This document shows positions 1 through 64,000 of a stretch of 64,000 nucleotides of DNA, in pieces; within the stretch, counting starts at the first letter, position 1; each line of letters starts with the position of its first letter. The translations under genes were made by a program, and so were the position numbers. This DNA comes from Streptomyces sp. CGMCC 4.7035. GTDB lineage: Bacteria; Actinomycetota; Actinomycetes; Streptomycetales; Streptomycetaceae. The notes beneath the pieces are model-generated. The model did not search any database. It had not been told where the DNA came from and saw only the letters and a program-made list of their open reading frames with translations. The stretch covers positions 868,001 through 932,000 of the forward strand of contig NZ_CP134053.1 of the NCBI RefSeq assembly GCF_031583065.1. The letters are read 5' to 3'.

Positions 1-2
1 AG

Positions 3-3000
3 TGGTTGCGGGTGCGGGGTGTGTCGGTGTCGGTGCGGGCGCTGTTCGTCTCGCCGACGCCGGCGGGTCTGGCGGCCACCTCGGGTGCGGTGTCGGTGGT
101 GGTGCCGGAGAACCTGATCCCGGACGGGGCGCAGGTGATCACGCCGGAGATGCTGCCGCTGGTCGAGCTGACCGAGGCCGAGGTCCAGGCCGTGCTCGGT
201 ACGGTCGAGGGCGGTGCGGCGAATGTGGCGGACATTTATCCGCTGGCCCCGCTGCAGGAAGGCATCCTCTTCCACCACCTGCTTTCCGATGGCGGGGATG
301 ACGCCTACGTGCTGTCGATGGCGATCGAGTTCGACGGCCGTTCCCGGCTGGACGGGTTCGTCTCGGCGTTGCAGCAGGTGATCGACCGGCACGATGTGTT
401 CCGCACCTCGGTGGTGTGGCAGGGGCTGCGTGAGCCGGTGCAGGTGGTGTGGCGGTCCGCGACGCTGCGAGTGAGCGAAGTGGCGCTGGACTCGCAGGCG
501 GACGATCCTGCGGCCGAACTCATGTCCGTGGTGGGGTTGACGATGGATCTGGGGCGGGCGCCGCTGCTGGATCTGCACGTCGCCGAAGCTTCCGGCGGCC
601 GGTGGCTGGGGTTGGTGCGGGTGCATCACCTGGTGCAGGACCACACCGCGATGGACGTGGTCTACGACGAGGTGCAGACGATCCTGGCGGGTCGTGCCGA
701 GACGCTTCCCGAGTCGTTGCCGTTCCGGGACTTCGTGGCCCAGGCCCGTGCCGGTCTCGACACCGGGGAGCACGAGGAGTTCTTCCGGGAGCTGCTGGCC
801 GGGGTGGACGAGCCGACCGCGGCGTTCGGGGTCAGCGACGTACGCGGTGACGGCTCGGGCGTGGTACGGGCGAACCTGCCCGTGGATCCCGAGCTGGCGG
901 TGCGCTTGCGTGAGGCGGCCCGTCGGCTGGGGGCAAGCCCGGCCACGGTGATGCATGTGGCGTGGTCGCGGGTGCTGGCGGTGGTCTCCGGCCGTGACGA
1001 CGTGGTGTTCGGCACGGTGCTGTTCGGCCGGATGAATGCCGGTGCCGGCTCGGACCGGGTGCCGGGGTTGTTCATGAACACCCTTCCGGTGCGGGTGCGC
1101 ACCGGCGAACTCAATATCCTGGACGCGGTCACAGGGATGCGTGGCCAGCTGGCCGGGCTGTTGGAGCACGAGCACGCGCCGCTGGCGCTGGCCCAGCGGG
1201 TCAGCGGGGTGCCGGCCGATGAGCCGTTGTTCGCTGCGCTGTTCAACTACCGGCACAACGCCGTCGGCGGGGCGCAGGGTGCCGGCGGGGACGGCGGGTT
1301 CGAAGGCATCCGGGACGTGTTCGTCCAGGAGCGGACGAACTATCCGCTGACGGTGTCGGTCGATGACAGCGGCGGTGAGCGGTTCGGTCTGGTGGTGGAT
1401 GCGGTCGGGCCGATCGATCCGCAGGCGGTGGCCGGGATGCTGCACAGCGCGGTCGGCGGTGTGGTGTCCGCGCTGGAGAACGCTCTGAACGGCGGCGTGC
1501 AGGTGCCGCTGTCGGCCGTGGGCGTACTGGACGCCGCGGAGCTGGACCAGGTGCTGCGTCAGTGGAACGACACGGCGGTCGAGGTGCCGTCCGCGACGTT
1601 GCCGGGGTTGTTCGCGGGGCAGGTGGCGCGGACGCCGGATGCGCCGGCGGTGGTGTTCGAGGGCGAGTCCGTCTCCTACGGGGAGCTGGATGCGCGTGCG
1701 AACCGTCTGGCCCGTTACCTGTCGGGCCGGGGTGTGGGTCCGGAGTCGGTCGTCGCGGTGATGATGGAACGCGGCGTGGAGATGGTGGTGGCGCTGCTGG
1801 CCGTGTTGAAGGCCGGGGCTGCGTATCTGCCGGTGGATCCGGAACTGCCCGCCGAGCGGGTGTCGTTCATGCTGGCCGATGCCGGCGTGGTCGCTGTCGT
1901 CACCGGTGCTGGTCTCTCGGGTGTGGATGCCGGTTCGGTGCCGGTGGTGGCGTTGGATGAGCCGGGTGTGGTGTCGGCGGTGTCGTCGTTGTCCGATGCT
2001 GATCCTGGGGTGTCGGTGGTGTCGGGGCATGCGGCGTATGTGATTTATACGTCGGGGTCGACGGGGTTGCCGAAGGGTGTGGTGGTTTCGCATGCGGGGA
2101 TTGTGAACCGGTTGGTGTGGATGCAGGCGCGGTTCGGTCTTGGGGTCGGGGACCGGGTGTTGCACAAGACGCCGTTCGGTTTCGATGTGTCGGTGTGGGA
2201 GTTGTTCTGGCCGTTGGTGCAGGGTGCGGTGATGGTGGTGGCCCGGCCGGGTGGTCATCGGGATCCGGGGTATGTGGCGGGGTTGATCCGTGATGAGCGG
2301 GTGGACACGGTGCATTTTGTGCCTTCGATGCTGGAGGCGTTCCTGGGTGTGGTGGGGGCGGGGGAGTGTGGGTCGCTGCGTCGGGTGGTGTGTTCGGGTG
2401 AGGCGTTGGGTGCTGGGGTGCGGGACCGGTTCTTCGGGGTGTTCGGTTCGGCGGTGGGGTTGTTCAATCTGTACGGTCCGACCGAGGCGTCGGTGGATGT
2501 GACCGGTCATGGGGTGGTGGCTGACGGGGCGTCGGTGGTGCCGATCGGGCGTCCGGTGTTCAACACGCGGGTGTTCGTGCTGGATGAGCGGCTTGCTCCG
2601 GTGCCGGTGGGGGTGGCGGGTGAGTTGTATCTGGCTGGTGTGCAGTTGGCGCGGGGGTATGTGGGGCGTGCGGGTCTGACCGGTGAGCGGTTCGTCGCCG
2701 ACCCGTTCGACACCACTGCCGGTGGTGGTGGGCGTTTGTACCGGACCGGGGATGTGGTGCGCTGGAACGCCGATGGCAACCTGGTGTATCTGGGCCGGGC
2801 TGATGAGCAGGTGAAGATCCGTGGTTTCCGGATCGAGCCGGGCGAGATCCAGGCGGTCATCGCCGAGCACCCGCAGGTCGCGCAGGCGGCCGTGATCGCG
2901 CGGGAGGATGTGGGCGGGGACAAGCGTCTGGTCGCCTACGTCGTCCCGGCAACCGGAGCGGAAGCCGATCCGGTCGTGCTGCGGGAGCATGTCGCTTCCC

Positions 3001-6000
3001 GTCTGCCGGAGTACATGGTTCCGGCTGCGGTGGTGGTGCTGGACGCGCTGCCGCTGACACCCAACGGGAAGCTGGACCGGCGGGCCCTGCCCGCACCGGA
3101 CTTCGCGTCCGCAGCCGGTTCCGGTCGCGGCCCGGCCAACGTCCGCGAGGAACTGCTCTGCCAGGGGTTCGCCGAGGTCCTGGGGCTGGAGTCGGTCGGT
3201 GTCGATGACGACTTCTTCGCCCTGGGCGGTCACTCCCTGCTCGCGGTGCGCCTGGTGGAGTGGCTTCGCGTACGCGGTGTGTCGGTCTCGATGCGCGCGC
3301 TCTTCGAGGCCCCGACCGTGGCACGGTTGGCGACTGTGACCGGTCCGGTGTCGGCTGTGGTGCCGGAGAACCTGATCCCGGACGGGGCGCAGGTGATCAC
3401 GCCGGAGATGCTGCCGCTGGTCGACCTGACCGAGGACGAGATCCGGATCGCGGTGGCCGGGGTCGACGGCGGCGCGGCGAACGTCGCGGACATCTACCCG
3501 CTGGCCCCGCTCCAGGAAGGCATCCTGTTCCACCACCTGCTGGCCGACGGAGGTGACGACGTCTATGCGGTGCCCAGGATCTTCGAGCTGGGCGATCGCG
3601 CCATGCTGGACGGCTTCGTCGCCGCGTTGCAACAGGTGGTCGACCGGCACGACATCTTCCGCACCGCGATGGTGTGGTCCGGGCTGCGCGAGCCGGTGCA
3701 GGTGGTGTGGCGGTCCGCGACGCTTCCCGTGACCGAGGTCGACATTGCCGCCGATGCCGCGGATCCGGCGGCGGATCTCGTATCCACGGTGGGGCTGTCG
3801 ATGGATCTCGGCCGGGCTCCGCTGCTGGACGTCCATGTCACCGAGATCTCCGGCGCCCGGTGGCTCGCCATGGTGCGCATCCACCATGTGGTTCAGGATC
3901 ACACCGCCGTGGAGGTCGTGTACGACGAGGTGCGCACGATCCTGGCCGGGCGTGCCGACAGGCTTCCGCAGCCGTTGCCGTTCCGGGACTTCGTGGTCCA
4001 GGCCCGGTCCGGTCTCAGCGATGAGGAGCACCAGGAGTTCTTCCGGGAGCTGCTGGCCGGGGTGGAGGAGCCGACAACGGCGTTCGGGGTGAGCGACGTA
4101 CGCGGCCACGGTACGGATGTCGTCAGCGCGAATCGGCTTCTGGGAGTCGACCTGGCGCTGCGGTTGCGCGATGCGGCCCGGCGGCTGGGGGCCAGCCCGG
4201 CGACCGTCATACATGTGGCGTGGTCGCGGGTGCTGGCGGTGGTCGCCGGCCGTGACGACGTCGTGTTCGGCACGCTGCTGTTCGGCCGGATGAACGCCGG
4301 CGCAGGCTCCGACCGCGTGCCCGGCCTGTTCATCAACACCCTGCCGGTGCGGGTGCGCACCAGTGAACTCGACGTACAGGCCGCGGTCACAGCGATGCGC
4401 GAGCAACTGGCGGGGCTGCTGGAGCACGAGCACGCGCCTCTCGTGCTGGCACAACGAGCCAGCGCTGTGCCCTCCGACGTGCCGCTGTTCAACTCGCTGT
4501 TCAACTACCGGCACAACACCCTTGACAGGCACAAGGGTGCCGCTGAGCCGAATGCCGTCCAGGACACCGGATCCGAGGGTGTCCGGCAGGTGTTCATCCG
4601 GGAGCGGACCAACTATCCGCTGTCGGTGTCGGTCGATGACGACGGGGACGGCTTCGGGCTGCTCGTGGACGCGGTGGCACCAATCGATCCGCGCCCAGTG
4701 GTCGACATGCTGCTCACCGCGGTCGACCGTCTGGTGTCGGCGTTGGAAGACGCTCTGGAGGGCGGCCCGAAGACGCCGCTGGCAGCGCTCGACGTGCTGG
4801 ATGCGGGTGAGCGGCGTCGGGTGTTGGTGGAGTGGAACGACACGGACACGGTGGTGCCGCGGGCTTTGGTGCCGGGGTTGTTCGCGGAGCAGGTGGCGCG
4901 GACGCCGGATGTGCCGGCGGTGGTGTGCGAGGGCGAGTTGGTCTCGTACAGGGAGTTGGATGCGCGTGCGAACCGTCTGGCCCGGTATCTGACCGGGCTG
5001 GGTGTGGGTGCGGAGTCGGTGGTGGGGTTGTGTCTGCCGCGTGGGGTGGACATGGTGGTGGCCCTGTTGGCGGTGTGGAAGGCCGGGGGCGCGTATCTGC
5101 CGGTGGATCCGGAGTATCCGGCGGAGCGGATCGCGTTCATGCTCGCCGATGCGCGGGTGGCGGTCGTGGTCGGTACCGAGGACATCCTGGATGAGTTGCC
5201 GGCTGTGCGGGTGCCGATGGTGGCGGTGGATGATCCGCAGGTGGCGGCGGTGGTGTCGTCGATGTCCGGGCAGGGCCTGGAGGTCGAGGTGCTGCCGGGG
5301 CAGCTGGCGTATGTGATCTATACGTCGGGGTCGACGGGGACGCCGAAGGGTGTGGCGGTGACCCATGGCGGGTTGGCGAACTATGCGGTGTGGGCGGCTG
5401 GTGAGTACGGGCCTGCTGCGTCGGGTGCGGTGTTGCATTCGTCGTTGGCGTTCGACTTGACGGTGACGAGTGTGGTGGTGCCGTTGGTGGCGGGTTCGGT
5501 GGTGGTGGCCAGTGTCGCTGGTGGTGCTGAGGGGCTGGCGGGGCTGGTGAATGCCTCGGACGGGTTCGATGTGCTGAAGGTGGTGCCTGGGCATCTGCCG
5601 TTGCTGGCGGAGCTGGTGTCGGATGAGGCTGCGGTGGGTGCGGCGCGGGTGCTGGTGGTCGGTGGTGAGGCGTTGGCCGGTGGTTCGGTGCGGGGCTGGC
5701 TGGAGCGCACGCCGGGTTCGGTGGTGGTCAATGAGTACGGGCCGACCGAGACGGTGGTGGGTTGTTGTGTGTTCACGGTGGCGGCTGGTGAGTGGGTCGG
5801 TGATCAGGTGCCGATCGGCCGGCCGATCGCGAACACGCGGTTGTATGTGCTGGATGAGCGGCTTGGTGCGGTGCCGGTTGGTGTGGCGGGTGAGTTGTAC
5901 ATCGCTGGTGCGCAGTTGGCGCGTGGGTATGTGGGGCGTGCGGGTCTGACCGGTGAGCGGTTCGTCGCCGACCCGTTCGACACCGGCGGTGGTGGGCGTT

Positions 6001-6713
6001 TGTACCGGACCGGGGATGTGGTGCGGTGGGACGCCGAGGGGAACCTGGTGTATCTGGGGCGTGCGGATGAGCAGGTGAAGGTCCGTGGTTTCCGGATCGA
6101 GCCGGGTGAGATCGAGTCTGTGCTGACCGCGCACCCGGAGGTGGTCCAGGCTGCCGTCATCGCTCGGGAGGACGAGCCGGGCGACAGGCGTCTGGTCGCC
6201 TACGTCGTCCCGACCGCCGGAGATGATCCGGACCAGGACGCCGGCCGCGATGCTGCCGCCCTGGACGCTCTGCCCACCGTACTGCGCCGGTTCTTGGCCG
6301 AGCGGTTGCCCGAACACATGGTTCCCGCAGCCACGGTGGTACTCGAGGCGTTGCCGCTCACGGTCAACGGGAAGCTGGATCGACGGGCGTTGCCCGCGCC
6401 TGATGCCGCCGCGTCCCGGTCCGGGCGCGGCCCCGCGAACGCTCGAGAAGAGGCTCTGTGCCAGGCGTTCGCCGAGATCCTCGGACTCGAGTCCGTCGGG
6501 GTCGATGACGACTTCTTCGACCTGGGCGGAAACTCGCTGCTCGCGGTGCGGCTGACCAGCCGCATCCGCACCTTGCTCGATGTGGAAGTGCCGTTGCGCG
6601 TGCTGTTGAACGAACCGACCGTGGCCCAGCTCGCACGTCAGATCGAGAACCAGAAGCCAGCCAGGCCGGCCCTGCGGCCGATGCGAAACTCGCGAAACTC
6701 GGAGGACTCCTGA
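3..6713 (+). CDS. Nonribosomal peptide synthetase, 5'-truncated, T-[C/E-A(Ser)-T]-[C/E-A(Asn)-T]
   Basis: The gene enters from the left edge inside a carrier (T) domain and ends at TGA 6711-6713. Two complete modules are visible. Both condensation domains start with HHLLSDGGD or HHLLADGGD (about bases 270 and 3530), which fits the HH[I/L]xxxxGD motif of dual condensation/epimerisation domains. Their main active sites read HHLVQDH and HHVVQDH. Each adenylation domain has a YTSGSTG core (about 2045 and 5315). Reading specificity positions against GrsA by eye gives DVWHVSLVDK for the first, the serine code, and DLTKVGEVGK for the second, the asparagine code. Both carrier domains keep the phosphopantetheine Ser (GGHSLL, GGNSLL). 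The inferred product tail is D-X, D-Ser, Asn. TGA overlaps the next ATG (TGATG), so the next gene is translationally coupled. Product identity is unknown. Confidence 0.93.
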
Positions 6714-8961
6714 TGTATCCGCTGTCATACGCGCAGCGCCGACTGTGGTTCATCGGCCAGCTGGAGGGCCCGAGCACGACGTACAACATCCCGACGGTGG
6801 TGCCGCTGCCCGGCCGGGTCGACTCCGCCGCGCTGGGTGCGGCGTTGCGGGATGTGATCGGTCGGCACGAGGTGCTGCGCACGGTGTTCCCGATGGTCGA
6901 TGGCGAGCCGTTCCAGAACGTCCTCCCCATGGACAGCCTGGAGTGGCAGCTCCAGGTGCAGGACGTGTCTCCGGCCGCACTGCCCGCCGCGATCGACGAA
7001 GCCATGGGATGCGTGTTCGATCTCGAGTCCGAGGTGCCGATCCGAGCTTGGCTTTTCTCGGCCGGACCGGAGGAAAACGTCCTGGTGGTGGTGGTGCACC
7101 ACATCGCCAGTGACGGCTGGTCGGCGGGGCCCTTGGTCAGGGACGTCACCACGGCTTACGCGGCCCGCCTCGCGGGTCGTGGTCCGCAGTGGGAGCCACT
7201 GCCGGTGCAGTACGCGGACTTCACGCTGTGGCAGCGGGAGATGCTGGGCAGTGGGGACGACCCGAACAGCCTGATATCCCGGCAGGTCGCCTACTGGCGG
7301 CGAGCCCTGGAAGGGGCGCCGGCGGAGCTGGAACTGCCTTCGATCGACCGCGGTCCGTCGTCGCCGATCATCGTGGGCACACCGTTCCGTTGCAGGTGTC
7401 CGCCGAGGTCCACGCGCGCCTGCTCAAGGTCGCGCGCGCCCATGGTGTGACGCCGTTCATGCTGCTGCAGAGCGCGCTCGCGGTGCTGCTGTCGAAACTG
7501 GGTGCGGGTACGGACATCCCGATCGGCGTGGCGGTTGCCGGACGCACCGATGAGGCACTGAACGACCTGGTCGGCTTCTTCGTCAACACCCTGGTGATCA
7601 GGACCGATCTGTCGGGCGACCCGACCTTCGAGCAGGTGCTCGCCCAGGTCCGGGAGACGGGATGGCTCGCGCTCGAGAACCAGGATGTGCCGTTCGAGCG
7701 CCTGGTGGAGGAGCTGGCTCCTGCCCGGTCGCTGACGAGGCAACCGCTGTTCCAGGTGATGCTCGCGGTGGAGGACACCCCGTCGGCCGTCGATCCGTCG
7801 GGGGCGCAGGTCCCTGGAAAGCCGGGAGTGCGCCCGGACTCGCAGGCGGGTGCGTCCGTGGCGAAGTTCGATGTCGACGTGAGCCTCGGCGAGACGTTCG
7901 CCCCTGACGGCGCTCCAGCGGGTCTGCGGGGCACGGTGACCGGGGCGGCTGCTCTGTTCGACGCTGTGAGTGTCGAGCTGATGGCCGAGCGTTTGGTGCG
8001 GGTGCTGGAGGCGGTCGGTGTGGAGGACGACTTCTTCGCGCTGGGCGGACATTCGCTGCTGGCGGTCCAGGCGGTCGCACGGCTGAGGGCACGAGGCGTG
8101 TCGTTCACGGTGCGCGACATCTTCGCGGCCCCGACGGTGAGCGGCCTGATGGAGCGTCTGAGCATGTCGTCCTTGCGTGACGTGCTCGACGTCCTCCTGC
8201 CGATCCGGGAGTCGGGCGATGAGGCCCCTGTCTTCTGCATGCATCCCGGCGGTGGCGTGAGCTGGTGCTACATGCCCATGTCGAGGTTCGCTCCGAGCGG
8301 GATCCCGCTCTACGCATTGCAGGCGCGAGGCATCTCGGGCGAAGCCGAGTTCGCGGCCTCGCTCACGGAGATGGCGCAGGACTACATCGAGCAGATGCGC
8401 ACCGTGCAGCCGACCGGACCGTACCGCCTGCTGGGCTGGTCCCATGGCGGACTGGTCGCGCACGAGGTAGCCGTGCAGCTTCAGGCGGCGGGTGATGAGG
8501 TATCGGCCTTGATCATCCTGGACGTCTATCCGCCGCAGCGCACGCTCGGACCCGAGCCGGTCGAGGGGGACGGGGAGGGCGGCGCGGCCGAGGCCGAGCT
8601 GATGCCCGCTCCCGACCCGGAGGGCGAGCTGCGTGCGCTGAAGGACTGGGCCCGCCAGGTGGCCGGCCCGATCGGCGGGCTCTCGGACGACGAGGCCCTG
8701 CACATCGCGCACCTGTTCCTGAACAACCAGAGGATCGCCGTCGAGCACAACTACGGACGGTTCGATGGGGATGCTCTGGTGCTCGTGGCGGAGGAGGGCA
8801 AGACGAAGGGCGCGCCAACCGCCCGGAGCTGGGAGCCCTACGTGAGCGGGACGATCTCGGAAGCCCGCATCCCGTGCGCCCATCCCCAGATGGTCGATCC
8901 CGAACAGCTGAGCGACGTCTGGCATGCGATAGCGGACTGGATGGCAGCGCAGGAGGACTGA
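6713..8961 (+). pseudogene. Terminal NRPS gene C-T-TE, frame-broken and without adenylation domain
   Basis: The first frame (6713 to about 7340) is the N-terminal part of an LCL-type condensation domain: SYAQRRLWF, then HHIASDGW. The second frame (from about 7342 to 8961) continues the same domain ([27 protein letters not shown]). A single missing base near 7337-7342 would rejoin the frames. The domain ends at about 8010 and runs straight into a carrier domain ([12 protein letters not shown]) with no adenylation domain between. A type I thioesterase follows, with GWSHGG (nucleophile Ser), an Asp after the next strand and a late His (CAHPQM), and would release the peptide. The break may be a real mutation or a sequence error; the absent A domain is in frame and cannot be explained by it. 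If expressed intact, this would be the release module for the upstream synthetase. Confidence 0.8.
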
Positions 8962-9067
8962 CCGAGGTACCTGCACGACCGGCCGGCGCCGGATGCTGCC
9001 TGGGCGCCGGCCGGAGCAGACGGGGATGGTTCATCCCGACGAGTCGGAACGAGGGGAATGGACGGGC

Positions 9068-10084
9068 ATGTGTGAGCACGAGGGCGGCATCGCCGCTGTC
9101 GGCACCGAGGGGGCGGGCCTCGGCAGGGATGACGTGGAGTGCGCTGCGCGGCGGCTGGCCGGCCGGGTGTGGCGCACGCCCGTCGTCCGCTGCGACCGGC
9201 TCGACGCGCTCGCGGGCACGCGGCTCTGGCTGAAAGCCGAGAACCTGCAGCGCGGCGGATCGTTCAAGACCAGGGGGGCGCTCCTGGCCGTCGAGCGGCT
9301 GGCCGCCGCCGGAAGCCGTGGCGTGGTTGCGCAGAGCACGGGGAACCACGCCATCGCGGTCGCGCTGGCGGCCCGGGCGCATGGACTGCCGGCCGTGTTG
9401 GTCCTGCCCGATGACGCGGTGGCGACGAAGGTCGATCTCATCCGGGAAGCCGGGGCGGAGATCGCCTTCGCCGGCACCCTCCTCGCCGAACGGACGGCGA
9501 TGGTCGAGAAGATCCAGGACCTGCGCGGGTACGACGTGGTCGATCCCTACCAGAACCGCGATGTCGTCATGGGTCAGGGGACTGCCACAGCCGAACTGAT
9601 CGGCCAGGTCCGAGCGGAGGGAGGCAGGCTGGACGCCGTGGTCGTTCCGATCGGCGGCGGCAGCGCGATCGCCGGGGCCTGTCTGGCGGCGGCAGGGGAA
9701 GACATGGCAGTGGTCGGAGCGGAACCGGAGGCGGTGGCCTCGTTCACAGCGGCTCTTCGTGCCGGTCGGCCGGTGACCGTGCCGGCCGGCTACACGATCG
9801 CCGACGGTCTCCGACCTGATCGCACAGGCAGCCTTCCCTTCGATCTCGCCCACGGGACCGTCGCCTCGGTCGTCAGGGTGAGCGAGGTGGCCATCGAGGG
9901 CGCGCTCCGTGCCGCCCTCCTGCACGCACGCCTGCTGATCGAGCCGGCGGCGGCGACGGCGCTCGCAGCGGCACTCGACCACGCCGCCGGCTTCGGCGCC
10001 GACGTCGGGGTGGTGCTCACAGGCGGCAACGTCGAGGCAGACCTCGTGACGTCGCTGCTGTCCCGGCCCGACGTGCCCAGTTGA
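9068..10084 (+). CDS. PLP-dependent threonine/serine dehydratase-like enzyme
   Basis: Fold type II PLP enzyme of about 338 residues. GGSFKTRGA holds the Schiff-base lysine, STGNHA binds the cofactor, and GGGSAIAG is the phosphate-binding glycine loop. This is the arrangement of threonine dehydratases, serine dehydratases and serine racemases; the sequence does not separate these. No ACT regulatory domain is present, so it resembles catabolic or specialised enzymes more than biosynthetic IlvA. The start at ATG 9068 follows GAGGGG (9051-9056), but an in-frame ATG at 9026 would add 14 residues. It lies 106 bases after the NRPS thioesterase gene on the same strand, so a supply or racemisation role for the Ser-containing peptide is possible but inferred only from position. 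Confidence 0.75.
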   Translation: MCEHEGGIAAVGTEGAGLGRDDVECAARRLAGRVWRTPVVRCDRLDALAGTRLWLKAENLQRGGSFKTRGALLAVERLAAAGSRGVVAQSTGNHAIAVALAARAHGLPAVLVLPDDAVATKVDLIREAGAEIAFAGTLLAERTAMVEKIQDLRGYDVVDPYQNRDVVMGQGTATAELIGQVRAEGGRLDAVVVPIGGGSAIAGACLAAAGEDMAVVGAEPEAVASFTAALRAGRPVTVPAGYTIADGLRPDRTGSLPFDLAHGTVASVVRVSEVAIEGALRAALLHARLLIEPAAATALAAALDHAAGFGADVGVVLTGGNVEADLVTSLLSRPDVPS

Positions 10085-10121
10085 GCGTTCACCTCGGCGC
10101 ACCGAGTGACGGATCGTTCGG

Positions 10122-10165
10122 CCCCGCGGTGACCGCCCTCTCGCTGTAGGCGGTCCGCCGCGGGG
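10122..10165. terminator. Bidirectional hairpin terminator
   Basis: A long GC-rich inverted repeat (left arm 10122-10137, right arm 10149-10165, one bulge) sits between the converging dehydratase and ABC permease genes. It has no obvious U-tract, as is usual for Streptomyces hairpin terminators. Confidence 0.6.
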
Positions 10166-10171
10166 TCCCGG

Positions 10172-11035
10172 TCACACGTCCCGGCGCCGCACGACCACCA
10201 CCGCGACGATCACCGAGGCGAGGGACCAGGCGGCGAGCGCGATCCACGAGCCGCTGATCGTTGCCGGATACTTGCCAAGGCTGATGTGGAAGGCCGGGTT
10301 CAGGGTCAGTCGGCTCGCCGCCTGGAGAGGAAGGTAGTCGCCGATCTCTTTGAGAAGCTTGTAGCGGTCGCCGCCGAAGAGCATGGGCAGCAGGAACAGC
10401 ATTCCCACGACTCCGGTGATCGAGGCGGTGGCGTGTCGCAGGACGGCACCGAAGGCCATGCCCAGGAGCGCACAAACCGGAGCGATCAGCGCGTAGGCGG
10501 CGACGGCACGCGTGCAGCCCCGGTCGTGGATGGACAGTCCGAGGTGGCGGGAAGCGAGCATGGCGTTGGTGAGGAAGAACGACGCCGTGGAGACGATCGC
10601 ACCCAGGACGATGGTGATCGTGGTGACCATGGCCACCTTGGCCGTGATCACCGCGCGGCGGTCGGGAACGGCGGCGAACGTGGTGCGGATCATCCCGGTG
10701 GCGAACTCGCCGAAGACGGTGATGGCGCCGAAGGCGGCGGCGGCCAGACCCATGAGGTCAGCGGCGATCTTGTTGAGGCCGTGCCACAGAGGGTCGTACC
10801 GGAACGGCGGGAGGCCCGCTGCCACAGGGTGTTGTCCGTCGATGTAGGCCAGGTCGTTGTGGACGGCGTTGACATTGATCACGATCGCGGCGAGGGCGCT
10901 GAGCGCGAGCACCCAGTAGGTCGAACGGAGCGACCGCATCTTGATCCACTCGGCGGCAAGCAGGTCCGCGAACCGTGGCCTGGGCTCGGGCGCGTGGTCC
11001 GACTTTCCGTCCACGGACGACGTCAGGGTGCTCAT
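10172..11035 (-). CDS. ABC-2 type transporter permease
   Basis: A 287-residue integral membrane protein. A soluble N-terminus ending in AAEWIKMRSLRSTYW leads into the first membrane segment; this WxKxRSLRS start is typical of actinobacterial ABC-2 permeases. Further hydrophobic helices lie around residues 95-110, 130-155, 175-195, 205-225 and 262-282, with a final positively charged VVRRRDV tail. It would form the membrane channel for the ATPase encoded just upstream; the two genes overlap by 4 bases (ATGA), so they are coupled. The substrate is not evident. Such pairs next to a NarL-type two-component system are often drug or antimicrobial-peptide exporters, which is inference here. Confidence 0.85.
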   Translation of the reverse strand: MSTLTSSVDGKSDHAPEPRPRFADLLAAEWIKMRSLRSTYWVLALSALAAIVINVNAVHNDLAYIDGQHPVAAGLPPFRYDPLWHGLNKIAADLMGLAAAAFGAITVFGEFATGMIRTTFAAVPDRRAVITAKVAMVTTITIVLGAIVSTASFFLTNAMLASRHLGLSIHDRGCTRAVAAYALIAPVCALLGMAFGAVLRHATASITGVVGMLFLLPMLFGGDRYKLLKEIGDYLPLQAASRLTLNPAFHISLGKYPATISGSWIALAAWSLASVIVAVVVVRRRDV

Positions 11036-11943
11036 CGGGCCTCTCCGGCAAGGTAGTCGACGCTGGCGGCGGTGATGGACATGAACGCTGACTCCAAGGA
11101 CGAGGTCTCCGAGGTGAGTTGGTGCAACGCGATGTGGTGCTGGTGGGCGAGGTCGCCGATCCGGGCCGCCGTCAGGCCCGTGACTCGGCCCACCTCGTCG
11201 GTCTCCTGGTGCACCGATGCGCCCTCGGCGGTCAACGCGTCCGTCAACGCGGCCAGATCGGGAGTCTTCACGGTCACGCTCAGGGAGGTGTCGCGGGCCG
11301 CGAACTCCTCCAAGGCCTGGTCGGCGATCAGCCGGCCCTGGCCGATCACGATGAGGTGATCGGCGGTCTGGTGCATCTCCGCCATCATGTGGCTGGAGAC
11401 GAAGACGGTACGGCCCTCGGCGGCCAGGCGGCGAAAGAGCCCGCGCACCCAGCGCACGCCTTCGGGGTCCAGACCGTTCAGCGGCTCGTCGAACAGCAGC
11501 ACCGGCGGGTCACCCAGGAGCGCGCCGGCGATGCCGAGCCGTTGCTTCATGCCCAAGGAGAAGCCGCCGATGCGACGTCGTGCGGCCTTGGCCAGCCCCA
11601 CCTCGTGCAGCACCTCGTCCACCCGTGCGGGCGGGATACGGTTGCTGCGGGCCAGGGCGGCAAGATGCGCATGGGCGCTGCGTCCGCCGTGGATGTCCTG
11701 GGCGTCCAGCAGCGCGCCGACGTGGCGCAGCCCGCGTGGGTGGCCCGCGAAAGGCACTCCGTTCACGGTCACGGCTCCGCCGCTGGGGGCGTTCAGCCCG
11801 AGGATCATCCGGAGCGTGGTGGACTTCCCGGCCCCGTTCGGCCCGAGGAAACCCGTCACCCTGCCCGGCGCCACGGTGAAAGTCAGGTCGTCGACGGCGA
11901 CGGTCGCGCCGTATCGTTTGGTCAGGTGCGTCGCTTCGATCAC
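11032..11943 (-). CDS. ABC transporter ATP-binding protein
   Basis: A 303-residue DrrA/CcmA-like ATPase. Walker A is GPNGAGKST, the signature is FSLGMKQ, Walker B is VLLFDEP, and the switch His lies in VSSHMM. The C-terminal 80 residues form the extension common to ABC-2 export ATPases. Translation starts at GTG 11943. It is the first gene of a two-gene operon with the permease and is divergent from the histidine kinase gene, with 133 bases between the starts. That layout suggests that the two-component system controls the transporter. Confidence 0.92.
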   Translation of the reverse strand: MIEATHLTKRYGATVAVDDLTFTVAPGRVTGFLGPNGAGKSTTLRMILGLNAPSGGAVTVNGVPFAGHPRGLRHVGALLDAQDIHGGRSAHAHLAALARSNRIPPARVDEVLHEVGLAKAARRRIGGFSLGMKQRLGIAGALLGDPPVLLFDEPLNGLDPEGVRWVRGLFRRLAAEGRTVFVSSHMMAEMHQTADHLIVIGQGRLIADQALEEFAARDTSLSVTVKTPDLAALTDALTAEGASVHQETDEVGRVTGLTAARIGDLAHQHHIALHQLTSETSSLESAFMSITAASVDYLAGEAR

Positions 11944-12039
11944 AGGTCAACCCTGCCGGAACAAGCGGGAGTTCGGCATCCCTCCGGCGATCACATTCGC
12001 GGTGCACGCTTGTAGCCCGGAGTATTAAGCCTGAGGGCC

Positions 12040-12069
12040 AATGACCCACGGCCCCCGCGCGCATACGAT
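12040..12069 (+). promoter_or_regulatory. Candidate promoter of the two-component operon (leaderless mRNA)
   Basis: TACGAT at 12064-12069 fits a -10 box and ends 7 bases before ATG 12077. A weak -35 candidate, AATGAC, lies 18 bases upstream. Transcription would begin at or beside the ATG, which has no Shine-Dalgarno sequence, so a leaderless message is likely. Confidence 0.45.
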
Positions 12070-12076
12070 CGGGGTC

Positions 12077-13249
12077 ATGACCGTCGCGCCCCCTCCACCC
12101 CTGCTCAAGCGCCTGCCACCAGGTCTTTGGGTGGCGCTCTTCTGGTTGATGATCATCCTGGTGCGCGCTCTGCAACGGCCCGGCGAGCTGCACCACCTGC
12201 TCGACTACAACGGAAACACAGAGGGCGCGCCGCTGCTGGTCACCGCCGTCGTCACCACGCTGGGCACCCTGCTGCTGTTTCGCGCGCCACTGGCCGCGGT
12301 GGCCGCAGTGCTCGCGGGCGCCGTCTTCTCCTACGAGATGTGGGTTCGGGAGACGCCGTATGTGCTCTTCCTGTTGTCCGACGGACTGGTCGGCTACATC
12401 ACCGCCAGTCGGGAGCGCCGCATCTCGCTCCTCGCCGCCCTGCTGCCGGTAGGGACGGTGGCCGGGTACACCGTCTGGGACGTGCTGGCCGGGTACCCCG
12501 TGAGTATCACGAAGTCGCTCACCCTCGTCGCGACTGTTGCCATCGCCTGGCTGATCGGCAACACGATTCGCCAAAGCCGCGCCCACGCCGAGACCATGCG
12601 CCTCCAGGCAACGCAGCAGGCGGTCACGGAAGAGCGGCTGCGTATCGCCCGCGAACTGCACGACATGGTCGCGCACAACATAGGCATCATCGCCATTCAG
12701 GCCGGCGTCGGCAGACGGGTCATGAGCAACCGGCCCGAACAGACCCGCATTGCCTTGGGCGCCATCGAGACGACCAGCCGAGAGACCCTCTCCGGTCTGC
12801 GGCGCATGCTCGGAGCGCTGCGGAAGACCGACGCCCAGGCAGCAGCGCCGGGTGAGCCGGTCTCGGGCCTGGCCCATGTCGATCAGTTGGTGGCGAGGAC
12901 CAAGGATGTCGGCGTCCGGGTGGACGTGCGGCGCCGGGGCGAGCCCCGCAGCCTGCCCGCCGAGGTGGACCTGGCCGCCTTCCGTATCGTCCAGGAGGCC
13001 GTCACCAACGTCGTACGGCATTCCGGCACGAAGGACTGCAGCGTGACGCTGGACTACCGGCCGGACGAACTGGTCGTCGAGGTCGTCGACCTCGGCTGTG
13101 GGGGCGTGGCAGGGAGCCCCGGATACGGCCTCGTCGGAATGCGGGAGAGAGTCAGCCTGTTGCACGGCCAGTTCAGCGCCGGCCTCCGCCCCGAAGGCGG
13201 ATTCCGCGTTGCGGCGCGACTCCCAGTGCCGGTGGAGGCCGCAGAGTGA
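12077..13249 (+). CDS. Sensor histidine kinase, HisKA_3 (NarL-partner) family
   Basis: A membrane sensor kinase of about 390 residues. Five or so hydrophobic segments (about residues 15-165) carry no large extracellular domain, so it probably senses within or near the membrane. The dimerisation helix contains ERLRIARELHDMVAHN with the phospho-acceptor His in the HisKA_3 context. A HATPase domain follows, with an N-box (IVQEAVTNVVRHS) and a GYGLVGMRERV glycine loop. ATG 12077 was chosen over an in-frame ATG at 12041, because the earlier one falls in the likely promoter. The stop overlaps the regulator start (GTGA), so the pair is coupled. It is divergent from the ABC exporter, its likely target. 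Confidence 0.9.
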   Translation: MTVAPPPPLLKRLPPGLWVALFWLMIILVRALQRPGELHHLLDYNGNTEGAPLLVTAVVTTLGTLLLFRAPLAAVAAVLAGAVFSYEMWVRETPYVLFLLSDGLVGYITASRERRISLLAALLPVGTVAGYTVWDVLAGYPVSITKSLTLVATVAIAWLIGNTIRQSRAHAETMRLQATQQAVTEERLRIARELHDMVAHNIGIIAIQAGVGRRVMSNRPEQTRIALGAIETTSRETLSGLRRMLGALRKTDAQAAAPGEPVSGLAHVDQLVARTKDVGVRVDVRRRGEPRSLPAEVDLAAFRIVQEAVTNVVRHSGTKDCSVTLDYRPDELVVEVVDLGCGGVAGSPGYGLVGMRERVSLLHGQFSAGLRPEGGFRVAARLPVPVEAAE

Positions 13250-13914
13250 TCCGCGTCGCCCTGATCGACGACCAGCCTCTGATCCGCACCGGCCTGCGTG
13301 TCCTCGTCGAGGACACACCCGACCTGGAAGTCGTGGGGGAGGCCGAAACGGGGGCCGGGGCCGTGGCACTCGTCAAGCAACTGCGGCCGGACGTCGCCGT
13401 CATGGACATCCGTATGCCCGGCATGGACGGTATCGAGGCCACCCGCCAGATCACTGCGGATCCGGAGTCGAGGACCCACGTCCTCGTCCTCACCACCTTT
13501 GACGACGACGACTGCGTCTACGGTGCGCTCCGGGCCGGAGCGAGTGGCTTCCTCGTCAAGGACATGCAGTTGGAGACGATTCTCGACGCGATCAGGGTGG
13601 TCGCTGTCGGTGATGCGCTCCTGGCCCCGCGCGTCACGCGTCGCCTCATCCAGGATTTCGCGGCACGCCCGGACGCGCCCGCCACCGGCACGACCCGCCG
13701 GGGAGTGATGGACGGCATCACCGGCCGGGAACGCGAGGTGCTCCTCCTGATCGGCCGCGGCCTGTCCAACGCCGAGATCGCAGAGACGCTCTGCGTCAGC
13801 GTGGCCACCGCCAAGGCCCACGTCGCGCGTCTGCTCGCCAAACTGCACGCGCGTGATCGCGTCCACCTCGTCATCCTCGCCTACGAAACCGGTCTCGTTT
13901 CGCCGTCGCAGTGA
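13246..13914 (+). CDS. NarL/LuxR-family response regulator
   Basis: A 222-residue two-domain regulator. The receiver domain starts VALIDDQPLIRTGL (acidic pocket), has the phospho-acceptor Asp in VMDIRMPGMDG and the conserved Lys in GFLVKDM. After a linker, a LuxR helix-turn-helix begins ITGREREVLLLIGRGLSN and ends with a recognition helix in TAKAHVARLL. It takes phosphate from the kinase encoded immediately upstream (4-base overlap) and binds DNA as a dimer. The divergent ABC exporter is the most likely regulon member. Confidence 0.93.
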   Translation: MIRVALIDDQPLIRTGLRVLVEDTPDLEVVGEAETGAGAVALVKQLRPDVAVMDIRMPGMDGIEATRQITADPESRTHVLVLTTFDDDDCVYGALRAGASGFLVKDMQLETILDAIRVVAVGDALLAPRVTRRLIQDFAARPDAPATGTTRRGVMDGITGREREVLLLIGRGLSNAEIAETLCVSVATAKAHVARLLAKLHARDRVHLVILAYETGLVSPSQ

Positions 13915-13916
13915 TG

Positions 13917-14008
13917 CCCGTAGGGGACGTCGACCAGCAGTCGGGCTTGCGGCCACCGTGAAGAGCACGACACATGGAGAACGCAGGCCCGACTCCGGCC
14001 CTACGGGT
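13917..14008. terminator. Large imperfect inverted repeat between convergent genes
   Basis: Outer arms 13917-13925 and 14000-14008 and inner arms 13939-13951 and 13982-13994 pair in nested fashion. The element fills the space between the response regulator and the cold-shock gene and probably stops transcription from both sides. Confidence 0.55.
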
Positions 14009-14010
14009 TC

Positions 14011-14460
14011 TCAGCCCTCGACCCAGCCGTGGCTTCTGCTGAGCTGTACCAACTGCTGGCGAAGCTGCGTGATCTGCTCCCCAGTCAGCCACGAGGCCGA
14101 GTTCAGCAGGAGCTCCGTGAGCTCGAAGCTGTACTCCGCGACGCTGAGTACATCGCACGTGGGTTCTTCGCCGTCCTCCAGACCGGCGGTGGACGTCTGT
14201 ACGGACGAAGGCGCCTGGAGCCGCAACGCGGGCGGAGGCATCATGGGCGTCTGCGCCCTCTCGGAAAGCCGGACCGACGATGCCTTGGGCCCGCGGTCAC
14301 CCTCCTCGATCTCGAACTCGACCCATGTCCCGGAACGCACGGAAGACTCCGGAATCAGCAGATCGTTCGCATGCAGGAAGACGTCCTCCCCGCCATCCTC
14401 AGGAGCGATGAACCCGTAGCCTCGGACACCGTCGAAGCGAAGAACCTTGCCTGCAACCAT
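14011..14460 (-). CDS. Cold-shock-domain protein with C-terminal extension
   Basis: A 149-residue protein. Residues 1-65 form a cold-shock OB fold with both nucleic-acid-binding motifs: an RNP1-like RGYGFIAPE and an RNP2-like DVFLHAND. This is about twice the length of CspA-type proteins. The remaining 80 residues start with a Pro-rich linker and end in a helical segment rich in Leu and Gln, not recognised here. The start at ATG 14460 directly precedes the cold-shock fold and has a GGGG tract a few bases upstream. Binding of single-stranded RNA or DNA is expected from the domain; the role of the extension is unknown. It appears monocistronic. Confidence 0.88.
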   Translation of the reverse strand: MVAGKVLRFDGVRGYGFIAPEDGGEDVFLHANDLLIPESSVRSGTWVEFEIEEGDRGPKASSVRLSERAQTPMMPPPALRLQAPSSVQTSTAGLEDGEEPTCDVLSVAEYSFELTELLLNSASWLTGEQITQLRQQLVQLSRSHGWVEG

Positions 14461-14618
14461 CTGAACCCCACAACCATCTCGGGCCCCTTGCCCGAACAAC
14501 CGTTCCGGATGATCCTACTCGTCGTGCCTACGGACGAAGCGATTCCGGCTGCGGGCCGCCAAGGCCGAGTGGGCCCAACTCTTCCGCTGGAGGTCGTCTT
14601 CGCGGCCGAGCGAGCGGC

Positions 14619-15799
14619 CTACGGAATCCCCAGCTCGAAGATCACGTAGTGGGCGTACCACCCCGAGGCCACCGCCGCGCTCGTGAAGAACACCGTCAGG
14701 CTCGGCCACTTCAGCCGACTCAGGGCGGCGGCCGGGGCGAGCAGCAGGGGGAAGGCGGGCAGCAGATAGCGGGAGGTGTTGCCGAACATCTGCTGCGTGC
14801 CGAGGACGGTCACGATGCCGGCCAGGGTGTAGGCGACCAGCACCAGCGGCGGCTTCCTGCGCAGCATCAGCGCGATCAGGAAGGGCAGCGCGATCACCAG
14901 CTGGACGCCGAGCAGGTCGGGCGTGGAGAAGGCGAAGAGGTAGTCGATGTGCCCAACCGCGATGTTGCGCAGCACGTCCAGCGTGTAGGCGCCGCCGTCG
15001 AAGTAGTGCGCCCAGCCCTCGCGCTGGAGTGTGAAGTAGGCGGTCAGGTCGCCCATGCTGAGGCCGACCCACAGGACGTACGTGAGCAGGCCGAGCGGTG
15101 CCGCGATCATGGCGTAGACCGGCCCGGCGACGCCGTGCTCGCGCCGGCCGTCCCGCCGTAGGACCGTGACCAGGGCGGCGAGGCTCACCGCGCCGATGAG
15201 CGCCGCCGAGGTGGGCCGGCTCAGGCCCGCCAGGAAGGCCAGCAGGCCCGCCGGCACCCAGCGGCCCTTCATCACGCAGTAGCAGGTCCAGGCCGCGATG
15301 GCGACGAACAGCGACTCCGAGTACACCGCCCACTCGACGCCCGCCCCTGGCACGACGGCCCACAGTCCGGCGGCGATCACGCCCGCCCGCACCCCGGCCA
15401 GCGTCGAGATCACCGCGTAGATGCCGGCCGCCGCCACGAGGGATGCCAGGACCGACACCAGGATCGCGGAGCCGTACAGGCCGAGCCCGGTCACCTCCGA
15501 GACGGAACGGATCAGCCCGGGGTAGAGCGGGAAGAAGGCGACTGAGTTCTGCTTGACCGTGAACAGGCTGCCCGGGGGCAGCGGTTTTAGCGGCTTCGGG
15601 TCATACCCGTTCTGGGCGACCTGGAGGTACCACCAGCCGTCCCAGCTGGACCGCAGTCCCACCAGTGGGCGCCGCCGCCGAACCGCGGGTCCTTTGTGCG
15701 GTAGTCACCGGCGTACTCGAGCAGCCGGGCGAATATGGTGAGCCCCACGAGCTTCGTGACGCCGTTACAGGGCGAGCGGAGCCACGTACGGCCGTGCAC
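14619..15799 (-). pseudogene. GT-C (PIG-V-like) mannosyltransferase, apparently frame-broken near its 5' end
   Basis: The main frame (14619-15662) encodes about 347 residues with some eight membrane helices and the acidic lumenal motif SSWDGWWYLQVAQNGY, typical of PIG-V-like glycosyltransferases that use a polyprenyl-phosphate sugar. Starting at GTG 15662 would leave no first membrane helix and no ribosome site. The adjacent frame just upstream reads TKLVGLTIFARLLEYAG followed by GGGAHWW, which looks like the missing N-terminus, with GTG 15799 as a possible start. A stop at about 15706 blocks the main frame. A one-base indel near 15645-15665 would join them. It is divergent from a polyprenyl-phosphate sugar synthase gene that probably supplies its donor. 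A sequencing error cannot be excluded. Confidence 0.62.
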
Positions 15800-15865
15800 C
15801 CGGAGGCAGCGTGAGCCGGCGGCTCCGGCGCGGACGATCGACCTGCGCGAAGGGGGGAGAAGCGG

Positions 15866-16840
15866 GTGGCCGAGGGAGCGGATGCGACGACCGAACTGTC
15901 CGTCGTCGTTCCGATGTTCAACGAGGTGGAGGCCCTGCCCGCCCTGGTCAGCCGGCTGCGCCCGGTCCTGGAGGGTCTCGGGGTGCCGTACGAGCTCGTC
16001 GCCGTCGACGACGGCTCCACCGGCGGCACCGCCGAACTGCTCGGGGCCTTCCGGCTCGGCTGGCCGGAGCTGCGGGTGATCCGCCTGCGCCGCAACTCGG
16101 GCCATCAGGCCGCCCTCACCGCCGGCCTCGACCGGGCGGTCGGCGCGTATGCGGTCAGCCTCGACGCCGACCTCCAGGATCCGCCCGAGAAGATCCCCGA
16201 CATGCTGGCCCTGGCCCGTGCCGAGGGGCTCGACATCGTCTACGGCATCCGCGCCGACCGGGCCAGCGACTCCGGGTTCAAGCGGTGGACCGCCGGGCTC
16301 TACTACCGGCTCGTACGCCGCCTCGTGGGCCCCTCCGTGCCCTCCCAGGCCGGTGACTTCCGGCTGCTCAGCCGGGGCGCTGTGGACGCGCTGAAGGCCC
16401 TGCCGGAGCAGCAGCGCGTCTACCGCCTGCTCGTCCCCTGGCTCGGTTTCCCCAGCGGGCAGGTCACCTACGAGCGCGCCCCGCGCACGGCAGGGCGCAG
16501 CAAGTACCCGCTGGGCCGGATGATCCGGCTCGCGGTCGACAGTGTCACCGGTTTCTCGGCGGCCCCGCTGCGGCTGGCCACCTGGCTCGGCGGCTTCGCC
16601 TTCCTGGTCTGCCTCGGGCTGATCGTCTACACGCTCGCCGCCCACGTGCTCGACCACACGGTGCCGGGCTGGACCTCCCTGTTCACCGGGGTGCTGTTCA
16701 TCGGCGCCGTGCAGCTGATCTGTGTGGGGCTGCTGGGGGAGTACGTGGCCCGCATCTACACGGCGATACAGAACCGGCCGACGTACTTCGTGGGGCACGA
16801 CACGGCACAGGTCGCGGAGGAGCCGGCACCGAGGTCGTGA
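15866..16840 (+). CDS. Family 2 glycosyltransferase, polyprenyl-phosphate sugar synthase type
   Basis: A 324-residue protein. An N-terminal GT-A domain has VVVPMFNE, VDDGS and the metal-binding SLDADLQDPP, the hallmarks of DPM1/GtrB-like enzymes that move a sugar from a nucleotide onto polyprenyl phosphate. Two C-terminal membrane helices (about residues 238-258 and 270-295) anchor it, with RPTYFV near the end as in GtrB proteins. GTG 15866 follows a strong purine ribosome site (15852-15859). The divergent GT-C gene is the expected user of the lipid-linked sugar, so the pair probably decorates cell-wall polymers or proteins; that is inference. Confidence 0.88.
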   Translation: MAEGADATTELSVVVPMFNEVEALPALVSRLRPVLEGLGVPYELVAVDDGSTGGTAELLGAFRLGWPELRVIRLRRNSGHQAALTAGLDRAVGAYAVSLDADLQDPPEKIPDMLALARAEGLDIVYGIRADRASDSGFKRWTAGLYYRLVRRLVGPSVPSQAGDFRLLSRGAVDALKALPEQQRVYRLLVPWLGFPSGQVTYERAPRTAGRSKYPLGRMIRLAVDSVTGFSAAPLRLATWLGGFAFLVCLGLIVYTLAAHVLDHTVPGWTSLFTGVLFIGAVQLICVGLLGEYVARIYTAIQNRPTYFVGHDTAQVAEEPAPRS

Positions 16841-16951
16841 TGCCCCCTCGATTCGCGTCCCGCCGCCTCCTGTGGTAATAGACGGCCGCCCGGAGAAAGC
16901 CCAGGTCAAACCCGTCCGGGTGCCCCGCGCTCCGGCCACCCCCCTTTTGTT

Positions 16952-16980
16952 TTGACCGGAGTCTGTGCGGTGGGTACGCT
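16952..16980 (+). promoter_or_regulatory. str operon promoter
   Basis: TTGACC (16952-16957) and TACGCT (16975-16980) are separated by exactly 17 bases, a strong housekeeping-sigma (HrdB-type) match. The predicted start near 16987 leaves a leader of about 186 bases before rpsL. The 16841-17172 gap contains no supported gene. Confidence 0.75.
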
Positions 16981-17097
16981 CAGACCTTGTGCCTGGGGTG
17001 TGCCCTGGCTCTCGTGCGTGCCTTCAACCGCATGGCGAGCCGTCATCGGCCACCGTAATCTGCGCCCTTCTCGCCTTGCGGCAGGGTCTGCTGGATT

Positions 17098-17122
17098 CGA
17101 CACACCCGACCGCGTGGGTCGG
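17098..17122 (+). promoter_or_regulatory. Leader hairpin shared with the S10 operon
   Basis: A 25-base element contains a 7-base-pair stem (CCCGACC and GGGTCGG) with a GCGT loop. It recurs with one mismatch at 36692-36716, ahead of rpsJ. It lies in the predicted 5' leader of the str mRNA, about 50 bases before the rpsL start. Confidence 0.55.
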
Positions 17123-17172
17123 CGACGTTCCAGGTTAGCTGTACCTATCGGCACACAGAAACCGGAGAAGTA

Positions 17173-17544
17173 GTGCCTACGATCCAGCAGCTGGTCCGTA
17201 AGGGCCGGCAGGACAAGGTCGAGAAGAACAAGACGCCCGCACTCGAGGGTTCCCCTCAGCGTCGTGGCGTCTGCACGCGTGTGTTCACGACCACCCCGAA
17301 GAAGCCGAACTCGGCCCTGCGTAAGGTCGCGCGTGTGCGTCTGACCAGCGGGATCGAGGTCACCGCTTACATTCCGGGTGAGGGACACAACCTGCAGGAG
17401 CACTCCATCGTGCTCGTGCGCGGCGGCCGTGTGAAGGACCTGCCGGGTGTTCGCTACAAGATCATCCGCGGTTCGCTCGACACCCAGGGTGTCAAGAACC
17501 GCAAGCAGGCCCGCAGCCGCTACGGCGCCAAGAAGGAGAAGTAA
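17173..17544 (+). CDS. rpsL: Ribosomal protein S12
   Basis: Full-length, 123 residues, from GTG 17173. S12 sits at the decoding centre of the 30S subunit and takes part in tRNA selection. The conserved [19 protein letters not shown] and [12 protein letters not shown] segments are intact. Lys43 and Lys88, the usual sites of streptomycin-resistance substitutions, are both wild type, so this allele should not itself confer resistance. It is the first gene of the str operon, with a 2-base gap to rpsG. Confidence 0.98.
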
Positions 17545-17546
17545 GA

Positions 17547-18017
17547 ATGCCTCGTAAGGGCCCCGCCCCGAAGCGCCCGGTCATCATCGACCCGGTCTAC
17601 GGTTCTCCTCTGGTGACCTCCCTCATCAACAAGGTGCTGCTGAACGGCAAGCGCTCCACCGCCGAGCGCATCGTCTACGGCGCCATGGAGGGTCTGCGTG
17701 AGAAGACGGGCAACGACCCGATCATCACGCTGAAGCGCGCGCTGGAGAACATCAAGCCGACCCTTGAGGTCAAGTCCCGCCGTGTCGGTGGCGCCACCTA
17801 CCAGGTGCCGATCGAGGTCAAGCCCGGTCGTGCCAACACCCTGGCGCTGCGCTGGCTGGTCGGTTACTCCCGCGCCCGTCGCGAGAAGACCATGACCGAG
17901 CGTCTGCTCAACGAGCTCCTCGACGCCTCCAACGGCCTCGGTGCCGCTGTGAAGAAGCGCGAGGACACGCACAAGATGGCCGAGTCCAACAAGGCCTTCG
18001 CGCACTACCGCTGGTAG
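17547..18017 (+). CDS. rpsG: Ribosomal protein S7
   Basis: 156 residues, the standard bacterial length, starting [11 protein letters not shown] and ending AFAHYRW. S7 nucleates assembly of the 30S head by binding 16S rRNA and contacts E-site tRNA. In other bacteria S7 is the autogenous repressor of the str operon. The gene begins 2 bases after rpsL and lies 39 bases before fusA. Confidence 0.98.
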
Positions 18018-18056
18018 TCGCTACCCACATCGAGACCGAGAGAAGACTGAAGCCTT

Positions 18057-20183
18057 ATGGCTACCACTTCACTTGACCTGGCCAAGGTCCGCAACATCGG
18101 GATCATGGCCCACATCGACGCGGGCAAGACGACCACCACCGAGCGGATCCTGTTCTACACCGGTGTGTCGTACAAGATCGGTGAGGTCCACGACGGCGCT
18201 GCCACCATGGACTGGATGGAGCAGGAGCAGGAGCGTGGCATCACGATCACCTCTGCTGCCACCACCTGTCACTGGTCGCTGGAAGACGTCGACCACACCA
18301 TCAACATCATCGACACCCCGGGTCACGTCGACTTCACCGTCGAGGTGGAGCGCTCCCTGCGCGTGCTCGACGGTGCCGTGACGGTGTTCGACGGCGTCGC
18401 CGGTGTCGAGCCCCAGTCCGAGACGGTGTGGCGTCAGGCGGACCGCTACGGCGTTCCGCGTATCTGCTTCGTCAACAAGCTCGACCGGACCGGTGCCGAG
18501 TTCCACCGTTGCGTCGACATGATCTCTGACCGCCTGGGCGCTCAGCCGATCGTGATGCAGCTCCCGATCGGTGCCGAGGCCGACTTCAAGGGCGTCGTGG
18601 ACCTGGTCCGCATGAAGGCGCTCGTGTGGTCCGCCGAGGCCACCAAGGGCGAGATGTACGACGTCGTCGACATCCCGGACACGCACACCGAGGCTGCCGA
18701 GGAGTACCGCGGCAAGCTGCTCGAGGCCGTGGCCGAGAACGACGAAGAGATCATGGAGCTGTACCTGGAGGGCCAGGAGCCTTCCGAGGAGCAGCTGTAC
18801 GCCGCGATCCGTCGTATCACCATCGCGTCCGGCAAGGGCACCGGCACCACCGTGACCCCGGTGTTCTGCGGTACCGCGTTCAAGAACAAGGGTGTCCAGC
18901 CCCTGCTCGACGCGGTCGTGCGCTACCTGCCGTCCCCGGTCGACATCGAGGCCATCGAGGGCCACGACGTCAAGGACCCCGAGGTCGTCGTCAAGCGCAA
19001 GCCGTCCGACGAGGAGCCCCTCTCGGCGCTGGCGTTCAAGATCATGAGCGACCCGCACCTCGGCAAGCTCACCTTCGTCCGGGTTTACTCGGGCCGCCTG
19101 GAGTCCGGCTCTTCGGTGCTGAACTCCGTCAAGGGCAAGAAGGAGCGCATCGGCAAGATCTACCGCATGCACGCCAACAAGCGTGAGGAGATCGAGTCGG
19201 TGGGCGCCGGCGACATCGTCGCCGTCATGGGCCTGAAGCAGACCACCACCGGTGAGACGCTGGCCGACGACAAGAACCCGGTCATCCTGGAGTCCATGGA
19301 CTTCCCGGCGCCGGTCATCCAGGTCGCCATCGAGCCCAAGTCGAAGGGCGACCAGGAGAAGCTGGGCGTCGCGATCCAGCGCCTGGCCGAGGAGGACCCG
19401 TCCTTCCAGGTCCACTCGGACGAGGAGACCGGCCAGACCATCATCGGTGGTATGGGCGAGCTGCACCTCGAGGTGCTGGTCGACCGTATGCGCCGTGAGT
19501 TCAAGGTCGAGGCCAACGTCGGCAAGCCGCAGGTCGCGTACCGCGAGACGATCCGCAAGGCCGTCGAGCGCGTCGACTACACGCACAAGAAGCAGACTGG
19601 TGGTACCGGCCAGTTCGCCAAGGTGCAGATCGGCATCGAGCCGCTCGAGGGTGGCGACACCTCGTACGAGTTCGTGAACAAGGTGACCGGTGGTCGTATC
19701 CCGAAGGAGTACATCCCTTCGGTCGACGCCGGTGCGCAGGAGGCCATGCAGTTCGGCATCCTCGCCGGTTACGAGATGACCGGCGTGCGCGTCATCCTGC
19801 ACGATGGTGCGTACCACGAGGTCGACTCCTCCGAGCTCGCCTTCAAGATCGCCGGTTCGCAGGCCTTCAAGGAGGCCGCGCGCAAGGCCAGCCCCGTGCT
19901 GCTCGAGCCGATGATGGCCGTTGAGGTCACCACGCCCGAGGACTACATGGGTGAGGTCATCGGCGACATCAACTCCCGCCGTGGCCAGATCCAGGCCATG
20001 GAGGAGCGGGCCGGTGCCCGCGTCGTGAAGGGCCTCGTGCCCCTCTCGGAGATGTTCGGCTACGTCGGAGACCTCCGTAGCAAGACGTCGGGTCGCGCAA
20101 GCTACTCGATGCAGTTCGACTCCTACGCCGAGGTTCCGCGGAACGTCGCCGAGGAGATCATCGCGAAGGCCAAGGGCGAGTAA
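18057..20183 (+). CDS. fusA: Elongation factor G
   Basis: A 708-residue translocation GTPase. The P-loop [13 protein letters not shown], switch [10 protein letters not shown] and guanine-specificity NKLD are all present in the N-terminal G domain, followed by the usual domains II-V. It moves tRNAs and mRNA through the ribosome after peptide transfer and also acts in ribosome recycling. Third gene of the str operon. A long antisense open frame over the gene is only a GC-rich shadow. Confidence 0.98.
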
Positions 20184-20221
20184 CGCACTCCGTTCACACG
20201 CTTTAGGCTTGACACCGACCG

Positions 20222-20266
20222 CCGGGGTTTCGGCCCCGGGTCGGAACCCCTGGATCCCAGGGTTCC
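20222..20266 (+). other. Two adjacent hairpins in the fusA-tuf spacer
   Basis: The 178-base spacer between fusA and tuf contains two hairpins: 20222-20239 (CCGGGG/CCCCGG) and 20243-20266 (11-base arm, 3-base loop, one bulge). They may attenuate or process the fusA-tuf message and help set the higher tuf level. A TTGACA at 20209 has no convincing -10 partner. Confidence 0.4.
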
Positions 20267-20361
20267 GGTCCAAGGAAAGAGCCCCGGCGGGCGGCACCCC
20301 AGCAAAGATCACCTGGCGCCGATGAGTAAGGCGTACAGAACCACTCCACAGGAGGACCCCA

Positions 20362-21555
<1,194 letters not shown>

Positions 21556-21599
21556 GTTCCGCTCGCTTGAGGGTCTGACCCTTCGGGGTTGCCTGACCT

Positions 21600-21637
21600 G
21601 AAGAGGCCCGTACGACTTCGGTCGTACGGGCCTCTTC
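21600..21637 (+). terminator. str operon terminator
   Basis: A perfect 17-base-pair stem (21600-21616 with 21621-21637) is closed by a TTCG tetraloop, 44 bases after the tuf stop. It is the strongest hairpin in this part of the window. Confidence 0.88.
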
Positions 21638-21881
21638 GCGTTCCGCGCCGGGCCGGGGAAATTGGGCGAGATCATTTCGGGCAGGGCGTCACGGGCTCAT
21701 TGAGTTGGTTGATACAGGAGTTTGATCGCGCCTGGCGTCGAGCCATTTGTTTTGTCGCGTAACTCCGCGTAGCGCCCCATGCACGCTAACCTGAGTGAAT
21801 GACCGGACGGGGGCTCGCGTCGAAGGGCCGCGCCGTCGGGCTTGCTCAGTCCCTTTACCTGGTCCTCCCAGCGGAGATGCG

Positions 21882-22664
21882 ATGGACACTCGGCGAACGG
21901 TCGTGGTCACCGGTGCGGCGGCCCCGGGGATCGGTGAGGCGGTGACGCGTCGTCTGGTCAAGGACGGGTACCGCGTGATCGGTACCCACGCGAGCGACGA
22001 CCAGGACCATGCGCGGCGCCTTGGGGACGATCTGGGCCCGGAGTGCGAGCTGGTCGAGGTCGATCTCGCCAACCGCAAGGACCTGTTCGCCTTCGTCACC
22101 CGTCTCCGGGAGGAGGCGGACTGCCGGGACAGGGTCTACCACGCGCTGGTCAACGCGGAGTACTACTTCGCGCCCGAGAATCTCGACGAATTCGACCACG
22201 ACGAATGGGACAAGAGTGTCGCGGTCAATCTGACGGCTCCCAATTACCTCGTGCGGGAACTCGGTCTGAGAATCGCCGACCGGGGCGCCATTGTGACGGT
22301 GACGAGCACAGAGGGATTCGTCGGGTCGTACGGAGCTTCCGCGTATGCCGCGTCGAAGGCCGCCATCCACAATCTGACGAAATCCTGGGCCAATACGATG
22401 CGGCGCGACATCAGGGCCAACGCGGTGGCGGCGGGCTGGATCGCCGGCGCCATGCCCGAGGAAGTCCACGACAAGTCCCGCGCGATCACTCCGCTCGGAC
22501 GCCCGGGTGATCCGACCGAAGTGGCTGCCGCGGTGTCCTTCCTGCTCTCGGACCAGGCGAGTTTTGTGAACGGCACGGTCCTCACCGTGGACGGCGGCTA
22601 CCTGGGCGCCGACACCGTGGCGAAGTTCGAGTACCAGCTGGCAAAGGGGACCGTGGAAGCCTGA
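21882..22664 (+). CDS. SDR-family oxidoreductase
   Basis: About 260 residues with a Rossmann NAD(P)-binding site (TGAAAPGIGE), a modified NNAG position (NAEYY), the catalytic Ser in VTSTEG and the YAASK Tyr/Lys pair. The C-terminal SFVNGTVLTVDGG is the classical SDR ending. ATG 21882 was preferred to an in-frame ATG at 21795 because GGAG lies 5 bases upstream and the longer N-terminus is not SDR-like. The substrate is unknown. The sensor-kinase cassette begins about 46 bases downstream, so co-transcription is possible. Confidence 0.88.
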   Translation: MDTRRTVVVTGAAAPGIGEAVTRRLVKDGYRVIGTHASDDQDHARRLGDDLGPECELVEVDLANRKDLFAFVTRLREEADCRDRVYHALVNAEYYFAPENLDEFDHDEWDKSVAVNLTAPNYLVRELGLRIADRGAIVTVTSTEGFVGSYGASAYAASKAAIHNLTKSWANTMRRDIRANAVAAGWIAGAMPEEVHDKSRAITPLGRPGDPTEVAAAVSFLLSDQASFVNGTVLTVDGGYLGADTVAKFEYQLAKGTVEA

Positions 22665-22709
22665 CGAGCCGGCGGGCTGACGAGCTGACGAGCGCAGGTG
22701 GGGGGCGCA

Positions 22710-23954
22710 GTGCCGGGAAATGACGAGGCTCGGGGCTTGCCGGACGAGGGCGCGGACCTGATCCACGCGCTGCTCGACCAGATACCCGTGAGCTTCTGGA
22801 TGTCGCGCGGGCGCGACGGAGGCTACGAGATCGTCCTCTGGAACGCCGCGGCGAGCCGCATCTACGGCTACACCAAGCAGGAAGCCATCGGCAGCAGCTT
22901 TCTCGACCTGTTCGTGGACGAGCCCCAGAAGGACCAGGCCCGCGAGGACGCCGACCGCATCATCGCCGGTGTCCCTCTCGTCGTCCCGGCGGTCAACTGC
23001 ATCGCCGTCGACCGGGACCGGCACGGAAATCCGGTCGCCCTGCTCACCAATGCCTTTCGGGTGGAGTTCGAGGGGGAGAGCTTTCAGGCGGAACTCGCGG
23101 TGGACCTGACGCCCAGCAGGTTTCTGCAACACACCGACGCGTACTACCGGGCGAAGCGCGAGGGCCCCGACCACGCCCCGCTGCGCACCCTGGAAGCGTT
23201 TCTGGACCACATCACCGAACTCAACTCCCGACAGCTGGCGCTGTGGGGCCGCACCTTCGCACACGAGATCCGCAGCGAACTGGTACCCCTGCGGCAGGCG
23301 CTGCGACAGCTGGCGGAGGACAACCCGTCCCTGTCGGGGACCGATGAGTTCAGGGACATCGAGCGGTCGGTGGGCAGCCTGCGGTTGCTGTCGGACAATT
23401 TCCTGTCGTTCCAGGCCGGCTTCCAGCCTGATCTCCGGGCGGGAAACCCGCAGGCCTTCGCCCGCCCGGGCGGCTTCGACCTGCTCGACACCGTACGCGC
23501 CGTGACCGACGAGTTCGCCTACGCGGCCACACAGCTCGGTACCGACATCGCACTCGTGCTGCCGGACGACCCGGGGCGGCTGAACCGGACCCGGCTGCTC
23601 GGCACGCGCGAGGCCTTCACGAACACCATGCGCAACGTACTGAGCAACTCCGTCAAGCACTACGACCGGTCGTTGACGCATGGCGACGGGCGCATCACCG
23701 TCACCCTGGCCCGGGACAAGAGCTTCGCGGGGATCGCCGTGCGCAACCCGGGCCAGATGCCGCAGTCCCAGATCGACCACGGCTTCGAGCCGTTCTACAA
23801 GGACGCGCAGAACCCGTCGGAGGGGATGCACTTGGGGCTGTCCATCGCGCATCAGTGGACGAAGGAGGTCGGGGGAAGGATCTCCATAGCCAACCAGGCC
23901 GACCAGGTCCTGGTGAGCATCCTGTGGCCGTGCGACGCCCATGGGGACGCGTAG
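22710..23954 (+). CDS. Soluble PAS-domain histidine kinase
   Basis: About 414 residues with no membrane helix. An N-terminal PAS domain (residues 20-140; LIHALLDQIPVSFWM, ASRIYGYTKQEAIG) is followed by a spacer, an atypical H-box (FAHEIRSELVPLRQAL) and a HATPase domain with N-box NVLSNSVKHY and a GLSIAHQW glycine region. The start is either GTG 22710, with a GGGGGG tract just upstream, or GTG 22698. The stop directly abuts the receiver gene. It probably phosphorylates that receiver in response to a cytoplasmic or redox cue sensed by PAS; the signal is unknown. Confidence 0.8.
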   Translation: MPGNDEARGLPDEGADLIHALLDQIPVSFWMSRGRDGGYEIVLWNAAASRIYGYTKQEAIGSSFLDLFVDEPQKDQAREDADRIIAGVPLVVPAVNCIAVDRDRHGNPVALLTNAFRVEFEGESFQAELAVDLTPSRFLQHTDAYYRAKREGPDHAPLRTLEAFLDHITELNSRQLALWGRTFAHEIRSELVPLRQALRQLAEDNPSLSGTDEFRDIERSVGSLRLLSDNFLSFQAGFQPDLRAGNPQAFARPGGFDLLDTVRAVTDEFAYAATQLGTDIALVLPDDPGRLNRTRLLGTREAFTNTMRNVLSNSVKHYDRSLTHGDGRITVTLARDKSFAGIAVRNPGQMPQSQIDHGFEPFYKDAQNPSEGMHLGLSIAHQWTKEVGGRISIANQADQVLVSILWPCDAHGDA

Positions 23955-24449
23955 ATGTCGACGCCGAGAACGCCGCTGGCCGGGAAGACGATCGCCTTCG
24001 TCGACGACCGGTACGACATCAACCGGTATTTCTTCGCCGCCATCAGACGAGCCGGTGCACACCTCCTGCACTGCAACACGCTGCGGCAGGCCTGCTCGTT
24101 GTTCGAGTCGCGGGAACCCATTGACGCGGCGGTGCTCGACCTGCACATGAGCCTGCCCGATCCGGTACCCGAGGCGCTGGAGACGTTCGCGTCCATCTTC
24201 CGGGGGAACCACTCCGGTTACCGGCTGGGAGTGCAGGAACTGAACGCGGGCCAGGTACTGGGGATGTACCTCAGCGCGCAAAACGGCGTGCGCCACATAC
24301 CTTTCATCTACCTCTCCGCCGTGGCCGACTCGTTCGTCGCCATGGAAGGCGCTCGCCCGTGGCAGGACCGGTCGGCCTTCGACAAGTACGAGACGAGCCC
24401 GCAGGACCTCGTCGACCTGCTGGAGGAGATGCTGCGTGCCGCCCCCTGA
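23955..24449 (+). CDS. Stand-alone receiver-domain protein with insertion
   Basis: 164 residues, beginning immediately after the kinase stop. TIAFVDDRYDINRY supplies the acidic pocket, VLDLHMSLPDP holds the likely phospho-acceptor Asp, and FDKYETSPQDLVDLLEEML carries the conserved Lys and last helix. Between the phospho-Asp and the next strand (HIPFIYLSA) there are about 50 residues, roughly 25 more than in a normal receiver. No DNA-binding output domain exists, so it should act through protein contacts, perhaps with the membrane protein encoded next, whose start overlaps it by 14 bases. Confidence 0.72.
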   Translation: MSTPRTPLAGKTIAFVDDRYDINRYFFAAIRRAGAHLLHCNTLRQACSLFESREPIDAAVLDLHMSLPDPVPEALETFASIFRGNHSGYRLGVQELNAGQVLGMYLSAQNGVRHIPFIYLSAVADSFVAMEGARPWQDRSAFDKYETSPQDLVDLLEEMLRAAP

Positions 24450-25212
24450 CGTCCTGGCCGCCGTCCAGGGGGCTGAACCGGCCTACGGCTTTCTCTGGCT
24501 GGCGGCGAGCCAGGCCTGGTACACGTTCCTCTGGGTTTCTTTGCTGGTCACCGCCGCCGTGCTGTGGAGAGCCACCCGTGCGCGCCCGGTCCTTCGGGTC
24601 CTGCTCACCGCCTGCGCGGCGCTCGGCGTCACGCTCGTCGCTCCCGCTCTGTACATCGTGGTCGGCCGGTTCGCCGACTCGAACACGGCGGGTTCGGACA
24701 TGGCCATGGCGATCTTCAGCATCGTGGCCACCGTGGTCTCCGGCTACTCGCTGTACGTCGCCACCGTGGTGGACCGCAAGCGCGACGAGGTCGAGAAGAA
24801 CCTGCGGGACCTGACGACGCTGATCGGGGAGCTGCGCGCGCAGAATCAGCAGCAGAGGACGGACCTGGAGAACACACGGACCCAGCTGGCTCTGCAGGAC
24901 CTGCGCATCGCGTTGTTCCTCACGGTCACCGACGAGATCGAGACCCTGGACGAGGACGGCTCCGCGCTGTCGCGCAACCGTGCCATGACCCTCCGACTGG
25001 TCCAGCGGCTGCTGGCCCGGCAGGCACTCGCCGAGATCGTGTTCGACCTGCGCGAGCTGACGTCCGTCCTGCACCGCCGTCCGACCATGGTCTCCACCGA
25101 GGTGAAGGCGCGGATCCGGTCCTATCTGGACATGCTGATCCGGTGCTCGGGGGCATCGGACATCGAGCACGTTCCCTTCATCCGCGAGCTGTCCCAACGG
25201 TTGGGCGGCTGA
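24436..25212 (+). CDS. Membrane protein with coiled coil, unknown function
   Basis: 258 residues, family not recognised. Three hydrophobic segments (about residues 20-45, 53-77 and 89-112) are followed by VVDRKRDEVEKNLRDL and a Gln-rich coiled coil (about 113-160), then a helical cytoplasmic domain of about 100 residues. GTG 24436 lies inside the end of the receiver gene (14-base overlap), indicating translational coupling. Context suggests that it is the output partner or anchor of the PAS kinase/receiver pair. The gene ends 6 bases from the convergent oxygenase gene. Confidence 0.65.
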   Translation: MPPPDVLAAVQGAEPAYGFLWLAASQAWYTFLWVSLLVTAAVLWRATRARPVLRVLLTACAALGVTLVAPALYIVVGRFADSNTAGSDMAMAIFSIVATVVSGYSLYVATVVDRKRDEVEKNLRDLTTLIGELRAQNQQQRTDLENTRTQLALQDLRIALFLTVTDEIETLDEDGSALSRNRAMTLRLVQRLLARQALAEIVFDLRELTSVLHRRPTMVSTEVKARIRSYLDMLIRCSGASDIEHVPFIRELSQRLGG

Positions 25213-25218
25213 CGAGGC

Positions 25219-25896
25219 TCAGCCGACAGGGCTGCCGTGGAGGTAGTCGTCGAGATCGCCGGGGCGCATGCTTTCGGGGCATTCCTCGGTGTAGTAGTTC
25301 ATGGCCACGACGACGCGCGCTCCGCCACTCGTCACCGCACGCACGTAGTGCGGATGCAGCCTGCCGTCGAAGAACACCAGATGGCCCTTCTGCGGGTAGA
25401 TCACCGAGCAGTCGCGATCCACGTCCGCGGTGTTCCGGGCATGGGTGTCGTGCGCGATGGCCAGCTCACCGCCGGCGCCCGGACGATGACCGGTCGCATA
25501 GAGCAGACCGGCGATCGGGTTCGTGTCGATGTGGCACTCGCTCCTGTCGCCACCGGGCTCCTGGACGTTCAGCACCACCGCGTAGCGGCGGTCCGTCGCC
25601 GAGAGCACCGTGCGCCGTGCGTGGCTCTCTCCCAACTCCCTGAAGAGGCCGTGGTACAGGTCGACCACCCAGGAAAGCTCCTTCCAGACCACGGCCCCGC
25701 GAACCGCGCTGGTGAGCAGTGCCCGGGTGCCGACCTGTTCGCGCGAGGTGGAATGCGGAGGCATGAGGAGCCGGTCTGCCTGGTTCTTCCGTACGACCTC
25801 GGCGATGTCCGTGTCCCAGCCGGCGGGCAGCAGCGAGGTCACGTCGAAGGTCGTCCAGGAGAACCGGCCCCGCAGGGCATGATCCACATGATCCAT
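25219..25896 (-). CDS. 2-oxoglutarate/Fe(II)-dependent oxygenase
   Basis: About 225 residues. Iron ligands fit the HxD...H pattern: CHIDTN, then the distal His in DGRLHPHYVRAV. The Arg in SGGARVVVAMNYY is placed to bind 2-oxoglutarate. This is the prolyl-4-hydroxylase-like fold used for hydroxylation of peptides, free amino acids or other small substrates. ATG 25896 follows a GAGGGG-type site; an in-frame GTG at 25905 is the alternative. It is convergent with the receiver/membrane cassette and seems monocistronic. The substrate is not evident. Confidence 0.75.
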   Translation of the reverse strand: MDHVDHALRGRFSWTTFDVTSLLPAGWDTDIAEVVRKNQADRLLMPPHSTSREQVGTRALLTSAVRGAVVWKELSWVVDLYHGLFRELGESHARRTVLSATDRRYAVVLNVQEPGGDRSECHIDTNPIAGLLYATGHRPGAGGELAIAHDTHARNTADVDRDCSVIYPQKGHLVFFDGRLHPHYVRAVTSGGARVVVAMNYYTEECPESMRPGDLDDYLHGSPVG

Positions 25897-26033
25897 TTCC
25901 CCCACCCCTCAGGATCGACGCGGCTCCGTCGCTGTGCGGTTGTCCTTATAGCGTAGCCATGACGTATAGGGGTGGTTCCCCTGAGTACGAGCGCTCATGT
26001 GCCCGCCCGCGCCCTGCGGTTGGGTGAAACGTC

Positions 26034-26120
26034 GTGCCGCGCTGGGTCCTCGCCATCCTCGCGCCCGGCACCGTACTGGTCTCGGTCCTCGTCTTCGCGT
26101 CGATGGTCCCCTGGCCGAGC
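26034..26120 (+). CDS. Possible 28-residue single-helix membrane peptide
   Basis: The 440-base gap between the oxygenase and acyltransferase genes holds one plausible small frame: GTG 26034, PRWVLAILAPGTVLVSVLVF, a short tail ASMVPWPS, then TGA. The hydrophobic stretch is one membrane span, flanked by Arg and Trp. The ribosome site is weak, so this is tentative. Nothing else in 25897-26346 looks genic. Confidence 0.3.
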
Positions 26121-26346
26121 TGATTCCCTGACCGCCTGCCGTCAAGCGAAGTGTCGGGGAACTCTATGAGGCGCGCCGGCGAGAGTTGTGGCAACTCCGG
26201 CTCGTCCCTGTGCGGAATGTTCCTTCCTGTGCGTAGTGGGGTGGTTGGGGCGGTCGTACCGTGAGTCGTCCGGTGGCCGTCGGGGCCCGGGAATCGTTCG
26301 GGAGGATGGTTGGGTTCCGATGCGTGACGCGCACAGGGGATCGTCC

Positions 26347-27576
26347 ATGTCGTCCATACCCGTGCGGGCCGTCGGCGGATTCCGGCAACCGCTGCCCCCG
26401 GTCGCCGAGCTGGGCGGCCGGGTGGGCGTCACCGTGACCGAGACCGGGGCCGAGCGGCCGTCGCGGCCCACCCGGCGGCGTGAGCGCGCCGCCGCCTCCG
26501 GACGAACCCGCTCCCGCCTGTACGCCGTCGACGGCATCCGCCTGATCGCCGCCCTGATGGTCGCCGTACACCACTACGCGGGTACGCGCCGGGTCGATCA
26601 GCCGGGCAACCTGATCTGGGACCGCCCGGTCTCCGACATCATGCCGACGGTGTTCCACTTCGCGGCGTACGGCTGGATCGGCGTCGAGATCTTCTTCGTG
26701 ATCAGCGGCTTCGTGATCTGCATGTCCTGCTGGGGCCGCACCCCACGCCAGTTCTTCGTCTCCCGCGTCATCCGGCTCTACCCGGCGTACTGGTGCGCGA
26801 TCGTGTTCACGACGGTTGTGCTGATGGCCCTGCCGGGTGTCTGGGAGCGCATGCGGCTGCGCGACATCCTGCTCAACTTCACGATGCTGCAGTCCGGTTC
26901 GGGCGTGCGGAACGTCGACGGCGTCTACTGGACCCTGTGGTCGGAACTCCGCTTCTACCTGCTCTTCCTCCTCGTGGTGGCCACCGGCCTGACCTACCGC
27001 AAGGTCGTCCTCTTCTGCTGCGTGTGGGGCGCCGCCGCCATGCTCGCGCCGGTGGCCGAGGTCCCCCTGCTGGACCTGGTCGCCGGCCCCGAGGCCGCCT
27101 GGTACTTCATCGCCGGCCTCGCCCTCTACCTCATGCACCGCTTCGGCCAGGACCTGCTGCTGTGGGGCATCCTCGCCATGTCGTGGCTGATGGGCCAGCG
27201 GGAGCTGGGGCAGCGCATCGACGAGGTCGAGCACGTCTCCGGCTGGCGGGGAGCCGTGCTGATCTTCACCGTGTTCCTGCTGGTCATGGTCGCCATCGCC
27301 CTGGGCCTGACCGACCGCGTCCGCTGGAAGTGGCTGGTCACGGCGGGGAGCCTGACGTACCCGCTCTATCTGATGCACTACGCGGCCGGTACGACGCTGA
27401 TCAACCGCCTGCGGGACACGATGGACGCCCGGCTGCTGGTCGTCTCGGTGATCGCCGGGTTCCTGCTGCTGGGCTACCTGGTCCACCGTTTCGTGGAGCG
27501 ACCCGTGGCAGGCGCGCTGAAGAGGGGGCTGGACACGTCGTTCGCTCGGCTGCGGAATGCGGGGCAGGCGGGCTGA
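26347..27576 (+). CDS. Acyltransferase family 3 membrane protein
   Basis: About 409 residues. After a basic, disordered N-terminus of about 55 residues, YAVDGIRLIAALMVAVHHY carries the family His at the end of the first membrane helix, FFVISGFVI forms the second, and roughly ten helices follow, ending in a HRFVERPV motif. Such enzymes move acyl groups onto exported carbohydrates or other envelope molecules. ATG 26347 has AGGGGA 6 bases upstream, better than the in-frame ATG at 26320. It stands alone, so the substrate is unknown. Confidence 0.85.
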   Translation: MSSIPVRAVGGFRQPLPPVAELGGRVGVTVTETGAERPSRPTRRRERAAASGRTRSRLYAVDGIRLIAALMVAVHHYAGTRRVDQPGNLIWDRPVSDIMPTVFHFAAYGWIGVEIFFVISGFVICMSCWGRTPRQFFVSRVIRLYPAYWCAIVFTTVVLMALPGVWERMRLRDILLNFTMLQSGSGVRNVDGVYWTLWSELRFYLLFLLVVATGLTYRKVVLFCCVWGAAAMLAPVAEVPLLDLVAGPEAAWYFIAGLALYLMHRFGQDLLLWGILAMSWLMGQRELGQRIDEVEHVSGWRGAVLIFTVFLLVMVAIALGLTDRVRWKWLVTAGSLTYPLYLMHYAAGTTLINRLRDTMDARLLVVSVIAGFLLLGYLVHRFVERPVAGALKRGLDTSFARLRNAGQAG

Positions 27577-27649
27577 CGGGGCGTGACACCACGCGGGTGG
27601 TCGGCGGCAAGATCGGCATGCGCCTTGGTCGGGTGCTCCTTCGGCGTCC

Positions 27650-28243
27650 TCACTCCCGGTAGAGCGGCAGGTTGCCCGTCGAGATGGTCCAGTCGGCGAT
27701 GGTGACGTCCTCGCTGTAGACGAAGTCCTTGCGGGTGGCGTACCGGGGGCCGTCGGGGGTGGCGTGGATGTCGGTGAGGACGGTGCCCGTGCCGGTGCGC
27801 GGGTCGAAGATCGCGTAGACGGGGATGCCCATCAGGGGATAGTCGCGCATCTTGGTGACCCAGTCGTTGTCCGGGTTGGAGCGGGAGACGACTTCGACGG
27901 CGGCGTGAATCGTTCGGGGATCGAAGGTTCCCTCAATCTCCATGTCCGCCTCGGCGATCACCATCACGTCGGGGCGTCGCATGATGCCCTCGGACTCGGT
28001 CTCCACATCCGGCTCACCGGTATGGGCCACGATTTCTTCCGGCATCACCTTTTCCAGGCGTTTCCGAAGGCGCAGCACGGTGAGTTCGTGAGGGCCGATG
28101 GGCGACATCATGTCGTGGACGATCCCTTCCTTGGTGATCTCGAACTTGCCGGGGATGGTGTCGTCAATGGACTGAACGAGGTCCCGCATGGCTCGGTAGA
28201 TGTGGGAGGCGCCCTGCTGCGCGTTGTCCGGTGCGATGGTCAT
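27650..28243 (-). CDS. Uma2-family (DUF820) putative endonuclease
   Basis: 197 residues from ATG 28243, with a GAGGAG-type site upstream. The sequence follows the Uma2 pattern: an N-terminal helical region, RRPDVMVIAEADM, then HAAVEVVSRSNPDND and KMRDYPLMGIPVYAIFD, supplying the Asp, Glu and Lys residues of a PD-(D/E)XK-like core. The family is abundant in Streptomyces and cyanobacteria and its role is not established. The gene starts 49 bases after the helix-turn-helix gene on the same strand, so they may share a transcript. Confidence 0.85.
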   Translation of the reverse strand: MTIAPDNAQQGASHIYRAMRDLVQSIDDTIPGKFEITKEGIVHDMMSPIGPHELTVLRLRKRLEKVMPEEIVAHTGEPDVETESEGIMRRPDVMVIAEADMEIEGTFDPRTIHAAVEVVSRSNPDNDWVTKMRDYPLMGIPVYAIFDPRTGTGTVLTDIHATPDGPRYATRKDFVYSEDVTIADWTISTGNLPLYRE

Positions 28244-28292
28244 GGCGCTCGCTCCTCGTCTGTGCCCAGGGGCAAGGATCGTCACGTTCATG

Positions 28293-29149
28293 CTAGGCGG
28301 CCTCCGGGGGATCGGATCGGCAGTCGCGGCAGCGGCCGGGGGCGGGAGCGCGGAAGGCGTGGTCGCAGCCGTCGCAGTTCTGGAGGGGGTGCAGTGGGTC
28401 CGGGGACGGCGGGGCCGGGGCCCGGAACGGCGGTGGCGGCGGGAGTTGGGCGACCAGGCGGTGGGCCAGGAGGGCGGCCGGGCGGCGCAGGGGGTCCTGG
28501 GGGAGGTCCGTGGTGAGGGCGTGGCGTACGGCCGTGGGGGTGAGGTCGCGCTCCAGCCAGGCGGCGACGCCGGGGGCGAGGTGGTTGGTGTCGCAGGCCG
28601 AGAGGAGAAGGCGGGGTCGTGGCGGCGGAGGTCTGCGAGGAGTTCGGCGGCCGTCTGGAGGAGGGTGGGGGAGAGGCGCGAGGGTTGCGGTACGGCGGGT
28701 AGGGGCTTGCGGGGTGTGCGCTTCTTCGGTGCCTTGTGGACGGCCGGCATGTCGTCGACGTGGTGACGTCCGGGCTGGTTGCACGAGATCGTGCGGGTGA
28801 CGATACGGCCGCTGGGGAGGCGCTCACGGGTACGGCGCAGATAGCCGTGGGCCTCCAGCTCGCGCAGGGCGGCGGCGATACGGGTGGCGCCCTCGGGGAA
28901 GCGGGCGGCGAGCGTCTTGATGTCGACGCGGGCGCCTGCGGGGAGGGACTGGATGTGGACGGCCAGCCCGATCGCGAGGCCCGACAGCTCGGGGTGCTGG
29001 GCGAGGTGGTTGCCGATCACCGTGAAGCGGGTGGTGTGGCGGGTGTTGTCGTGGGTGAGGCCGCCGGAATCGGGGCGCCGGTTCGGGTGGTTGTTGCGGC
29101 CAAGCCGGGACTGGGCGTGCGTGGGCACGCTAGGGTTTTCGGTGTCCAT
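28293..29149 (-). pseudogene. Winged-helix-like DNA-binding protein, frame-broken
   Basis: ATG 29149 opens a protein with FTVIGNHLAQHPELSGLAIG and VDIKTLAARFPEGATRIAAAL followed by ELEAHGYLRRTR, which reads as a helix-turn-helix plus wing, as in replication-initiator-like or helix domain regulators of Streptomyces. At RRHDP (about 28613-28620) the frame loses its conserved character. The next frame continues naturally with RLLLSACDTNHLAPGVAAWL and ends in a Cys-rich tail (NCDGCDHAF, RCRDCR) at 28293. One missing base in the G run at 28613-28616 (plus strand) explains this. It could be a homopolymer error or a true mutation. Genes with this Cys4 tail commonly sit beside Uma2 or similar small genes, but the function is unproven. 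Confidence 0.65.
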
Positions 29150-29359
29150 CGGGAAGTCCTGTCTTCCTCGGTGGTCAGGCCCTCGCACTGGGATGCCAGT
29201 CCCGGCGAGGGCCGTCGCATGTCTGCGGTTGTCCTGTGTTGCTCGCGCTGAGCGTAGGGCAGGCAACCGGGCCCGAATCCAGCCAAGTTGGTGATGTTCA
29301 CCCACGCGGGTGAGGCGCTGCCGCAGGCGGGAGGAGAGGTGGGGCTTGGTCGGGTTCTT

Positions 29360-29833
29360 TCACCTTCGTGGTCTTTGGGAAAGGCCGCCCGTGGCACCGG
29401 AGCACGCGTTTCCATGGTCCGGTGGGAGGCTGAGTTCGGCCCATACGGTCTTGCGTGGGCGCGGTCCCGGGGTGGTGCCCCAGCGGTCGGCCAAGGCGTC
29501 GACCAGGAGGAGTCCTCGGCCCGACTCGGCGTCGTCGGTGGGGTGCCGGGTCTGAGGCCGGCACTCGCCGCGTGTGTCGGCGACCTCGATACGGAGGGTG
29601 TCGCCGACGACGTACAGCAGGAGCCGGAAGTCCCGGCCCGCGACCCGGCCGTGGGTCGCCGCGTTGGCCGCCAGCTCGGCGACGATGTGTGCCGCCGGGT
29701 CCGTCGGCAGCCCCCAGGTGCGGAGCTGCTCCGTCGCGAGCAGGCGTGCCAGGCGTGCTCCGCGTGGCGTGGACGACAGTTGCACGCCGAAGTTGCGGAT
29801 GGGGGAGTCCAGTTGGGGGATTTCTTGCTTCAC
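29360..29833 (-). CDS. RsbW-like ATP-binding regulatory protein
   Basis: 157 residues with a HATPase_c_2 domain: N-box AELAANAATHG, G1 VADTRG and G2 ESGRGLLLVDALADRWG. There is no histidine-kinase dimerisation segment, so it resembles anti-sigma serine kinases. It is divergent from an XRE-DUF397 pair. This is the three-part arrangement of WhiJ/AbaA-type loci, of which Streptomyces have many copies, some influencing development and antibiotic production. The partner of this copy is unknown. Confidence 0.85.
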   Translation of the reverse strand: MKQEIPQLDSPIRNFGVQLSSTPRGARLARLLATEQLRTWGLPTDPAAHIVAELAANAATHGRVAGRDFRLLLYVVGDTLRIEVADTRGECRPQTRHPTDDAESGRGLLLVDALADRWGTTPGPRPRKTVWAELSLPPDHGNACSGATGGLSQRPRR

Positions 29834-29988
29834 GTCACTCAGCGTGGCCGTGCACGCCTACCGTTAACAGTGACGACGCCGATGCGTACGGTGACTGTCC
29901 GGCGGTTGTCCGGTGCTGTCCGGGCTTGTCGAGACCTGCCGTACGGGTAGGGGCGTCGCGGCACGGTCGTACGACGGAGGGGTGCGGG

Positions 29989-30864
29989 ATGTCGCTGGAC
30001 GGCGAGGCGGTACGGCTCAGGAGCGAGGCGGACGAGCCGGGGTGGGAGGTGGACCCGGACGACGACTGGGGGATCGCCGTCGTGGCCACTGTGGGACGGC
30101 AGTTGAAGCTGCGGCGGGAGGGGGTGGGGATGCGGGCCGCCGAGTTCGGGGCGGCGGTCGGCTACGGGGAGGACATGGTCTACAAGATCGAGGGCGGGAA
30201 GCGGATTCCTCGGCCCGACTATCTGGACAGGGCGGACGAGGTACTGGGGGCCGGTGGGTTGCTCTCGGCGATGAAGGAGGACGTGAAGAGGGTCCGTTAC
30301 CCGAAGAAGGTGCGGGACTTGGCTCAGGTGGAGGCCAGGGCGGTCGAGTTGGGCGTGTACGTGTGCCACAGCATCAGCGGGCTGCTGCAGACACCGGCGC
30401 ATGCCAGGGTCGCGTTCGAGTCACGACAGCCTCCGTACTCGGAGGATGAGGTGGAGCGGATGGTGGCCGCTCGCGTGGCCCGGCAGTCCATCTTCGAGAG
30501 GCAACCTGCCCCCTCGCTTAGCTTCGTGCTGGAGGAGGCACCACTGCGGCGTCCCCTCGGAGGCACAATGGTGTGGCGACAGCAGCTCGAACATCTGCTG
30601 GAGGTGGGCCAGTTGCGCAACGTCACGCTCCAGGTGATGCCGACGCACTGCGAGGTCCATCCCGGTCTGGACGGCAGGATCGAACTGCTGAAGTTCGAGG
30701 ACGGCACGGCAGTGGGACGCGCAGACGGCGCGTTCAACGGTCGGCCGACTACTGACCCGAGGCAGCTCCGCATCCTTGAGCTGCGCTATGGCACCATCCG
30801 GGCGCAGGCCCTCCCGCCACGGGAGTCGCTGGCCTTCATCGAGCAATTGCTGGGAGAAACATGA
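29989..30864 (+). CDS. XRE-family regulator with DUF5753 domain (WhiJ-like)
   Basis: About 291 residues. An N-terminal XRE helix-turn-helix (LKLRREGVGMRAAEFG, YKIEGGKRIPR) is followed by the DUF5753 domain (YVCHSISGLLQTPAHAR, FVLEEAPLRRPLGG, LQVMPTHCEVHPGLDG). ATG 29989 follows GGAGGGG (29976-29982). The stop overlaps the DUF397 start (ATGA), so the two are co-translated. Family members are thought to bind DNA, with the small acidic DUF397 partner modulating them. Confidence 0.9.
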   Translation: MSLDGEAVRLRSEADEPGWEVDPDDDWGIAVVATVGRQLKLRREGVGMRAAEFGAAVGYGEDMVYKIEGGKRIPRPDYLDRADEVLGAGGLLSAMKEDVKRVRYPKKVRDLAQVEARAVELGVYVCHSISGLLQTPAHARVAFESRQPPYSEDEVERMVAARVARQSIFERQPAPSLSFVLEEAPLRRPLGGTMVWRQQLEHLLEVGQLRNVTLQVMPTHCEVHPGLDGRIELLKFEDGTAVGRADGAFNGRPTTDPRQLRILELRYGTIRAQALPPRESLAFIEQLLGET

Positions 30865-31070
30865 ACTGCAAGGCCTCCGCCGGGGACGCCTCTGAACTGG
30901 CGTGGTTCAAGAGCAGCTACAGCGACGGTAACGAAGGCGACTCCTGCGTCGAGATCGCCACCACCCCCGGTACCGTCCACGTGCGCGACTCCAAGAACAT
31001 CGCCGGCCCCCGGCTCGCGCTCAAGCCAGAGGCCTGGGCCGACTTCGTGGCGTACGCCGCCGAGGGCTGA
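30861..31070 (+). CDS. DUF397 small protein
   Basis: 69 residues. LAWFKSSYSDGNEGDSCVEIA and VHVRDSK are the two signature stretches of DUF397, and the tail is LKPEAWADFVAYAAEG. It is translationally coupled (4-base overlap) to the WhiJ-like regulator and probably controls its activity. It ends 4 bases from the convergent RNA-repair gene. Confidence 0.9.
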   Translation: MNCKASAGDASELAWFKSSYSDGNEGDSCVEIATTPGTVHVRDSKNIAGPRLALKPEAWADFVAYAAEG

Positions 31071-31074
31071 GCGC

Positions 31075-33861
31075 TCACCTCAGGGTTGGTACCTCGCCCC
31101 CCTCAGCCCTCGTCAGCGTGACCCCCGTCAGGCCTCGCAGTCTGCGTTCCGCGACAACTGCCAGGTGGCCGGGGGTCGGCGGGGTGGAGCCCAGGCCGAT
31201 GGCGTAGCGGACGGGGTTCGTGGCGTAGGGGCGGGGCCATGCGTGGCAGTCGGGAACCGTTGCCGAGAGGTTGGTGACGAGGGCCCGCATCCTGCCCCGT
31301 ACCCGGCCCTCGTCCGCGTCCGCGCCCACCGTCACGACCGCCCAGGCCGCGTGGCGGCGGTGGAGCGGGGGAGGGGCGAGGAGTTCGGCCCAGGGGTACG
31401 GGTCCGGGCTCGCGTCCAGCAACTCCCAGGCGCGGAACAGCTCTTGGGTGATGAGGTCGCGCATGCCTGCCGTGACCTGGTCCGTGCAGGGGCGCATCGG
31501 GGCGGAGGGGGTCGTGATGGTGAGGGGGAGGGGCTGATCGCCCGCCCTCCCCACCGGCTCGCGCCAGTCCCAAGCCGCCCACGTCGCGAAGAAGTGCCGC
31601 AGGAGATCACCCGGTGGCAGGTCGCCCGCCTCGCTCGCGGTGCGGGCCGCCAGGACGGACCAGGCCAGGCCCGGCAGACCTCCGAACGGTGCCGAGTCCA
31701 GGCCCCGGGCCTTCGCCCATGCCTTGACCTGCGTGGCCAGCCGGGTGAAGGCGGGCCCGTGTGCGCCCACCGAGGCGACCACCGCGTCGGCATCGCTCAC
31801 CGCGCTGAGCGCGATCGCCGCCGCCTCGCCCAGCTCGGCCCGCCGGTCCACCGCCTCGGTGGGGTCCATCGAGCCGGTGGCGACCACGACCAGGTCCACA
31901 TCCAGCCCGTCGACCCGCAGCCGCAGGCCGGGTACGCGGGCCCCGACCACCTCGCGCACATCGGTTGCTTCGGGGATCGCGGAGGTCAACTGTTCCTGCA
32001 CGGCGGCGAGTTCGACCGTGCCGGGCAGTGCCGCCACCAGGTCCAGGTCCGCATCGGGCAGCGCGCAGCCCATGCGCCGGGAGCCGACGACATGCACGAC
32101 GCCGTCGGAGAGGGCGTCCTCGATGCGGCGGGTGATCCCCTCGGCCACCCGCTCCATGTCCTCCGCCCCGCCCTGCGCGGCCTCCTCCGTCCAGCGGACC
32201 TCTCCCGTCCCCAGCGCCACCGTGCCCCGTACCCGCATCGGCTCGTCTCCCCGCCGCGACAGCAGCGCCAGCTCGCCGACCCTGACCGGCATCGGCGTGA
32301 GCCGGGCCTCGCAGACTGCGGCCAGGGCGTTCGGGAAGGTGGTGCGGCCCAGGCTCAGGTGAGGGGTGAAGCCGGCGTGGCGGCCACGGCAGCGGGGGAA
32401 GTGGCGCAGGAGCGTGCTGTGCAACTCGGTCCACGGTTCCTCACCTGCGGCCGCCGGGTCGAGCCAGACGGTGGCGTAGTCCCGATGGCCGAACCAGTGC
32501 ACGCCCTCCAGCCGGGCGTCGAAGGGTGCCGTGGTGGCCGTGGTGGCCGTCGCGATCACCGATGCCGCCTGTTCGAAGGCGTGTTCCGGTACGAATCCGA
32601 AGAGCACGTTGACGTGTGGGGGCCAGCGGCGGATCTGCGGGTCGTGGTCCCGGCGGATGTCCTGAAGCGGCGGCCACAACTCCTGGGGTGGGATCCACGC
32701 CAGGGCCGTGCGGGGCGTCGGCTGTACGTCCAGACGGTCGAGGGCGTCCGACTCCGAAGCGTCCGGAGCATCCGCCGTCACCTCGACCCGCACACCGTAG
32801 TGATCGGAGATGTACAGCCCTTCCGCCGTGGGCTCGTCGCCGTACAGCGCGGCCCGCCGTACCCGCAGACCGTCCCCTCGCAGCAGCACCCGGTCCAGCC
32901 GGGAAGCCCGGCCGGTCAGGGACGCGACCGCGGCCAGCGGGTTGGTGCCCGGGTCGAAGGTCGGGGTCGTGTCGTGGGCGCCGTGCGTCTCGCTCCACGC
33001 GTCCCGCATCCCCAGCGTCAGCTGCGGTGTGTCACCGCCGTCGTTGAAGTCGCCGAGCAGGAGCAGATCGGCGTCCAGGCTTGCCAATCCCTCGGCGACA
33101 CGGGTCAGCTCGGCATCGCGGCGGCCGGCTCCGTTCTCGGAGTGGTCGCTGCTCAGATGCGTGGCCGCGACGACGAGGGGGCGCGTGCCCGCCTCCACGA
33201 CCAGCGCGGTCACCGCCTTGTGCGGGCCCAGTTCATGGTGCGCGGCCTCGCGGACGGGCAACCGGCTCAGGAGCAGCAGACCGCACTCGTCCACGTCCCG
33301 GCCCCGCGGGTCCGTCCCCAGCGTCCAGTCGGCCCGCACCCATGGCTCGCGCAGCAGCAGGGCGAGGAGTTCCGCCTCGACCTCCTGCAACGCGATCACG
33401 TCCACGTCGGCGTCGCGCAGGGCGCGCAGCAGCAGAGGCCTGCGCCGGGCGCTGTCGATGCGGTCGGCGTCGTACCGGTCCCAGAGGGTGTTCCAGGTGA
33501 GCACCCGCACACTGCCCGAGGCGACCCCGTGCGGCGAGCGTGTGGGCACCCAGTCCTCGCCGTCCCAGGCATGCGGCGTACGGGCCGTGAAGAACGGCGC
33601 CCGGAGCAGCCGAGCCTCCCGTACCCGCCCGGCATCGGTCGCGTCGATCCGGTCCACACCCGTGGTCCGGTCCCACACCAGCTCACCGTCGGCCTCGAAG
33701 AACAGCACCCGGTGCCAGGGGATCTCGCCTCCGGGCACGAACGCGGGCAACGGCACGCGCTTGGGCGCGGCCCCGCGCTGGAGGACGCCCAGCACGAAGC
33801 GGGCCGGGTCGAAGCGCGCGTCCCATTGCACCCGGTGATAGATCTCCTCGCTGGTACGCAC
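31075..33861 (-). CDS. Four-domain RNA-repair protein: DUF504/MJ1316-EEP-2H phosphoesterase-nucleotidyltransferase
   Basis: 928 residues. Residues 1-73 are a DUF504/MJ1316 domain ([26 protein letters not shown]). Residues 117-363 are an endonuclease/exonuclease/phosphatase domain with N124, E160 (ALQEVE), D271/N273 (LLGDFND) and the SDH triad at 352-354. Residues 400-560 form a 2H/LigT-like phosphoesterase with H416-V-N and H501-L-S; the first motif has Asn where Thr or Ser is usual. Residues 575-830 are a poly(A)-polymerase/OAS-like nucleotidyltransferase (GSRRMG at 593, catalytic Asp 605, 607 and 656). The C-terminus is unassigned. It lies 34 bases downstream of the RNA ligase-kinase gene on the same strand. 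The domains fit trimming, end healing and nucleotide addition on cleaved RNA. Domain calls are firm; the pathway is inferred. Confidence 0.87.
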
Positions 33862-33895
33862 CGTTCAGACCTCTCTCAGACCTTCCTCGGACCCC

Positions 33896-35557
33896 TCAGA
33901 CCTCTTCCTCGACGGTCCCGCTCGTCCCGATGTACCAGGTGCGATGCGCGTCGCCGGGATACGGCGGGCCGAAGCGGCGCAGCTGGGCGGTGAGCACCTC
34001 GGGCGGCACCGGGTGCTCGCGGCGGGCGTTGCGCCGTATCAGTTCGTCTTCGTCGACCAGGACCACGGCGTGCGTGGTCAGGGCGTCGCGGCGGTGGGCG
34101 ATCGCGTGCACGACCGAGCGCTGCTGCTTGTTGAGGGACGTGGCGTCCCACACCACGGTCCCTCCGGCGGCCAGGGCCCTGTCCAGCCGGTCGAGCCCCT
34201 CGCGCAGGACCTCCTGGTTGGCCCGCTGGTCGGCGCGTGCGCCGCGTGCCTCGCGCAGATCGTCCAGGGAGACGTACGCGTCGACGCCGGACAGCCCCCG
34301 GGCGAAGGTGCTCTTGCCGCTGCCTGCCGGGCCGACCATCTGGATCAGTTGCGGGAAGGCGCCGGACCGCCAGCGCCAGGTCGCCGCGACAGCCTCGTCG
34401 ACACCGCCGATCCGCCCCTGCGCGTACGCCTCCCGCGCCTCGGCCCGGCACCGCACGGCCGCGTCGGCCGGCAGCTCGGCGAACGCCTCCCGCAGCGCAC
34501 CCTCGTCCATGCCACCGATGTCCTCGACGTGCAGCGCCGACCACTCCACCTGTTCGCGTGCCTGGTCCGTGCCCGCTGTGGCCCGGGCGACCGCGTGCAG
34601 CAGACCCAGGTCGGCGGCGTAGGACAACCGCACCAGGCCGGCCCGCCGGTCCTTGTCCGGATACGGCCGGTGCAGCGCAGGGTTGAGCCCCACGAGATCG
34701 ACGACACGGCGGGCGAGCGGCATGCCCACCACGTCGGCGAGACGCGCCGCGAGACGCGCCCGTTGACCCTTGTGCAGCAGCGCGGCCAGTACGCCGGTGA
34801 GCCGCTCGTCCCCCGACCACGCGGCCGGATCGAACCGGTCGGCGGCCTGCGGATCCCCCTCGCCGGGCAACCCCAAGGCCGCGTCCAGCGCCGCCGCGTC
34901 GACAGGCGCACCCGAACGCACCGCCCACAGCACGGCCCCCGCTCCGAGTCCGTTCTCGACGACGGCGGCATGCATCCAGTGCGTGTCCGTCCGCACATGT
35001 CCGGCCCGCACCCACTTGGCCACACGCTGCCCGAACTCCTCCGCGCCGAACCCGGCCACGACCCGGACGACGTATCCCTCCTGCCGCCCGGGATCCAGCC
35101 GCAGAGCGCGCAGCGCCCGCTCGTCGAACACGCCTCGCCACAGCACGCGCGGCACGGGGATGCCGAGCCCGCGCAGAAACGCCACCGTCCGGTCCCAGTC
35201 CAGGCAGCGGCCGGCGGCGTCCCACACAGAGAAGCCGTAGAAATAGCTCTCCAGGGTGTCGTACGCGATCGAGTGCCGGGCGTACATGTTCTCCCCGCAC
35301 ACCCGCCAGCCCTCGGGTATGGCGTGGCCGATGCGTGCCTGGAGTGCCTTGACCCAGGTGCGGGAGGGGTGGTGGGCCGAGTCGAGCGAGCGGGCGTGCA
35401 GGCCGTCGGAGTACAGCGTGGTGTTCTCGCCGTCGAGCTTCTCGGTGACGACGACCTCGCGGCCGCGCAGCCCGGCCAGGTCGGTGACCCGGAGGTCATC
35501 GGCACTCGCGCCGGGGGACCAGGGCAGATGCCGGGTCCGCGGATACTGCGTACGCAT
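33896..35557 (-). CDS. RNA ligase-polynucleotide kinase fusion
   Basis: 553 residues. The N-terminal half is an ATP-dependent RNA ligase: nucleophile Lys40 in EKLDGEN (motif I), YFYGFSVWD (about 105-113), EGYVVR (160-165, motif IV) and VAKWVR (179-184, motif V). A helical middle region (about 210-390) is unassigned. The C-terminal third is a P-loop kinase (GPAGSGKSTFA at 409, VVWDATSLNK at 468) resembling 5'-OH polynucleotide kinases. Together they could phosphorylate a 5' end and seal it to a 3' OH. ATG 35557 has a GGGGGA site upstream. First gene of a two-gene operon with the four-domain protein, which could supply 3'-end healing and trimming. Confidence 0.88.
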   Translation of the reverse strand: MRTQYPRTRHLPWSPGASADDLRVTDLAGLRGREVVVTEKLDGENTTLYSDGLHARSLDSAHHPSRTWVKALQARIGHAIPEGWRVCGENMYARHSIAYDTLESYFYGFSVWDAAGRCLDWDRTVAFLRGLGIPVPRVLWRGVFDERALRALRLDPGRQEGYVVRVVAGFGAEEFGQRVAKWVRAGHVRTDTHWMHAAVVENGLGAGAVLWAVRSGAPVDAAALDAALGLPGEGDPQAADRFDPAAWSGDERLTGVLAALLHKGQRARLAARLADVVGMPLARRVVDLVGLNPALHRPYPDKDRRAGLVRLSYAADLGLLHAVARATAGTDQAREQVEWSALHVEDIGGMDEGALREAFAELPADAAVRCRAEAREAYAQGRIGGVDEAVAATWRWRSGAFPQLIQMVGPAGSGKSTFARGLSGVDAYVSLDDLREARGARADQRANQEVLREGLDRLDRALAAGGTVVWDATSLNKQQRSVVHAIAHRRDALTTHAVVLVDEDELIRRNARREHPVPPEVLTAQLRRFGPPYPGDAHRTWYIGTSGTVEEEV

Positions 35558-35708
35558 GGTGAACGTTCCCCCGTGACAACCGACCTACCTGATCAGCGTA
35601 GGAGCGCGGGGTGGCCGCGGGCGAGCGGATTACGCGCGGCTCGTACGGGCACCGTCCCGCCATGTCGCGGGCGGAGCAGAACCCACGGACCACGGTCGGC
35701 CCGGCTGC

Positions 35709-35867
35709 TCACCAGCCGAGGTGAGTGAGACTTCGGCCGAGCACGTACGGTGCCTCCGCCGCCCTGACCACCTCGGCGGCCTTGCGTTCCACCTCGGCGA
35801 GGAATGCGGGCGGGGCTGTGCGGGCGGCTTCCTCCGCGCCGAAGGCGTATTCCCAGGTCCAGCTCAA
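35709..35867 (-). CDS. Short toxin-like partner of the DUF6247 gene, probably truncated
   Basis: TTG 35867 overlaps the stop of the DUF6247 gene (TTGA). The frame reads SWTWEYAFG, then PPAFLAEVERKAAEVV, and stops after 52 residues. This resembles the first half of the roughly 80-100 residue proteins, possibly RelE-like, that often follow DUF6247 genes in Streptomyces. The second half, with its beta-strands and catalytic positions, is missing. It is either a remnant or an unusually short member. Confidence 0.4.
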   Translation of the reverse strand: MSWTWEYAFGAEEAARTAPPAFLAEVERKAAEVVRAAEAPYVLGRSLTHLGW

Positions 35868-36211
35868 GTGCGTACTGCCTTCATGGCCTCGTCCAGGACG
35901 CCACTCAGCTCCCGCAGGGCGTCCCGGGCGATGGCCGCGTTCTCATGCTCCAGGTTGCTCTTGGTCCGGGCGTGTCGGGCGGCGAGGTCGGGGCGGCGGG
36001 CGACCTCGATGTCCCTGGCCCAGGCCAGGACCCAGCTCCGCACCGGGCTGAGGGACTGCCACTCCACGGCCTTGGCGAACGCCTCGTCCTTCGTCCGCTG
36101 CATCTCCGGCAGGCGCCCGGGATCGACTACGGCGAGGGCGGCCCGCAGGGCGTCAGGGGTCTGCTCGGGGCGCGGCACCAGCTCGTGTCCGTGGTCGGCC
36201 TGCGTGCTCAT
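35864..36211 (-). CDS. DUF6247-like protein, possible antitoxin
   Basis: 115 residues from ATG 36211, preceded by a near-perfect GGGAGGA site. TPDALRAALAVVDPGRLPEM, then a central helix with SPVRSWVLAWARDIEVARRP, matches my recollection of DUF6247 proteins; that assignment should be checked. No catalytic residues are evident. The next frame overlaps its stop, as in toxin-antitoxin pairs. It reads away from the S10 operon. Confidence 0.6.
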   Translation of the reverse strand: MSTQADHGHELVPRPEQTPDALRAALAVVDPGRLPEMQRTKDEAFAKAVEWQSLSPVRSWVLAWARDIEVARRPDLAARHARTKSNLEHENAAIARDALRELSGVLDEAMKAVRT

Positions 36212-36776
36212 GGAGTCCTCCCGAGAGTGCACTGGCCAGGTTAGTCGTCCGGGACGGCCGGGGTGGGGCGCGAACATTGATGTGCGTTCCCCGGTCAACC
36301 GTTACGCAGGTGGGAGCGGCCGTTTTCGCCGAGGAGATCGCTTCGGAGGCGCCCCGCAGTCGCTGGGTTTGATCCACGCCACTCCGGGGGTAACCTCTAC
36401 GGCCCGATTGGCCAGCCCCCCGCTCCGTATGGCAGACTGTCCGAGTTGCTCGGTCGAGTGTTGATGCTGCGCGCCTCCCGCCGGGAGGACCGGAAGCGAG
36501 TCCCACAGTACTCGTCGCCCTAACTGCCTCACGGCAGCGCTGGGGCGGACGTACGGGAATCTTCCGGGAAGTGTGAGTGCGACACCGGCCAGGCGCCCGG
36601 TGGGCCCCTCGCCCCTGGTCTGCGGTTCCGGAAGGGCCGTGCTTACCCGCTAGGGATGTTCGAGCAAGGGACATCCGTGTCGGCGGGAGCGCGACACGCC
36701 CGACCGCGTGGGTCGGAGAGAAGGGCTGGAACGCCGGGTTCCAGAGCGTTAAAAGAGACAGGACTACGGAGTAGCC
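36212..36776 (+). promoter_or_regulatory. S10 operon upstream region
   Basis: 565 bases without a supported gene. A possible promoter is TTGATC (36369-36374) with TAACCT (36391-36396) at 16-base spacing, giving a leader of more than 350 bases. Further palindromes lie at 36474-36488. The segment ends with the hairpin element also seen before rpsL. The promoter call is tentative. Confidence 0.4.
36692..36716 (+). promoter_or_regulatory. Leader hairpin shared with the str operon
   Basis: 24 of 25 bases match 17098-17122, including the whole CCCGACC-GCGT-GGGTCGG stem-loop. It lies 60 bases before the rpsJ start. Confidence 0.55.
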
Positions 36777-37085
36777 ATGGCGGGACAGAAGATCCGCATT
36801 CGGCTCAAGGCCTACGACCACGAGGTCATCGACTCCTCGGCGAAGAAGATCGTCGAGACGGTGACCCGCACTGGTGCGTCGGTCGCGGGCCCGGTGCCGC
36901 TGCCCACTGAGAAGAACGTGTACTGCGTCATCAAGTCGCCGCACAAGTACAAGGACTCGCGCGAGCACTTCGAGATGCGCACGCACAAGCGCCTGATCGA
37001 CATTCTCGACCCCACCCCCAAGACCGTTGACTCTCTGATGCGACTCGACCTCCCGGCCGGTGTCGACATCGAGATCAAGCTCTGA
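36777..37085 (+). CDS. rpsJ: Ribosomal protein S10
   Basis: 102 residues ([36 protein letters not shown]). S10 is a 30S head protein; in other bacteria it is also the NusE partner in transcription antitermination. It is the first gene of the S10 operon. A hairpin leader element also found ahead of rpsL lies 60 bases upstream, and rplC starts 17 bases downstream. Confidence 0.98.
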
Positions 37086-37102
37086 GGGTCGGTGAGCTGA
37101 GA

Positions 37103-37747
37103 ATGGCTAAGCAGATCAAGGGCATCCTGGGCGAGAAGCTCGGCATGACGCAGGTGTGGGACGAGAACAACCGTGTTGTTCCGGTCACCGTCGTCAAGGC
37201 CGGCCCCAACGTCGTCACCCAGGTCCGCACGAACGACGTCGACGGCTACGAGTCGGTCCAGATCGCCTTCGGCGAGATCGACCCGCGCAAGGTGAACAAG
37301 CCCCTCAAGGGTCACTTCGCCAAGGCCGACGTCACCCCGCGTCGTCACCTCGTCGAGATCCGCACCGCGGACGCCTCCGAGTACACGCTCGGCCAGGAGA
37401 TCACCGCTGAGGTGTTCGAGGCCGGCGTGAAGGTCGACGTCACCGGCAAGAGCAAGGGCAAGGGCTTCGCCGGTGTCATGAAGCGTCACAACTTCAAGGG
37501 CCTCGGCGCCGGTCACGGCGTTCAGCGCAAGCACCGCTCGCCCGGTTCCATCGGTGGCTGCGCCACCCCGGGCCGTGTGTTCAAGGGCGTCCGCATGGCG
37601 GGTCGCATGGGCAACGAGCGTGTCACCACCCAGAACCTGACCGTCCACGCCGTTGACGCGGAGAAGGGTCTGCTGCTCATCAAGGGCGCGGTTCCCGGTC
37701 CGAACGGCGGCCTCGTCCTGGTCCGCACCGCGGCCAAGGGGGCCTGA
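37103..37747 (+). CDS. rplC: Ribosomal protein L3
   Basis: 214 residues, beginning [18 protein letters not shown]. The [20 protein letters not shown] loop that reaches towards the peptidyl-transferase centre is intact, including the Gln that is often methylated. L3 is an early 50S assembly protein. Position between rpsJ and rplD is standard; rplD starts 8 bases later. Confidence 0.98.
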
Positions 37748-37755
37748 GGTAACCG

Positions 37756-38412
37756 ATGAGCACTGTTGACATCCTTTCGCCTGCCGGCGAGAAGACCGGT
37801 AGCGTCGAACTCCCCGCGGAGATCTTCGGCGTGGAGAAGGTCAGCATCCCGCTGATCCACCAGGTCGTCGTCGCGCAGAACGCGGCTGCCCGCCAGGGCA
37901 CGCACAAGACCAAGACCCGCGCCGAGGTCCGTGGTGGTGGCCGCAAGCCGTACCGCCAGAAGGGCACCGGCCGCGCCCGTCAGGGCTCGACCCGCGCGCC
38001 GCAGTTCGCCGGTGGTGGCGTCGTGCACGGTCCCGTGCCGCGTGACTACTCGCAGCGGACCCCGAAGAAGATGAAGGCCGCGGCCCTGCGCCACGCCCTC
38101 ACCGACCGGGCCCGCCACAACCGCATCCACGTCGTCACCGGCGTGATCGAGGGCGAGACCCCCTCCACCAAGGCCGCCAAGACGCTGTTCGGCAAGATCT
38201 CGGAGCGCAAGAACCTGCTCCTGGTCGTCGAGCGCGCCGACGAGGCCGCGTGGCTGTCCGCCCGCAACCTGCCCCAGGTCCACATCCTGGAGCCGGGCCA
38301 GCTGAACACGTACGACGTGATCGTCTCGGACGACGTGGTCTTCACCCAGGCCGCTCTCGAGTCCTTCGTCGCCGGCCCGAAGGCCAACGACACCGAAGGG
38401 AGCGAGGCCTGA
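37756..38412 (+). CDS. rplD: Ribosomal protein L4
   Basis: 218 residues. The extended loop that lines the peptide exit tunnel is visible ([20 protein letters not shown]), a region where macrolide-resistance changes arise; no insertion or deletion stands out. L4 represses the S10 operon in E. coli; whether it does so here is unknown. Its stop overlaps the rplW start by one base (TGATG). Confidence 0.98.
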
Positions 38413-38831
38413 TGGCTACGCGTCACCCGAGCATCGCCTCCAAGGCGGCCAAGGCCGCCAAGGCCGCGCGCGTCGCCAAGGCGAAGCGCCACGCCACCGA
38501 GGGCAAGAACACCGTCGTCACCCCGGTGAGCAAGTCGTACACGGACCCCCGTGACGTCCTGCTGAAGCCGGTCGTGTCGGAGAAGAGCTACGCGCTCCTC
38601 GACGAGAACAAGTACACGTTCATCGTCGACCCGAACGCCAACAAGACCCAGATCAAGCAGGCCGTCCAGGCGGTCTTCTCGGTCAAGGTCACCGGGGTCA
38701 ACACGATCAACCGCCAGGGCAAGCGCAAGCGCACGAAGACCGGTTTCGGTCAGCGTGCCGGCAGCAAGCGCGCGATCGTGACCCTCGCCGAGGGCGACCG
38801 TATCGACATCTTCGGCGGTCCGACCGCCTAA
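38412..38831 (+). CDS. rplW: Ribosomal protein L23 with N-terminal extension
   Basis: 139 residues, about 40 more than E. coli L23. The extra N-terminus is Ala/Lys-rich ([17 protein letters not shown]). The core starts at about [19 protein letters not shown]23 sits at the tunnel exit and docks trigger factor and SRP. The start is fixed by the one-base overlap with the rplD stop. Confidence 0.95.
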
Positions 38832-38871
38832 GGGCGGTCCGGATCGTCCGATATCGGACGAGGACTGAGAA

Positions 38872-39708
38872 ATGGGAATCCGCAAGTACAAGCCGACTAC
38901 GCCGGGCCGTCGTGGCGCCAGCGTCGCCGACTTCGTCGAGGTCACGCGGTCCACGCCGGAGAAGTCGCTGGTCCGTCCCCTGCACAGCAAGGGCGGCCGT
39001 AACAACGCCGGTCGTGTGACCGTTCGCCACCAGGGTGGCGGACACAAGCGCGCCTACCGCGTGATCGACTTCCGTCGTCACGACAAGGACGGCGTGCCGG
39101 CGAAGGTCGCGCACATCGAGTACGACCCCAACCGCACCGCGCGCATCGCGCTGCTGCACTACGCCGACGGCGAGAAGCGCTACATCCTCGCCCCGCGCAA
39201 CCTCCAGCAGGGTGACCGCGTCGAGAACGGTCCCGGGGCCGACATCAAGCCGGGCAACAACCTGGCCCTCCGCAACATCCCGGTCGGTACCACGATCCAC
39301 GCGATCGAGCTCCGTCCCGGTGGCGGTGCCAAGTTCGCTCGTTCCGCCGGTGCCTCCGTGCAGCTGCTCGCGAAGGAGGGCGCCTACGCCCACCTGCGCA
39401 TGCCGTCCGGCGAGATCCGTCTCGTCGACGTCCGCTGCCGCGCCACCGTCGGTGAGGTCGGCAACGCCGAGCAGAGCAACATCAACTGGGGCAAGGCGGG
39501 CCGCAAGCGGTGGCTGGGCGTTCGCCCGACCGTCCGTGGTGTGGTCATGAACCCGGTTGACCACCCGCACGGTGGTGGTGAGGGCCGGACCTCCGGTGGT
39601 CGCCACCCTGTGTCCCCGTGGGGCAAGAAGGAAGGCCGTACTCGTTCCGCCAAGAAGGCGAGCAACAAGTACATCGTCCGCCGCCGCAAGACGAACAAGA
39701 AGCGCTAA
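38872..39708 (+). CDS. rplB: Ribosomal protein L2
   Basis: 278 residues. It contains the conserved C-terminal segment [13 protein letters not shown] with the His needed for peptidyl-transferase function in E. coli, and the basic end [18 protein letters not shown]2 is required for joining of the subunits. Standard S10-operon position, 40 bases after rplW. Confidence 0.98.
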
Positions 39709-39720
39709 GGACGGGTTGAG

Positions 39721-40002
39721 ATGCCTCGTAGCTTGAAGAAGGGGCCCTTCGTCGACGACCACCTGATGAAGAAGGTGGATGTCCAGAACGAAGCCGGCAC
39801 CAAGAACGTCATCAAGACCTGGTCCCGTCGCTCGATGATCGTCCCGGCCATGCTCGGCCACACGATCGCGGTGCACAACGGCAAGACCCACATCCCGGTG
39901 TTCGTCACCGAGTCGATGGTCGGCCACAAGCTCGGCGAGTTCTCGCCGACGCGCACCTTCCGGGGTCACGTCAAGGAAGACCGGAAGTCGAAGCGCCGCT
40001 AG
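39721..40002 (+). CDS. rpsS: Ribosomal protein S19
   Basis: 93 residues ([38 protein letters not shown]). S19 forms a 30S head complex with S13 and contacts A-site tRNA and the intersubunit bridge. It starts 12 bases after rplB, with GGGTTGAG-type ribosome site. Confidence 0.98.
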
Positions 40003-40045
40003 TAGCGGATCGCATTCAGACACGTAAGTAACTGAAGGGACAACC

Positions 40046-40393
40046 ATGGAAGCCAGGGCCCAGGCGCGGTACATCCGCGTCACGCCCATGAAGGCCCGCC
40101 GCGTGGTGGACCTCATCCGTGGCATGGACGCCACGGAGGCCCAGGCTGTTCTGCGATTCGCTCCGCAGGCAGCCTCCGTGCCGGTCGGCAAGGTGCTCGA
40201 CAGCGCCATTGCCAACGCCGCGCACAACTACGACCACACGGACGCCACCTCGCTGTTCATCAGCGAGGCGTACGTCGACGAGGGCCCGACCCTGAAGCGG
40301 TTCCGTCCGCGTGCCCAGGGCCGTGCCTACCGGATCCGCAAGCGGACCAGCCACATCACCGTGGTCGTCAGCAGCAAGGAAGGAACCCGGTAA
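40046..40393 (+). CDS. rplV: Ribosomal protein L22
   Basis: 115 residues ([20 protein letters not shown]). The beta-hairpin that lines the exit tunnel ([20 protein letters not shown]) is complete, without the deletions known in macrolide resistance. The stop TAA shares its last base with the rpsC ATG (TAATG), so the two are coupled. Confidence 0.98.
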
Positions 40394-41211
40394 TGGGCCA
40401 GAAGGTAAACCCGCATGGGTTCCGGCTCGGTGTCACGACCGACTTCAAGTCGCGTTGGTACGCCGACAAGCTGTACAAGGACTACGTCAAGGAAGACGTC
40501 GCCATCCGTCGGATGATGACGTCCGGCATGGAGCGCGCCGGTATCTCGAAGGTTGAGATCGAGCGCACCCGTGACCGCGTGCGGGTGGACATCCACACCG
40601 CTCGTCCGGGCATCGTCATCGGCCGCCGTGGCGCCGAGGCCGACCGCATCCGCGGCGACCTCGAGAAGCTCACGGGCAAGCAGGTCCAGTTGAACATCCT
40701 CGAGGTCAAGAACCCCGAGGTCGACGCTCAGCTCGTGGCCCAGGCCGTTGCCGAGCAGCTCTCCTCCCGTGTCTCCTTCCGCCGCGCCATGCGTAAGAGC
40801 ATGCAGTCGGCGATGAAGGCGGGCGCCAAGGGCATCAAGATCCAGTGCGGTGGCCGCCTCGGCGGCGCCGAGATGTCCCGCTCGGAGTTCTACCGCGAGG
40901 GCCGTGTGCCCCTGCACACGCTCCGCGCGAACGTGGACTACGGCTTCTTCGAGGCCAAGACGACCTTCGGCCGCATCGGTGTGAAGGTCTGGATCTACAA
41001 GGGCGATGTCAAGAACATCGCCGAGGTCCGCGCCGAGAACGCTGCCGCCCGTGCGGGTAACCGCCCGGCCCGCGGTGGCGCCGACCGCCCGGCCCGTGGT
41101 GGCCGTGGTGGCGAGCGGCGTGGTCGCAAGCCGCAGCAGGCTGCCGGCGCCGAGGCCCCCAAGGCCGAGGCCCCCGCCGCTCCGGCTGAGAGCACCGGAA
41201 CGGAGGCCTGA
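40393..41211 (+). CDS. rpsC: Ribosomal protein S3 with long C-terminal tail
   Basis: 272 residues, about 40 more than E. coli S3. The core has the KH domain ([18 protein letters not shown]) and the mRNA-entry helicase residues. The added tail from about residue 218 is Ala/Gly/Arg/Pro-rich with a repeated RPARGG unit and is probably disordered. Such tails are usual in actinobacteria. Confidence 0.97.
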
Positions 41212-41216
41212 CCGAC

Positions 41217-41636
41217 ATGCTGATCCCCCGTAGGGTCAAGCACCGCAAGCAGCACCACCCGAAGCGCCGTGGTCAGGCCAAGGGCGGTACGACGGTCGCG
41301 TTCGGCGAGTACGGCATTCAGGCCCTCACGCCGGCGTACGTGACCAACCGCCAGATCGAGGCGGCCCGTATCGCGATGACCCGCCACATCAAGCGTGGCG
41401 GCAAGGTCTGGATCAACATCTACCCGGACCGCCCGCTCACGAAGAAGCCCGCCGAGACCCGCATGGGTTCCGGTAAGGGTTCGCCGGAGTGGTGGATCGC
41501 GAACGTTCACCCGGGCCGGGTGATGTTCGAGCTGTCCTACCCGAACGAGAAGATTGCGCGTGAGGCTCTCACTCGTGCGGCTCACAAGCTGCCGATGAAG
41601 TGCCGCATCGTCAAGCGCGAGGCAGGTGAAGCGTGA
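41217..41636 (+). CDS. rplP: Ribosomal protein L16
   Basis: 139 residues ([36 protein letters not shown]). L16 positions A-site tRNA near the peptidyl-transferase centre. [11 protein letters not shown], containing the region hydroxylated in some bacteria, is conserved. The TGA stop overlaps the rpmC ATG by one base. Confidence 0.98.
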
Positions 41637-41860
41637 TGTCGGTCGGTACCAAGGCGTCCGAGCTGCGCGAGCTGGGCAACGAGGAGCTTCTGGGCAAGCT
41701 CCGCGAGGCCAAGGAAGAGCTGTTCAACCTCCGCTTCCAGGCGGCGACCGGTCAGCTCGAGAACCACGGCCGTCTGAAGGCGGTCCGCAAGGACATCGCG
41801 CGGATCTACACCCTGATGCGCGAGCGTGAGCTGGGCATCGAAACGGTGGAGAACGCCTGA
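41636..41860 (+). CDS. rpmC: Ribosomal protein L29
   Basis: 74 residues forming the usual two-helix hairpin ([39 protein letters not shown]). L29 lies beside L23 at the exit tunnel. ATG 41636 overlaps the rplP stop and its own stop overlaps the rpsQ ATG, so three genes are coupled in series. Confidence 0.97.
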
Positions 41861-42144
41861 TGAGCGAGAACAACGTGACTGAGAACACTGAGGCGCGCGG
41901 CTTCCGCAAGACCCGTGAGGGTCTCGTCGTCAGCGACAAGATGGACAAGACCGTCGTCGTCGCCGTCGAGGACCGTGTCAAGCACGCGCTGTACGGCAAG
42001 GTCATCCGCCGTACGAACAAGCTCAAGGCGCACGACGAGCAGAACGCCGCGGGTGTCGGCGACCGCGTCCTCCTCATGGAGACCCGGCCGCTGTCCGCGA
42101 CGAAGCGCTGGCGCGTCGTCGAGATCCTCGAGAAGGCGAAGTAA
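41860..42144 (+). CDS. rpsQ: Ribosomal protein S17
   Basis: 94 residues; OB fold with [18 protein letters not shown] and [21 protein letters not shown]17 is a primary 16S rRNA binding protein. It is the last gene of the S10 block here; a strong hairpin begins 4 bases after its stop. Confidence 0.98.
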
Positions 42145-42147
42145 TCA

Positions 42148-42170
42148 AGCGGGGGCTCCGCGCCCCCGCT
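42148..42170 (+). terminator. Hairpin after rpsQ
   Basis: A perfect 9-base-pair GC stem with a TCCGC loop (42148-42156 with 42162-42170) directly follows rpsQ. It is the first of several hairpins in a GC-rich spacer and probably ends or attenuates S10 transcription. Confidence 0.65.
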
Positions 42171-42631
42171 GACCCCCGGCCGGGGCTCCGCCCCGGCACC
42201 CGCTGGGGGCTTCGCCCTCCCGCCCCTCGGGGCCGGGTGGGCGTCAGCCCCGCGAGGTGACTCGCGGAGCCCCGCCGGACGGCCCGTGACCGGACCCGCC
42301 GAGGTACCGCCCTCCCGCCCCCCCGGGGTCGGGCGGGCGGAAGCCCCGGCAACGGATCCGGCGCCAGGTCCGGCGGCGGCTTTGCGAGGAGACTCGCGGA
42401 GCCCGGTCGGACGGCCGGCGTCCCGGACCCCGGGCGACGGGACGAAAGTCCCGCGGCCCTCGACGGGGAGCCGCCTCGGGCCTTCGGCCCAGGGCGGTGC
42501 ACACCCCCGGCGGTACGGGTTTCCGCCTCTAGAGACGCAAGTAATTCCTGCGGAGCATCCCCGCAGGACAGTTCCGCCAGGCTCTCCGGTTCAACACCCG
42601 GAGGGAACCGGCAGACGATCAGGAGATAGAC
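42171..42631 (+). promoter_or_regulatory. Hairpin-rich spacer and rplN leader
   Basis: No gene is supported. The first 350 bases are extremely GC-rich with repeated GGGCTCCGCCCC- and TTCG-type hairpins. The last 110 bases are less GC-rich and contain CCTGCGG/CCGCAGG and CTCCGG/CCGGAG stem-loops before AGGAG and the rplN GTG. An spc promoter probably lies here, but no convincing -35/-10 pair was found. Confidence 0.4.
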
Positions 42632-43000
42632 GTGATCCAGCAGGAGTCGCGACTGCGTGTCGCCGACAACACTGGTGCGAAGGAGATCCTTTGCATCCGT
42701 GTGCTCGGTGGCTCCGGTCGCCGCTACGCGGGCATCGGTGACGTCATCGTCGCCACCGTCAAGGACGCGATCCCCGGTGGCAACGTGAAGAAGGGTGACG
42801 TCGTCAAGGCGGTCATCGTTCGCACCGTCAAGGAGCGCCGCCGTCCGGACGGCTCGTACATCCGCTTCGACGAGAACGCCGCTGTCATTCTGAAGAACGA
42901 CGGCGACCCTCGCGGCACCCGCATCTTCGGCCCGGTCGGCCGTGAGCTGCGCGAGAAGAAGTTCATGAAGATCATCTCGCTCGCGCCGGAGGTGCTGTAA
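42632..43000 (+). CDS. rplN: Ribosomal protein L14
   Basis: 122 residues ([34 protein letters not shown]). L14 forms intersubunit bridges and binds the silencing factor RsfS. GTG 42632 follows AGGAGA. It is the first spc-type gene and here has its own long leader, unlike the tightly packed genes downstream; rplX starts 2 bases after the stop. Confidence 0.98.
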
Positions 43001-43002
43001 GC

Positions 43003-43326
43003 ATGAAGATCAAGAAGGGCGACCTGGTCCAGGTCATCACCGGTAAGGACAAGGGCAAGCAGGGCAAGGTCATCGCGGCCTACCCCCGCGAGGACCGTGT
43101 TCTGGTCGAGGGTGTCAACCGGGTCAAGAAGCACACCAAGGCCGGCCCGACCGCCAGCGGTTCCCAGGCCGGCGGCATCGTGACCACCGAGGCCCCGATC
43201 CACGTGTCCAACGTTCAGCTGGTCGTGGAGAAGGACGGCAACAAGGTCGTCACGCGTGTCGGTTACCGCTTCGACGACGAAGGCAACAAGATCCGCGTTG
43301 CCAAGCGGACGGGTGAGGACATCTGA
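43003..43326 (+). CDS. rplX: Ribosomal protein L24
   Basis: 107 residues with the KOW motif ([19 protein letters not shown]). L24 is an assembly initiator of the 50S subunit. The stop TGA shares its last base with the rplE ATG. Confidence 0.98.
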
Positions 43327-43883
43327 TGGCTACCACCACTGCTCCGCGTCTGAAGCTGAAGTACCGCGAGGAGATCGCGGGCAAGCTGCGTGACGAGTTC
43401 AAGTACGAGAACGTCATGCAGATCCCCGGCCTCGTCAAGATCGTGGTCAACATGGGTGTCGGCGACGCCGCCCGTGACTCGAAGCTGATCGAGGGCGCGA
43501 TCCGCGACCTGACCACCATCACCGGTCAGAAGCCGGCCGTCACCAAGGCCCGCAAGTCCATCGCGCAGTTCAAGCTGCGTGAGGGTCAGCCGATCGGTGC
43601 CCACGTCACGCTCCGTGGCGACCGCATGTGGGAGTTCCTGGACCGCACCCTGTCGCTCGCGCTGCCGCGCATCCGCGACTTCCGTGGTCTGTCCCCCAAG
43701 CAGTTCGACGGCCGTGGCAACTACACCTTCGGTCTCACGGAGCAGGTCATGTTCCACGAGATCGACCAGGACAAGATCGACCGTACCCGGGGTATGGACA
43801 TCACCGTGGTGACCACGGCGACCAACGACGCTGAGGGCCGCGCGCTCCTTCGTCACCTCGGCTTCCCGTTCAAGGAGGCGTGA
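43326..43883 (+). CDS. rplE: Ribosomal protein L5
   Basis: 185 residues ([35 protein letters not shown]). L5 binds 5S rRNA and contacts P-site tRNA and S13 across the subunit interface. One-base overlap with rplX indicates coupling; rpsN follows at once. Confidence 0.98.
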
Positions 43884-43888
43884 GCGAG

Positions 43889-44074
43889 ATGGCGAAGAAG
43901 GCTCTGATTGCCAAGGCTGCTCGCAAGCCCAAGTTCGGTGTGCGTGGCTACACCCGCTGCCAGCGCTGTGGCCGCCCGCACTCCGTGTACCGCAAGTTCG
44001 GCCTCTGCCGCGTGTGCCTTCGTGAGATGGCTCACCGTGGCGAGCTGCCGGGCGTGACCAAGAGCTCCTGGTAA
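43889..44074 (+). CDS. rpsN: Ribosomal protein S14, zinc-binding type Z
   Basis: 61 residues ([20 protein letters not shown]). Two CxxC pairs (CQRC and CRVC) form the zinc ribbon, so this is the short C+ form. Streptomyces usually also carry a longer zinc-independent copy elsewhere for zinc limitation. ATG 43889 gives the standard N-terminus; GTG 43880 in frame would add three residues. Confidence 0.96.
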
Positions 44075-44126
44075 CAGCCCACTTGGGTTGATACCGGACT
44101 CTCGGTAAGCATCTGGGTCGGCAGAC

Positions 44127-44164
44127 CGCCCAGCCCGCATGCCTTAGGCTTGCGGGGTTGGGCG
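44127..44164 (+). other. Hairpin in the rpsN-rpsH spacer
   Basis: CGCCCAGCCCGCA pairs imperfectly with TGCGGGGTTGGGCG around an 11-base loop. In E. coli the S14-S8 region is the target of S8-mediated repression of the spc operon; whether this hairpin mimics an S8 site is untested. Confidence 0.35.
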
Positions 44165-44283
44165 TCTGTCGCCCGTACGACTTACTACGCCGTAGGTCCA
44201 CCGCGCCGCACCCGTCCCGTCTCGGATCGGGGAGAGGGATGGCGCACCAGGAAACCCCGGCGAGAGAGGCCGAAGGCCAATTC

Positions 44284-44682
44284 ATGACCATGACTGATCC
44301 GATCGCAGACATGCTTACGCGTCTGCGGAACGCGAACTCGGCATACCACGACTCCGTGACGATGCCGGCATCGAAGATCAAGTCGCACATCGCGGAGATC
44401 CTCCAGCAGGAGGGCTTCATCACGGGCTGGAAGGTCGAGGACGCCGAGGTCGGCAAGAACCTCGTCCTCGAGCTGAAGTTCGGCCCGAACCGTGAGCGCT
44501 CCATCGCGGGCATCAAGCGGATCTCCAAGCCCGGTCTCCGGGTGTACGCGAAGTCCACCAACCTGCCGAAGGTGCTCGGCGGCCTCGGCGTGGCGATCAT
44601 CTCCACGTCCCACGGGCTCCTCACCGACAAGCAGGCCGGCAAGAAGGGCGTGGGTGGGGAAGTCCTCGCCTACGTCTGGTAG
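44284..44682 (+). CDS. rpsH: Ribosomal protein S8
   Basis: 132 residues ([39 protein letters not shown]). S8 is a primary binder of the 16S central domain and the spc repressor in E. coli. ATG 44284 gives the standard start ([11 protein letters not shown]); the 209-base spacer upstream is unusually long for this operon. Confidence 0.98.
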
Positions 44683-44706
44683 CGGAAGGGAACGGAGGAA
44701 ACAGCT

Positions 44707-45246
44707 ATGTCGCGTATTGGCAAGCTCCCCATCACGGTTCCCGCCGGCGTGGACGTCACCATCGACGGCAGCACGGTTTCGGTCAAGGGCCCCAAGGGCG
44801 AGCTGACCCACACCGTCGTCGCGCCGATCGAGATCGTCAAGAACGAGGACGGCACCCTTCAGGTGACCCGCCCCAATGACGAGCGTCAGAACAAGGCCCT
44901 GCACGGCCTGTCCCGCACGCTGGTGGCGAACATGATCACCGGCGTGACCCAGGGTTACGTGAAGAAGCTCGAGATCAGCGGTGTCGGTTACCGCGTGACC
45001 GCCAAGGGCTCGGACCTCGAGTTCGCTCTCGGCTACAGCCACCCGATCACCGTCACGGCGCCCGAGGGCATCACCTTCAAGGTGGAGGCCCCGACCCGCT
45101 TCTCGGTCGAGGGCATCGACAAGCAGAAGGTCGGCGAGGTTGCGGCCAACATCCGCAAGCTGCGCAAGCCCGACCCGTACAAGGCCAAGGGCGTCAAGTA
45201 CGAGGGCGAAGTCATCCGCCGCAAGGTCGGAAAGGCGGGTAAGTAA
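44707..45246 (+). CDS. rplF: Ribosomal protein L6
   Basis: 179 residues ([36 protein letters not shown]). L6 lies near the factor-binding site by the sarcin-ricin loop. Standard spc position, 24 bases after rpsH with GGAGGAAA upstream. Confidence 0.98.
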
Positions 45247-45249
45247 GCC

Positions 45250-45633
45250 ATGGCATACGGACAGAAGATCCTCAAGGGCGACGCCTACAAGCGCGCCGCG
45301 ATCAAGCGCCGTCACATCCGGATCCGCAAGCGGATCTCGGGTACCGCGGAGCGTCCCCGCCTGGTCGTGACCCGCTCCAACCGCCACATCGTGGCCCAGG
45401 TGATCGACGACCTCAAGGGTCACACCCTTGCGTCGGCTTCCACGCTGGACACCTCGATCCGCGGTGGCGAGGCCGACAAGTCCGCGCAGGCCAAGCAGGT
45501 CGGCGCCCTGGTCGCCGAGCGCGCCAAGGCCGCCGGTGTCGAGGCCGTCGTGTTCGACCGTGGTGGCAACCAGTACGCCGGGCGCATCGCCGCCCTGGCG
45601 GACGCCGCCCGCGAAGCCGGGCTCAAGTTCTGA
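45250..45633 (+). CDS. rplR: Ribosomal protein L18
   Basis: 127 residues ([39 protein letters not shown]). L18 binds 5S rRNA together with L5. It starts 3 bases after rplF. Confidence 0.98.
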
Positions 45634-45668
45634 GCCGCTGTAGCTAGCGGAAAGAGAGAGGTAATCCA

Positions 45669-46274
45669 ATGGCTGGACCCCAGCGCCGCGGTGGCGGTGC
45701 CGGTGGCGGCGAGCGGCGGGACCGGAAGGGCCGTGACGGCGGCGCAGCTGCTGCCGAGAAGACCGCGTACGTTGAGCGCGTCGTCGCGATCAACCGCGTC
45801 GCCAAGGTTGTGAAGGGTGGTCGTCGCTTCAGCTTCACCGCGCTGGTCGTGGTGGGCGACGGTGACGGCACCGTGGGTGTCGGTTACGGCAAGGCCAAGG
45901 AGGTGCCGGCCGCCATCGCCAAGGGCGTTGAGGAGGCCAAGAAGCACTTCTTCAAGGTCCCCCGGATCCAGGGCACCATCCCGCACCCCATCCAGGGTGA
46001 GAAGGCTGCCGGCGTCGTGCTGCTCAAGCCCGCGTCCCCGGGTACCGGTGTTATCGCCGGTGGTCCGGTGCGTGCCGTGCTCGAGTGCGCCGGTATCCAC
46101 GACGTGCTGTCGAAGTCGCTCGGCTCCGACAACGCGATCAACATCGTGCACGCGACCGTGGAGGCCCTGAAGGGTCTGCAGCGTCCCGAGGAGATCGCGG
46201 CCCGCCGTGGTCTGCCGCTCGAGGACGTCGCTCCCGCGGCTCTGCTGCGTGCGCGTGCCGGGGCGGGTGCGTAA
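45669..46274 (+). CDS. rpsE: Ribosomal protein S5
   Basis: 201 residues. A Gly/Arg-rich N-terminal extension of about 30 residues precedes the core ([20 protein letters not shown]). The loop [18 protein letters not shown], where spectinomycin-resistance changes map, looks wild type. S5 affects decoding accuracy and mRNA unwinding at the entry channel. Confidence 0.98.
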
Positions 46275-46276
46275 TC

Positions 46277-46459
46277 ATGGCGCAGCTCAAGATCACGCAG
46301 GTCAAGTCCTACATCGGCAGCAAGCAGAACCACCGTGACACCCTGCGCTCCCTTGGTCTCAAGGGCATCAACACGCAGGTCGTCAAGGAGGACCGCCCCG
46401 AGTTCCGCGGCATGGTGCACACCGTCCGCCACCTCGTGACGGTCGAGGAGGTCGACTGA
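46277..46459 (+). CDS. rpmD: Ribosomal protein L30
   Basis: 60 residues ([37 protein letters not shown]). A small 50S protein. It begins 2 bases after rpsE and ends 2 bases before rplO, so it is fully embedded in the operon. Confidence 0.97.
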
Positions 46460-46461
46460 TC

Positions 46462-46917
46462 ATGGCGGAGCAGAACCCGCTGAAGATCCACAACCTCCGT
46501 CCCGCCCCGGGCGCCAAGACCGCCAAGACCCGTGTCGGTCGTGGTGAGGCGTCGAAGGGTAAGACGGCCGGTCGTGGTACCAAGGGTACGAAGGCTCGTT
46601 ACCAGGTTCCGGAGCGCTTCGAGGGTGGCCAGATGCCGCTCCACATGCGCCTCCCGAAGCTGAAGGGCTTCAAGAACCCGTTCAAGACCGAGTTCCAGGT
46701 CGTGAACCTCGACAAGCTGGCCGCGCTCTACCCCGAGGGTGGCGAGGTCACCGTCGAGGGTCTGGTGGCCAAGGGTGCCGTTCGCAAGAACAGCCTCGTC
46801 AAGGTCCTCGGCCAGGGCGAGATCTCCGTGGCGCTGCAGGTGACGGTCGACGCCGTCTCCGGCTCCGCCAAGGAGAAGATCACCGCCGCCGGCGGTACCG
46901 TCACCGAGCTCGTCTGA
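46462..46917 (+). CDS. rplO: Ribosomal protein L15
   Basis: 151 residues ([40 protein letters not shown]). L15 is a late-assembly 50S protein that packs around 23S rRNA. It is the last gene before a very strong hairpin, so spc transcription probably largely ends here. Confidence 0.98.
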
Positions 46918-46941
46918 GCCATTCAGGCGTCTCGATGACTT

Positions 46942-46995
46942 GAACGATCCCGACCGGGGATACCCCACAAATGGGGTATCCCCGGTCGGTCGTTC
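46942..46995 (+). terminator. spc terminator between rplO and secY
   Basis: A perfect 17-base-pair stem (46951-46967 with 46972-46988, loop CAAA) is extended by an outer GAACGA/TCGTTC pair. It lies 25 bases after rplO and separates the ribosomal genes from secY, which therefore needs its own promoter in the remaining 165 bases. Confidence 0.85.
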
Positions 46996-47160
46996 CAAGG
47001 GGGGCGGTCCCGCCGGTAAGGTGGCCTGCACTGCCAACTTTCACAGGGTGCCGCGGTACGGGCACTCCGGGCGGCAGTTGACCGTTACGTATGTCGTTGT
47101 CAGTCGGAATCTCAAGACCATCACCCTTGACGCAGTTGCGCGGGGGTCGCAGGAGGCACC

Positions 47161-48486
47161 GTGCTCACCGCGTTCGCCCGGGCGTTCAGGACGCCCGACC
47201 TGCGCAAGAAGCTGCTCTTCACGATCGGCATCATCGTGGTGTACCGCGTCGGTACGCACATTCCGATCCCGGGCGTCGACTACAAGAACGTCCAGACCTG
47301 TATCGACGTGGCCAAGGGCAACCAGGGCCTGTTCGGTCTGGTCAACATGTTCAGTGGTGGCGCGCTGCTGCAGATCACCATCTTCGCGCTGGGCATCATG
47401 CCGTACATCACGGCGAGCATCATTCTTCAGCTGCTGACCGTGGTCATCCCGCGCCTGGAGGCCCTGAAGAAGGAGGGCCAGGCGGGTACGGCGAAGATCA
47501 CGCAGTACACCCGTTACCTCACCGTGGCGCTGGCGATCCTCCAGGGCACCGGCCTGGTGGCCACCGCCCGCAGTGGCGCCCTGTTCTCCGGCTGCCCGGT
47601 GGCGACCTCGATCGTCCCGGACCAGTCGATCTTCAGCACCATCACGATGGTCATCTGCATGACCGCCGGTACGGCCGTCGTCATGTGGCTCGGTGAGCTG
47701 ATCACCGACCGCGGCATCGGCAACGGCATGTCGATCCTGATGTTCATGTCGATCGCCGCGACCTTCCCGTCCGCGCTGTGGGCCGTCAAGCAGTCGGGCG
47801 ACCTGGCCGGCGGCTGGATCGAGTTCGGCACGGTGATCCTCGTCGGCCTGGTCATGGTCGGCCTGGTGGTCCTCGTCGAGCAGGCCCAGCGCCGTATCCC
47901 CGTGCAGTACGCCAAGCGCATGATCGGACGCCGCTCCTACGGCGGTACGTCCACCTACATCCCTCTCAAGGTGAACCAGGCGGGTGTGATTCCTGTCATC
48001 TTCGCCTCGTCGCTGCTCTACATTCCAGCGCTGATCGCGCAGTTCGCGGGCGGCAACTCCGGTTGGAAGACCTGGGTCCAGAGGAACCTGGTCAACAGCT
48101 CCGGATCGACGCCCAGCCCGATCTACATCTCTCTGTACTTCTTGCTCATCGTGTTCTTCGCGTTCTTCTACGTGGCGATCTCCTTCAACCCCGAGGAAGT
48201 CGCCGACAACATGAAGAAGTATGGTGGCTTCATCCCGGGCATCCGGGCTGGCCGACCGACCGCCGAGTACCTGTCGTACGTACTCAATCGAGTCACCTGG
48301 CCGGGATCGCTGTACCTGGGTCTGATCGCTCTCGTACCGACAATGGCGTTGGTTGGCTTCGGGGCAAGCCAGAACTTCCCGTTCGGTGGCACCAGCATCC
48401 TGATCATCGTGGGTGTCGGCCTCGAGACGGTGAAGCAGATCGAGAGCCAGCTCCAGCAGCGCAATTACGAAGGGTTCCTCCGCTGA
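47161..48486 (+). CDS. secY: Preprotein translocase subunit SecY
   Basis: 441 residues with ten membrane helices; it forms the protein-conducting channel with SecE and SecG. The N-terminus LTAFARAFRTPDLRKKLLFT and the cytoplasmic loop AQRRIPVQYAKRMIGRR are characteristic. GTG 47161 follows AGGAGG. The stop shares a base with the adk ATG, so adenylate kinase is coupled, as in many actinobacteria. Confidence 0.98.
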   Translation: MLTAFARAFRTPDLRKKLLFTIGIIVVYRVGTHIPIPGVDYKNVQTCIDVAKGNQGLFGLVNMFSGGALLQITIFALGIMPYITASIILQLLTVVIPRLEALKKEGQAGTAKITQYTRYLTVALAILQGTGLVATARSGALFSGCPVATSIVPDQSIFSTITMVICMTAGTAVVMWLGELITDRGIGNGMSILMFMSIAATFPSALWAVKQSGDLAGGWIEFGTVILVGLVMVGLVVLVEQAQRRIPVQYAKRMIGRRSYGGTSTYIPLKVNQAGVIPVIFASSLLYIPALIAQFAGGNSGWKTWVQRNLVNSSGSTPSPIYISLYFLLIVFFAFFYVAISFNPEEVADNMKKYGGFIPGIRAGRPTAEYLSYVLNRVTWPGSLYLGLIALVPTMALVGFGASQNFPFGGTSILIIVGVGLETVKQIESQLQQRNYEGFLR

Positions 48487-49151
48487 TGCGAATCGTCCTC
48501 GTCGGGCCGCCCGGTGCGGGCAAGGGAACGCAGGCCGCGTTCCTCGCCAAGAACCTGTCGATCCCGCACATCTCCACGGGCGACCTGTTCCGCGCCAACA
48601 TCAGCCAGCAGACGGAACTGGGCAAACTCGCGAAGTCCTACATGGACGCGGGCAACCTGGTGCCGGACGAGGTCACCATCGCGATGGCCAAGGACCGCAT
48701 GGAGCAGCCCGACGCGCACGGCGGCTTCCTGCTCGACGGCTTCCCGCGCAACGTGTCGCAGGCTGAGGCGCTCGACGACATGCTCAAGGCCGAGGGCATG
48801 AAGCTGGACGCGGTGCTCGACCTGGAGGTCCCCGAGGACGAGGTCGTCAAGCGGATCGCGGGCCGCCGCGTCTGCCGCAACGACTCGTCGCACGTCTTCC
48901 ACGTGTCGTACAAGCCCGCGAAGCAGGAGGGCGTCTGCGACGTCTGCGGCGGCGAGCTGTACCAGCGGGACGACGACTCCGAGGAGACCGTCCGCAAGCG
49001 GCTGGAGGTCTACCACACCCAGACCGAGCCGATCATCGACTACTACAAGGCCCAGGGCCTGGTGGTCACGATCTCGGCGCTCGGCAAGGTGGAAGAGGTC
49101 ACCGAGCGCGCGATGGAGGCGCTCCAGCAGAAGACCGGCGACCACAAGTAG
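48486..49151 (+). CDS. adk: Adenylate kinase
   Basis: 221 residues. P-loop GPPGAGKGTQ, AMP-binding DGFPRN and a long-type LID domain (about residues 125-165) with CRNDSSHVFH and CDVCGG, so part of a zinc-type LID motif is present but the first CxxC is not complete. It interconverts ATP, AMP and ADP. ATG 48486 overlaps the secY stop by one base. A hairpin terminator follows. Confidence 0.97.
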   Translation: MRIVLVGPPGAGKGTQAAFLAKNLSIPHISTGDLFRANISQQTELGKLAKSYMDAGNLVPDEVTIAMAKDRMEQPDAHGGFLLDGFPRNVSQAEALDDMLKAEGMKLDAVLDLEVPEDEVVKRIAGRRVCRNDSSHVFHVSYKPAKQEGVCDVCGGELYQRDDDSEETVRKRLEVYHTQTEPIIDYYKAQGLVVTISALGKVEEVTERAMEALQQKTGDHK

Positions 49152-49176
49152 TCGCCGGCCGGCACCACCGACGCTC

Positions 49177-49211
49177 CTCGGCCGCGGTCCCCTGACGGGA
49201 CCGCGGCCGAG
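49177..49211 (+). terminator. Terminator after adk
   Basis: A perfect 15-base-pair GC stem with a CTGAC loop (49177-49191 with 49197-49211) lies 26 bases after the adk stop and ends the secY-adk unit. Confidence 0.85.
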
Positions 49212-49295
49212 CCGTGAGCCGCGCTGGGCGGTGCGACACGCCCGTATCGTTGAAGACGTCCGTACTCTCTTCGGTCCAGAAAGGCCGCAGCCGCC

Positions 49296-50132
49296 ATGGT
49301 GCAGATCAAGACCCCCGAGCAGATCGCCAAGATGCGTGAGGCGGGGCTGGTCGTCGCCGCCGTGCACGCGGCCACCCGCGAGGCGGCCGTGCCGGGCGCC
49401 ACGACGAAGGACCTGGACGAGGTCGCGCGCAAGGTCCTCGCGGAGCACGGGGCGAAGTCGAACTTCCTCGGGTACGGCGGCTTCCCCGCGACCATCTGCA
49501 CTTCGGTGAACGAGGTCGTCGTCCACGGCATCCCGTCCGACGAGGTCGTGCTCAAGGACGGCGACATCATCTCCATCGACGCCGGCGCGATCGTGGACGG
49601 CTGGCACGGCGACGCCGCCTTCACCGCGTTCGTGGGGTCCGGTCACGCTCCGGAGCTGATCGAGCTGTCGCGGGTGACCGAGGAGTCCATGTGGGCCGGG
49701 ATCGCGGCGATGAAGCAGGGCAACCGGCTCGTCGACGTCTCGCGCGCGATCGAGACCTACATCCGCCGGCAGCCGAAGCCGGGCGGCGGACGGTACGGGA
49801 TCATCGAGGACTACGGCGGCCACGGCATCGGCACCGAGATGCACATGGACCCGCACCTGCTGAACTACGTCGACCGGCGGCGGGGCAAGGGCCCGAAGCT
49901 GGTTCCGGGCTTCTGCCTCGCGATCGAGCCAATGGTGTCGCTCGGCACGCCGAGGACGGAGGTCCTGTCGGACGACTGGACGGTCATCACGACGGACGGT
50001 ACGTGGTCCTCGCACTGGGAGCACTCGGTGGCGCTCATGGCTGAGGGGCCGCTCGTGCTGACGTCTCCCGACGGGGGTAAGGCGAAGTTGGCGGAGTTCG
50101 GGGTTACGGCTGCGCCCGATCCGCTGGCGTAG
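49296..50132 (+). CDS. map: Type I methionine aminopeptidase
   Basis: 278 residues. All five metal ligands of the pita-bread fold are visible: Asp in SIDAGAIVDGWHGDAA (two), His in GHGIGTEMH, Glu in AIEPM and the last Glu in HWEHSVAL. It removes the initiator Met from new proteins. It has its own transcription unit between the adk terminator and the infA promoter region. Confidence 0.97.
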   Translation: MVQIKTPEQIAKMREAGLVVAAVHAATREAAVPGATTKDLDEVARKVLAEHGAKSNFLGYGGFPATICTSVNEVVVHGIPSDEVVLKDGDIISIDAGAIVDGWHGDAAFTAFVGSGHAPELIELSRVTEESMWAGIAAMKQGNRLVDVSRAIETYIRRQPKPGGGRYGIIEDYGGHGIGTEMHMDPHLLNYVDRRRGKGPKLVPGFCLAIEPMVSLGTPRTEVLSDDWTVITTDGTWSSHWEHSVALMAEGPLVLTSPDGGKAKLAEFGVTAAPDPLA

Positions 50133-50196
50133 CGTTTGGTCGCCTACGGCTGGGGTGGGTTGCCCGCGTGCGCGGCTGCGGGTTCCGCTGTGCCCA

Positions 50197-50242
50197 CCCT
50201 CCCCCAAGCTCTCGGCTTCGCTCGAGCAGGGGGGACCCCCAT
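50197..50242. repeat. Streptomyces intergenic palindrome
   Basis: CCCTCCCCCAAGCTCTCGGC and its arm partner CTCGAGCAGGGGGGACC form a hairpin with a TTCG-like tip. I recognise it as a palindrome dispersed in Streptomyces intergenic regions. It is followed by four imperfect CCCACAGCC-containing units (50258-50315). Confidence 0.6.
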
Positions 50243-50356
50243 CGCCCTGCGGAACGACTGCCCACAGCCACGACTCCCACAGCCGCGACTGCGCACAGCC
50301 GTGATTGCCCACAGCCCCCCGCATAACGATCTCCGGCGTGGGGCAGTCTTTCTCGA

Positions 50357-50386
50357 TTCGTCTTTCCGAGAGGCCTGACGTAGACT
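50357..50386 (+). promoter_or_regulatory. Candidate infA promoter
   Basis: TAGACT (50381-50386) is a good -10 box; TTCGTC (50357-50362) at 18-base spacing is a weak -35. It lies 80 bases before the infA GTG, in the 333-base map-infA gap, which otherwise contains only repeats. Confidence 0.4.
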
Positions 50387-50465
50387 GACTCGTCGGCTCT
50401 CGTGTATTCGCATGTCCTCATGCGGGCGCGGAGTCGATCAAGGTAGTCGATTCGAAGGGCGAAGC

Positions 50466-50687
50466 GTGGCCAAGAAGCAAGGTGCCATCGAGATCGAGGG
50501 CACTGTCGTCGAGTCTCTGCCGAACGCCATGTTCAAGGTCGAGCTCCAGAACGGCCACCAGGTCCTGGCACACATCAGCGGCAAGATGCGTATGCACTAC
50601 ATCCGCATCCTCCCTGACGACCGGGTCGTGGTGGAGTTGTCTCCGTACGACCTGACCCGTGGCCGGATCGTCTACCGCTACAAGTAG
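50466..50687 (+). CDS. infA: Translation initiation factor IF-1
   Basis: 73 residues; OB fold with [34 protein letters not shown] and the C-terminal [14 protein letters not shown]-1 blocks the A site during initiation. GTG 50466 gives the standard N-terminus; in-frame starts further upstream would add non-homologous residues. It heads the infA-rpmJ-rpsM-rpsK-rpoA-rplQ series. Confidence 0.97.
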
Positions 50688-50769
50688 ATCTTGCCCGCAC
50701 CCCGCGTTCGTGGGGCGCGCATCCTGCTTCGGCGGGGTGGTGGCACTGACCCGGAGAACCTCACATCCC

Positions 50770-50883
50770 ATGAAGGTCAAGCCGAGCGTCAAGAAGATCT
50801 GCGACAAGTGCAGGGTGATCCGCCGTCACGGCCGGGTCATGGTCATCTGCGAGAACCCGCGCCACAAGCAGCGCCAGGGCTGA
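50770..50883 (+). CDS. rpmJ: Ribosomal protein L36, zinc-binding form
   Basis: 37 residues ([20 protein letters not shown]). The Cys3His zinc site ([12 protein letters not shown]) is complete, so this is the C+ form. It lies 82 bases after infA and is followed by a 190-base structured spacer before rpsM. Confidence 0.95.
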
Positions 50884-51073
50884 CGCACGACCGATCCCTC
50901 TGCATCTGATTCGCAGAGATTCGCGCGACGCAAGCTGAATATGTTCATACGCAGGGCCCAAGCCATACGGCTTGATACCCCCGGTTCGGAGGCCGGGGAC
51001 CCAGTTCGTACCTCGTACGGCGGCTGGGAGCCGGTTCTGCGGAAGACCTCCGAAGATCAACTGGAGCCATTGA

Positions 51074-51454
51074 ATGGCACGCGTTTCCGGTGTTGACATC
51101 CCGCGCGAAAAGCGCGTGGAGATCGCCCTCACCTACGTGTTCGGCATCGGCCGGACCCTCTCGCAGGAGACGCTGGCTGCGACCGGCGTCGACCCGAACA
51201 CCCGCGTTCGCGACCTCTCCGAGGAGCAGCTCGTCGCGATCCGCGAGTACGTCGACAACAACATCAAGACCGAGGGTGACCTCCGTCGCGAGATCCAGGC
51301 CGACATCCGCCGCAAGGTCGAGATCGGTACCTACCAGGGTCTGCGGCACCGCCGCGGTCTGCCCGTCCGCGGTCAGCGCACCAGCACCAACGCCCGCACC
51401 CGCAAGGGCCCGCGTCGCGCCATCGCCGGCAAGAAGAAGCCGGGCAAGAAGTAG
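51074..51454 (+). CDS. rpsM: Ribosomal protein S13
   Basis: 126 residues ([37 protein letters not shown]). S13 contacts P-site tRNA and forms bridges with L5. ATG 51074 follows CTGGAGCC. The upstream spacer folds into GC-rich hairpins (CCCCCGGTTCGGAGGCCGGGG) that may be regulatory. Confidence 0.98.
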
Positions 51455-51519
51455 TCCGCAGCGGACGCCTGTCCACGGTCTTCGCTGTAGGACCGACCAC
51501 CTCCCGTAGGAGTTAAAGG

Positions 51520-51924
51520 ATGCCCCCCAAGGGTCGTCAGGGCGCTGCCAAGAAGGTGCGCCGCAAGGAAAAGAAGAACGTCGCTCACGGCCACGCGCAC
51601 ATCAAGAGCACGTTCAACAACACCATCGTTTCGATCACGGACCCGTCCGGCAACGTGATCTCCTGGGCCTCCGCCGGCCACGTCGGCTTCAAGGGCTCCC
51701 GGAAGTCCACGCCGTTCGCCGCGCAGATGGCCGCCGAGTCGGCTGCCCGCCGCGCCCAGGAGCACGGCATGCGCAAGGTCGACGTGTTCGTCAAGGGCCC
51801 GGGTTCCGGTCGTGAGACCGCCATCCGTTCGCTCCAGGCGACCGGTCTCGAGGTCGGCTCCATCCAGGACGTCACCCCGACCCCGCACAACGGCTGCCGC
51901 CCGCCGAAGCGCCGTCGCGTCTGA
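51520..51924 (+). CDS. rpsK: Ribosomal protein S11
   Basis: 134 residues ([35 protein letters not shown]). S11 forms the platform and part of the E-site mRNA path. The gene is preceded by GGAGTTAAAGG and followed by a perfect 13-base-pair hairpin before rpoA. No rpsD lies between rpsK and rpoA, as usual in Streptomyces. Confidence 0.98.
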
Positions 51925-51950
51925 CGCACGGCCGGTAGGTCTCGGGTTTT

Positions 51951-51987
51951 CGGGCGATACGGCACCGTAAAGGAGCCGTATCGCCCG
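51951..51987 (+). other. Hairpin between rpsK and rpoA
   Basis: CGGGCGATACGGC (51951-51963) pairs perfectly with GCCGTATCGCCCG (51975-51987) around an 11-base loop. It is terminator-like, yet inside an operon where rpoA must be expressed, so it may attenuate or mark processing. Confidence 0.55.
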
Positions 51988-52076
51988 TACCCTTGCAGTA
52001 CCCGCACTTCTCACGGGTGCGGTTTCCGTCGGACGTCAAATAGCGGGCGTCCACGAAAGAAGGATCTGATCCACAC

Positions 52077-53099
52077 ATGCTGATCGCTCAGCGTCCCTCG
52101 TTGACCGAAGAGGTCGTCGACGAGTTCCGCTCCCGGTTCGTGATCGAGCCGCTGGAGCCGGGCTTCGGCTACACCCTCGGCAACTCCCTCCGCCGTACCC
52201 TCCTGTCGTCGATCCCCGGCGCTGCTGTCACCAGCATCCGCATCGACGGTGTCCTGCACGAGTTCACCACCGTGCCGGGCGTCAAGGAGGACGTCACCGA
52301 CCTGATCCTCAACATCAAGCAGCTGGTCGTCTCCTCGGAGCACGACGAGCCGGTCGTGATGTACCTGCGCAAGCAGGGCCCGGGTCTGGTCACCGCCGCC
52401 GACATCGCGCCCCCGGCCGGTGTCGAGGTGCACAACCCCGACCTCGTCCTCGCCACGCTCAACGGCAAGGGCAAGCTGGAGATGGAGCTGACCGTCGAGC
52501 GCGGTCGCGGTTACGTCTCCGCCGTGCAGAACAAGCAGGTGGGCCAGGAGATCGGCCGTATTCCGGTCGACTCCATCTACTCGCCGGTTCTCAAGGTCAC
52601 CTACAAGGTCGAGGCGACCCGTGTCGAGCAGCGCACCGACTTCGACAAGCTGATCGTCGACGTCGAGACCAAGCAGGCCATGCGTCCGCGTGACGCCATG
52701 GCGTCCGCCGGTAAGACCCTGGTGGAGCTGTTCGGTCTGGCGCGCGAGCTCAACATCGACGCCGAGGGCATCGACATGGGCCCGTCCCCGACGGACGCCG
52801 CCCTCGCCGCCGACCTGGCGCTGCCGATCGAGGAGCTGGAGCTCACGGTCCGCTCCTACAACTGCCTCAAGCGCGAGGGCATCCACTCCGTGGGTGAGCT
52901 CGTGGCCCGCTCCGAGGCCGACCTCCTGGACATCCGCAACTTCGGTGCGAAGTCCATCGACGAGGTCAAGGCGAAGCTGGCCGGCATGGGCCTGGCCCTG
53001 AAGGACAGCCCGCCCGGATTCGACCCGACCGCCGCCGCGGACGCCTTTGGTGCGGACGACGACGCGGACGCCGGGTTCGTCGAGACCGAGCAGTACTAA
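52077..53099 (+). CDS. rpoA: RNA polymerase alpha subunit
   Basis: 340 residues. The N-terminal domain ([20 protein letters not shown]) dimerises and assembles beta and beta'. A linker leads to the C-terminal domain ([37 protein letters not shown]) that binds UP elements and regulators. The acidic tail [14 protein letters not shown] is typical. It lies in a conserved alpha-operon context. Confidence 0.98.
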
Positions 53100-53151
53100 G
53101 GGCTCGGGACCGACTGCTGTTGCTTGGCTGCGGGACCGTTGTGACTGGTCG

Positions 53152-53184
53152 CGCAGTTCCCCGCGCCCCTTACGGGGCGCGGGG
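53152..53184. repeat. Dispersed Streptomyces hairpin element
   Basis: CGCAGTTCCCCGCGCCCCTT and its complement form a perfect 11-base-pair stem (53159-53169 with 53174-53184, loop TTAC). I recognise this as a very common Streptomyces intergenic element, here in the rpoA-rplQ gap. Confidence 0.65.
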
Positions 53185-53262
53185 TCTTCGACAGACAACC
53201 GTCTGCTCGGATACTGACCCCGGTACCTGACACGGCCGGGGCAGACACACAGGAGAAGAACA

Positions 53263-53778
53263 ATGCCGAAGCCCGCCAAGGGTGCCCGTCTGGGCGGCAG
53301 CGCCGCGCACGAGAAGCTGCTCCTCGCGAACCTCGCGAAGTCGCTGTTCGAGCACGGCCGTATCACCACCACCGAGGCGAAGGCCCGCCGCCTGCGCCCG
53401 TACGCCGAGCGTCTGGTCACCAAGGCGAAGAAGGGCGACCTTCACAACCGCCGTCAGGTGCTCCAGGTCATCACGGACAAGAGCGTCGTCCACACGCTCT
53501 TCACCGAGATCGGCCCGCGCTACGAGAACCGTCCCGGTGGCTACACCCGCATCACCAAGATCGGTAACCGCCGTGGCGACAACGCGCCCATGGCTGTCAT
53601 CGAGCTGGTCGAGGCGCTGACGGTGCAGCAGAAGGCCGTGGGTGAGGCCGAGGCCGCCACCAAGCGTGCGGTCAAGGAGGCCGAGGAGACCAAGGTCGAG
53701 GAGACCAAGGTCGAGGACGCGGCTCCGGCCGCGGACGAGGCTGCCGAGGCTCCGGCCGAGGAGTCCAAGGACGCCTGA
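53263..53778 (+). CDS. rplQ: Ribosomal protein L17 with acidic tail
   Basis: 171 residues. The core of about 120 residues ([28 protein letters not shown]-type region, [20 protein letters not shown]) matches L17 at the tunnel exit. A Glu/Ala-rich tail follows, including a 15-base tandem duplication (53686-53700 and 53701-53715) that repeats ETKVE. AGGAGAAGAAC precedes the ATG. Confidence 0.97.
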
Positions 53779-53796
53779 GGCCTGTCCTCGCGTTGA

Positions 53797-53826
53797 GCGG
53801 GTCCGCCCCCTGCGGGGCGGGCCCGC
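53797..53826 (+). terminator. Terminator after rplQ
   Basis: GCGGGTCCGCCCC (53797-53809) pairs with GGGGCGGGCCCGC (53814-53826) with one G-U pair and a four-base loop, 18 bases after the stop, followed by TTTC. Confidence 0.75.
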
Positions 53827-53903
53827 TTTCGCGTTCGCCGAGTGGGGGTGCGGAACGACTGCCCACAGCCGCAGCAGCAGCTGCTTGCTGAGAGGATCTC
53901 TAC

Positions 53904-54758
53904 GTGAGTGACGAAGTACAGCCCGGTTTCGTACGTGTACGCCTTGACCTTTCCTACGACGGGACCGAGTTCTCCGGGTGGGCCAAGCAGGCCGGGGGGC
54001 GGCGGACCGTGCAGGAGGAGATCGAGGGCGCTCTGCGTACCGTCACGCGATCCGGGGAGACGTACGAGCTGACCGTCGCCGGGCGCACCGATGCCGGCGT
54101 GCACGCCCGAGGGCAGGTCGCCCATGTGGATCTGCCCCGGGAGGTGTGGGGAGAGCACCGTGGGAAGCTGCTCAAGCGGCTCGCCGGGCGCCTGCCCAGG
54201 GACGTACGGGTGTGGGCCCTCAGAGAGGCGCCCAGCGGCTTCAACGCCCGGTTCTCGGCCGTCTGGCGGCGATACGCGTACCGGGTCACCGACAACCCCG
54301 GCGGTGTCGATCCGCTGCTGCGCCAACACGTGCTGTGGCACGACTGGCCGCTCGACGTCGACGCCATGAACGAGGCCGCCCGGCACCTCCTCGGCGAGCA
54401 CGACTTCGCCGCTTACTGCAAGAAGCGCGAGGGTGCCACCACCATTCGTACGCTCCAGGAGCTGAGCCTCGTCTGCGGCGAGGACGGGATCATCACCGCC
54501 ACGGTGCGCGCGGACGCGTTCTGCCACAACATGGTGCGGTCGCTGATCGGGGCGCTGCTGTTCGTGGGGGACGGGCACCGGGGCCCGGAGTGGCCCGGGA
54601 AGGTGCTCGCCGCGCGGGTACGGGACTCCGCCGTGCACGTCGTACGGCCGCACGGCCTCACGCTCGAAGAGGTCGGCTATCCGGCCGACGAGCTGCTGGC
54701 CGCGCGGAGCAAGGAGGCGCGGAACAAGCGGTCGCTGCCCGGGGCCGGGTGCTGCTGA
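53904..54758 (+). CDS. truA: tRNA pseudouridine(38-40) synthase
   Basis: 284 residues. The catalytic Asp is in [13 protein letters not shown], and [19 protein letters not shown] is the second conserved block. The enzyme converts uridines 38-40 of the anticodon arm to pseudouridine. GTG 53904 follows AGGATC. The rplQ-truA order is standard in actinobacteria, although a terminator hairpin separates them here. Confidence 0.96.
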
Positions 54759-54881
54759 CCCGGCCGTCACGCCGAGGGAGAGCTTCAGGGGCGAGGCGTG
54801 TCCGCGCCGGCGGCCTCGCCCGCCGCGGTCACGGTCGGGGCGAGGCCATCGGGGGAGGGCCTCACGGGTCCGTGCCGTGCG

Positions 54882-55796
54882 TCACTGGTTCGCGGCCGCC
54901 GACGCCTGGGCCTCGCCGCGGCGACGGATCTGGCGGAAGGCGAACTCGGCCAGGTCGTCACCGGCCGTGAAGACCTTGGCGTCCTTGGCCGTCACGTCCT
55001 TGCCGTTGGTGAAGCCGCCGAGCGTGAAGTACGCGTAGCGGCCATAGGAGTTGGTGGTGGAGCGGCAGACCGTCGTACGGCAGAACGTGGGCACGCCCTT
55101 GCCGGTCAGCGACGTGATGATGCTCTTGCTGTTGGTCTGCTGCTTGGCCTTCGTCGCCTGGGCCGCGGTGTCGAAGACGGCCACGCCGACCGTCACCGCG
55201 ATGCGGCCGGTGGTGTAGGTGGCGCGGACGACGAGGGTGCAGTTGTTCTTGGTGAGCACCGCGGGCAGCGTGCCCTGCACGGCCGACGCGCAGTTCGTCG
55301 TGGAGGCCGTGGGGCCCTTCTTGTAGACGTTCGCGCCCTCGGTCAGCTGGGTGCCGGGGAACAGCGCGTCCGCGTTGATCGGGGCCGTGTCCTTCTTCGC
55401 GCTGGAGATGAAGTCCATCGGGTCCAGCGGGGGAGGGGCCGAGGTCGGGGCGAACGACGGGACGGCGGTGGCGCTCTCGCTGGGTATGTCGGCGGTGCCG
55501 GGCAGCGCGCTGGCGGGCCTGTTCGAGGCCCCGGGGCTGCCGTTCGCCGACACGACCGCGACGGCGACGGCGGCGCCTATGCCGACCGTGGCCAGGGCGC
55601 CGCCGAGGATCAGCAGCAGCCGACGGCGCTTGTTACGCGCCTCGGATGCCTCGGCGAGCGCGGCCCAGTCCGGAGTACCACCGCTCCGGTCCCCCCACTG
55701 CGGCGGTTGCTGGGAACTCGGTTTCCAGGGATCCCATGGGGGCTCCCCCTGCCCATAACTCATGCGGCGCATCTTAGACGGGCCATGGACTGTCAT
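54882..55796 (-). CDS. Membrane-anchored extracytoplasmic protein, unknown function
   Basis: About 304 residues. A Pro/Trp-rich cytoplasmic N-terminus (YGQGEPPWDPWKPSSQ) leads to NKRRRLLLILGG and one membrane helix (about residues 72-92), then a Ser/Pro/Ala-rich linker and an external domain with four Cys that could pair (TNCASAV, NNCTLVV, FCRTTVCR). No known domain was recognised. ATG 55796 has AGGGG just upstream, but ATG 55772 or 55763 are alternatives. It is divergent from rplM. The 123-base gap to truA on the other side holds nothing notable. Confidence 0.75.
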   Translation of the reverse strand: MTVHGPSKMRRMSYGQGEPPWDPWKPSSQQPPQWGDRSGGTPDWAALAEASEARNKRRRLLLILGGALATVGIGAAVAVAVVSANGSPGASNRPASALPGTADIPSESATAVPSFAPTSAPPPLDPMDFISSAKKDTAPINADALFPGTQLTEGANVYKKGPTASTTNCASAVQGTLPAVLTKNNCTLVVRATYTTGRIAVTVGVAVFDTAAQATKAKQQTNSKSIITSLTGKGVPTFCRTTVCRSTTNSYGRYAYFTLGGFTNGKDVTAKDAKVFTAGDDLAEFAFRQIRRRGEAQASAAANQ

Positions 55797-55901
55797 GTTC
55801 CCCTTCGGTAACCCCGACAGCGACAGGACAGTGAGCGGGACAGCAACAAAACGGAGCAGTCCAGGTCCAACGCGACAGCGCCCCGCATGGACCACCCCGT
55901 T

Positions 55902-55930
55902 TTGACCCGTCCGGCCGCCCCCGTTATTCT
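55902..55930 (+). promoter_or_regulatory. rplM-rpsI promoter
   Basis: TTGACC (55902-55907) and TATTCT (55925-55930) with exactly 17 bases between, the same pattern as the str promoter. The predicted leader is about 174 bases long and may hold an L13-type control site. Confidence 0.75.
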
Positions 55931-56110
55931 GGCTGTTCGTTGTGTGTATTGGCTTGCTCATTCTCACGTGAGGGGCCCTTACACCGGTCCACCGGGCCGA
56001 TGACCAGCGACCAGCACGCGGAATGCGTCACCGCGGTGCGGTCATGGCTGTCGTGATCGTCTTCGGTGACCTTGTCAGGAACCTCACTGAAGAAGCGAAG
56101 GCTACGAACC

Positions 56111-56554
56111 GTGCGTACGTACAGCCCCAAGCCCGGCGATGTGACGCGTCAGTGGCACGTCATTGACGCCCAGGACGTTGTCCTGGGTCGTCTCGCCACC
56201 ACCGCCGCCACCCTTCTGCGCGGCAAGCACAAGCCGATCTACGCGCCCCACGTGGACGCCGGCGACTTCGTCATCATCATCAACGCGGACAAGGTTCACC
56301 TGTCCGGCAACAAGCGGACCCAGAAGATGGCGTACCGCCACTCCGGCTACCCGGGTGGTCTGCGCTCCGTCCGCTACGACGACCTGCTGGCGAACAACCC
56401 GGAGAAGGCCGTCGAGAAGGCCGTCAAGGGCATGCTCCCCAAGAACTCCCTCGGTCGTCAGATGCTCTCGAAGCTGAAGGTCTACTCGGGCGACCAGCAC
56501 CCGCACGCTGCCCAGCAGCCGGTGCCGTTCGAGATCACCCAGGTCGCGCAGTAA
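56111..56554 (+). CDS. rplM: Ribosomal protein L13
   Basis: 147 residues ([39 protein letters not shown]). L13 is an early 50S assembly protein. GTG 56111 gives the standard start, with GAAGG upstream. It is co-transcribed with rpsI, 42 bases downstream. Confidence 0.97.
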
Positions 56555-56596
56555 GTCCGGCCACCCCCTAAAGCTGAAGAGAATCTGAGGAGAATC

Positions 56597-57109
56597 GTGG
56601 CCGAGACCACTCCCGAGCAGCCGCTCGAAGAGCTTGACATCGACAGCTACACCACCGAGACCGAGGTCCCGCTGGAGGGTGAGTACACCTCCGAGTCCCT
56701 CGCCTCCCGCTTCGGCGAGCCCCAGCCGGCCGCCGGCCTGGGCCGCCGCAAGGAGGCCATCGCCCGCGTCCGGATCGTTCCGGGCACCGGCAAGTGGAAG
56801 ATCAACGGTCGCACCCTTGAGGACTACTTCCCCAACAAGGTGCACCAGCAGGAAGTCAACGAGCCCTTCAAGGTGCTCGAGCTCGACGGCCGTTACGACG
56901 TCATCGCCCGCATCGCGGGTGGCGGTGTCTCCGGTCAGGCCGGTGCGCTCCGTCTCGGTGTCGCCCGTGCGCTGAACGAGGCGGACGTCGACAACAACCG
57001 TGGCGCCCTGAAGAAGGCCGGCTTCCTCCGCCGCGACGACCGCGCGGTCGAGCGGAAGAAGGCCGGTCTGAAGAAGGCCCGCAAGGCTCCGCAGTACAGC
57101 AAGCGCTAA
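56597..57109 (+). CDS. rpsI: Ribosomal protein S9
   Basis: 170 residues, about 40 more than E. coli S9. An acidic N-terminal extension rich in Glu, Thr and Pro precedes the core ([19 protein letters not shown]). The C-terminus KAPQYSKR reaches P-site tRNA. GTG 56597 follows GAGGAGAATC. Two tandem hairpins follow the gene. Confidence 0.97.
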
Positions 57110-57121
57110 TCGCGTCCGCTG

Positions 57122-57191
57122 GTCGTGCAGGCGTCGTTTCGCCTGCACGACGCAACGATCGCCCCGGCAGCACGCTCTGTGCCGCCGGGGC
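57122..57191 (+). terminator. Tandem hairpin terminators after rpsI
   Basis: Stem 1 pairs 57122-57132 with 57141-57151 (11 base pairs). Stem 2 pairs 57161-57173 with 57179-57191 (one mismatch) and is followed by a short T-containing stretch. Confidence 0.75.
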
Positions 57192-57363
57192 GGTTCGTTT
57201 ACGGGGGAGATTGCTTATCACGGGCTTATGGAGCAATCCCGACAGTTCAAGGACAGCTCCGGGGGATATGCCTGGAGGCAGGTCCGGGGGGATGTACGTA
57301 TCCCGTTCCTGTCTGGACACTCGGCATGAGCCGCACATTCCCAGCAAGTTCGGAGGACACCAA

Positions 57364-58722
57364 GTGGGACGACTCTTCGGCACGGACGGCGTGCGCGGTG
57401 TCGCCAACGCGGATCTCACGGCCGAGATGGCGCTCGGCCTGTCCGTGGCGGCGGCGCACGTACTCGCCGAGGCGGGCACGTTCGAGGGCCACAAGCCGAC
57501 GGCGGTGGTCGGGCGTGATCCGCGTGCGTCCGGGGAGTTCCTGGAGGCCGCCGTGGTGGCCGGTCTGGCCAGCGCGGGCGTGGACGTCCTGCGCGTCGGG
57601 GTGCTGCCCACCCCGGCCGTCGCGTACCTGACGGGCGCGCTCGGCGCCGACCTGGGCGTGATGCTCTCCGCCAGCCACAACTCCATGCCCGACAACGGCA
57701 TCAAGTTCTTCGCCCGTGGTGGCCACAAGCTCGCCGACGAGCTCGAGGACAAGATCGAGACCGTCTACGAGGAGCACCGCACCGGCGCCCCTTGGGAGCG
57801 GCCCACCGGGGCCGGGGTCGGCCGCGTGAAGTCGTACGACGAGGGCCACGAGCAGTACGTCGCCCACCTCCTCTCCGTCCTGCCGAACCGTCTCGACGGG
57901 CTGAAGGTCGTCCTCGACGAGGCGCACGGTGCCGCCGCCCGGGTCTCGCCCGAGGCGTTCACGCGCGCGGGCGCCGAGATCGTCACGATCGGCGCGGAGC
58001 CCGACGGGCTCAACATCAACGAGGGCTGCGGCTCCACCCACCTGGACAAGCTGAAGGCCGCCGTCGTCGAGCACGGCGCCGACTTCGGCATCGCGCACGA
58101 CGGTGACGCCGACCGCTGCCTCGCCGTGGACCACACCGGCGAGGAGATCGACGGCGACCAGATCCTGGCCGTGCTCGCGCTGGCGATGCGGGAACGCTCC
58201 GCTCTGCGGGCCGACACCGTGGTGGCGACCGTCATGTCCAACCTGGGCTTCAAGCTGGCGCTGGAGCGGGAGGGGCTGAAGCTCGTCCAGACCGCGGTCG
58301 GTGACCGGTACGTCCTGGAGGAGATGAAGGAGCACGGGTACGCGCTCGGCGGCGAGCAGTCCGGCCACGTCATCGTCCTGGACCACGCCACGACCGGCGA
58401 CGGCACGCTGACCGGGCTGATGCTGGCCGCTCGGGTCGCGGAGACCGGGCGCTCGCTCAAGGACCTCGCGTCCGTGATGGAGCGGCTGCCGCAGGTGCTG
58501 GTGAACGTGCCGGACGTGGACAAGTCCCGGGTGGGCACGTCCGCGGACCTGGCCACCGCGGTCACCGAGGCGGAGCGGGAGCTGGGCTCGACCGGGCGGG
58601 TGCTGCTGCGGCCCTCGGGTACCGAGCCGCTCGTGCGCGTCATGGTCGAGGCGGCGGACATCGACCAGGCGCGGTCGGTCGCCGGGCGGCTCGCGGACGC
58701 GGTGAAGTCGGCGCTCGGCTAG
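57364..58722 (+). CDS. glmM: Phosphoglucosamine mutase
   Basis: 452 residues. The catalytic phosphoserine lies in [17 protein letters not shown], the metal site in HDGDADRC, the sugar-binding loop in GGEQSGHVI and the phosphate-binding loop in [12 protein letters not shown]. It converts glucosamine-6-phosphate to glucosamine-1-phosphate for UDP-GlcNAc and peptidoglycan. GTG 57364 follows GGAGG. glmS, which makes its substrate precursor, lies 3.3 kb downstream. A 170-base leader without a recognised riboswitch precedes the gene. Confidence 0.97.
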
Positions 58723-59660
58723 CCGAGTCTCGGTGCGCGCTCACGCTGCTTGGCCCAGAGCCACTTCTGGGCCAGCAACGTGAGCGTGCCCGCCAGGACG
58801 ATGCCCAGCAGGTTCAGCAGGAGCTGGACCGTGGAGCCCCATGCCTGGCGGTACTCGTCGTAGGTGAAGGCCACGGCGGCGTTCGCCGCCGCCGGGACCG
58901 TGGTGACCGAGATCGCGACGCCGATCAGCGCGCCCGACTTCGCGGACGTCAGTGAGAGGGTGCCGGCGGCGCCCGCGAGGACCGCGACCACGAATGAGAA
59001 CGCGTCCGGCCGGTAGATGAAGTTGGTGTTGGGCCGTTCGGCGTCCAGCTTGACCCGGCTGAACAGGTCCACGGCGTCCATGAAGTACGTGAACCCGACG
59101 GTCACCAGCATGGCCACCGCGAAGCCGACCAGGAGCGCGATCAACGAGCGGAGCGCCAGCCGTGGCGCCCGCCGCACCAGCGCCGTGCCGATCCCGGCCA
59201 GTGGGCCGAACTCCGGGCCCACCGCCATCGCGCCCACGATCAGGATCGCGTTGTCGAGGACGACGCCGCAGGCCGCGATCATCGTGGCGATCGTGAGGAA
59301 GGCGACGTACGTGACCGAGAGCGTCGACTCCTCGTGTGTCGCGTCCGTCAGGTGTTCCCACAGCACCGCGTCCGCGCCCTCGCCCGGTGCGTCCGCCTCG
59401 GCCTTCTCGGCGCGCTCGGACAGCGACAGGTCGATGTTCTCGACGGCGATGGAACCGGTGCGGTCCAGGTCCAACTTCTGAAGCCCGCTGAGGAGTTCGT
59501 CCGCCGCCTCGCGCGCGACGTCGCACATCACCACGTCTCCCTTCGGATTGCGGGCGGCGCCCGGTATCACGACGAGATGCGTGGTGCCGACCGTCCTCTC
59601 GATCAGGCGGACCACGTCGTCCGTCCGCTCGGCCGGGGTGATCAGGCGCAGATGCAGCAT
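58719..59660 (-). CDS. DUF389 membrane protein
   Basis: 313 residues. A soluble N-terminal domain of about 110 residues is followed by six or so membrane helices with [13 protein letters not shown], the family hallmark (LVGAMAV, PEFGP). DUF389 proteins are of uncertain function. It is convergent with glmM and their stops overlap by 4 bases. Confidence 0.88.
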
Positions 59661-59676
59661 GCGCGCAGGGTAGCCG

Positions 59677-59885
59677 TCACAGTTCGCACAGGCTCAGCCG
59701 CTGCACCCCCGACACCTCCGCTTTCGACGTGTGGCCCGCATCGCCCGGGACCTGCTGGTGCGACCCGGGCATGCCGCCGAGTACCGGCGGCGGCCTGGAC
59801 CCCACCCCGCAGCAGGGTGGCGACGAGCGGCTCGCCGAGACCGGTGCGGGACCGGACGCGGACGCGGTATGCCCGCGCGGCAGCG
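59677..59885 (-). other. Gap with echo of the coaA 3' end
   Basis: Between coaA and the DUF389 gene there is no supported gene, but 59677-59709 matches 59886-59918 at about 27 of 33 bases and would encode VQRLSLCEL followed by a stop, like the CoaA terminus VRRLSLRKL. It may be a remnant of a second coaA copy. Confidence 0.4.
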
Positions 59886-60875
59886 TCAGAGTTTGCGCAG
59901 GCTCAGCCGTCGCACCTTGTGGTCCGGGCCCTTGCGGAGGATGAGGGTGGCGCGGCCCCGGGTGGGGGCGATGTTCTCCACCAGATTGGGCTTGTTGATG
60001 GTGCGCCAGAGTGTGCGGGCGTAGTCCAGAGCCTCCTCCTCGGACACCTGGGTGTACTTGCGGAAGTACGAGGAGGGGTTCTGGAAGGCGGTCTGCCGCA
60101 GCTTCTTGAACCGGTTGAGGTACCAGCGCTCGATGTCCTCGGTGCTCGCGTCGACGTACACGCTGAAGTCGAAGTAGTCCGCGAGGCCGACGCGGGTGCG
60201 GCCGTCGTTGCCGGGGAGGGCGGGCTGGAGCACGTTGAGGCCCTCGACGATGAGGATGTCGGGGCGGCGGACCGTGAGCTTCTGCCCGGGGACGATGTCG
60301 TAGATGAGGTGGGAGTAGACGGGGGCCGTCACCTCGTCCTTCCCCGCCTTGATGTCGGCGACGAAGCGGGTGAGGGCGCGGCGGTCGTAGGACTCGGGGA
60401 AACCTTTCCGCGACATCAGCCCGCGGGCTTGCAGCTCGCGGGTGGGCAGCAGAAAGCCGTCGGTCGTCACCAGTTCGACGCGCGGGTGCTCGGGCCAGCG
60501 GGAGAGCAGGGCCTGGAGGAGGCGCGCGACGGTGGACTTGCCGACCGCCACGGACCCCGCGACGCCTATGACGAACGGGGTCCCGGACTGGGAGCCCTGC
60601 TCGCCGAGGAAGGTGTTCAGGGCGCTTCTGAGGCCGTCCGTGGCCCCCACGTAGAGGTTGAGAAGCCGGGACAGCGGCAGATAGATGTCCCGCACCTCGT
60701 CGAGGTCGATGACGTCGCCGAGGCCGCGCAGCTTCTCGACCTCCTCGGCGGTCAGCGGCAGCGGCGTCTTGTCGCGCAGCGCGCTCCACTCGGCACGGGT
60801 GAGGTCGACGTAGGGAGTCGCCTCCGGCCTGGGCCGGTGGGCGCTCCGGGGCATCGAGGAGACCGGAGAGATCAC
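59886..60875 (-). CDS. coaA: Pantothenate kinase, type I (CoaA)
   Basis: 329 residues. P-loop [18 protein letters not shown], then [17 protein letters not shown] and IVEGLNVLQ, all typical of bacterial type I pantothenate kinase, the first and regulated step of coenzyme A synthesis. The start may be GTG 60875 or ATG 60854; neither has a strong ribosome site. The C-terminus RRLSLRKL is echoed by a fragment 177 bases downstream. Confidence 0.95.
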
Positions 60876-61103
60876 AGTCCATTGTTAACGGAGTTTGAAC
60901 GGGGTGGGGGGTGGGGTCCGTCACGCCGACACACCTGGGGCCGGGCGGCGGCCGAGTGGCCGCGGTGGCGTCCGACGGGTGCCGGATGGTCACCACACCA
61001 TAAATGCGCTGTTGGGCAACGCTGTTGACTTTGTAAAGTGCGCGCAAAGTCCCCGAACGTTCCGCAGTTCGGGGTGCCGTGTTGAGAGAAAGAGCCTCCT
61101 GAC

Positions 61104-61904
61104 GTGAGATCCACCGCTGTTCGCCGTACCGCCCTCGCCGCCTCCGCCGCCGCCCTCGCCCTGCTCGCCACCGCCTGCGGCGGCTCCGGGTCGGACGACG
61201 GCAAGGGTGAGGGCGGCAAGGCCGAGGCCGGCAAGGCGGGCAAGGCCGCCTCCGCCGCTCCGGCGGCCGAGGCGCTGACCGCCGCCGAACTGAAGAAGGC
61301 GGCGCTGGTGTCCGGCGACGTCAAGAGCGGCACCGTCACGGACCAGGTGTCGCCCAAGGACTTCGTCAAGCAGAACGAGGTCAAGGCGGACGACGAGGCG
61401 TGCGCGGCGCTGGCGTACGTCCAGTCCGGCACGGTGGTGGGCAAGCCGTCGGCCACGGTGCAGTGGATGTGGGTCGGCGAGCGGGACAAGAGCGCGGCCA
61501 AGAGCGGCGACGTCGAGAAGGACGTGATGAACGCCGCGCTCGACGTGACCTCGGTGCGTGCCACGCTCGCCGCCTACGCGGACGGCGGCGCCGAGAAGGC
61601 GATGGCGGAGCTGGGCAAGGCCGCCGACAGCTGCGCCGGCGGGTTCGCCTTCACCACCCAGGGCGAGAAGGTGAAGGAACTGAAGGTGGCCGAGACGAAG
61701 GCGCCCGAGGGCGCCGACGAGGCGCTGGCCCTGACGCTGACCATCTACGCCGAGGGCACGAAGGCTCCGCTGAAGGTCGTCGTGGCCCGCAAGGGCTCCA
61801 CGATCGCCTACTTCCCCGCCGTGAACCTGGCGTCGGTCGGTTCGGGCAAGGACTTCGACTACCCCACCGACGTGATCCAGGCGCAGCTCACCAAGCTCGG
61901 CTGA
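61104..61904 (+). CDS. Secreted lipoprotein, unknown function
   Basis: 266 residues. The signal peptide RSTAVRRTALAASAAALALL ends in a lipobox with LLATAC, so the Cys at about residue 25 should be lipidated and the protein held on the outer face of the membrane. A Gly/Lys/Ala-rich linker follows, then a folded domain of about 200 residues with two Cys (DEACAAL and DSCAGGF). No family was recognised beyond actinobacterial lipoproteins. GTG 61104 lies about 10 bases after a GAGAGAAAGAG purine tract. The preceding 228-base gap has TTGACT at 61024 but no clear -10. Confidence 0.85.
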   Translation: MRSTAVRRTALAASAAALALLATACGGSGSDDGKGEGGKAEAGKAGKAASAAPAAEALTAAELKKAALVSGDVKSGTVTDQVSPKDFVKQNEVKADDEACAALAYVQSGTVVGKPSATVQWMWVGERDKSAAKSGDVEKDVMNAALDVTSVRATLAAYADGGAEKAMAELGKAADSCAGGFAFTTQGEKVKELKVAETKAPEGADEALALTLTIYAEGTKAPLKVVVARKGSTIAYFPAVNLASVGSGKDFDYPTDVIQAQLTKLG

Positions 61905-62030
61905 TCCTCGCGCGCGGGGTCCGCCCGCCGGGGCGGGTCCCGCGGCGGCTCCCACGGTGGCTCCGCGACGGCTCCCACAGAATTTCCGATTTCGGGCACG
62001 CGGAAGCCATTTCGGGCCGGGACCGGACCG

Positions 62031-62036
62031 TAGGCT
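62031..62036 (+). promoter_or_regulatory. Candidate -10 box for leaderless glmS
   Basis: TAGGCT ends 6 bases before the glmS ATG, and no Shine-Dalgarno sequence is present. Transcription would start at about the ATG. The -35 region is weak. Confidence 0.4.
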
Positions 62037-62042
62037 GCGGCC

Positions 62043-63890
62043 ATGTGCGGAATCGTGGGATACGTGGGACCGCAGTCGGCGCTCGACGTGGTCATGGCGG
62101 GACTGAAGCGGCTGGAGTACCGGGGTTACGACTCGGCGGGCGTCGCCGTGCTCGCGGACGGGGGCCTGGCCGCCGCCAAGAAGGCCGGGAAACTGGTCAA
62201 CTTGGAGAAGGAGCTGGTCGACTGGCCGCTGCCGACCGGCACCACGGGCATCGGACACACCCGGTGGGCCACCCACGGCGGCCCGACCGACGCGAACGCG
62301 CACCCGCATCTCGACAACGCGGGGCGCGTCGCCGTCGTCCACAACGGGATCATCGAGAACTTCGCCCTGCTGCGGGCCGAGCTGGAGGAGCGGGGTCACA
62401 CCCTCACCTCGGAGACGGACACCGAGGTCGTCGCACATCTGCTCGCCGAGGAGTTCTCCGCGACCGCGGACCTCGCGGAGTCGATGCGGCTGGTGTGCCG
62501 ACGGCTGGAGGGCGCGTTCACGCTGGTCGCGGTGCACGCCGACGAGCCGGACGTGGTCGTGGGCGCACGGCGCAACTCGCCGCTCGTGGTCGGCGTCGGC
62601 GAGGGCGAGGCCTTCCTCGCCTCCGACGTGGCCGCGTTCATCGCCCACACCCGGTCGGCGATCGAGCTGGGCCAGGACCAGGTGGTCGAGCTGCGCCGGG
62701 ACGGGGTGACGGTCACCGGTTTCGACGGCCGGCCCGCCGAGGTCCGCACGTACCACGTGGACTGGGACGCCTCGGCCGCCGAGAAGGGCGGCTACGACTA
62801 CTTCATGCTCAAGGAGATCGCCGAGCAGCCCAAGGCGGTCGCCGACACGCTGCTGGGCCGCATCGACGTGTCCGGTTCGCTGAGGCTGGACGAGCTGCGC
62901 ATGACGGCCGCCGAGCTGCGCGAGGTCGACAAGGTCGTCATCGTGGCGTGCGGGACGGCCTTCCACGCCGGGATGATCGCCAAGTACGCCATCGAGCACT
63001 GGACGCGGATCCCGTGCGAGGTGGAGCTGGCCAGCGAGTTCCGCTACCGGGACCCGATCCTCGACCCGCGCACGCTGGTCATCGCCATCTCCCAGTCCGG
63101 CGAGACCATGGACACCCTGATGGCCCTCAGGCACGCCCGCGAACAGGGCTCCAAGGTGCTGGCGATCTGCAACACCAACGGCTCGACGATTCCGCGGGAG
63201 TCGGACGCGGTCCTCTACACGCACGCGGGACCGGAAGTCGCGGTGGCGTCCACGAAGGCGTTCCTCACCCAGCTCGTCGCCTGCTACCTGGTGGCCCTGT
63301 ACCTCGGCCAGGTGCGTGGCACCAAGTGGGGCGACGAGATCCACGTCGTCATCCGCGACCTGTCGCAGATCTCCCGCGAGGTCGAGCGGGTCCTGGAGAC
63401 CATGGAGCCGGTACGGGAGCTGGCGCGTTCGCTCGCCCACAAGAACACCGTGCTGTTCCTGGGCCGGCACGTCGGCTACCCGGTGGCCCTCGAAGGCGCC
63501 CTCAAGCTCAAGGAGTTGGCGTACATGCACGCCGAGGGCTTCGCGGCGGGCGAGCTGAAGCACGGGCCGATCGCGCTGATCGAGGAGGACCTGCCGGTGG
63601 TCGTGGTGGTGCCCTCGCCGCGCGGACGCTCGGTCCTGCACGACAAGATCGTCTCGAACATCCAGGAGATCCGGGCGCGGGGTGCGCGCACGATCGTGAT
63701 CGCGGAGGAGGGGGACGAGGCGGTGGTCCCGTACGCGGACCACCTGATCCGGATCCCGGCCACCCCGACGCTGCTCCAGCCGCTCGTCGCGACCGTGCCG
63801 CTCCAGGTCTTCGCCTGCGAGCTGGCGACGGCGCGGGGGAACGAGGTGGATCAGCCGCGGAACCTGGCGAAGTCGGTGACGGTGGAGTGA
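62043..63890 (+). CDS. glmS: Glutamine-fructose-6-phosphate aminotransferase
   Basis: 615 residues. Cys2 (MCGIVGYVG) is the glutaminase nucleophile after Met removal; RGYDSAG and GHTRWATHG complete the N-terminal amidotransferase domain. Two SIS domains follow (ACGTAFHAGM, SQSGETMDTLMAL, CNTNGSTIPRESD), and the end is QPRNLAKSVTVE. It makes glucosamine-6-phosphate, the entry to amino-sugar synthesis. No glmS ribozyme is present upstream, as expected outside Firmicutes. Confidence 0.97.
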   Translation: MCGIVGYVGPQSALDVVMAGLKRLEYRGYDSAGVAVLADGGLAAAKKAGKLVNLEKELVDWPLPTGTTGIGHTRWATHGGPTDANAHPHLDNAGRVAVVHNGIIENFALLRAELEERGHTLTSETDTEVVAHLLAEEFSATADLAESMRLVCRRLEGAFTLVAVHADEPDVVVGARRNSPLVVGVGEGEAFLASDVAAFIAHTRSAIELGQDQVVELRRDGVTVTGFDGRPAEVRTYHVDWDASAAEKGGYDYFMLKEIAEQPKAVADTLLGRIDVSGSLRLDELRMTAAELREVDKVVIVACGTAFHAGMIAKYAIEHWTRIPCEVELASEFRYRDPILDPRTLVIAISQSGETMDTLMALRHAREQGSKVLAICNTNGSTIPRESDAVLYTHAGPEVAVASTKAFLTQLVACYLVALYLGQVRGTKWGDEIHVVIRDLSQISREVERVLETMEPVRELARSLAHKNTVLFLGRHVGYPVALEGALKLKELAYMHAEGFAAGELKHGPIALIEEDLPVVVVVPSPRGRSVLHDKIVSNIQEIRARGARTIVIAEEGDEAVVPYADHLIRIPATPTLLQPLVATVPLQVFACELATARGNEVDQPRNLAKSVTVE

Positions 63891-64000
63891 GTTTTTAGGG
63901 CGTCGATGAAGGTGGTGAAGGCTCCGGTCGGGAAGGAGAGGGTTCCGTAGGCCGGGGCCTTTGAGTCGCGGATGGCTATGTGGGTGGGGCGGGTTGCGGT
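63851..64000 (-). CDS. DUF397 protein, truncated by the window edge
   Basis: The frame enters from the right edge and reads RPTHIAIRDSKAPAYGTL, then FPTGAFTTFIDAL, the C-terminal DUF397 pattern, and stops at 63851-63853. It overlaps the convergent glmS 3' end by 40 bases. A WhiJ-like XRE gene would be expected just beyond the edge. Confidence 0.72.
   Translation of the reverse strand, partial: TATRPTHIAIRDSKAPAYGTLSFPTGAFTTFIDALKTHSTVTDFARFRG

Follow-up and report, generated by a model that had tools for sequence, protein, structure and literature searches.

The closest published relatives of the gene pair analysed here are DRB0100 and DRB0098 of Deinococcus radiodurans (PMC1997131). That study reports adenylyltransferase activity for DRB0100 and 5' kinase activity for DRB0098; mutants in the HD domain of DRB0098 keep activity, and the HD domain is not established there as a 3' phosphatase in vitro (PMC1997131). 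Both genes belong to the operon DRB0100-DRB0099-DRB0098, which encodes a ligase, a PARG macrodomain protein and an HD-Pnk, a protein that joins an HD phosphohydrolase to a kinase. Bacterial Pnkp1-Rnl-Hen1 is likewise a heal-and-seal system and is described as healing and sealing RNA that has been cut by ribotoxins (PMC4411300). For jumbo phages, an RNA repair with 2H phosphoesterases, kinases and the polymerase-beta nucleotidyltransferase RlaP, which works alongside ligases, is outlined in PMC7824862.

In Streptomyces sp. CGMCC 4.7035, the window (the whole stretch of 64,000 nucleotides that was analysed) carries on its minus strand a two-gene operon encoding a ligase-kinase fusion, here called LigKin, and a protein combining MJ1316, EEP, 2H and eukaryote-type poly(A) polymerase domains, here called RepairPAP. 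LigKin (33896-35557, 553 amino acids, ATG start) is separated from RepairPAP (31075-33861, 928 amino acids, GTG start) by 34 bp (33862-33895), which agrees with the original prediction of a ligase-kinase reading frame and a four-domain reading frame at this distance. As judged from inferred starts, the gap ranges from -14 to +19 in 44 other actinobacterial loci, and a 1-base overlap is the commonest arrangement (19/44). Among the 119 matches listed for each protein, relatives share 72-89% identity with LigKin and 65-88% with RepairPAP, a few of the latter over partial length. Identities of 65-89% rule out chance reading frames.

All six predicted domains found support in Pfam, phmmer or profile searches, in which Pfam matches were accepted above the curated cut-offs, and this includes the ligase and nucleotidyltransferase folds. 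The residues followed in the ligase, EEP, 2H and polymerase domains are those that we take to be active-site residues. In LigKin, the RNA ligase domain (residues 33-183; 35009-35461, minus strand; PF09414, RNA_ligase, 8.4e-36) contains the nucleotidyl-transfer motif EKLDGEN with the ligase Lys40 (K40), which is invariant in 20/20 sequences. Residues 1-204 are 59% identical to the ligase encoded by D. radiodurans MP1, a gene equated with DRB0100 by operon order. The C-terminal part is a P-loop 5'-OH polynucleotide kinase (residues 404-532; 33962-34348, minus strand; Pfam AAA_33, 8.7e-22).

RepairPAP, also on the minus strand, starts with an MJ1316 RNA cyclic-end recognition domain (residues 1-65; 33667-33861; PF04457, 1.8e-18), followed by an EEP phosphatase/nuclease domain (residues 121-354; 32800-33501; PF03372, Exo_endo_phos, 6.5e-20). 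The EEP residues N124, E160, H235, D271, N273, D353 and H354 are kept in 20/20 Streptomyces and 13/13 mixed sequences. Profile comparison places this domain closer to TDP2 (5.3e-16; CNOT6L, 3.7e-6) than to CCR4-type enzymes, and its substrate is therefore uncertain. The 2H phosphoesterase (residues 391-540; 32242-32691; PF13563, 2_5_RNA_ligase2, 6.5e-31) keeps H416 and H501 in the same 20/20 and 13/13 sequences. 2H phosphoesterases are defined by two H-x-[ST] motifs (PMC5283653); the second motif of RepairPAP, HLS, fits this pattern, and the first is HVN, with N in 10/13 and T in 3/13 sequences.

The C-terminal region of RepairPAP (residues 586-928; 31075-32106) had been predicted as a generic nucleotidyltransferase. 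The domain is present, but its sequence identifies it more exactly as a eukaryote-type poly(A) polymerase: residues 586-867 match human poly(A) polymerase gamma in phmmer (5.3e-18), a 13-sequence profile supports the same assignment (1.7e-64), and Pfam detects PAP_central at residues 708-770 (1.6e-8). Palm matches (NTP_transf_2, MTPAP-like, PAP_NTPase) stayed below the Pfam cut-off. A GS...DxD...D triad is present together with the PAP central domain; D605 and D607 are kept in 20/20 Streptomyces and 13/13 mixed sequences, and D656 in 19/20 and 12/13, respectively.

Between the ligase and the kinase of LigKin lies a helical domain (residues 206-400; 34358-34942, minus strand), which is probably a decayed HD phosphohydrolase domain without metal ligands. 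Its helices, at about residues 240-400, were missed in the first reading of the sequence. BLASTP aligned LigKin across the central region with Deinococcus HD-Pnk at 31-33% identity, and the part following the ligase is 33% identical to DRB0098 over 320 amino acids. In an HMM test, 123/157 LigKins matched at E values up to 10, compared with 3 reversed and 2 shuffled sequences, and only 2/157 fell below E 0.01. The hhalign comparison of the central domain with HD-Pnk gave weak probabilities of 2.0% and 21.8%, set against 0.2-3.5% for three unrelated controls, and a Pfam search of LigKin returned no HD match. An AF2 model of residues 206-553 reached a mean pLDDT of 89.2 and is helical in its central part; in structure searches with the LigKin models, of which the first was poor (pLDDT 63.5), the kinase dominated and HD was not among the matches listed, a result that counts neither for nor against an HD fold.

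All 25 full-length HD-Pnk rows (19 distinct genes) have a complete set of HD metal ligands, but 157/157 LigKins lack both the His that opens this set and the Asp that closes it, and the same loss is seen in all 29 readable of 30 LigKin loci from genome surveys. LigKin therefore resembles a fusion of ligase and HD-Pnk that has lost the metal ligands of its HD domain. The ligase and kinase of the plain fusion that was originally proposed are both there, but the protein is probably a three-part fusion with a dead HD. Because the HD ligands are not intact, we regard LigKin as a decayed derivative of the ligase and HD-Pnk module and not as a full member of it.

The two genes are tightly paired. Among 200 Streptomyces genomes, LigKin occurs in 41 and RepairPAP in 43; co-occurrence, which had been proposed as a check, holds in 41/41 LigKin genomes, with no LigKin genome lacking RepairPAP (0/41) and RepairPAP alone in 2 (Fisher p 1.1e-40). 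LigKin is missing beside RepairPAP in 3/47 actinobacterial loci. RepairPAP is partnered by a separate ligase and HD-Pnk in Cyanobacteria and in a few further lineages. Of 16 cyanobacterial genomes with RepairPAP, 15 were searched for the two partners, and 15/15 hold both; the association of RepairPAP with HD-Pnk over 120 cyanobacterial genomes has p 2.4e-7. The reverse does not hold, as RepairPAP is absent from 9/16 cyanobacterial genomes having ligase and HD-Pnk, and 8 of these 9 keep all six HD ligands. RepairPAP occurs without HD-Pnk in eight Myxococcales genomes, and these, two Actinoplanes and one Streptomyces genome have RepairPAP without LigKin. In the one of the two Actinoplanes loci that was run against Pfam, the ligase adjoins a kinase-HAD phosphatase. 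Overall, presence is patchy: 43/200 Streptomyces, 9/120 in a cyanobacterial order and 1/192 genera in an even phylum sample.

The kind of system represented by LigKin and RepairPAP is already known, and comparison shows how its parts vary. In D. radiodurans, the gene order from ligase to HD-Pnk matches the domain order of LigKin, but ligase and HD-Pnk are separate genes with the PARG macrodomain gene between them, the HD ligands are intact and RepairPAP is absent from the annotated neighbours. Among plasmid records, 8 matched RepairPAP, none of them from Deinococcus. Cyanobacteria contain the same three units as the Streptomyces pair, with ligase and HD-Pnk directly upstream of RepairPAP in a contiguous arrangement in 7/16 loci, and their RepairPAP aligns over its full length at 30-31% identity; ligase and HD-Pnk are nevertheless separate, the HD is intact and the genes are unlinked in many genomes. 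Unlike Pnkp1-Rnl-Hen1 (PMC4411300), neither LigKin nor RepairPAP matched the Hen1 methyltransferase or metallophosphoesterase families up to E 0.1; in their place the pair has 2H, EEP and a poly(A) polymerase. For the jumbo-phage systems, too, it is predicted that cyclic ends are opened and dephosphorylated, lost nucleotides refilled and the ends sealed (PMC7824862). The nucleotidyltransferase there is RlaP, whereas that of RepairPAP is a poly(A) polymerase of eukaryote type within the same protein as MJ1316, EEP and 2H.

The surroundings of the pair are variable. Its reported position between the str and S10 operons is not general, and a general link to these operons was rejected: only 10/49 actinobacterial loci, all of them Streptomyces, have rpsJ or tuf close by. 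The supposed toxin remnant beside the pair found no support, being a 52-codon reading frame whose best Pfam match has E 0.22. A toxin-antitoxin partner was likewise discarded, as that frame is unmatched below E 0.22 and a DUF6247-like reading frame next to it scored 16.7 bits, below the cut-off of 26.9. No neighbour family recurred in more than 9/47 actinobacterial loci, and a known anti-phage defence system was dismissed as no PADLOC model matched. RepairPAP had no match among 50,697 phage records and two weak single-domain matches in viral contigs; LigKin had 32 matches in phage records, none covering 80% of the protein, and the 20 among them that were listed are confined to about residues 1-214.

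We consider it reasonably probable (about 0.6) that LigKin and RepairPAP together heal and seal RNA, and that the healing of 3' ends has shifted from the ligase-kinase to RepairPAP. RNA repair, as originally predicted, is the most likely role, with the correction that the HD is probably dead and the kit accordingly redistributed between the two proteins. Broken RNA with a 2',3'-cyclic phosphate end would be bound by MJ1316; 2H would open the cyclic phosphate, EEP would then take off the remaining phosphate to leave a clean 3'-OH, and the poly(A) polymerase domain could add nucleotides where they were lost. RepairPAP would thus supply 3'-end healing, and could extend ends, before the LigKin kinase phosphorylates the 5'-OH and the LigKin ligase seals. 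The HD between them would be structural only, while the HD of HD-Pnk relatives would do 3' healing. The computations show the domains, the conserved motifs, the co-occurrence, the operon and the lost HD ligands; from there we infer each catalytic step, the sequence of steps and what the pair acts on in the cell, which is most likely tRNA or other ribonuclease-cut RNA. ANGEL2 is an EEP-family enzyme. It is described as stripping terminal RNA phosphates ahead of polyadenylation (PMC9525292), and this is the handover proposed here inside the single protein RepairPAP. More tentatively, the pair may form a bacterial cut-and-rebuild route, in which the 3' end is first trimmed or dephosphorylated by RepairPAP, then regrown by its poly(A) polymerase and finally sealed by LigKin; in Actinobacteria, 3' healing would have been handed over from HD to RepairPAP, the HD would have died and the pair would have become obligatory.

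Other roles for the pair are less convincing. It might mature or circularise specific RNAs, or tail and recycle decay intermediates, and so serve housekeeping RNA processing and not damage reversal. The missing recurrent neighbour and PADLOC match would suit such a role, and simple sealing has no obvious need for a poly(A) polymerase, but 2H and the kinase imply damaged ends and the patchy presence fits an accessory system better, so that we consider housekeeping unlikely. Repair of DNA ends after irradiation or oxidation was once proposed for the D. radiodurans operon, whose genes DRB0100 and DRB0098 are radiation-induced and are called a putative DNA repair operon (PMC1997131), and TDP2 is the closest EEP match. 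The same study reports DRB0100 as lacking DNA ligation, alone or with operon partners (PMC1997131), and 2H, MJ1316 and the eukaryote-type poly(A) polymerase indicate RNA, which makes a role on DNA very improbable.

Because LigKin and RepairPAP are linked, their pairing may also reflect co-inheritance and not functional need. The HD would then have decayed neutrally, and RepairPAP would have a role of its own, for example in tailing cyclic-phosphate RNAs for decay. In 44/44 actinobacterial loci with both genes, these overlap or lie at most 19 bp apart (inferred starts), and the RepairPAP genes that occur without LigKin point the same way. The cyanobacterial genes, however, are often unlinked and yet co-occur, and the ligase beside the kinase-HAD phosphatase in Actinoplanes also speaks against mere linkage, which we therefore regard as doubtful.

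Among the open literature listed, no title or abstract dealt with the LigKin-RepairPAP pair; the name MJ1316 occurs in two open papers and DUF504 in none. The architecture of the two proteins may already be described in work by Burroughs and Aravind from 2016. As a probable heal-and-seal system, LigKin and RepairPAP are a convenient pair of proteins for testing how cut RNA is rebuilt in bacteria, beyond being resealed, and the live and dead HD domains constitute a natural experiment that predicts which domain does 3' healing. A role would be assigned to the MJ1316 domain and to a large family annotated merely as 'poly(A) polymerase' or 'RNA repair domain-containing protein'. The pair also hints at what the radiation-induced and puzzling DRB0098-0100 operon may lack.

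The gene for LigKin (RNA ligase, probable decayed HD domain and polynucleotide kinase; 33896–35557, minus strand) is followed after 34 bp by that for RepairPAP (31075–33861, minus strand), which agrees with the predicted arrangement of a ligase-kinase gene and a multidomain gene. GC content is 73% in both genes and approximately 90% at third positions, as is normal for Streptomyces genes. The six predicted domains were recovered above the Pfam cut-off except for the catalytic palm of the nucleotidyltransferase, and its identity was therefore taken from comparison with solved structures. Here, the match to eukaryotic poly(A) polymerase gamma was 5.3e-18 with the single sequence and 1.7e-64 with a profile of 13 sequences. 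Active-site residues are essentially invariant in 20 Streptomyces sequences and in a mixed set of 13 (nine cyanobacterial, one Nonomuraea, three Streptomyces); the third polymerase Asp is replaced by Asn in one Streptomyces copy, a member of both sets.

As predicted, the pair sits between the str and S10 operons, i.e., between rpsJ (window position 36777) and genes at about 17–21.6 kb that we take, from their sequences, to be str genes (fusA, 18057–20183; tuf, 20362–21555). Among 49 actinobacterial loci, some with short flanks, rpsJ or tuf is near the pair in 10, all Streptomyces; the location is thus specific to one clade and does not reflect a functional link with genes for translation. The proposed neighbouring toxin remnant found no support: family searches with a DUF6247-like ORF (below cut-off) and the 52-codon ORF it overlaps (35709–36211, minus strand) gave no supported match. 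An HTH_31/DUF5753 regulator and a DUF397 gene (29983–31070, plus strand) converge with RepairPAP, and 4 bp separate the end of the DUF397 gene from the RepairPAP stop codon. Two more PF09414 matches occur elsewhere in the genome (locus L002:946-2097, at 5.52 Mb; locus L003:886-2424, at 4.77 Mb); one protein, of 383 aa with an extended N-terminal part, is probably a second RNA ligase, and the other looks like an ATP-dependent DNA ligase.

The predicted co-occurrence of both genes in other genomes was borne out. Of 200 Streptomyces genomes (completeness limit 95%), 41 carry LigKin. RepairPAP, counted only where the matched regions include the N-terminus or EEP, is present in 43 genomes, among them all 41 with LigKin (Fisher p 1.1e-40). 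One of the 41 (G481) carries only fragments of both, and LigKin matches are split or rearranged in some others (e.g., G305, G385, G398). In G305, the ligase half lies at 8.84 Mb and the kinase half with RepairPAP at 6.01 Mb, reflecting either a split or a second copy. The two exceptions are G372, with RepairPAP and no LigKin, and G348, with truncated RepairPAP. Any RepairPAP match was found in 75 genomes; 32 were set aside because their matches (e.g., G399:C1:1363739-1364284), of ~55–67% identity and some with stops in frame, are confined to residues ~340–580, the 2H region, and are probably stand-alone 2H relatives. In a phylum sample of 296 genomes (E 1e-20), RepairPAP matches occur in three and the ligase in four, and MJ1316 is confined to the three RepairPAP genomes, all Streptomyces.

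A scan over ~85 thousand species returned at least 78 loci, drawn from the best 80 of 191 relatives, which represent a sample. Among the listed loci, LigKin sequence is directly upstream of RepairPAP in 44 of 47 actinobacterial cases (in five only its C-terminal part, at a contig end), with inferred gaps of -14 to +19 bp and most commonly a one-base overlap (19 loci). Pairs were also found in Embleya, Nonomuraea and further actinobacterial families. Four-part RepairPAP is found in Cyanobacteria, Bacteroidota, Myxococcota and Actinomycetota. In 7 of 16 listed cyanobacterial loci, two genes of ~262 and 370–411 aa directly precede it; two of the other nine loci begin <2 kb upstream of RepairPAP. 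By Pfam, these genes encode RNA_ligase (2/2 sampled) and HD plus AAA_33 (3/3 sampled), i.e., HD-Pnk, and the unsampled ones were identified by tblastn and genome searches. Both ligase and HD-Pnk are present in all 15 cyanobacterial RepairPAP genomes searched; where no contiguous trio exists they lie elsewhere, usually adjacent to each other. They also adjoin in Nannocystis, a Polyangia MAG, a proteobacterial MAG and Microscilla, and occur apart in a Cytophagales MAG; the Microscilla and Cytophagales ligases are clear only with an actinobacterial query.

Several cases count against this pattern. In eight Myxococcales RepairPAP genomes, nothing matched HD-Pnk and no more than a single ligase was clear (G507), and a search of Streptomyces sp. 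ISL-100, which has RepairPAP, gave no LigKin match. Two Actinoplanes carry RepairPAP with a distant stand-alone ligase, and LigKin was not found in the one represented by locus L215. At L215:1471-2986, the one locus tested by Pfam, a DRB0100-like ligase adjoins a kinase-HAD phosphatase (PF25109). In three myxobacterial loci with no ligase or HD-Pnk nearby, a Sir2 gene is directly upstream of RepairPAP (L093:8725-9504, L095:1566-2345, L097:8573-9364); some phage sirtuins have been proposed to strip RNA 2'-phosphates during repair (PMC9503650).

Within one cyanobacterial order (120 genomes), the ligase and HD-Pnk each occur in 17 genomes and together in 16. RepairPAP matches occur in nine, two of them fragmentary (G565, 2H region with stops; G621, C-terminal); eight of the nine have HD-Pnk (p 2.4e-7) and seven also the ligase. 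RepairPAP is absent from 9 of the 16 genomes with ligase and HD-Pnk. Eight of these nine retain all six HD ligands; in the ninth (G554), the HD-Pnk start is truncated and the ligase frame has stops. In contrast, none of the 41 LigKin Streptomyces genomes lacks RepairPAP. The most economical interpretation is a shared role of HD and RepairPAP in healing 3' ends, with loss of the HD copy in actinobacteria. For the strict pairing there, linkage is a serious rival explanation, given that the two genes belong to a single operon.

From the domains, residues, co-occurrence and operon structure, we infer a repair route in which MJ1316 would recognise the cyclic RNA end, a function named by Pfam and in PMC6514570, which cites Burroughs and Aravind 2016. 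The 2H domain would open this end and EEP may then take off the phosphate, by analogy with ANGEL2, which does so ahead of mitochondrial polyadenylation (PMC9525292). The poly(A) polymerase domain would refill the end, and the LigKin kinase and ligase would complete repair. As the EEP profile is nearer to TDP2 (5.3e-16) than to CNOT6L (3.7e-6), its assignment as the phosphatase is a working assumption.

RNA repair of this kind is already known. Pnkp1-Rnl-Hen1 repairs ribotoxin-cut RNA (PMC4411300), and phage RNA ligases are accompanied by 2H, kinase, phosphatase and RlaP nucleotidyltransferases (PMC7824862). For the Deinococcus radiodurans relatives, DRB0100 adenylylates and failed to ligate DNA, DRB0098 is a 5' kinase (PMC1997131), and DRB0099 removes ADP-ribose from RNA (PMC11833690). 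RepairPAP relatives are already annotated as 'poly(A) polymerase' or 'RNA repair domain-containing protein'. Burroughs and Aravind are said to have probably listed MJ1316-EEP-2H-nucleotidyltransferase fusions in 2016. Our analysis adds the probable decay of the HD domain, the co-occurrence of the three units across phyla and the contrast between live and probably dead HD.
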